The notes under the pieces: model-generated
Seen by the model: only the letters and a program-made list of their open reading frames with translations
What the model was told of the DNA's origin: nothing
The model's database searches: none
Position numbers and translations under genes: made by a program
IMG/VR virus record: IMGVR_UViG_3300033993_000697
Coordinates: 1-24,971 of that record
Origin: a virus
DNA: 24,971 nt
Direction: 5' to 3' (one strand)
Shown here: positions 1-24,971 of the stretch, piece after piece
Layout: the number at the start of each line of letters is the position of its first letter
How positions within the stretch are numbered: position 1 is the first letter of the stretch

Positions 1-28
1 CTTTTCTTCACACCCGTGAGAAAATAAA

Positions 29-52
29 GTTAACAAAATACTTGTATATTTG
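29..52 (+). promoter_or_regulatory. Bacteroidota-type promoter before TerS
   Basis: A perfect -7 box TATATTTG lies at 45-52, 19 nt before the TerS ATG, so transcription should start around 57-59 and leave a leader of about a dozen nucleotides. A GTTAACA sequence lies at 29-35. No clear TTG -33 element is found at the usual distance, so recognition may need an activator or the -33 may be degenerate. Confidence 0.6.
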
Positions 53-71
53 TATTAAATAGCATATTAAA

Positions 72-542
72 ATGAGGGGGAGACCAAAAAAACCGACCGA
101 AATTAAAAAACTTCAGGGAACTGAGGACAAGCGCTGGCTGGTCGAGAACGAAATGAAAGTTTTACCGTTGGACCAAATACCAAAGGCGCCTGATGGCTTC
201 GACGGGGAAACCTCAGAAATTTGGGCAACGGTTTGCCGCGAACTGCAGCGTAATGGTTTGCTTGCCGGTTGTGACTTAGAGCTATTGCACGGATATTGCA
301 CCTTGTTGCGCCAGTATTATTTGGCCACTGAGAAACTTAAAAAGGAGGGCGTTGTAATTTTGAGCCGCCACGGCGACAAAGTTGCAAACCCCTGGTACCA
401 TATCCAAGGGCAAAGCCTAAAGCAAGCCACACAAATCGCGCAGCTTTTCGGAATCACGCCAAGCGCACGCAGTCGAATTAGCGCAGCCGCTCCAAAGACT
501 GCAACTAAATTAGATCTATTAAAAAAACCCAAAACAGCATGA
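72..542 (+). CDS. terS: Terminase small subunit, P27 family
   Basis: The 156-residue product has the basic N-terminus (RGRPKKPT, residues 2-9) and the helical core of P27-type small terminases (Terminase_4). It is directly upstream of the large terminase, as expected. TerS recognises the packaging site on concatemeric DNA and loads TerL. The length is normal for the family. The ATG is 19 nt after a clear -7 box and needs no Shine-Dalgarno site. The stop overlaps the next ATG (ATGA), indicating translational coupling. Identification rests on recalled family features and on context. Confidence 0.88.
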   Translation: MRGRPKKPTEIKKLQGTEDKRWLVENEMKVLPLDQIPKAPDGFDGETSEIWATVCRELQRNGLLAGCDLELLHGYCTLLRQYYLATEKLKKEGVVILSRHGDKVANPWYHIQGQSLKQATQIAQLFGITPSARSRISAAAPKTATKLDLLKKPKTA

Positions 543-769
543 CAACTAAAAAGACAATTACAAAGGCCATAAGCACAAAAGCCTTTGAAACGGCTAGCGT
601 TAAAATCGTTGAGCCTGTTATTTACCAAGTGCGCCAACGCGATCAGCAATTTGCAGTATACCTAAACGGAAGCGTTTGCGACAAGTTCGGAAAGCCAGGC
701 GATGCTTTCTACTACCGAAATGAAAAACTTGCCTTTGAGGCGTTGGCCTATTTTCAGCAGTGCAAATAG
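539..769 (+). CDS. Small protein between TerS and TerL, unknown function
   Basis: The 76-residue protein overlaps TerS by 4 nt and TerL by 10 nt, so it is translated as part of the packaging operon. The N-terminal half is Thr/Lys/Ala rich. The C-terminal half has a pattern such as FAVYLNGSVCDKF followed by a helix, resembling small single-domain beta-hairpin/helix phage proteins. No catalytic motif or membrane segment is visible. A packaging accessory role is suggested only by location. Confidence 0.65.
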   Translation: MTTKKTITKAISTKAFETASVKIVEPVIYQVRQRDQQFAVYLNGSVCDKFGKPGDAFYYRNEKLAFEALAYFQQCK

Positions 770-2382
770 TCGCCGACTATATCGACGGGATAGGTAGCGG
801 GCGCATTGCTGCTTGCGAGCACGTGCGCAACGCTGTGGCTCGTTATGAAAACGACCGCGGGCACTGGGCATTTAACGAAGATTTGGCACAGCACGCCGTT
901 GAGTTTATACAAAACCTAGAACACACGACGGGCGATTACGCTGGCAAACCTTTTATCTTAGAAGGGTGGCAGGCGTTTATTGTTTGGAATCTGTTTGGGT
1001 TTCTCAATGCGGATGGCAGCCGTCGTTTCACCCGGGCCTATGTTGAAGTTCCACGCAAAAACGGAAAGTCTACATTTAGCAGCGCCGTTATGCTTTACGG
1101 TCTTATTGCGGATGACGAGCCAGCGGCTCAGGTTTACAGCGCAGCCACAAAGTTAGATCAGGCTATGATGGTGTTTGGTGAATCTGTGCGGGTTTGTCAA
1201 AATCTGCCCTGGCTAAATGAAGCGCTGACTGTTAACAACTCTGTTAATAACCGCCGCATTCTTTATGGGCAATCTATTTACAAACCGCTCGAATGGAACC
1301 CGGGCAAACAGGACGGACTCAATGCGCACTTTTGCTGCATCGACGAATACCACGCCCACCCAAACGACGAGCTTTATAATGTAATTCGTAACTCAATGGG
1401 TGCAAGGCGCCAGCCTTTGCTGTTTACAATTACAACGGCAGGCTTTAATCGTGAGGCACCCTGCTATAAGCATCGGCAGTATTGTGCCAATGTTTTAAAC
1501 GGTGCAATTAAAGACGATGCGCTTTTTTCTGTGATCTATACACTGGATGAAGGCGACGACTGGACCGACCCTGCAGTGTGGGCCAAAGCAAATCCTAACT
1601 GGGGGATTTCAGTTTACCCTCGGCAATTAGAGCAAGCGCTTACAGAGGCCAAAGAGTTTGTGCATAAAGAGGTTGAGTTTAAAACCAAGCTGCTAAACGT
1701 TTGGACAGATACAGCCCAGACTTGGATTAGTGACAGCCTTTGGAAACTATGCGACGGCGACGACGACCTAGAGGGCGAGCTTTGCTACGGCGGTTTAGAC
1801 TTAGCAAGCACCGGCGACTTTTGCGCTTTCTCGCTTTTCTTCCCAAGCCTTAACGCAGTGCGAACCTGGTATTGGCTTCCTGCTGAAAGTGCATACAAAC
1901 GCAAGGACGCAGCCGGGGCATCGATTCGCCAATGGGCAGCCGATGGCTTTATAGAATTAACCGAGGGCAACGTTACAGATTACGCTTTCATCAAAGCCCG
2001 CATCATTGAACTGGCGCAGCGTTACGATATTAAAGACATAGCCTTCGACCGATTCAATGCGTCGCAGCTTGTAATCGAATTGCAAAACGAAGGGCTTGCC
2101 ATGTTTCCTTTTGGCCAGGGGTTTGTTTCAATGTCGGCACCGACTAAAGAACTAGAGCGACTTGTTAAAGACAGAATGCTAAGGCACGCTGGCAACCCAG
2201 TGACGCGCTGGATGATGGGCAATATATTGTTAACTCAGGACCCAGCAGGCAACATTAAAATAAATAAGGCTAAGAGCGGCGACAAAGTCGACGGGCCTGT
2301 GAGTATAGTTATGGCCTTGGGCACTTGCATGCAGGACGCAGCCAAAGAGCAAAACAGCGAATTTTGGTTTTTAAGCTTATGA
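760..2382 (+). CDS. terL: Terminase large subunit (ATPase-nuclease motor)
   Basis: The 540-residue protein matches the Terminase_1-type large subunit that cuts concatemers and pumps DNA into proheads. Visible parts: Walker A PRKNGKS at residues 98-104, Walker B FCCIDEY at 191-197, and a C-terminal RNase H-like nuclease with acidic sites near D347 (GGLDLAS), in IAFDRFN, and in the DGPVSI segment near the end. Full family length. The start is GTG at 760 inside the preceding gene; no ATG occurs before the conserved N-terminal region. It overlaps the next gene by 4 nt. Confidence 0.95.
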   Translation: MQIVADYIDGIGSGRIAACEHVRNAVARYENDRGHWAFNEDLAQHAVEFIQNLEHTTGDYAGKPFILEGWQAFIVWNLFGFLNADGSRRFTRAYVEVPRKNGKSTFSSAVMLYGLIADDEPAAQVYSAATKLDQAMMVFGESVRVCQNLPWLNEALTVNNSVNNRRILYGQSIYKPLEWNPGKQDGLNAHFCCIDEYHAHPNDELYNVIRNSMGARRQPLLFTITTAGFNREAPCYKHRQYCANVLNGAIKDDALFSVIYTLDEGDDWTDPAVWAKANPNWGISVYPRQLEQALTEAKEFVHKEVEFKTKLLNVWTDTAQTWISDSLWKLCDGDDDLEGELCYGGLDLASTGDFCAFSLFFPSLNAVRTWYWLPAESAYKRKDAAGASIRQWAADGFIELTEGNVTDYAFIKARIIELAQRYDIKDIAFDRFNASQLVIELQNEGLAMFPFGQGFVSMSAPTKELERLVKDRMLRHAGNPVTRWMMGNILLTQDPAGNIKINKAKSGDKVDGPVSIVMALGTCMQDAAKEQNSEFWFLSL

Positions 2383-2564
2383 AATTTCTAGACGACTACA
2401 TGCAAGTTTATTACAACAACCTCCCGAAATATCGGACCTACGAGGATGCTTACAACGCCACAGAGGAAAAGTATTTTGGCAAGTTTGGCGTGAGGCGTTA
2501 TAAAAACTATGATGTATTTCGTGCAGCACTTTCTAGATGGCTAAGCCAAGGACGGAATAAATAA
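2379..2564 (+). CDS. 61-aa protein after TerL, unknown function
   Basis: The start at 2379 overlaps the TerL stop (ATGA) and is preferred over an upstream in-frame ATG at 2325 that lies deep inside TerL. The product is rich in Tyr, Phe, Lys and Asp, predicted helical, and has a repeated aromatic-basic pattern (YFGKF, RRYKNYDVF). It resembles the small helical proteins often found at terminase-portal junctions in Bacteroidota phages, but I do not recognise a named family. It ends just before a promoter-like element. Confidence 0.65.
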   Translation: MKFLDDYMQVYYNNLPKYRTYEDAYNATEEKYFGKFGVRRYKNYDVFRAALSRWLSQGRNK

Positions 2565-2565
2565 G

Positions 2566-2604
2566 ATTTGTTAACACATAAAATTTAACCTAGTTGTAAT
2601 TTGC
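2566..2604 (+). promoter_or_regulatory. Two-box promoter-like element before the portal gene
   Basis: ATTTGTTAACAC (2566-2577) and TTGTAATTTGC (2594-2604) are separated by 16 nt. The same pair with the same 16-nt gap occurs at 13381-13419. It could be read as a TTTG -33 (2567-2570) with a weak -7 ending in TAGTTG at 2596, or as an activator box plus a TAATTTG -7. The portal ATG follows 5 nt later, so the transcript would have almost no leader. Confidence 0.55.
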
Positions 2605-2609
2605 ACCCG

Positions 2610-3881
2610 ATGAATTTAAGATTCTGGCAGCCAAGAAAGGAAAAGCGATCTAGTCTATCGCAGCCAACGGATTGGCTTATAAATACTTTACAAAATGTTT
2701 TTGGATACCAAACAAAAAGCGGCCAAGCTGTTAACGATCGCACGGCTTTATCTATCGCGTCAGTGCACGCGTGCGTTAGAGTTATTGCAGACGGTATTGC
2801 GGGGCTTTCTCTAAAGCTCTACAAAGACGACGGCACTAACCGCGAGCAGGTCGTGGTTCACTACGCCACTGCATTGGTTAACGAGCCTAACGCCTATCAA
2901 ACCAAATACGATTTTACCAAATACATGGTAAGTCACTTGGCGCTAAAGGGTAACGCTTACGCATTCATTAACCGCGATGCTCGCTACCTTGGCATCGAGT
3001 TGCACCCGATTGCGCCTGATTACGTTACACCGGTAATGCAAGATGGCCAACTGTTCTACAAGGTGAATCAAAAAGGAATCCCGGGCATGGTGCCCGCTTC
3101 CGACATGTTGCACTTTAAAGGTCTTTGCGGGGATAATCCCCTAGTCGGTTTGTCGCCTATCGTGGTGCACGCCGAAACCTTGGGCATAGATCTAGCAGCA
3201 ATTAGCCAAAGCGCTGGCGTTTATAAAAACGGCGTTTTGAAATTCTTGTTAACATCCGACGCACAAATTAAGCCTGAGCAAGCAACCCCATTAAAGAAAT
3301 CTTTAGACGATGTGATAGATGGGGCAAGCCGTTCCACTGTTTTGCCTAACGGCATCAAGATGGAAAAGCTAAGCCTGTCACCTGAAGAGGCGCAGTATTT
3401 AGAGACTCGCAAATTTTCTGCAGAAGAAATTGCCCGCATTTTCGGGGTGCCCGCTTCTATGATTGGCGCAAAGGATGGCATCAAGTCTAGCGTTGAGCAG
3501 GAATACCAGGACTTTTACGCTCGCACTTTGGCATCTTATGCCATTAACATCGAGCAGGAATTGGCCCGCAAGCTGTTAACAGAAAACGACAAACTAACTT
3601 ATTACTTTAAATTTAACTTTAATTCGCTGCTTAGAGCATCCGCCAACGAGCGAGCAGATTATTATAACAAGGGCATCCGCGGCGGTTGGCTCTCTAGAAA
3701 TGAGGCGCGCAGGTTTGAGGACGCTAACGGATTTGATGGCGGCGACGAATACCTAATCGAATCAAACCTAATGCCGTCAAGTAAAATAGATGCTTACATG
3801 GATGCCAAAATTGAGCAGCTAATGAGCACAGCCGATAAGAACAACAACCCAGAGGGAACTAATAACACAGAAGTAATCTAA
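2610..3881 (+). CDS. Portal protein, HK97 type
   Basis: About 423 residues, with the typical HK97-family (Phage_portal) layout: an early segment with SVHACVRVIADGIA, a central beta region, EEIARIFGVPASMIG, and a C-terminal helical region with GWLSRNEAR. The portal forms the dodecameric vertex through which DNA is packaged and to which the connector binds. I prefer the ATG at 2610; a TTG at 2601 would add three residues. The stop shares one base with the protease start (TAATG). The C-terminal tail is Asn/Thr rich and probably disordered. Confidence 0.93.
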   Translation: MNLRFWQPRKEKRSSLSQPTDWLINTLQNVFGYQTKSGQAVNDRTALSIASVHACVRVIADGIAGLSLKLYKDDGTNREQVVVHYATALVNEPNAYQTKYDFTKYMVSHLALKGNAYAFINRDARYLGIELHPIAPDYVTPVMQDGQLFYKVNQKGIPGMVPASDMLHFKGLCGDNPLVGLSPIVVHAETLGIDLAAISQSAGVYKNGVLKFLLTSDAQIKPEQATPLKKSLDDVIDGASRSTVLPNGIKMEKLSLSPEEAQYLETRKFSAEEIARIFGVPASMIGAKDGIKSSVEQEYQDFYARTLASYAINIEQELARKLLTENDKLTYYFKFNFNSLLRASANERADYYNKGIRGGWLSRNEARRFEDANGFDGGDEYLIESNLMPSSKIDAYMDAKIEQLMSTADKNNNPEGTNNTEVI

Positions 3882-4492
3882 TGAAACAAGAAAGGCGCAC
3901 ATTTACGGGCACCGTTATAGCCAGATCAGAAGGCGAGAACATGCCGAAAGAAATCGGAGGCATTGCCGCCGTTATTAATAGCGTTACCGATTTGGGATAT
4001 TTTGAAGAGGTAATTGAGCGCGGTGCGTTTGACAATGCTTTGAATAAAGAGTACGACATTCGCTGTTTGTTTAACCATGAAGCCGAGTTAATTCTGGGCC
4101 GTACAAAAGCAAGCACTTGCAATGTGTTTGTAAACGCTGACGGTAATTTAGAATACACTTGGGTGCCAGACTACGAGAACCCCACGCACATGTCTGTCGT
4201 TCGTTCTATCATGCGCGGAGATATTACGCAGAGCTCATTTGCTTTCACGATCAAAGAACAGAAGTGGTCAGAGTCTACCAAATACGGAAGCATGGGCAAG
4301 CGCACAATCACAATGATCGAGGATCTGTACGACGTGAGCCCAGTTACTTATCCCGCTTATGCTGACACGGAAGCCGACGCTCGCAGCGTTGTTGCCTTGC
4401 GTGATCAAGAGCGTGAAATTGAAGAAGCCAAAAGAAGCCAAGCGGCTGCCGATGTTTTGAAATTGGCGCTGCTTAGATACGAAAACTTATAA
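3881..4492 (+). CDS. Prohead maturation protease, HK97 type (S78)
   Basis: The 203-residue protein has the order expected for S78 prohead proteases: N-terminal FTGTVIARSEG, VIERGAFDNAL, FNHE with the likely catalytic His at residue 66, DITQSSFAF with the likely catalytic Ser at 119, then the conserved YDVSPVTYPAY. It would cleave the N-terminal delta region from the capsid protein during maturation. It sits between portal and capsid, the canonical position. The last 35 residues form a charged helix that may tether it to the scaffold. Confidence 0.93.
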   Translation: MKQERRTFTGTVIARSEGENMPKEIGGIAAVINSVTDLGYFEEVIERGAFDNALNKEYDIRCLFNHEAELILGRTKASTCNVFVNADGNLEYTWVPDYENPTHMSVVRSIMRGDITQSSFAFTIKEQKWSESTKYGSMGKRTITMIEDLYDVSPVTYPAYADTEADARSVVALRDQEREIEEAKRSQAAADVLKLALLRYENL

Positions 4493-4507
4493 AACAAAAT
4501 TAAAACC

Positions 4508-5821
4508 ATGAATAAAATCAAAGCCCTAAAAGAAGAGCGTGGACGTTTGCTCGGCGAATTGTCTACCTTGCAAACAACCATCGAGCGCGAAGCGCGTTCT
4601 ATGGCTGACACTGAAACCAACCGTTTGAGCGAAATCGAAGCCCGTTTGGGTGCGATCAAAGCTGAGGTTGAAACCTTGGAAAAGTTGCAAAACCTTGCAG
4701 CCCAAGCCGCTGGCCACACTGCTAGCCGTTCAGAAGAAAAAGAAAAGTCAGAAATGGCTAAAGAGTACAGTTTCAAGCGTGCCATTGACATGGCTATCTC
4801 TGGCCGTCGTGAAGGTGTTGAGGGTGAGTTTTCAGCCTTGGCTTCTAGCGAGTACCAGCGTAGCGGTGTAAGCGTTAGCGCTCACTCTATGAAAATCCCT
4901 TCTGAAGTTTTCAAGCGTGACATGTCAGTAACTGGCGGTACTTCAGGTTCTGAGGGTGGTGTAAACGTTCAAACTTCTGTTGGTTCTATTATCGACGTGT
5001 TGCTTCCTAAGACTGTATTGCGCGGTTTGGGTGTTCAGCAGTTGAGCGGATTGGTTGGCAACTTGGATATGCCTACTGCTAGCACTGTACCTTCTGCAGG
5101 TTGGAATACTGAAAACGGATCTGCTACTGAAAAGAGCCCTGCGTTTTCTAAAATCACTTTCAGCCCTAAGCGTTTGGCTGCTTACATTCAGGTTTCTAAC
5201 CAGTTGATGTTGCAATCTAGCAACTCTATTGACGCCTACGTGCGCAACTGGTTGTTGAATGCTATGGCTCAATCTTTGGAAACTGCTGCTATTAAGGGCG
5301 GTGGATCTAACGAGCCTACCGGTATTATTGCCAACGCAAACGTAAACGTTACTTTTGCAGGTGGTGCAACTTCTAACGCTACAAACGCTAACGGTATCGC
5401 TCCAGTTTGGGCCGATGTTGTTAACTTGATGAAAGCGGTAGAAAACGCCAACGGTGACGGTGTTGCTTACTTGACTAACCCAAAGGTTAAAGCTGCTTTG
5501 CAGACTATTCCACGCCAAACTTCTGGTGTAGAAGGTAACTTCATCTGGCCTGCAGGTGGTATGGACTTGAACGGCTACCCAGTTGCTACTTCAACTTTGG
5601 TGCCTTCTAACTTGTCTAAAGGTTCTAGCAGCACATTGTCTGCCATGATCTTCGGAGATTTCTCTAAAATGGCAATCGCCTCTTGGGGTGGTATGGAGTT
5701 GACAGTTGACCCTTATAGCGGCGCAACTGCTGGCTTGACTAACGTTGTATTGAATGCTTACTTAGATTGCAACTTGTTGCAGCCTGCTGCCTTTGCAGTT
5801 TGTAAGGACATCGTAGCCTAA
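4508..5821 (+). CDS. Major capsid protein, HK97 fold with delta domain
   Basis: 437 residues. Residues 1-80 are a charged coiled coil, the delta/scaffold domain. A linker and helix (about 85-115) follow, then the HK97 capsid fold with the N-arm, spine helix and P-domain (for example IIDVLLPKTVLRGLGV near 161-176, and WGGMELTVDPYSG near the end). The delta region is presumably removed by the upstream protease. Codon use is more uniform than in neighbours (strong preference for CGT, GGT, GCT, TTG, AAC), as expected for the most highly expressed phage gene. The ATG is preceded by A-rich sequence. Confidence 0.95.
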   Translation: MNKIKALKEERGRLLGELSTLQTTIEREARSMADTETNRLSEIEARLGAIKAEVETLEKLQNLAAQAAGHTASRSEEKEKSEMAKEYSFKRAIDMAISGRREGVEGEFSALASSEYQRSGVSVSAHSMKIPSEVFKRDMSVTGGTSGSEGGVNVQTSVGSIIDVLLPKTVLRGLGVQQLSGLVGNLDMPTASTVPSAGWNTENGSATEKSPAFSKITFSPKRLAAYIQVSNQLMLQSSNSIDAYVRNWLLNAMAQSLETAAIKGGGSNEPTGIIANANVNVTFAGGATSNATNANGIAPVWADVVNLMKAVENANGDGVAYLTNPKVKAALQTIPRQTSGVEGNFIWPAGGMDLNGYPVATSTLVPSNLSKGSSSTLSAMIFGDFSKMAIASWGGMELTVDPYSGATAGLTNVVLNAYLDCNLLQPAAFAVCKDIVA

Positions 5822-5830
5822 TATCCTGCC

Positions 5831-5888
5831 CGCTCGGGGGCGTAAAAGTTCCGAGTGCTAGGGGTGGTCTTGACTGCACTGCCCCTGG
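5831..5888 (+). promoter_or_regulatory. Two abutting RNA hairpins between capsid gene and next gene
   Basis: Stem 1 pairs 5831-5839 with 5849-5857 (core CTCGG/CCGAG, three G-U pairs, 9-nt loop). Stem 2 pairs 5858-5868 with 5878-5888 (core AGGGG/CCCCT, G-U pairs, 9-nt loop). The stems touch directly and end 6 nt before the ATG at 5895. Several pairs are G-U on the plus strand and would be A-C on the other, so the structure belongs to plus-strand RNA. No T-run follows. Likely roles are attenuation, mRNA 3'-end protection for the capsid message, or translational control. Confidence 0.65.
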
Positions 5889-5894
5889 GCCAAT

Positions 5895-6089
5895 ATGAAA
5901 GTGAGATTTACAGCAAACCCTACAGGCCAATTTAATTTGTCTTACAATGTAGGCGAAGAAGTAATTTTGGAAACCAAGCAGGCCATGCTTTTAATCGAAG
6001 CTGGAGTTGCTGAAGAGATTGCAGTATTGACGCCAACCAAAAAGAAGGCAAAACCAGTGAACCCTGAAACCGAACTAGACGCCGAATAA
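5895..6089 (+). CDS. Small head-region protein, unknown function
   Basis: The 64-residue protein has a short beta domain (KVRFTANPTGQFNLSYNVGEEV), a helix (QAMLLIEAGVAEE), and a Lys/Pro/Glu-rich tail. This pattern is common in small genes between capsid and connector in siphoviruses, but I cannot assign a tested function. Translation probably depends on opening of stem 2 of the upstream hairpin pair, because only 6 nt separate that stem from the ATG. One base separates its stop from the next ATG. Confidence 0.7.
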   Translation: MKVRFTANPTGQFNLSYNVGEEVILETKQAMLLIEAGVAEEIAVLTPTKKKAKPVNPETELDAE

Positions 6090-6090
6090 A

Positions 6091-6750
6091 ATGTTTATCA
6101 GCCGCCGTTATACCGCCTTTGCAAATGTTGCAACCGACTATCTAAGTTTAGCGGATGCTAAGAGCCATTTGCGTGTTACATCGTCATCAGATGACACCTA
6201 TATTTCGGGGCTGATCTCTATGGCAATCGAAGCCTGCAGCAATTATTTGGGTTACTCTATACGCAAAGGAACTGCCAAGTATGGTTTTGACGCTTATACA
6301 GGCTCTCCTGCGCTCGTTAATCCCGTTAATGGTCTCAATATACCTAGCGGTAATTATCTGCGCTTAAACACGCGCTGCTTGTCTGTTGTTTCTGTGAGTT
6401 ATGTAAACGATTCACAAGCCGTTATTGCATTTGATTCAGCCTCGTGGTTGGTTTCACCTGATCCAATGGGCAGCTATAGCCGCAATATTTTCTTTGAAGA
6501 TGCGCCGAGCTCTATTACTGACGACACAATTAAGTACATTGTTGAGATTACAGAAGGGTTTAACCCGGTTGGCACGGCATCCGTTGACCCCGATACAATT
6601 TTTCCTGCAACTATTAAGCACGCGGCCCTTTTATTGGTGGCTCAATACTACGATAACAGACAGGCCATTGTAACGGGAACCATTCAAACAGAAATGAGTT
6701 TAGGTTTCCATTACCTTTTGGACCCGTACAAAATCCAAATCATGATCTAA
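6091..6750 (+). CDS. Head-tail connector, gp6-like
   Basis: 219 residues. The N-terminal LSLADAKSHLRVTSSSDD (18-35) followed by ISMAIEACSNYLG (42-54) is the signature of gp6-like connectors (Phage_gp6/Phage_connect). The C-terminal helix includes IKHAALLLVAQYYDNR. The protein forms a ring below the portal. It is longer than the roughly 110-residue HK97 gp6 because of a central beta region, as in many DNA-packaging-annotated homologues. The stop overlaps the next start by 1 base. Confidence 0.88.
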   Translation: MFISRRYTAFANVATDYLSLADAKSHLRVTSSSDDTYISGLISMAIEACSNYLGYSIRKGTAKYGFDAYTGSPALVNPVNGLNIPSGNYLRLNTRCLSVVSVSYVNDSQAVIAFDSASWLVSPDPMGSYSRNIFFEDAPSSITDDTIKYIVEITEGFNPVGTASVDPDTIFPATIKHAALLLVAQYYDNRQAIVTGTIQTEMSLGFHYLLDPYKIQIMI

Positions 6751-7070
6751 TGAATGCAGGGTTAATGGATGTGCTCGTGAGCTTGCAAAGCTACACCGAA
6801 ACAACAGACGCAAACACCGGGGAGAAATTGCAAACGTGGACCGAATACGCAACCGCCTGGGCGCAGCGTGTAGAAGCTGAAAGCGGTAACGAAAACGTGA
6901 ACGCCGACAGACGCGAACACAAACAAATTGTTAATTACACAGTGCGTTATAACGGTGACATAAGCGTTAAGCATCGCGTTGTTGAGAATGGCATAGCGCA
7001 CAACATTGTTAACATTGCCAACCTACAGCGCAATTTATATTTGAAACTACAAACTGAGGTTACACTGTAA
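6750..7070 (+). CDS. Head closure protein, SPP1 gp16-like
   Basis: The 106-residue protein has the usual size and order of the Phage_H_T_join family: short N-terminus, SLQSYTETTDANTGEKLQTW, AWAQRVEAESGNE, then beta strands with NYTVRYNGDISVKHRVV and a C-terminal NIVNIANLQRNLYLKL. It would cap the connector and keep DNA in the filled head. It starts within the TAATG overlap with the connector gene and ends in the same kind of overlap with the next gene. Confidence 0.85.
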   Translation: MNAGLMDVLVSLQSYTETTDANTGEKLQTWTEYATAWAQRVEAESGNENVNADRREHKQIVNYTVRYNGDISVKHRVVENGIAHNIVNIANLQRNLYLKLQTEVTL

Positions 7071-7516
7071 TGGCTGAAACTAATATAACTGGAATGGCTG
7101 AGGTAATAAATTCCTTGCAGGCTATGGGTAAAAATATAAAAACCCCTAAGCTGCAGAAAGTTATTCGCCAAAGCAGCCAGCGCATTATTAACACAGCCCG
7201 CACTTTGGCACCGGTTAACACGGGCGACCTGCGCGATTCTATTGGATTCATTACAAGCAAGGACAGCACTAACTTAGACAAAGCGCTAATTGGTTTGCGT
7301 CGTGAATACTACAACGCTTACCTGGGTGTTATGTTTGAGTATGGCACAGCGCCAAGGATTCAAAAGAACGGACGCTATACAGGCAGTTTAACGCCGCATC
7401 CATTCATGCGCCCGGCACTAGATCAAAACGCAAACGCAGTAACTGAAGAAATTTTAAAAGGCGTGGATGGAATCCTAGCCGACTTAGCAAAGAAAAATAA
7501 CTTAATATACAAATAA
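7070..7516 (+). CDS. HK97 gp10-like tail completion protein
   Basis: 148 residues with the hallmarks of the HK97-gp10 family: APVNTGDLRDSI at 47-58, FEYGTA at 89-94 and PHPFMRPAL at 109-117, then a C-terminal helix. These proteins join the tail to the head or complete its proximal end. Length and position after the closure protein are typical. A DUF3168-type terminator would usually follow here, but in this genome that gene lies at 8642 instead. Confidence 0.9.
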   Translation: MAETNITGMAEVINSLQAMGKNIKTPKLQKVIRQSSQRIINTARTLAPVNTGDLRDSIGFITSKDSTNLDKALIGLRREYYNAYLGVMFEYGTAPRIQKNGRYTGSLTPHPFMRPALDQNANAVTEEILKGVDGILADLAKKNNLIYK

Positions 7517-7518
7517 CC

Positions 7519-7956
7519 ATGGCAACTACTGGACCAGTAAACGGCACCCTGATAAGCATCTATAAAGATGTAGCAGGCACATTGACCAAAATCGCTAACG
7601 CGACTTCTCACTCTATCGACATTTCTAAGGACATGATCGACGTTACCAACAAGGACAGCGCAGGCGCTAAAGAGTTTATCGCTGGCGAGTATGGCTACAC
7701 GTTGAACGTCGAAGGTATCTTTGAAGAAGATGCAAGCGTAAGCGCTAGCGGGCAATCATTCAAAGACATTTTAACCGACCTTTTGGCTGGCACTTCTGTA
7801 ACTGTTGTAATGACCACAAACAGCACAGGCGATCAAAAATTAACTGGCGCCGCATTTTTTAGCAGCTTGTCATTGAGCGCACCCAATAACGACAAAGCAA
7901 CTTTCACCGGCACATTGCAAGGTACTGGCGCTTTGACTATTGGCACAGTTGCTTAA
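7519..7956 (+). CDS. Major tail tube protein
   Basis: The 145-residue protein has the TP901-1-type tail tube pattern (Phage_tail_2): N-terminal beta strand GTLISIYKD, SHSIDISKDMIDVTNKDSAGAKEFIAG (residues about 30-56), and ending in ATFTGTLQGTGALTIGTV. It polymerises around the tape measure to form the tail tube. Codon choice is similar to the capsid gene in part, as expected for an abundant protein. The start is preceded by AAATAACC, not a Shine-Dalgarno site. Confidence 0.92.
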   Translation: MATTGPVNGTLISIYKDVAGTLTKIANATSHSIDISKDMIDVTNKDSAGAKEFIAGEYGYTLNVEGIFEEDASVSASGQSFKDILTDLLAGTSVTVVMTTNSTGDQKLTGAAFFSSLSLSAPNNDKATFTGTLQGTGALTIGTVA

Positions 7957-7970
7957 TACTATTATATTTG
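7940..7970 (+). promoter_or_regulatory. Promoter for the tail chaperone, leaderless
   Basis: A -33 TTG at 7940-7942 is followed after 20 nt by a perfect -7 TATATTTG at 7963-7970. Transcription should start about 5-7 nt later, at the ATG at 7975, giving a leaderless message. The -33 lies inside the end of the tail tube gene. It would allow the chaperone and the distal tail genes to be transcribed separately from head genes. Confidence 0.75.
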
Positions 7971-7974
7971 TGCC

Positions 7975-8304
7975 ATGAGCACAGAAATTAAAATAGGGGG
8001 TGTTCAGCACCCCCTTTTGTTTAACATGAATTCGCTGCGCAATGTTATGCAGCTTGCAGGCATGGAATCGTTTGCAGATCTAAACATGCAAAAGGACCTG
8101 GCTAAATCTATGGACTTTGCGCTAGCCTGCGCATTTTACGGAATCGTTGAGGGCTACGAAGCCCAGGGCGAAAAGACACCATTCGCATCTGTTCAAAAAC
8201 TAGGCGCAGCCATTACAAAGTTTAGCGAACTATCGCCAGCACTTGACGCTTTTACACAAGCCGTTACAGACTTTTTCGCAACCGACGAACCCGAGGGAAA
8301 GTAA
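7975..8304 (+). CDS. Tail assembly chaperone G
   Basis: 109 residues: N-terminal strand EIKIGGVQHPLLFNMNSLRN, then helices rich in Ala, Leu and Phe, ending DEPEGK. Position between tube and tape measure, small size and an adjacent -1 slippery site match lambda gpG-type chaperones, which coat the tape measure during tail assembly. The start lies 4 nt after a -7 box, so its message is probably leaderless. The G form is the zero-frame product ending at TAA 8302-8304. Confidence 0.85.
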   Translation: MSTEIKIGGVQHPLLFNMNSLRNVMQLAGMESFADLNMQKDLAKSMDFALACAFYGIVEGYEAQGEKTPFASVQKLGAAITKFSELSPALDAFTQAVTDFFATDEPEGK

Positions 8305-8645
8305 AAGCCAAGGGCGACAGCGCTCCGTTAACTTGGCGTAAAGTTGAGCGCATCAGTTATGGGGAGTTAGGTTTAACTGAGGCTCAATTTTGGAAATGCA
8401 CCCCGCGTTATTGGCGCTTAAAACTTGAGGGAATGCGTGAGGCACAGACGCAAGCTTATCGCAATCAGTGGGAAATTACACGCTGGGCCGTTGCCACAAC
8501 TATGGCACCACACCTAAAAAAACCCATCGAGCCGAAACGCTTGTTAACTTTTCCATGGGAGGAGCCCGAGTTTATATCAATACACGAAGCAGTTAAGTTA
8601 TATTCGCATGTCTTTGATAAACTTACACCAGACGCGATAGCATGA
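7975..8645 (+). CDS. Tail assembly chaperone GT fusion (-1 frameshift)
   Basis: After slipping on GGGAAAG at 8295-8301, reading continues in the -1 frame from GTA at 8301-8303 to TGA at 8643-8645 with no internal stop. It adds about 114 residues to G, for roughly 223 in total. The T part contains ISYGELGLTEAQFW and YWRLKLEGMREA, like T regions of tail chaperones. The T frame has no ATG before 8433, so most of it can be made only by frameshift. The 3' end overlaps the DUF3168-like gene by 4 nt. Confidence 0.85.
8295..8337 (+). promoter_or_regulatory. Programmed -1 frameshift signal
   Basis: The heptamer G-GGA-AAG is in the correct phase of gene G (codons GAG, GGA, AAG, TAA) and is the slippery sequence known from lambda G/GT. 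A perfect 6-bp stem, GCCAAG at 8307-8312 with CTTGGC at 8332-8337, starts 5 nt after it and could stimulate slippage. The zero-frame stop immediately follows the slippery site. Confidence 0.87.
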
Positions 8646-9049
8646 GCGCCCCCATTAAAATAGCCTATAACATCCTCAGCAATTACTCAGCGCTCACGGC
8701 GTTAGTTAGTACACGCTTAAACCCCTTGCGCATTCCGCAAGAGTCTGCTTTTCCTGCAATAAGTTACAACCTTGTTAGCATAATTACTAGCCCAACCAAC
8801 ACTAGCCACAGCCGTACAGACTTTGCACGGGTGCAGGTTAATTCTTTTGGCACTACATTCGCAAGCGCTACGGCGGTCGCTGAGCAAGTAAGGGCAGCGT
8901 TTGAGGCTGCTACATTGCCAGCAACTTTTAACGGCGTTAAATGTCAAACAATAGAACTAGACAGCGAGGTGCAATTAACCGACGACGAGGCAGGGTTTGC
9001 TGGAGTCTACCAAGTTTCACAGGACTTTATAATTAATTACACAAGGTAA
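8642..9049 (+). CDS. DUF3168-like tail terminator/completion protein
   Basis: The 135-residue protein has the DUF3168 (gp17/lambda U-like) pattern: PIKIAYNILSNYSALTALVSTRL at the N-terminus, PQESAFPAISYNLVS, a central RTDFARVQVNSFG strand-turn, and a C-terminal GVYQVSQDFIINY strand. Such proteins cap the tail at the head-proximal end. Its place after the chaperone rather than before the tail tube is unusual. It overlaps the GT stop (ATGA) and the tape measure start (TAATG). Confidence 0.85.
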   Translation: MSAPIKIAYNILSNYSALTALVSTRLNPLRIPQESAFPAISYNLVSIITSPTNTSHSRTDFARVQVNSFGTTFASATAVAEQVRAAFEAATLPATFNGVKCQTIELDSEVQLTDDEAGFAGVYQVSQDFIINYTR

Positions 9050-10872
9050 TGGCAAGGTCTTTAAACATAGTTATCGGCGCAGACATTGAAAAGCTGCAGA
9101 AAGGTTTTAACGATGCCGTCAGTGTAGTACAATCTAGCGGCAAGAAGATGAGCGAGGCGGCCGCAGAAACCGCTAAAAGCATACAGGATAGGCTTGCTTC
9201 TATTGCTACCAAAAACCCGACAGCGGGAACTGTTCGGCAGTTGACAAACCTAGCCATGGAGGCCAGGGCTTTGGGTCCTGAGTTTGCCGGGGTTGCTAAT
9301 CAAATTATACAGCAAGCGGGTAGAATTAAGGATAGCATTGGCGATGCACGGGCTGAGGTTGGATATTTTGCAAGTGACACTAGAAGACTCGATGCGGTCT
9401 TGGGTGGAGTGCAAGCAGTTGCTGGGGCGTTTAGTGCGGTAGAGGGCGCTGCTGCTTTGTTGGGTGTAGAAAACAAAGAGCTACAGCAGACAATGGTAAA
9501 ACTGCAAGGCGCTATTGCGTTGGTTAATGGAGTTACTGCAATCCAAAAAGCACTTGAACAAGAATCTATGTTCATGAAGGGGCTTAGCACTGCAGCAACA
9601 AAAGTGCAGACATTTGTTTTAGGGCAAGCAACAGTTGCAGCCCGTGCTTATGCCGCCGCTTTGGTTGCCACTGGAGCAGGTGCTATTATTGCAGGCCTTG
9701 CTTTAATTTATAGCGCATTGCAAGACAATGCAGACGCAGCAGAAAAAGCAGAAGAGGCACAAAAAAAATATGCCGATGAATTAGCAAAAAGCAATTCTCG
9801 AGCTGTTAAGTTTGTAGAAAGCCGTTTAAAACAACGCGAAGAAATCGCAAAGAAAGAGGCGCAACTTGCAGGCAAAAGCCAAGCGGATATTTTAAAAATT
9901 GAACAAGCTTATTTAAATAAAAGAATTGCGGCCTACAAGTCTATGCAAGAAGACGTAGGCGTTGAGTCGGAGCTATATGCTGAATTAGCAGAAAAACTAC
10001 AACTTGCACAAGATGAATTAACTTTAAAAGGTTTAGATATTCAAATAGAGGCTGCTCAACAAATAAGAGCAGAAAGAAAAAAAGGTGCAGATCAAACCAA
10101 AAAAGAAAATGAAGAAATAGCCAAGAGCGCCGAAGAAACTGCAAAGGCAGAAGCTAGTTTTGTAGAATGGTTAGAAAAGAAAAGATTTGAGACAGGCGAG
10201 AAGGCAAAAAAGAAAGCCATTGAAGATGCTAAATTATTAACAGCAGCAAATCTACAAGCCGGCACAGCAAACACGCCCGTATATTTAGACGTAAAAATAA
10301 ATCCAGTAAGTTATAGCGAAGCGGCAAAGGACATACAAAAAGCAACGCAAGCTTTAAACTCTGCTTTTGCTACATTGCAAGCAGATGCAGCCGCGTCTTT
10401 TGGTCAATTCCTTGGCGATCTAGCAACAGGCGAAAAAGAAGCTGGCAAGAACTTCGGTAAAAACATGCTCGGCGCTATTGCTGCTTTCATGGATTCTTTG
10501 GGTAAGGCTTTAGTTGCTACAGCTTTGGCTTCCCAAGCTTTCCAAAAATTAGTTTTAACAAACCCAGCGGCGGCGGCGGCGGCTGGTATTGCTTTGATTG
10601 CAGGCGCAACCATTGTGCGCAATTCGTTAAAGCAAGGCCCAGAGGTTAAAGCCTTTGCCGAGGGTGGTATTGTTAGCGGTCCGACGTTGGGCCTTGTTGG
10701 TGAATACCCGGGCGCAAGTTCTAACCCAGAGGTAATTGCACCACTTGACAAATTGAAGGGAATGCTAAACATGAATAACAACAACAGCGGGTTTATTGCA
10801 AGTACTACAATACAAGGCCGAGACTTAGCAATAGTTTTGGAAAGATATAATAAAGACGCACGCCGTGGCTAG
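9049..10872 (+). CDS. Tape measure protein
   Basis: 607 residues. The N-terminal domain has helices (ADIEKLQKGFNDAV). A hydrophobic segment lies near 195-224, a long charged coiled coil at about 225-395, and a second hydrophobic Ala-rich segment near 503-525. The C-terminal EGGIVSGPTLGLVGE is a recurring tape-measure ending. It sets tail length and crosses into the host at injection. At about 1.5 angstrom per residue it implies a tail near 90 nm. It overlaps the next gene by 8 nt. Confidence 0.92.
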   Translation: MARSLNIVIGADIEKLQKGFNDAVSVVQSSGKKMSEAAAETAKSIQDRLASIATKNPTAGTVRQLTNLAMEARALGPEFAGVANQIIQQAGRIKDSIGDARAEVGYFASDTRRLDAVLGGVQAVAGAFSAVEGAAALLGVENKELQQTMVKLQGAIALVNGVTAIQKALEQESMFMKGLSTAATKVQTFVLGQATVAARAYAAALVATGAGAIIAGLALIYSALQDNADAAEKAEEAQKKYADELAKSNSRAVKFVESRLKQREEIAKKEAQLAGKSQADILKIEQAYLNKRIAAYKSMQEDVGVESELYAELAEKLQLAQDELTLKGLDIQIEAAQQIRAERKKGADQTKKENEEIAKSAEETAKAEASFVEWLEKKRFETGEKAKKKAIEDAKLLTAANLQAGTANTPVYLDVKINPVSYSEAAKDIQKATQALNSAFATLQADAAASFGQFLGDLATGEKEAGKNFGKNMLGAIAAFMDSLGKALVATALASQAFQKLVLTNPAAAAAAGIALIAGATIVRNSLKQGPEVKAFAEGGIVSGPTLGLVGEYPGASSNPEVIAPLDKLKGMLNMNNNNSGFIASTTIQGRDLAIVLERYNKDARRG

Positions 10873-13381
10873 AAAATACTTTGGTTCTTTTTATTCCGTG
10901 ACAGGCAAACTGCATCGCGTTGAGATTTGGGACGGGCCAACAGGTACGACTCCAGAGATACAGGCAAGTCTTTACGCCGCCCGAGTGCAAGCCGCAGGGG
11001 GATATCAGGAGGGCGCAGGGTGTCTGCTTGAGAAATTGCAAGGTCTTAACGCCTCTATTGAGTTGACGCTTGGAGGCAATGGCTACGAAATAGAACGCGA
11101 AGGCCAAGGCGACACATTCTATCAAAATGCCATCCGACCTTCACGCTCCACATCTTTTTGGGTCATGCCATCCAATACTGTACTGGGCGAGTTTAAAGCC
11201 ATAGCCACAACCTCAGAACAATTTTGGGCTGTGCTTATTTACCAAGATAATTCTTTGGTGCACGTGGGCCGAGTTCTTGCAGATCAAATGACATTCCAAC
11301 GCGAAGCCATAGAAGCCAAGCCTGTTATTTCTTTGGGTGCTGTAGATGGTTTAGAATTGCTAAGCGGTTACAAGGTAGAATCTTCGTGGTTTACCGATGG
11401 CAAAATAACTATAGCACAGTTATTTCGTCGGTGCTTAGATGAGTTGGCGCTCAAAGATTATTGGGTTGTAGCGGGAACTGAAACAGATTATTTTAGAGAC
11501 GCTGTTGCGCCGTTTTCTTTGGATGCTACACGCAAAGGCATTGACCTTTTGCAGGTTGATCTAAATACATTTGTCGACGATTACGACCAATTTAAAGATA
11601 TTAAAGCCACCGACATTTCTGCTTTCCAATATGCGGAAAGTAATATGATGGATTGCAAGGCTGCACTAAAGCAAGTTTGTGAAATATTGCAGGCTAGATT
11701 TATGCTAGAGATTGGAAAGTATTGGCTTGTTTCTGCGACTGAATACCTAGATGCAACTGTTGCTTATCGCCAGTTTAATTACACGCTGCAATATATTGGA
11801 ACCGGCACCTACACGCACGCTGTGCAACTTGGTAACGACACACGCCCGCAATGGATAGCCAAACCATCACTAAGCTACCAGGCAGCTGCTAAGTACGTGC
11901 AGATTGACACAGAGCGAATGCTAGGTGCTACTGCATACAGAACATATGCAAACCAATCCGATACTTTTTTTGCCAAAACATTTACAGGGGTTCCAACTGG
12001 AACAACGCCAGACGAAGCACCTTTAAGAATCCGCTTTGCTGTTAAATTTGCACGGCATACATTTACCACATCGCCAACGGGCCCAGAGGATAAATCGGAT
12101 GTAGCAATTACAATTTATTTAAGGGATGGAGGCACTGGCTACCGGGTGTTAGATTTAAATACTTTGCTATGGGTTAGCGCTGCGTCTGCGCCTACTAGCA
12201 CATTTATTGAAACGATTGCTAACGACTTTCAAAATAGCAACTGGACCAGCTTTGTTTTTGACAAACAAGTAAGCAGCCCGCCTGCAGGCTTTACAATTTT
12301 AGAGGTTAAAATAAACTGGGTTAAAGCCGTTAAACAGAAATATAATATATTTGGCGGCACGGGTGCATACAATGAATTTTTTAAACCATTTTGGGGATCT
12401 ATTCAATTAGCCTTTGCGGACGCATCGCCCTACAAAAACCCCGATTTTACTTTTAACATAACTGAAACCTACACGCCCGACAACGCGAATGCCGTTAATT
12501 CTACGCCGATAATTTTAGAGCCAAAGTATTACAGCAGCTCTAGCAAATATGCCATCGGAAACATAGAGGCTTACAACTCAAGTAACCAGTGGGTAATTGC
12601 TGACGATTGGCGTGGTGGTTGGGATTCTGTGACACATGGCACGCCTACCGAAATGCTAGGCCAAGGCATTGCGGGATTGTACAAGGACTTTGTGCCATCA
12701 ATACAGGGCACGTGGGCAGATGCAGGAACTTTGACGGCCATCAAATCACTCTACTTTGATAATTACAAATGGTTAATAAACGGCGCTGTTTATACTGCAC
12801 GGTCCGAGCAATGGGCTGGCGAGTGGTTGGGATTGGTTCCAATATACACTGGGCTAACCTCATCAGGCGAAGGGCTTAAAGTTGGCACTGGTTTAAAGGA
12901 TCGTGTTAATTACCAAGACGAGCAGATAGGAAGGCTAAACGATTCGGTACAGCGCACGCCTGCATTAGTTCTTAATTACCTGGTAAACGATGCCGATGGT
13001 GCGCCCGCAACTACACCAACGCTTAACACACGTTACGAGGTAATGGTGCATTTTGACAATGCAGCACAGCAGATGTCTTGGCACCTCCAAGAGCATAACG
13101 CCTCTGTGGTATACACCAACGGAACGCACACAATTACTAACGGCTACGAGTTAATTATTTGTAATACTGCTGACGGTAATGTAACTGTGAACTTGCCAAA
13201 CGCCACAGAGAGCAAAGGCAAAAAATACTACTTTATTAAAAAAGCTAACCCGCATGTAGTGACTATAAGCGGCGGCGCGTATAATATAAACGGCTCAAGT
13301 ACAACTACTATAAATTCACAATACGGCAGCAAGACAATTATAAGCGACGGCTCCCAGTGGTATATTATTAGCAGCATTTAA
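10865..13381 (+). CDS. Tail hub / distal tail fusion protein with fibre-like C-terminus
   Basis: 838 residues, starting at GTG 10865 inside the tape measure gene. The N-terminal part (KYFGSFYSVTGKLHRVEIWD, then IELTLGGNGYEIE and SLGAVDGLELL) resembles the baseplate-hub proteins of Bacteroidota siphophages that combine Dit/Tal-like roles. Residues 36-62 are an extra motif also encoded alone at 13709. The C-terminal roughly 90 residues (VTVNLPNATESKGKKYYFIKK ... SDGSQWYII) match a recurrent beta-rich fibre tip module. No peptidase or glycosidase catalytic motif was found. The role in host contact is inferred from position. Confidence 0.75.
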   Translation: MARKYFGSFYSVTGKLHRVEIWDGPTGTTPEIQASLYAARVQAAGGYQEGAGCLLEKLQGLNASIELTLGGNGYEIEREGQGDTFYQNAIRPSRSTSFWVMPSNTVLGEFKAIATTSEQFWAVLIYQDNSLVHVGRVLADQMTFQREAIEAKPVISLGAVDGLELLSGYKVESSWFTDGKITIAQLFRRCLDELALKDYWVVAGTETDYFRDAVAPFSLDATRKGIDLLQVDLNTFVDDYDQFKDIKATDISAFQYAESNMMDCKAALKQVCEILQARFMLEIGKYWLVSATEYLDATVAYRQFNYTLQYIGTGTYTHAVQLGNDTRPQWIAKPSLSYQAAAKYVQIDTERMLGATAYRTYANQSDTFFAKTFTGVPTGTTPDEAPLRIRFAVKFARHTFTTSPTGPEDKSDVAITIYLRDGGTGYRVLDLNTLLWVSAASAPTSTFIETIANDFQNSNWTSFVFDKQVSSPPAGFTILEVKINWVKAVKQKYNIFGGTGAYNEFFKPFWGSIQLAFADASPYKNPDFTFNITETYTPDNANAVNSTPIILEPKYYSSSSKYAIGNIEAYNSSNQWVIADDWRGGWDSVTHGTPTEMLGQGIAGLYKDFVPSIQGTWADAGTLTAIKSLYFDNYKWLINGAVYTARSEQWAGEWLGLVPIYTGLTSSGEGLKVGTGLKDRVNYQDEQIGRLNDSVQRTPALVLNYLVNDADGAPATTPTLNTRYEVMVHFDNAAQQMSWHLQEHNASVVYTNGTHTITNGYELIICNTADGNVTVNLPNATESKGKKYYFIKKANPHVVTISGGAYNINGSSTTTINSQYGSKTIISDGSQWYIISSI

Positions 13382-13419
13382 TTTGTTAACACCTTGCTTT
13401 TAATGTGTTTGTAAATTGC
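13381..13419 (+). promoter_or_regulatory. Two-box promoter-like element before the tail-tip genes
   Basis: ATTTGTTAACAC at 13381-13392 and TTGTAAATTGC at 13409-13419 are 16 nt apart, matching the element at 2566-2604 in both boxes and spacing. A TTTG at 13382-13385 followed after 18 nt by TGTGTTTG (13404-13411) is an alternative reading as -33/-7. The next ATG is 7 nt downstream of the second box. It lies almost entirely in the 45-nt gap after the hub gene. Confidence 0.6.
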
Positions 13420-13426
13420 GGGTACT

Positions 13427-13705
13427 ATGGCACAAGCAAGCGCAGACATTATTGCAGGCTCGCAGGGTTTTAAATACCACGCGGCTGCGACAGTTACCTC
13501 AGTTAGTTATGACGCAGTTGTACCTACCGAGGACACTGTATTTACTTCTTTTACCGTAACCCAAGAGAATGGCACGGCCACCAATGTACTAAGTGCAAGG
13601 GGTATGTCGGGAGTAACTTTTCAGCAGGGGGCATACTTGCCAGCAGGTAAGGGCAACAAAATTACTGGCTTCATTATTAGCAGCGGCTCTGTAATTGGTT
13701 ATTAA
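13427..13705 (+). CDS. Small beta-rich virion protein, unknown function
   Basis: The 92-residue protein is rich in Gly, Ser, Thr, Val and Ala, with alternating strand-like patterns and no helix, signal peptide or membrane segment. The segment VVPTEDTVFTSFTV and the ending ITGFIISSGSVIGY recall small beta-structured tail-tip or decoration proteins seen next to fibres in Bacteroidota phages. It is the first gene after the 13381 promoter-like element, suggesting strong or separate expression. No precise role can be given. Confidence 0.7.
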   Translation: MAQASADIIAGSQGFKYHAAATVTSVSYDAVVPTEDTVFTSFTVTQENGTATNVLSARGMSGVTFQQGAYLPAGKGNKITGFIISSGSVIGY

Positions 13706-13708
13706 AAA

Positions 13709-13864
13709 ATGCTAGTAACTCAAAACCTCGGAATTGGCACGCGAGGGACAGCTTACAAAGGTCAGGGCTGGGCTCTGGTTAAGTTGTATAAAGCGCGTGT
13801 AACTGCAGACGGTGGCTATTACGAAGGCATCGGCTGCTTACTTCGAAAACTTAACAACTTATAA
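13709..13864 (+). CDS. 51-aa protein carrying the tail-hub ARV-GGY-EG motif
   Basis: ATG at 13709 and TAA at 13862-13864 give 51 residues, packed between neighbours with 2-3 nt gaps. Residues 26-51 (KLYKARVTADGGYYEG followed by GCLLRKL) match residues 36-61 of the hub protein at 18 of 26 positions. The DNA is diverged, so this is not a recent duplication. The N-terminal 25 residues (QNLGIGTRGTAYKGQGW) differ. It is probably a tail-tip-associated component or adaptor; the function of the motif is unknown to me. Confidence 0.75.
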   Translation: MLVTQNLGIGTRGTAYKGQGWALVKLYKARVTADGGYYEGIGCLLRKLNNL

Positions 13865-13866
13865 AA

Positions 13867-15660
13867 ATGAGCGACTTATTAAATAGTGCGTCCTTAGTAA
13901 TGATACCCAGTGGGTATAAAGAGGACACAGTGTACAGCGTTGTCCCTTCTGACGGAAGCGGCGACCTATCTTTTACCCGAGCATCCAACGGAACCCGTGT
14001 AAATAGTGCGGGATTGGTTGAGGTATGTCCGTGGAATTTGATAACCTATTCGGAGCAAATAGACAATCCTGCTTGGGCAAAAGAGGCGGGTAATTCAATT
14101 ATTGCCGATACTACAACCGCACCCTATGGAACATTAACCGCAGACACAATTAGCGTGGCTTCAAGTTTCAATATGAATACCTATGAAATTGTGTCAACAA
14201 ATGAAGGTATTCATACATATTCAGTTTATTTAAAAAAGAATGTTACAAATTTAATTTCACTTTATATATACCAAACTTTTGGTGCAAGTGGATTTAAAGC
14301 ATTAGGAGAAATAAATTTTGACAATGGAACATTTACGGTAAGTGTAGGAACGGGAACAATTGAAAGCGTGGGCAATGGTTGGTTTCGTTTAACCCTTACA
14401 GCAACTTTATTAAGCGGAGCAAATTCTTGCGGATTTTATACATCATCCACAACGGGAACGCGTACCGTATATGCGTGGGGCGCACAACTAAACATCGGCT
14501 CAACCGCCAAACCCTATTTCCCCACTACCGACCGCCTAAATGTTCCACGCCTAACTTATCAAAATGGCGGGGGCGGGTGTCCGTCGTTACTACTTGAAAA
14601 GCAAAGTACGAATTTGTTTAGTTATAGTGAACAGTTTGATAATGCTTATTGGTCAGTAGTAGAAGTTAGTGTTGGGGCAAATGTTACAACAAGCCCCGAC
14701 GGAACGCAGAATGCGGATAGTATTATTGACAATGCTAACTCAGGCAGACACATTATTTATCGCGAATTGAACGGCAATTTGGCAACTACGAGAACTTTGT
14801 CGCTTTATGCTAAACAAAATTCATTGCGTTATTTGTTTATGAGTGTTACAAATGCGGGTGATTCTCATTGCTATTCTGCAATTTTTGATTTACAAACGGG
14901 AACGGTTAGCGCAACCAAAACAAATGGTGATGGTACATTAAGCGCGTCAATTCAAAGTGTCGGTAATGGCTATTATCGTTGTATTATTTCGGGAACAATG
15001 ACAAGCGGAACGGCGAATTTTTACCCTTTGATTGGCACAAGTGACCGCGCGGGATTCACGGGTAGTTTATTTTCAAATAACGCACCAATTTACGCGGGTA
15101 GCGGTCAATCAATTTACATTTGGGGCGCACAAGTCGAAGAATCATCCTACCCCACATCCTACATACCAACCACATCAGCAAGTGCCACAAGGGTGGCGGA
15201 TGCTTGTAGCAAGACGGGGATAAGTTCGTTGATTGGGCAGACGGAGGGGGTTGCTTTTATTGACTTTGATTTTAACGGCAATTATTCAAGTGGTGGAATT
15301 ATCCCGATTTCATTAGATGGAGGTGCTGGCAATGAATTGTATATGTGGATTCAAACAAATGGAACAACACTTTTTGAAGTATACAATTCATCTACGAGTC
15401 AAGTTGCAATCACAGGAAGTATTGGAGCAGTTGGTCGCAAAAAAATTGCATTTGCATATAAACAAAATGATTTTGCAGTTTACTTAAATGGCACACAAGT
15501 GGGAACTGACACAAGCGGAACTGTTCCAACAATGTCAAGATTGTTTGTAGGTAAATTTTATGCAAATGACACATATAATATAAACGCGGGTATTAACCAA
15601 GCCATCCTATTCAAAACCCGCCTAACCAACGCCGAACTTGCATCACTAACCACCATCTAA
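13867..15660 (+). CDS. Receptor-binding/tail fibre candidate with tandem binding modules
   Basis: 597 residues. After an N-terminal SFTRASNGTRVNSAGLVE segment come two related beta-sandwich-like modules, about 57-222 and 249-436. Both begin N-L-x-x-YSEQxDNxxW and share SVGNGxxR and WGAQ before a YIPTT-like end. A LamG/concanavalin-like C-terminal domain (about 455-597, with YKQNDFAVYLNGTQVG) follows. Such domains bind glycans. Base composition in parts is more AT-rich than in neighbouring genes, as often seen in exchanged receptor-binding genes. Host surface recognition is inferred. Confidence 0.75.
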   Translation: MSDLLNSASLVMIPSGYKEDTVYSVVPSDGSGDLSFTRASNGTRVNSAGLVEVCPWNLITYSEQIDNPAWAKEAGNSIIADTTTAPYGTLTADTISVASSFNMNTYEIVSTNEGIHTYSVYLKKNVTNLISLYIYQTFGASGFKALGEINFDNGTFTVSVGTGTIESVGNGWFRLTLTATLLSGANSCGFYTSSTTGTRTVYAWGAQLNIGSTAKPYFPTTDRLNVPRLTYQNGGGGCPSLLLEKQSTNLFSYSEQFDNAYWSVVEVSVGANVTTSPDGTQNADSIIDNANSGRHIIYRELNGNLATTRTLSLYAKQNSLRYLFMSVTNAGDSHCYSAIFDLQTGTVSATKTNGDGTLSASIQSVGNGYYRCIISGTMTSGTANFYPLIGTSDRAGFTGSLFSNNAPIYAGSGQSIYIWGAQVEESSYPTSYIPTTSASATRVADACSKTGISSLIGQTEGVAFIDFDFNGNYSSGGIIPISLDGGAGNELYMWIQTNGTTLFEVYNSSTSQVAITGSIGAVGRKKIAFAYKQNDFAVYLNGTQVGTDTSGTVPTMSRLFVGKFYANDTYNINAGINQAILFKTRLTNAELASLTTI

Positions 15661-15661
15661 A

Positions 15662-16051
15662 ATGAAAACTTTCGCTAAATTCGAGTTCACCCCTACACAA
15701 TGGGCAACACTTCGCAAGTTAATAGAGCAAACCACAACCACACCCGACGGAACGGAAACAACTTCTTGGAAAGATTGTGCAGTTGTTGAAATTGGGTTTA
15801 TTGTGATTACGCCCGCCGTAATGGATGAAATGACAATAGTTACCCCCGCCGTTTTGAGCGACAAGTGGGCGGTAGACATTCTGTTTTATGCAGAACCACC
15901 CGCATCATTCGCCCCGTTTGAGGTTTGGCCTCCACCAATGGGAATACACACATTCAGCGGGGATGATTCACTTTATTTGAAGGGGTATTGTGCCAAGTTT
16001 CCAGAGTCGGACTATTGCAAACTACCTGAGCCTATAACAAGTATTAAATAA
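15662..16051 (+). CDS. 129-aa protein after the fibre gene, unknown function
   Basis: The protein starts with KFEFTPTQWATLRKLIEQ, then an E-T-T-S-W loop, then a beta region with repeated ITPAV/VTPAV (VIxTPAVxxE), and a Pro-rich WPPPMGIHTF before a Cys-containing end. It is placed directly after the receptor-binding candidate, where fibre chaperones or small tail proteins often occur. I do not recognise a family. It begins 1 nt after the fibre stop and shares a TAATG with the next gene. Confidence 0.65.
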   Translation: MKTFAKFEFTPTQWATLRKLIEQTTTTPDGTETTSWKDCAVVEIGFIVITPAVMDEMTIVTPAVLSDKWAVDILFYAEPPASFAPFEVWPPPMGIHTFSGDDSLYLKGYCAKFPESDYCKLPEPITSIK

Positions 16052-16332
16052 TGACTACGCCAAAAGTAAAACCCAATGCGCTACCTGTTAGCTTTGACCA
16101 ATTTCGTAAAAACCCGATTGCTGCCGTGGCTTTTTGTATGCTGTTGGCTGTTAGCTATTTGTATGTCGACCTTCGTTCAGGGTATAAAGAGCAGATTGAA
16201 AAGAGTAACCAGAAAATAGACGCTCTAGATTTAAAGATTGACCGACTAAGCTACGCCCTTAAAAAGTCCGACAGCGCCCTTGCTGCTGCTATTACCGAAA
16301 TTCGTATAATGAATACAATGAGAAAACTATGA
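16051..16332 (+). CDS. Small membrane protein with coiled coil, lysis-region
   Basis: 93 residues: a soluble N-terminus, one membrane segment at about 22-39 (NPIAAVAFCMLLAVSYLYV), then a charged coiled coil to the C-terminus. This N-in/C-out architecture would place the coiled coil in the periplasm, as for an inner-membrane spanin or a tail-associated membrane protein. It overlaps the next gene by 4 nt (ATGA). Position at the start of the lysis group supports a lysis role, but this is not proven. Confidence 0.65.
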   Translation: MTTPKVKPNALPVSFDQFRKNPIAAVAFCMLLAVSYLYVDLRSGYKEQIEKSNQKIDALDLKIDRLSYALKKSDSALAAAITEIRIMNTMRKL

Positions 16333-16691
16333 AACATTTTACTTTGATTTTTGCCGCCTCGTTATTTGTTGCTATTGTCGCAGTTCCACAGCCAAAGAGC
16401 AAAGCCGTGCCAGTGGATGAGGTAGACTTAATGCTACAAAAAATTAGCAGCCATCTACAAGAGGCGTCTGTTGCAACTGCTCAGGCACACGAAATGGGTG
16501 AGAAAATGGTAGAGAGCAAGGTGGCGGAAAAAGAAGAGTTAAAGCAGGCAGTTGTAGCTGCTGAGGCTAAGGCCGAGGTTTACGCTGCGCGAATGGTTTA
16601 CAGCGGAGTAGATACAACAATGCCAGCCAAAGGCGAGCCAATAGTTGACACGCTGAGTATAAACAATATGTTAAAACTTAACGGCTTGTAA
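16329..16691 (+). CDS. Exported coiled-coil protein, lysis-region
   Basis: 120 residues with a signal-peptide-like N-terminus (KHFTLIFAASLFVAIVAV, residues 2-19) without a lipobox Cys. It is followed by a long helical, coiled-coil region rich in Ala, Glu, Gln and Lys, and a short C-terminal segment. Translational overlap with the preceding membrane protein suggests that the two work together, perhaps across the periplasm. The function is unknown; spanin-like is one possibility. Confidence 0.6.
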   Translation: MKHFTLIFAASLFVAIVAVPQPKSKAVPVDEVDLMLQKISSHLQEASVATAQAHEMGEKMVESKVAEKEELKQAVVAAEAKAEVYAARMVYSGVDTTMPAKGEPIVDTLSINNMLKLNGL

Positions 16692-16692
16692 A

Positions 16693-16812
16693 ATGGCAAA
16701 GGCGAAAAGCACAGCATCGGCAAGTTGGCAACCAAAGCCCAAGAGAAAAAACAAGGGCGTACATTCTAAGAATAACAAACCCGCGAAAAGGTATCGCGGC
16801 CAAGGTAGATAA
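16693..16812 (+). CDS. 39-aa highly basic protein
   Basis: An ATG at 16693, 1 nt after the preceding stop, opens 39 codons ending at TAA 16810-16812. The product is extremely basic (Lys/Arg rich) with Asn, Ser and Gly, a pattern GVHSKNNKP, and the ending YRGQGR. Tight packing with the genes on both sides supports it as real. Similar short basic proteins are, to my recollection, common in this position in Bacteroidota phages. It may bind nucleic acid or membranes; the function is unknown. Confidence 0.6.
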   Translation: MAKAKSTASASWQPKPKRKNKGVHSKNNKPAKRYRGQGR

Positions 16813-16813
16813 C

Positions 16814-17047
16814 ATGAAAAAACTATTAGAGATTTTTAAGGGCGACAACGGCCAGTTAAGCAGCAAGCGTTTTGTGGGAATCATTGGCGCGTTTGTTCTG
16901 TTTGGAACTATGGCGCACAACAGCATGAGCCCGCAAGAGATTGCACCTAGTAAGGAATTGGTAGCAGCTGTTGAATGGGTAACTATTTTAACCCTAGGTT
17001 TCACATCAGTTGACAAGTTCAGCGGCAAAAAGAATGACGAAGAATAG
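16814..17047 (+). CDS. Putative holin (two membrane segments)
   Basis: 77 residues with membrane segments near 20-35 (FVGIIGAFVLFGTMA) and 49-66 (LVAAVEWVTILTLGFTSV), short basic/acidic ends, and an N-terminal NGQLSSKRFVG motif typical of small Bacteroidota phage membrane proteins annotated as holin-like. It would permit endolysin release or membrane depolarisation. The gene lies three genes upstream of the cell-wall enzyme, as expected for a lysis cassette. It overlaps the next start by 14 nt. Confidence 0.65.
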   Translation: MKKLLEIFKGDNGQLSSKRFVGIIGAFVLFGTMAHNSMSPQEIAPSKELVAAVEWVTILTLGFTSVDKFSGKKNDEE

Positions 17048-17336
17048 TTTAACTATTTTACTGTTTGTTCTGCTGTTTGTAGGCGGCATTCTGTACGTTG
17101 AGTACGCAGTTCCAAAGATAGAGCGCCTCGTGCATGGTCCGGCTATTCGTGTAATCGACAAGGAGCTCGACACGATCTATCAATTAAAACTGAAATACAA
17201 AACGCTGCACGATACCCAGGTTGTAATCAATCAAAAATATGACACGCTTTATATATCTCTTACTGGCGATACTAGCTGCGGCACCACGCTACGGCTTATC
17301 GCAATGCACAGACAGCTCGACAGCAGCGGCAAGTAA
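17034..17336 (+). CDS. Inner-membrane spanin-like candidate
   Basis: The start at 17034 (MTKNSLTILLFVLLF) is preferred over an upstream in-frame ATG at 17010 because it places the membrane helix (about 5-25) at the N-terminus. The 100-residue product then has a charged helical periplasmic-type region with YQLKLKYKTLHDTQVV. That layout is typical of i-spanins (Rz-like). The next gene starts about 98 nt before this one ends, in another frame, as in Rz/Rz1 nested pairs. The role is inferred from architecture only. Confidence 0.55.
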   Translation: MTKNSLTILLFVLLFVGGILYVEYAVPKIERLVHGPAIRVIDKELDTIYQLKLKYKTLHDTQVVINQKYDTLYISLTGDTSCGTTLRLIAMHRQLDSSGK

Positions 17337-17544
17337 TTACTATTTGATTAAGGGCGCAGAGGCCCGTGAGAATCTTGCACTATGTCGCGAATACCGCAAG
17401 ATAGACAGCGCAGTAATAGAAACCCAAGGGCGCATACAGGATAAGCTTTTAAACGAGATTAAAATGCGTGACAATAAGTATATAAGACTTAGACGCGTGA
17501 CCTATGTAATCGCTGCAGCATTTATTTTAACTTTGATCTTATGA
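17239..17544 (+). CDS. Spanin-like candidate with signal peptide and C-terminal TM
   Basis: 101 residues: signal-like N-terminus (MTRFIYLLLAILAAAP), a Cys at 23 in LSQC (a poor lipobox), a helical charged middle, and a hydrophobic C-terminus at about 86-101 (RRVTYVIAAAFILTLIL). A signal plus terminal membrane segment would fit a unimolecular spanin, but the basic RLRR before the last segment is less expected for that topology. It is partly embedded in the preceding gene and overlaps the endolysin start by 4 nt. An outer-membrane partner of the 17034 product is the alternative. Confidence 0.55.
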   Translation: MTRFIYLLLAILAAAPRYGLSQCTDSSTAAASNYYLIKGAEARENLALCREYRKIDSAVIETQGRIQDKLLNEIKMRDNKYIRLRRVTYVIAAAFILTLIL

Positions 17545-18104
17545 ATATAGCAATTTTAAAGGCCACAATGGCCGCCAAGGGTTACGCCTTTTTTGAAAAT
17601 GGCGAGTTTAATTTGAACATAATCGGGGTGCGCAACAGCGACACTGGCAAGAAAGTAACCAACGCATTCGACGACAAGCTTATTGTTGCCTACAAGCAGG
17701 GCGGCGGATGGGTTGTAAAAGAATGGCCAGCAACCTGCGACAACGGCGGCGGCACTGCTCGCCTAGTTCCAAACCAATACCGGGGCAGCCATGCCATCGG
17801 ATTGCACCAGGGAAAGTATGAAGCATTAAAACAATGCGGACCTGTAACCGTGTATCGTGACTTTACAAAAGACGGGATCTATCAAGAGGATAAAAAAGAA
17901 ACGGGCGTTTTTGGTATTAACATCCACAAAGCCGGTGTGGATTCTGCCCGGGTAGATGACTGGAGCCACGGCTGTCAAGTGTTCAAACGTGTTGCAGATT
18001 TCAACGAGTTTATGTTGCTTGCAAAAAAAGCGGCCGCCTTGCATGGCAACCGCTTTAGTTATACGCTAATTGAAAGCAAGGACCTGGTTAACCCTTTGGG
18101 CTAA
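17541..18104 (+). CDS. Putative endolysin with L,D-transpeptidase-like motif
   Basis: 187 residues. Residues 123-147 read VFGINIHKAG... DWSHGCQVF, giving His129 and Ser142-His143-Gly144-Cys145. This resembles the H-x(n)-S/T-H-G-C active site of YkuD-type L,D-transpeptidase-like enzymes, which act on peptidoglycan stem peptides. The location at the end of the lysis cassette and the absence of another muralytic gene support an endolysin role. No signal peptide is seen, so a holin would be needed for export. The 3' end overlaps the convergent recT gene by 17 nt and contains its terminator. Confidence 0.7.
   Translation: MNIAILKATMAAKGYAFFENGEFNLNIIGVRNSDTGKKVTNAFDDKLIVAYKQGGGWVVKEWPATCDNGGGTARLVPNQYRGSHAIGLHQGKYEALKQCGPVTVYRDFTKDGIYQEDKKETGVFGINIHKAGVDSARVDDWSHGCQVFKRVADFNEFMLLAKKAAALHGNRFSYTLIESKDLVNPLG
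18023..18056 (-). terminator. Intrinsic terminator of the minus-strand recombination operon
   Basis: Read on the minus strand, AAAGCGGTTGCC (18056-18045) pairs with GGCGGCCGCTTT (18038-18027) around the loop ATGCAA: a 12-bp stem with two U-G pairs. It runs straight into seven T (18029-18023). On the plus strand the two wobbles become C-A mismatches, so the structure suits minus-strand RNA. It lies about 30 nt past the recT stop, inside the 3' part of the endolysin gene. Confidence 0.82.
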
Positions 18105-18660
18105 TCATCTTGTTTATCTCGGCCACAGCGTTGGGCTCTTCGTGCTGTATGTCCACGATTTCTTCAACGCTGTGCATGCCCATAGTAATTTCGGGCGCAT
18201 AGAGACGGCCAAAAAACGCCGCTGCTCTGTAGCGCATCATTAACTCGGGCATTGTTTTCCATTTGCTGCCTGATTTGTCCACCCACCCTTCAGCCTTGGC
18301 CATGTCCATGGTGACAATAGGACCCTCTACGGGCTCGCCTGTGGCCTTTTCTACACAGACGGCTTTAATACCCTTAGCCAAGTCGCCAACAAAGCGAAGA
18401 GTGGTAAATTTACCGCAGCCGTTTATAGCTGCAATTACGAAAGTGCTAGACCATGAAGGGCGGCCGTGAATGATGTGCAGATTTTGCATAACCATTAGCG
18501 GACTGGCCCCGATTCTGTGGGCAATTTCTAGGGCCACAAGGGTGTTTGCAACGTTACCTTTGTACTGTGTTGGCACAAGGTCGGAGGCGCTCAGGGCTTT
18601 GGCCTCACGTTGGGCAAGGTCAAAGTTTGACAAGGGGGTAATTTCTGTTTTATTTTCCAT
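18088..18660 (-). CDS. recT: RecT-like single-strand annealing protein
   Basis: 190 residues with RecT-family features: an N-terminal region, then PTQYKGNVANTLVALEIAHRIGASPLMVMQNL, SWSSTFVIAAIN, a beta region (FTTLRFVGD), and KWKTMPELMMRYRAAAFFGRLYAPEITMG. It would anneal single strands left by the partner exonuclease during recombination or genome processing. At 190 residues it is shorter than E. coli RecT (about 270), though the core appears complete. Its start overlaps the nuclease stop by 11 nt, and its 3' end overlaps the endolysin gene. Confidence 0.85.
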   Translation of the reverse strand: MENKTEITPLSNFDLAQREAKALSASDLVPTQYKGNVANTLVALEIAHRIGASPLMVMQNLHIIHGRPSWSSTFVIAAINGCGKFTTLRFVGDLAKGIKAVCVEKATGEPVEGPIVTMDMAKAEGWVDKSGSKWKTMPELMMRYRAAAFFGRLYAPEITMGMHSVEEIVDIQHEEPNAVAEINKMISPKG

Positions 18661-19405
18661 AGTTAAAAAGTGTTAAGGGTTGCACTGTATCGCCGTAGCC
18701 AGGCCATTCGTCTAGTTTTACGCACTCGATAAATGTTTGAATATCTTGTTGGTATTCTTCACGGCCTCGCTGCATATCTTCTGCCGTCATGTAATAAACG
18801 CCGACCAGGTGCGGCTCGGACTTTTCAACAGCAATAAAGAAAAAGCCCTGGCTATTCGGCACGCCGTCGGAATAGAACGCAGCTTGCACATGATAGCGAT
18901 ATTTATGGCATGATCTTGCGAAACCTTTGGGGCTTGCGTCGTCTGTGGTTTTAATGTCAATTATCAAACCGTCATCAGTTAACCGGTCAATGATCCCACG
19001 GCAATCGACTAGGGTTCTGTCCTGCCAGTTAACCATAATTTCACTTTTGCCTGGCTTTGCTAAAAGATAGGCAGCCGCAGGATGGTCATAAATGGCCTTT
19101 GCCATGGCTTCTATTTGCTTGTCTTGATCTTTGGATAAGATGGTAAGCCCTTCGGTTTGAATGGCAAACTGGTGCCAGAGTTCTTTGCCTTCTTTTGTGC
19201 GTCGGTCAATCTGTGGGGCAATGGTGTAGCGCTTGCCAAACTCTTGCGGCTCTAAGATTCTGCAGTGCACAGCCTTGCCCATTATAAGTGCCGGGCTATC
19301 TTCGTCCTTTTGCAGGGTGCCGTCTATGTATTTGTGTTTATACAGGACCGGGGCTTTTCTCAGTAGGTCCAAGCGGCTTTTTGACAGTATGTGTTTCACT
19401 TTCAT
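18650..19405 (-). CDS. PD-(D/E)XK exonuclease, RecE-like
   Basis: 251 residues with the PDDEXK_1/RecE C-terminal pattern: SPALIMGKAVHCRILEP (His47 and Glu52), CRGIIDRLTDDGLIIDIKTT containing D150-I-K152, and YHVQAAFYSD (Gln174). The enzyme would resect duplex ends 5' to 3' and hand single strands to the RecT-like protein encoded next to it. Start ATG at 19405 (minus) lies only 5 nt after a minus-strand -7-like box (TATTTTTG at 19418-19411), implying a leaderless message. Confidence 0.9.
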   Translation of the reverse strand: MKVKHILSKSRLDLLRKAPVLYKHKYIDGTLQKDEDSPALIMGKAVHCRILEPQEFGKRYTIAPQIDRRTKEGKELWHQFAIQTEGLTILSKDQDKQIEAMAKAIYDHPAAAYLLAKPGKSEIMVNWQDRTLVDCRGIIDRLTDDGLIIDIKTTDDASPKGFARSCHKYRYHVQAAFYSDGVPNSQGFFFIAVEKSEPHLVGVYYMTAEDMQRGREEYQQDIQTFIECVKLDEWPGYGDTVQPLTLFNYGK

Positions 19406-19443
19406 GATGGCAAAAATACGAAATGTTTTTGTATATTTGTGGT
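19406..19443. promoter_or_regulatory. Bidirectional promoter with inverted repeat
   Basis: This 38-nt gap drives divergent genes. Plus strand: TATATTTG at 19432-19439, ATG 4 nt later. Minus strand: TATTTTTG at 19418-19411, ATG 5 nt later. Both transcripts should be leaderless. Between and over them lies a perfect inverted repeat, CAAAAA (19411-19416) and TTTTTG (19426-19431). That makes an obvious operator, which a bound protein would use to control both directions. No strong -33 TTG is visible for either promoter. Confidence 0.7.
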
Positions 19444-19626
19444 ATGTATAAGGAAAACATTGTTAAAGTTTGGAAAATTAAGTGTATCGAAAAGGGCACT
19501 TCGTTAAATGCCATCTGTAATAAACTGGGTATTGACCGCGAATTATTGACCCGATGGGAAAGGGCCGAGCCAAAAAGTTTACGCCTGGCTAAACAGATCG
19601 ATCAGGCTATAGAAGAAATGCCGTAG
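19444..19626 (+). CDS. Small HTH regulator, Cro/XRE-like size
   Basis: 60 residues. The central SLNAICNKLGIDRELLTRWERAEPKSL reads as a helix-turn-helix (residues about 20-46) in a basic, all-helical small protein like short XRE-type or Cro-like regulators. I start it at 19444, 4 nt after a perfect -7 box, rather than at an ATG 21 nt upstream that lies inside the promoter. It is followed by its own terminator. It is likely to act on the adjacent inverted repeat and so regulate itself and the recombination genes. Confidence 0.72.
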   Translation: MYKENIVKVWKIKCIEKGTSLNAICNKLGIDRELLTRWERAEPKSLRLAKQIDQAIEEMP

Positions 19627-19671
19627 ATTTGTAGCGCCGAGGTTTGACAGCTTGGGTGTTCTGTATCATAA

Positions 19672-19705
19672 AGGGCCTCGTAGAAATACGGGGCTTTACT
19701 TTTTT
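19672..19705 (+). terminator. Intrinsic terminator after the HTH gene
   Basis: AGGGCCTCGTA (19672-19682) pairs with TACGGGGCTTT (19687-19697) across a GAAA tetraloop. The 11-bp stem includes three G-U pairs, and a run of six T follows at 19700-19705. The G-U pairs make it specific for the plus strand. It lies about 45 nt after the regulator stop, so the regulator appears to be a single-gene transcript separated from the downstream operon. Confidence 0.87.
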
Positions 19706-19727
19706 GTAAAAGTTTTTTGTTTTTTTC

Positions 19728-19766
19728 TTGCTTATGTGAATTGTATGTTATTAGTTTGCATTCACA
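19728..19766 (+). promoter_or_regulatory. Early-operon promoter with flanking inverted repeat
   Basis: TTG at 19728-19730 is followed after 20 nt by TTAGTTTG at 19751-19758 (one mismatch to TAnnTTTG). A 7-bp inverted repeat, TGTGAAT at 19735-19741 and ATTCACA at 19760-19766, brackets the -7 box and looks like an operator for repression. The first gene begins at 19780, giving a leader of roughly 15 nt. Confidence 0.65.
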
Positions 19767-19779
19767 AGATACAAACACT

Positions 19780-19995
19780 ATGAGTTTAGACATCATTTAT
19801 TTAATCATTGCTACGCCTGTCACCATTGCGGTGATGTACGGAAGCCACGTAATTAAGCGCAACCGTAAGCGCCGAATCGAAACCCCTGAGGCACAGCCCT
19901 ACAAGTTTGAGCGGGATGAGTACCGCCCAGAGTTTAACGAGTTTTCGCAAATGCTGCTACAGCGCAAAATGTACAAAGGGAGGGCCGACAAATGA
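19780..19995 (+). CDS. Small membrane-anchored protein, unknown function
   Basis: 71 residues from the ATG at 19780 (an upstream in-frame ATG at 19717 lies before the promoter and is rejected). A membrane segment near 4-24 (DIIYLIIATPVTIAVMYGSHV) is followed by a strongly basic stretch KRNRKRR and a soluble tail with several charged residues. First gene of the early operon, overlapping the next by 4 nt. Possibly a membrane anchor or host-takeover factor; the function is not known. Confidence 0.65.
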   Translation: MSLDIIYLIIATPVTIAVMYGSHVIKRNRKRRIETPEAQPYKFERDEYRPEFNEFSQMLLQRKMYKGRADK

Positions 19996-20288
19996 ACACA
20001 CCAATAGAAAAGCTTATTTTGGATTTGCAAGCTTTGCAGAGCCATTACCAATTCATTGAGCGACACGGCAAAAACTTGCGGGCTAGCGATGCAATAGCGG
20101 CGGCGTTAAAGCAACTGCACAAACGACTGCAAGAAGAGGCCGACGTGATTATTGAGGCCTATAACGCAGCTGGAGGGCAAGCCGGTGGGCAAAAGTATTA
20201 TGAGGGTCTGTACAGATCAGGTGTAGACGAGTTAAAATCTTATGTGGGATATAAGTATGAAGGCAACAGTAGTGAAGGCGACGATTAA
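19992..20288 (+). CDS. 98-aa helical protein, unknown function
   Basis: The N-terminal two thirds are predicted helical (EKLILDLQALQSHYQFIERHG, AAALKQLHKRLQEEADVII). A Gly/Gln-rich segment and an acidic C-terminal tail follow. No signal, membrane segment or known motif is visible. It is coupled to its neighbour by a 4-nt overlap. Its 3' end is overlapped by a small gene at 20257 in another frame. Typical early phage small protein; no role assigned. Confidence 0.6.
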   Translation: MNTPIEKLILDLQALQSHYQFIERHGKNLRASDAIAAALKQLHKRLQEEADVIIEAYNAAGGQAGGQKYYEGLYRSGVDELKSYVGYKYEGNSSEGDD

Positions 20289-20391
20289 CTTTATATCCAA
20301 ATGGCGGGTATATTATGCAGGCGAACTGCTTGCCACCTTTGAAAACGAAAAGGATGCTAGAGATTACGCAGCCTTTATAGATAGCCAATAA
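20257..20391 (+). CDS. 44-aa protein, unknown function
   Basis: ATG at 20257 opens 44 codons to TAA 20389-20391; an alternative GTG start at 20272 would reduce the overlap with the preceding gene from 32 to 17 nt. The sequence SKWRVYYAGELLATFENEKDARDYAAFI looks like a compact beta-hairpin-plus-helix domain. Without it a gap of about 100 nt would remain in an otherwise fully packed operon. No function is recognised. Confidence 0.55.
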   Translation: MKATVVKATINFISKWRVYYAGELLATFENEKDARDYAAFIDSQ

Positions 20392-20392
20392 A

Positions 20393-20566
20393 ATGACCAA
20401 AAAAACCTACTATAAAAACACTATTCCAATGATTTGGGCTGTGGCTGTGCTTCGTGATGATTTTAACAAGACCTGGCAAGCCATTGGCGACCGCCTAGGC
20501 AGAAGCCCAAGCACAGTAAGGGCGTTATATTTAGAATTTGACAACGTTAAAAACAAAAAACTATGA
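20393..20566 (+). CDS. 57-aa HTH protein
   Basis: ATG at 20393 starts 1 nt after the previous gene and stops at TGA 20564-20566, overlapping the next ATG by 4 nt. Residues 26-50 (KTWQAIGDRLGRSPSTVRALYLEF) form a convincing helix-turn-helix of the type that scans W-x-x-I-G-x-x-L-x-R-S-x-S-T-V. The protein may be a small transcription regulator of later phage genes, or a DNA-binding accessory. Small basic, no other domains. Confidence 0.62.
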   Translation: MTKKTYYKNTIPMIWAVAVLRDDFNKTWQAIGDRLGRSPSTVRALYLEFDNVKNKKL

Positions 20567-20931
20567 TCTACATATTTTACACCAGCATCGCATTGGCTGC
20601 CATCGTAAGCATTGGCACAATCAAAGCGCAAATGGCTCACATTAAGGGGCTGAAAGGAATGTACAAAGAAGAGAGCCGCAGGGCCCACGACTACAATTTA
20701 ACCATTATGGACCTACGCGCTGAGCTTAGAAGCGTGCAAGATGTTTCAAAGACCTGGGCCAAGGTTGCCCACGAAACGAGCGACGATTTAACTAGGGCTA
20801 TGATGCAGCACGCTCATGAAATGGAGCAGATGAGGGCCGAGCTATGGAAAGCAGGCGAGGCGAAAAGAAAAAATAGCGAGTACAAAAAAGCATGGAGAGC
20901 TAAGCGCAAAGCAAATGGAACTGGAAACTAA
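20563..20931 (+). CDS. Membrane-anchored coiled-coil protein
   Basis: 122 residues. A membrane segment spans about 2-18 (IYIFYTSIALAAIVSIG), then a long charged coiled coil with heptad spacing continues to a very basic C-terminus (KRKNSEYKKAWRAKRKANG). Topology with the coiled coil in the cytoplasm or periplasm cannot be settled. It overlaps the DnaA-like gene by 17 nt. Function unknown; it may tether another early protein to the membrane. Confidence 0.62.
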   Translation: MIYIFYTSIALAAIVSIGTIKAQMAHIKGLKGMYKEESRRAHDYNLTIMDLRAELRSVQDVSKTWAKVAHETSDDLTRAMMQHAHEMEQMRAELWKAGEAKRKNSEYKKAWRAKRKANGTGN

Positions 20932-21418
20932 CTACTTACTCGCTTACGCAAAGTGCAGGCAAAAGGTGGCGTATTTAGAGCGTCACCTAGAAACCTTAAT
21001 ACAGAAGCACGAGCGTGAAATTACCGAACTGAAGGGCGAACTAATTAACCCGCTTATTGATTGGAAAAAGCCACAGCCTCGCAACATGTCGCGTTTATGC
21101 AAAGCAGTCTGCAGGGTGTGTGACATAACACCAGGGCAATTAGTAAGCCCACAGCGTAGGCGCAATTATGTGATCGGGCGACAGTTGTTTTTTTACGTTG
21201 GCCGTTATGAGATGAAAATACAATGGTCAAAGCTTGCGGGGTTTCTGTGTAAGGATCATTCGACAGGCATTCACGGCGCAGATCAGTTTGAGAATTATTT
21301 GAAACTTGGCTACAAACACGAAACGCAGTTATATTACGATGTGCTGGCTGAACTAGCCGACGAAGTAGATATAATCGAAGAGGTTGAATTGGCTGAAATT
21401 GAGGAGGTGAAAGCGTGA
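20915..21418 (+). CDS. DnaA domain-IV-like DNA-binding protein
   Basis: 167 residues: an N-terminal coiled coil (about 8-45) and a C-terminal domain resembling DnaA domain IV. Visible are LCKAVCRVCDITPGQLVSPQRRRNYVIGRQ (61-90), a basic helix region, and FLCKDHSTGIHGADQFENYL (110-129). The last includes the DHST signature of the DnaA-box-binding helix-turn-helix. No AAA+ domain is present. It may bind the phage origin or compete with host DnaA. It lies upstream of replication genes in the same operon. The acidic C-terminus may contact partners. Confidence 0.8.
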   Translation: MELETNYLLAYAKCRQKVAYLERHLETLIQKHEREITELKGELINPLIDWKKPQPRNMSRLCKAVCRVCDITPGQLVSPQRRRNYVIGRQLFFYVGRYEMKIQWSKLAGFLCKDHSTGIHGADQFENYLKLGYKHETQLYYDVLAELADEVDIIEEVELAEIEEVKA

Positions 21419-21609
21419 AAACCTTTATAATCACAATCGAAATAGAACACACAGACCGCAGTTTTGAGCGCCCAGAAGTGCAGCAGTTTGTTGCACAAAT
21501 CGGCAGCCCGCAGGCAAACTGGGTGAAGGCAATGAAACAAGCGTTTAAGCAGACAATTTTAGGCGAGAAAGCCCACGACATCCATGTAACTTATGCGTTG
21601 AAAGAATGA
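21415..21609 (+). CDS. 64-aa protein, unknown function
   Basis: GTG at 21415 overlaps the preceding stop (GTGA). The 64-residue product begins with a strand-like KTFIITIEIEHTD, then FERPEVQQFVAQIG and a helix WVKAMKQAFKQ, ending with HVTYALKE: a small alpha/beta domain. A strong AGGAGG at 21402-21407, 7 nt before the GTG, is unusual for this phage but is also the codons for Glu-Glu-Val, so its role is uncertain. It overlaps the next gene by 4 nt. Confidence 0.62.
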   Translation: MKTFIITIEIEHTDRSFERPEVQQFVAQIGSPQANWVKAMKQAFKQTILGEKAHDIHVTYALKE

Positions 21610-22214
21610 AACGGAAACGATGGACAGAAGCGGAAACCGAGCAGCTGCGACAACTTTACCCAACGACGCTTTGCAAGGATTTAGCCAAGGTTTTTAACTG
21701 CGAAATTGCCCAAGTTTATAACCGTGCTAACAAGGTCGGATTGCATAAGAATGCTGAATGGCTTTTACAACACTATAAAGACACATACAAGGGCCATGAA
21801 CGCACCCAATTCCAAAAAGGTATGAAGTCTTGGAACAAAGGAATGAAAGGCTTACAAATCGGCGGCGTTGAAACCCAATTTAAGAAAGGGCAAACACCAC
21901 ACAACACGAAACCAATCGGTCACCGTAGTACCAGGGATGGCTATTTGGTAGAAAAGACAGAAAACGGCTTTGAGTTTGTGCATGTGCTACTTTACAAACA
22001 GCATCACGGCGAAATACCAGCCGGAAAGTTTGTGCGGTTTATTGATGGCAACCGTCAAAATATCTGCATAGAGAATTTGATGTTAATAGACAGAAAGGCC
22101 CACATGCTACAAAATAGCATCCAAAATTTGCCTGAGCCGATTAAGCAAGTTATACACATTAAAAAATCAATCACACGTAAAATAAACCAATTAGAAAAAA
22201 ATGGCACGCAATAA
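21606..22214 (+). CDS. HNH homing-type endonuclease
   Basis: 202 residues: an N-terminal Myb/HTH-like segment (WTEAETEQLRQLYPT, 6-20), a linker with repeated FQKG/FKKGQTPHN motifs typical of phage HNH proteins, and a C-terminal HNH_3-like core, VHVLLYKQHHGEIPAGKFVRFIDGNRQNICIENL (125-158). His126 and Asn158 are present, but the usual central His before the D-G-N is Phe (RFIDGN), so activity may be altered. No intron is seen around it, suggesting a freestanding selfish gene inserted in the operon. Confidence 0.8.
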   Translation: MKRKRWTEAETEQLRQLYPTTLCKDLAKVFNCEIAQVYNRANKVGLHKNAEWLLQHYKDTYKGHERTQFQKGMKSWNKGMKGLQIGGVETQFKKGQTPHNTKPIGHRSTRDGYLVEKTENGFEFVHVLLYKQHHGEIPAGKFVRFIDGNRQNICIENLMLIDRKAHMLQNSIQNLPEPIKQVIHIKKSITRKINQLEKNGTQ

Positions 22215-22422
22215 AATTAACGATTTAAGAGATCACCTTTTTGAAACTTTAGAACGCCTAAAAGAGGGCGATATTGACATAGCAACAGCCAAGGCAATGG
22301 CCGACGTCGGGCAGGTAATTATAAACTCAGCAAAGATTGAAATTGATTTTATCCGCGCGACTGGATCAACGAAGGATTCAGGGTTTATTAAGTTGGGGGA
22401 GGGTAACGAGAAATTGATATGA
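22201..22422 (+). CDS. Conserved small phage protein, unknown function
   Basis: 73 residues, overlapping the HNH stop by 14 nt. The pattern NDLRDHLFETLERLKEGDIDIATAKAMADVGQVIINSAKIEIDF is a familiar one in many temperate and lytic phages and prophages, where it lies near replication genes; its function is unknown to me. All-helical, acidic, no membrane segment. It overlaps the next gene by 4 nt, so it is a translationally coupled part of the replication group. Confidence 0.72.
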   Translation: MARNKINDLRDHLFETLERLKEGDIDIATAKAMADVGQVIINSAKIEIDFIRATGSTKDSGFIKLGEGNEKLI

Positions 22423-22619
22423 CACCGAAAGAGAAAGCGCTGGATCTAGTCAATAAGTTTGACGGGGTCGGCTTGCAGATGAGAAATGAGGCAATAGCGT
22501 GCGCGCTGATTGCAGTTGATGAGATACTTGATGTAATTAAATTAAGACCTTATGGGATGCAATACCTTAGCGCAAGAGATTATTTTGAAGAAGTTAAAGA
22601 AGAAATAGAAAACCTATGA
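22419..22619 (+). CDS. 66-aa protein, conserved in Bacteroidota phages, unknown
   Basis: The start MTPKEKALDLVNKF, CALIAVDEILD and the end YFEEVKEEIENL match a short helical protein that I recall as frequent in Bacteroidota phages and prophages. Its two or three helices are amphipathic. It overlaps both neighbours by 4 nt. No catalytic motif. It may be a small regulator or adaptor in the replication region, but no function can be stated. Confidence 0.68.
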   Translation: MTPKEKALDLVNKFDGVGLQMRNEAIACALIAVDEILDVIKLRPYGMQYLSARDYFEEVKEEIENL

Positions 22620-22837
22620 ACACAGAAAAAACACCAGTCGAAACCTATGCACAGAAAATGCTAGAACTATTAACAGCGTATGGCCGTAATGCCATCAACG
22701 ACGATCAACTTTTAACCTCGGCATTGCAGCTGCGAAATGAATGCCTAGATGCTGAAAAGCGCGCGCATCAGGAATGGTTTAACAAAGGGTTTGAGTTTTA
22801 CCATGAGCAGCACATATTGAGCAGATTGGAAAGTTGA
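22616..22837 (+). CDS. 73-aa protein, unknown function
   Basis: The protein is acidic and all-helical: YAQKMLELLTAYGRNAINDDQLLTSALQLRNECLDAEKRAHQEWFNKGFEFYHEQ. The Trp/Phe/Tyr-rich C-terminal helix could be a protein-interaction surface. It starts by a 4-nt overlap and stops 3 nt before the DUF6291-like gene, so it is expressed with the replication proteins. No family recognised. Confidence 0.6.
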   Translation: MNTEKTPVETYAQKMLELLTAYGRNAINDDQLLTSALQLRNECLDAEKRAHQEWFNKGFEFYHEQHILSRLES

Positions 22838-22840
22838 GCC

Positions 22841-23398
22841 ATGAGAGACAGCATTGTATTTTATCGCTCATTTTATGAGGCTATCCAAGATTTGCCCATT
22901 GAGCAACAAGCCCAGGCATATAATGCAATTTTTGCCTACAGTCTAGACGAAACAGAGCCCAAATTAACAGGGGTGGTTTCAACGGTGTTTAAGCTCATAA
23001 AACCCCAATTAGATGCCAACCAAAAACGCTATACAAATGGCAACAAAGGAGGCCGACCAAAAAACCAAACCATAACCGAACACAAACCAAACCATAACCA
23101 AACCATAACCGAAACCGAACCTAATGTAAATGATAATGATAATGATAATGTAAATGGGAATGATAAGGATAATGTTTTATGGGCTGCGCCGCAAAAAAAA
23201 CAAGTCATTGACTACTTTGCTAACGCCAAAATGAGCAAAGAGCAAGCGCTAGCGTTTTACAATTATTACGACAGCGCCAACTGGATGCGAAATAAAACCA
23301 AGATAACAAATTGGAAGTCGGCCGCAGATTTTTGGATAAGTAAAGCAGACCAACCAGTAAAGCAAAGACAAATGTTTAACCCAAACCAATATGAATAA
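22841..23398 (+). CDS. DUF6291-like replication initiator/helicase-loader candidate
   Basis: 185 residues. The N-terminal RDSIVFYRSFYEAIQDLPIEQQAQAYNAIFAY with LIKPQLDANQKRYTNGNKGGRPK (1-74) fits DUF6291-type replication proteins. A low-complexity linker (about 75-112, NQTITE/NDND) follows, then a C-terminal helical domain (118-168, ending WKSAADFWIS) like the helicase-loading or primase-recruiting tails of phage replisome organisers. Next to DnaB helicase. The linker DNA holds iteron-like repeats that may be the origin. It overlaps the helicase by 8 nt. Confidence 0.78.
   Translation: MRDSIVFYRSFYEAIQDLPIEQQAQAYNAIFAYSLDETEPKLTGVVSTVFKLIKPQLDANQKRYTNGNKGGRPKNQTITEHKPNHNQTITETEPNVNDNDNDNVNGNDKDNVLWAAPQKKQVIDYFANAKMSKEQALAFYNYYDSANWMRNKTKITNWKSAADFWISKADQPVKQRQMFNPNQYE
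23067..23150. repeat. Iteron-like 11-mer repeats plus AATGAT tandem array
   Basis: AAACCATAACC occurs exactly at 23067, 23089 and 23100; the intervals of 22 and 11 nt show an 11-nt period. The copies fall in different reading frames (one reads N-H-N, the others Q-T-I-T), so they are not simple protein repeats. An AT-rich array of 3.7 AATGAT units follows at 23129-23150. The order iterons then AT-rich DNA within an initiator gene resembles lambda ori in gene O. Confidence 0.75.
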
Positions 23399-24638
23399 CC
23401 TCGAAGAATACATATTAGGACAGCTCCTATTTTACGAACAGACCCGGGCATTGCTGCCAAGGATTAAGCCGGCATGGTTTGCTAATAAGCTAAACCGCAC
23501 AGTGGTGGACCGCATGATTAAAAAATACTTTGAGAACGAGCCAATAGACTACATGAGCCTAACGGAAGGCATGAGCCATGACGATCGTGTTAAGGTTATT
23601 TTCATCGGGCAAAACGTCTACAATGTGGCCAACATTAGCGACTACATCCCACAATTAGAACACCGTTACTTACAAAAACAACTGATTGAGGACCTGGGGC
23701 AATTAGATTTAACATTACCGCTTACCGAGTTAATGGCAAGCATTCAAACGCTATTGGATAATTCACGTTTCACAACCATACACGACCCAGTTAGCATCCA
23801 TAAACTGAGCGCTGCCATGGTCGACAACATAACCGAGGCCATTAAGCGCGGCGATAGGATAACGGGAAAGTCTACCGGGTGGCTGTCATTAGATAGGATT
23901 CTAGGGGGTTGGAATGCGGGCGACTTTATTGTAATGGCTGCACGACCTGGGCAAGGTAAAACAGCGCTAGCCTTATCGCTTATGTATGAGTTTGCTAAAC
24001 AACAGGGCAAAGGGTTATTTTTAAGCTTAGAAATGTCAAGTGAGCAGTTAACCAAGCGTTATTTTTCCATCATTACCAAGATTGTTAACTGGAAGATCAG
24101 AAACGCCACGCTAAAAGATAACGAACTGCAGGAGCTATGCGAATCAGTCAACGCCAGTGATGTAGAGTTTTTTGTAGATGATGAACCAAATTGCACGATA
24201 CAACAGTTGAACAGCAAGGCCAAGATTCATAAAGCCAAACACGGCCTAGATTTATTGGTAATTGATTACATCCAATTAATCAAAGGAACTAAGCGAGACA
24301 GAGAACAGGAGATAGCAGAGATAAGCAGAAGCCTCAAGCTATTAGCCAAAGAGTTACAGATTACTGTAGTAGTGTTAGCTCAGTTAAGCCGTAAGTGTGA
24401 AGAGCGAAGCGATAAGCGGCCCATGTTATCCGACATAAGGGAGAGCGGAAGCATAGAGCAAGACGCAGACGTTGTGCTGTTTCCTTTCCGACCTGCGTAC
24501 TACAGCGGAGAGAAACACGAGATAGAAGAGGCTGAGGTTATTGTAGCTAAGAACAGGCACGGCGAATGCCATACAATCCCGGTCCACTTTACTGGATCGC
24601 GCACCATGTACACCGAAGATCTAACCCCACGCCTATAA
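23391..24638 (+). CDS. dnaB: DnaB-like replicative helicase
   Basis: 415 residues: an N-terminal helical domain (1-125), then the RecA-like motor. TGKSTGWLSLDRILGGWNAGDFIVMAARPGQGKT ends in Walker A at 184-191. Also seen: SLEMSSEQLTKR (212-223), LLVIDYIQLI as Walker B (288-297), and LSDIRESGSIEQDADVVLF (346-364) with the SIEQDAD motif. Slightly shorter than bacterial DnaB. It unwinds the fork and is presumably loaded by the upstream protein. It follows the operon layout and overlaps the terminal HNH gene by 1 base. Confidence 0.93.
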   Translation: MNNLEEYILGQLLFYEQTRALLPRIKPAWFANKLNRTVVDRMIKKYFENEPIDYMSLTEGMSHDDRVKVIFIGQNVYNVANISDYIPQLEHRYLQKQLIEDLGQLDLTLPLTELMASIQTLLDNSRFTTIHDPVSIHKLSAAMVDNITEAIKRGDRITGKSTGWLSLDRILGGWNAGDFIVMAARPGQGKTALALSLMYEFAKQQGKGLFLSLEMSSEQLTKRYFSIITKIVNWKIRNATLKDNELQELCESVNASDVEFFVDDEPNCTIQQLNSKAKIHKAKHGLDLLVIDYIQLIKGTKRDREQEIAEISRSLKLLAKELQITVVVLAQLSRKCEERSDKRPMLSDIRESGSIEQDADVVLFPFRPAYYSGEKHEIEEAEVIVAKNRHGECHTIPVHFTGSRTMYTEDLTPRL

Positions 24639-24946
24639 TGCCATCACTAAACAAACCTAAGCAGGGCGGTAAGCCTCGCCGTGAGTATACCAAGGGCGCA
24701 TTTGTTGAGCCCCGATACCACACTACACACTGGCGCAACCTTCGCGCATCAGTGTTACAAGCATCACCGTTATGCAAAGCGTGTGAGGATGTCGGTTTAA
24801 TTACCTTGGCGCAGATGGTGGACCACATCAAACCCGTGCGACTGGGTGGCGAGTTCTTTGATACGGAAAACTTGCAGCCGCTATGCAATTCATGCCATGC
24901 CTCTAAGTCAGCCAAAGAAAGGAACGCCGACCCGTATGGGGTGTAA
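24638..24946 (+). CDS. HNH nuclease of the packaging-associated type
   Basis: 102 residues from the ATG in the TAATG overlap at 24638 (a longer upstream start at 24566 would lie inside DnaB). Core: CKAC (46-49), VDHIKPVRLGG with His63, ENLQPLCNSCHASKS with Asn78, C83/C86 and His87, giving a complete Zn-stabilised HNH fold. Short HNH proteins placed just before TerS are known partners in cos packaging in HK97-type phages. If the ends are joined, TerS follows about 96 nt later. Confidence 0.88.
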   Translation: MPSLNKPKQGGKPRREYTKGAFVEPRYHTTHWRNLRASVLQASPLCKACEDVGLITLAQMVDHIKPVRLGGEFFDTENLQPLCNSCHASKSAKERNADPYGV

Positions 24947-24971
24947 AATCTTACACACACGTGCCTGAAAC
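24941..24971 (+). other. Right end: hairpin and E-box palindrome after the HNH gene
   Basis: The last coding bases and the noncoding tail form a perfect 6-bp hairpin: GTGTAA at 24941-24946, loop AATC, TTACAC at 24951-24956. It is followed by the palindrome CACGTG at 24958-24963. No T-run follows, so it is not a clear terminator. If the two window ends are joined, this sits in the roughly 96-nt noncoding gap between the HNH gene and TerS, which is where a packaging site would be expected. That role is inference. Confidence 0.4.

Follow-up and report, generated by a model that had tools for sequence, protein, structure and literature searches.

The window analysed here is a stretch of 24,971 nucleotides (positions 1 to 24,971 of IMG/VR virus record IMGVR_UViG_3300033993_000697), and its tail-tip cluster encodes a hub, a conserved 92-aa ORF, a 51-aa protein and a tail fibre in that order (Table 1). 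Upstream of the hub lies a 607-aa tape-measure-like ORF, whose tape-measure identity a profile search did not confirm, and the downstream fibre matches NF048003 (E 1.7e-69) and the tail protein family phrog_5939 (E 2e-65). Judged by its predicted fold, the 838-aa ORF is a genuine hub of the Mu gp44 / MuSo2 43-kDa tail protein type: Foldseek with the hub model retrieves 3cdd and 1wru (E 2.3e-5 to 7.6e-4, probability 0.98-1.00, TM about 0.33 over domains). The model also matches a structural protein of Cellulophaga phage phi12:1. The hub C-terminus (residues 715-838, window 13007-13378) carries a fibre-type domain unrelated to the hub fold, with matches to phrog_37034 (E 7e-4) and phrog_20556 (baseplate).

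Table 1. Genes and module copies at the tail-tip locus, in positions of the window.
Feature	Position	Strand	Evidence
Tail-tip hub, 838 aa, Mu gp44/gp27-like N-terminal half	10865..13381	+	ORF, Foldseek of AF2 model
Hub copy of the module, residues 36-61	10970..11047	+	Profile E 1.4e-10 (copy is itself a row of the profile), AF2
Hub segment, residues 24-65; a 10-residue linker instead in near-identical hub L075	10934..11059	+	
92-aa ORF, conserved, lying between the genes of hub and anchor protein	13427..13705	+	
Stand-alone 51-aa anchor protein, Gly-rich N-terminus and C-terminal module	13709..13864	+	142 IMG/VR relatives, dN/dS
Free copy of the module, residues 26-51 of the 51-aa protein	13784..13861	+	Profile E 4e-14 (copy is itself a row of the profile), low-confidence AF2
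Tail fibre, 597 aa, GTA_spike_fiber and Laminin_G_3-like; conserved over residues 1-50 and divergent beyond	13867..15660	+	

Residues 36-61 of the hub (LYAARVQAAGGYQEGAGCLLEKLQGL) and residues 26-51 of the small protein (LYKARVTADGGYYEGIGCLLRKLNNL) are identical at 18 of 26 positions, a match that a first-pass annotation had reported, and the 51-aa protein used as a query within the window's own record recovers the hub segment at E 9.8e-8. The coding DNA of the two copies is identical at only 39 of 78 nucleotides (50%), indicating that their likeness is one of protein, has been kept by selection and does not stem from a recent duplication. Within the module dS is saturated and dN is low: dN/dS is about 0.04-0.12, and about 0.04-0.06 in the free 51-aa protein. 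Close pairs of the free copy give 0.058, those of the hub copy 0.12. Relatives of the small protein are encoded on 142 IMG/VR stretches, and the 51-aa gene is real.

The shared segment belongs to a wider sequence family of about 26 residues with the motif YxxRVxADGGxxExxxC followed by LxxL. A DNA pattern for YxxRVxADGGxxE returned at least 120 stretches from viral contigs, with the module seen in many proteins, and we built a profile from 63 instances. This profile gave 374 matches at 10 bits or more among 34,769 ORFs and zero among reversed or shuffled control ORFs at the same threshold; after removal of duplicate loci, 294 modules at 8 bits or more remained in 283 ORFs on 207 phage contigs. 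Both window segments are found by the profile of diverse copies (E 4e-14 for the free copy, 1.4e-10 for the hub copy), being themselves rows of it. Of 86 distinct instances, 79 have cysteine at module position 19; as the viral seed pattern did not require this residue, its recurrence points independently to conservation. With the cysteine added, the seed pattern matched only five times in 257 Gb of bacterial and archaeal genomes; three of these matches lie on phage-like contigs in MAGs and the other two are probably chance, which led us to reject a cellular origin. The module is near-exclusive to phages.

No named family in Pfam, NCBIfam or PHROGs describes the module. Plasmids gave no match, a PDB sequence search gave no credible match, tblastn of hub residues 1-200 against isolate phages gave none at E<=1, and literature searches with motif strings and topics found nothing relevant. 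The weak matches to phrog_22281, phrog_28256 and phrog_31097 (E 0.009-0.16) are restricted to the module; these families are unnamed, the matches non-significant, and none defines the module as a unit. An EF-hand or dockerin-like loop, suggested by the DGG spacing, was rejected on a spacing misfit and the lack of a profile match. We conclude that the module is a real but unnamed family. Weaker N-terminal copies occur in Serratia and Acinetobacter phages: Serratia phage BZS1 p28 (L281, 1908-2813) and an Acinetobacter phage protein (L282, 1914-2825) have NAYKARVIADGG close to their N-termini, a stretch that shares the core of the module and lacks its Cys half, and one of these two proteobacterial-phage proteins adjoins a gene annotated as neuraminidase. 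Judged from relatives, namely the two modules of the flavobacterial Nonlabens phage P12024L, one in P12024L_05 and one in P12024L_09, the Cellulophaga phage match and the Flavobacteriaceae MAG contigs, the host of the window phage would be a member of the Bacteroidota.

AlphaFold2 modelling of hub residues 2-330 from 25 sequences (pLDDT 82.6; model numbering one below that of the full protein) places a helix at 29-42, a loop and a second helix at 52-60 between strands 15-21 and 68-77, with pLDDT of about 84-88 across the module block. The 51-aa protein alone yielded a poor model (pLDDT 59) with helices at 21-33 and 41-49. The module is accordingly modelled as a helix-loop-helix hairpin. The N-terminal half of the window hub shares the fold of the Mu gp44 / T4 gp27-type central hub; the insert is missing from several close relatives of the window hub itself.

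Proteins carrying the module fall into 41 masked clusters, many of them short genes. They comprise hubs (in several different loops), PHROG 35281-type proteins of 375-441 aa, LamG proteins, free genes of 46-100 aa, a PF05521 head-completion protein (L190, E 3e-12) and the C-terminus of a tail terminator (L187, phrog_176, E 6.5e-9). The L190 contig has three modules, two of them consecutive in one hub loop region and the third in the head-completion protein, and free anchor genes with two tandem modules occur in L164, L181, L188, L267 and L246. The first-pass annotation had suggested that the motif might serve as a shared docking or cleavage element, and the second half of that suggestion finds no support here. 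The presence of the module at protein termini and junctions is the one point found in favour of a processing or cleavage site; the module also lies in the middle of folded domains as a modelled hairpin, is absent from near-identical hubs and comes with no protease-type match in Pfam, NCBIfam or PHROGs, and we regard this reading as highly improbable.

The same annotation described the hub copy as an inserted mobile module that interrupts the link between VEIWD and IELTLGG, and comparison of alleles bears this out. The L075 hub, 94% identical to that of the window in DNA over 2.9 kb, has a 10-residue linker in place of the module segment and reads VEIWD-APSGSGAGG-TELKLAGNG. Empty alleles to the filled window hub are found in L075, L158 and L258, further filled and empty pairs are L178 with L242 and L277 with L167, and the orthologues L175 and L192 carry the module in different loops. 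Because filled and empty alleles stand side by side, in several unrelated proteins, the mobility of the module is real; because we saw no high-identity copies of module DNA across protein families, it is old and operates at the level of protein. Recent DNA transposition within the window was rejected on this ground and on the 39/78 nucleotide identity. The module could in principle be a selfish or neutral in-frame insert that spreads wherever loops tolerate it, as would be allowed by its in-frame placement in loops across many families and in more than one loop of a single family. However, such an insert would not be expected to show protein-level conservation together with saturated synonymous sites, to be kept as free-standing genes beside the fibre or to lack recent cross-family DNA copies, and we consider this very unlikely.

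Free copies of the module lie directly upstream of a tail-fibre gene in 118 of 122 testable cases (four of the 118 scored by eye, as the next gene starts with SLVYIPSGYK and was missed by the pattern), and other phages have it fused to this fibre N-terminus. Among small proteins at least 95% identical, fibre residues 1-50 stay 93% identical while the remainder falls to 36-47%, indicating that the small protein is associated with the anchor end of the fibre and not with its variable end. The module shares two features of a fibre N-terminal anchor, being fused or adjacent to the fibre N-terminus and conserved while the distal fibre varies. The strong divergence past residue 50 of fibres behind near-identical anchors, in the window and its relatives, is consistent with swapping of the receptor-binding part. 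Stop-to-start spacing between the 51-aa gene and the fibre varies (-1, +3 to +7 and others), and the small protein is therefore probably translationally coupled to, or co-translated with, the fibre; a programmed frameshift joining the two was rejected, as no fixed frame is kept.

The position at the fibre also bears on the possibility that the hairpin is a surface adhesion module, similar to promiscuous Ig-like domains, that loosely binds host or environmental glycans. Such a module would be small and promiscuous, would sit in the loops and at the ends of many virion proteins, would come and go between close relatives and would occur with LamG proteins, all of which applies here. It would hardly be expected at the conserved anchor end of the fibre rather than at its variable end, nor under strong purifying selection, nor to switch together with fibre architecture as described below. 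We judge this explanation unlikely.

Scoring of hub and fibre side on the same contigs revealed that the two states are linked. A module-bearing hub occurs with a free anchor on 65 contigs and a module-less hub with a fused fibre on 22 (17 with this module and 5 with the type II hairpin described below); the combination of module-bearing hub and fused fibre was found on none, and L045 is the sole exception with a free anchor and a module-less hub. Seventeen contigs ending too soon and six module-less hubs with no recognised fibre hairpin were left out of this scoring, and the fibre side of L075 is lost at its contig end. With hubs collapsed at 90% identity, Fisher's test gives p 6e-6. The link holds whichever way the loci were retrieved: those found through the free gene have a module-bearing hub in 54 of 55 readable cases, all 16 found through the fused fibre have a module-less hub, and those found through a module-less hub include no free anchor.

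On an IQ-TREE phylogeny of the hub body, hub state changes eight times, at least six of them forced, and fibre state changes seven times. Six independent supported pairs are available on this tree, five of which co-vary, none of which oppose and one of which is neutral; the sign test (p 0.0625) just misses 0.05, and the number of switches is still small. On this tree, hub module state and free or fused fibre state switch in concert a minimum of five times. Passive co-transfer of neighbours is an unlikely cause, as it would have to move the two outer traits without the hub body that separates them on the genome. Sequence co-variation between hub and anchor copies within a genome is barely detectable (0.609 versus 0.602 shuffled, p 0.035), and a homotypic pair with co-varying sequences was rejected on this result.

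Among module-less hubs, fibres of L357, L363, L365, L368 and L369 begin with a different hairpin in place of the module, which we term type II: DxDAxAFFxRVTxAGGxLSxTE...LKxxGIW, with a cyanophage form AYIxAVExADGQxLE. It corresponds to the PHROG 17104 fibre N-terminus, which is likewise N-terminal in fibre-like proteins and shares the Y/F..RV..xGG core with the module; it differs in having no C19 position and in running into a longer helix, and we did not see it here as an insert or a free gene. Profile-profile comparison of the module with PHROG 17104 gives E 3e-6 at a probability of 88%, and P0001 and the type I fused fibre N-terminus have no match to the phrog_17104 profile. Type II hairpins, including those of cyanophages, appear to be distantly related to the module and to occupy the place that it takes in the fibre. 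In L355, another contig with a module-less hub, the fibre begins with a further hairpin-like segment, SYQAVLNYATSLGYTLPSSAQQVKQNKLIVDLKAGGVW, that the patterns used had missed.

One account of these data that requires no specific contact between hub and fibre is that the hairpin serves as a generic folding or oligomerisation element of multimeric virion proteins. The many unrelated multimeric virion proteins that carry it, head-closure proteins and hubs among them, its dispensability within near-identical proteins and the lack of sequence co-variation between hub and anchor copies would all be in keeping with such a role. This account nonetheless leaves unexplained both the strict position beside the fibre and why hub state predicts a free or a fused hairpin on the fibre side, and we hold it to be rather improbable but not negligible.

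Docking, the first half of the earlier suggestion, fares better, with indirect support from the position of the free copy next to the fibre gene and from the co-switching of the hub copy with the free or fused state of the fibre-side copy. It is about an even call, in our view, that phage virions use the motif, a portable helical hairpin, as a docking clip to hold the fibre at the tail tip. The modelled helix-loop-helix and the low dN/dS also speak for it. This role fits best because the free anchor goes with the hub hairpin and the fused fibre with a plain hub; physical contact, stoichiometry and fibre attachment are what we infer from that pattern. The basic place of the clip would be the virion-proximal, N-terminal end of the tail fibre, to which it is fused in some phages. 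In the lineage of the window it would have become a separate product, the 51-aa protein, whose coding sequence directly precedes the fibre gene, the two being probably co-translated. In such split phages a second copy would be displayed in a surface loop of the hub, and the hairpins of hub and anchor would most likely pair, or share a common partner, and thereby secure the fibre to the tip of the tail. A fused fibre would carry its own clip, and the hub would need none. Several points count against a docking clip: a tightly specific pair is expected to co-vary in sequence, which hub and anchor copies hardly do; hub-fibre contact alone leaves the modules of head-closure, tail-terminator and PHROG 35281 proteins unexplained; L045 breaks the pattern, and L075 has no readable fibre side; the sign test narrowly misses significance; and the model of the free protein is poor. 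A broader version, possible but with the balance against it, is that the module is a phage-restricted portable address tag: any virion protein displaying it (hub, neck, terminator or fibre) would be a docking point, and phages would rewire fibre attachment by moving the clip between fibre chain, free 51-aa protein and hub loop.

A short mobile tag marking the anchor end would bear on how fibres of uncultured aquatic phages are joined to the tail and exchanged from phage to phage: it would make attachment points readable from sequence and would give a name to many ORFs of 46-70 aa that match no named family, and natural pairs with and without the module, such as the window and L075, lend themselves to direct tests. 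New here is the finding that hubs with the module accompany free anchors and hubs without it accompany fused fibres; such joint evolution of hub insertion and gene fission is both unusual and testable.

Promiscuous Ig-like domains are small accessory modules inserted in or appended to many unrelated phage virion proteins and variably present among close relatives. The module described here resembles them in being carried by several unrelated virion proteins and in being present or absent among close homologues. In contrast to these domains, it is a 26-aa helical hairpin rather than a beta-sandwich and has no Ig profile match, and it is found at the anchor end of the fibre and as free genes, co-switching with fibre architecture.
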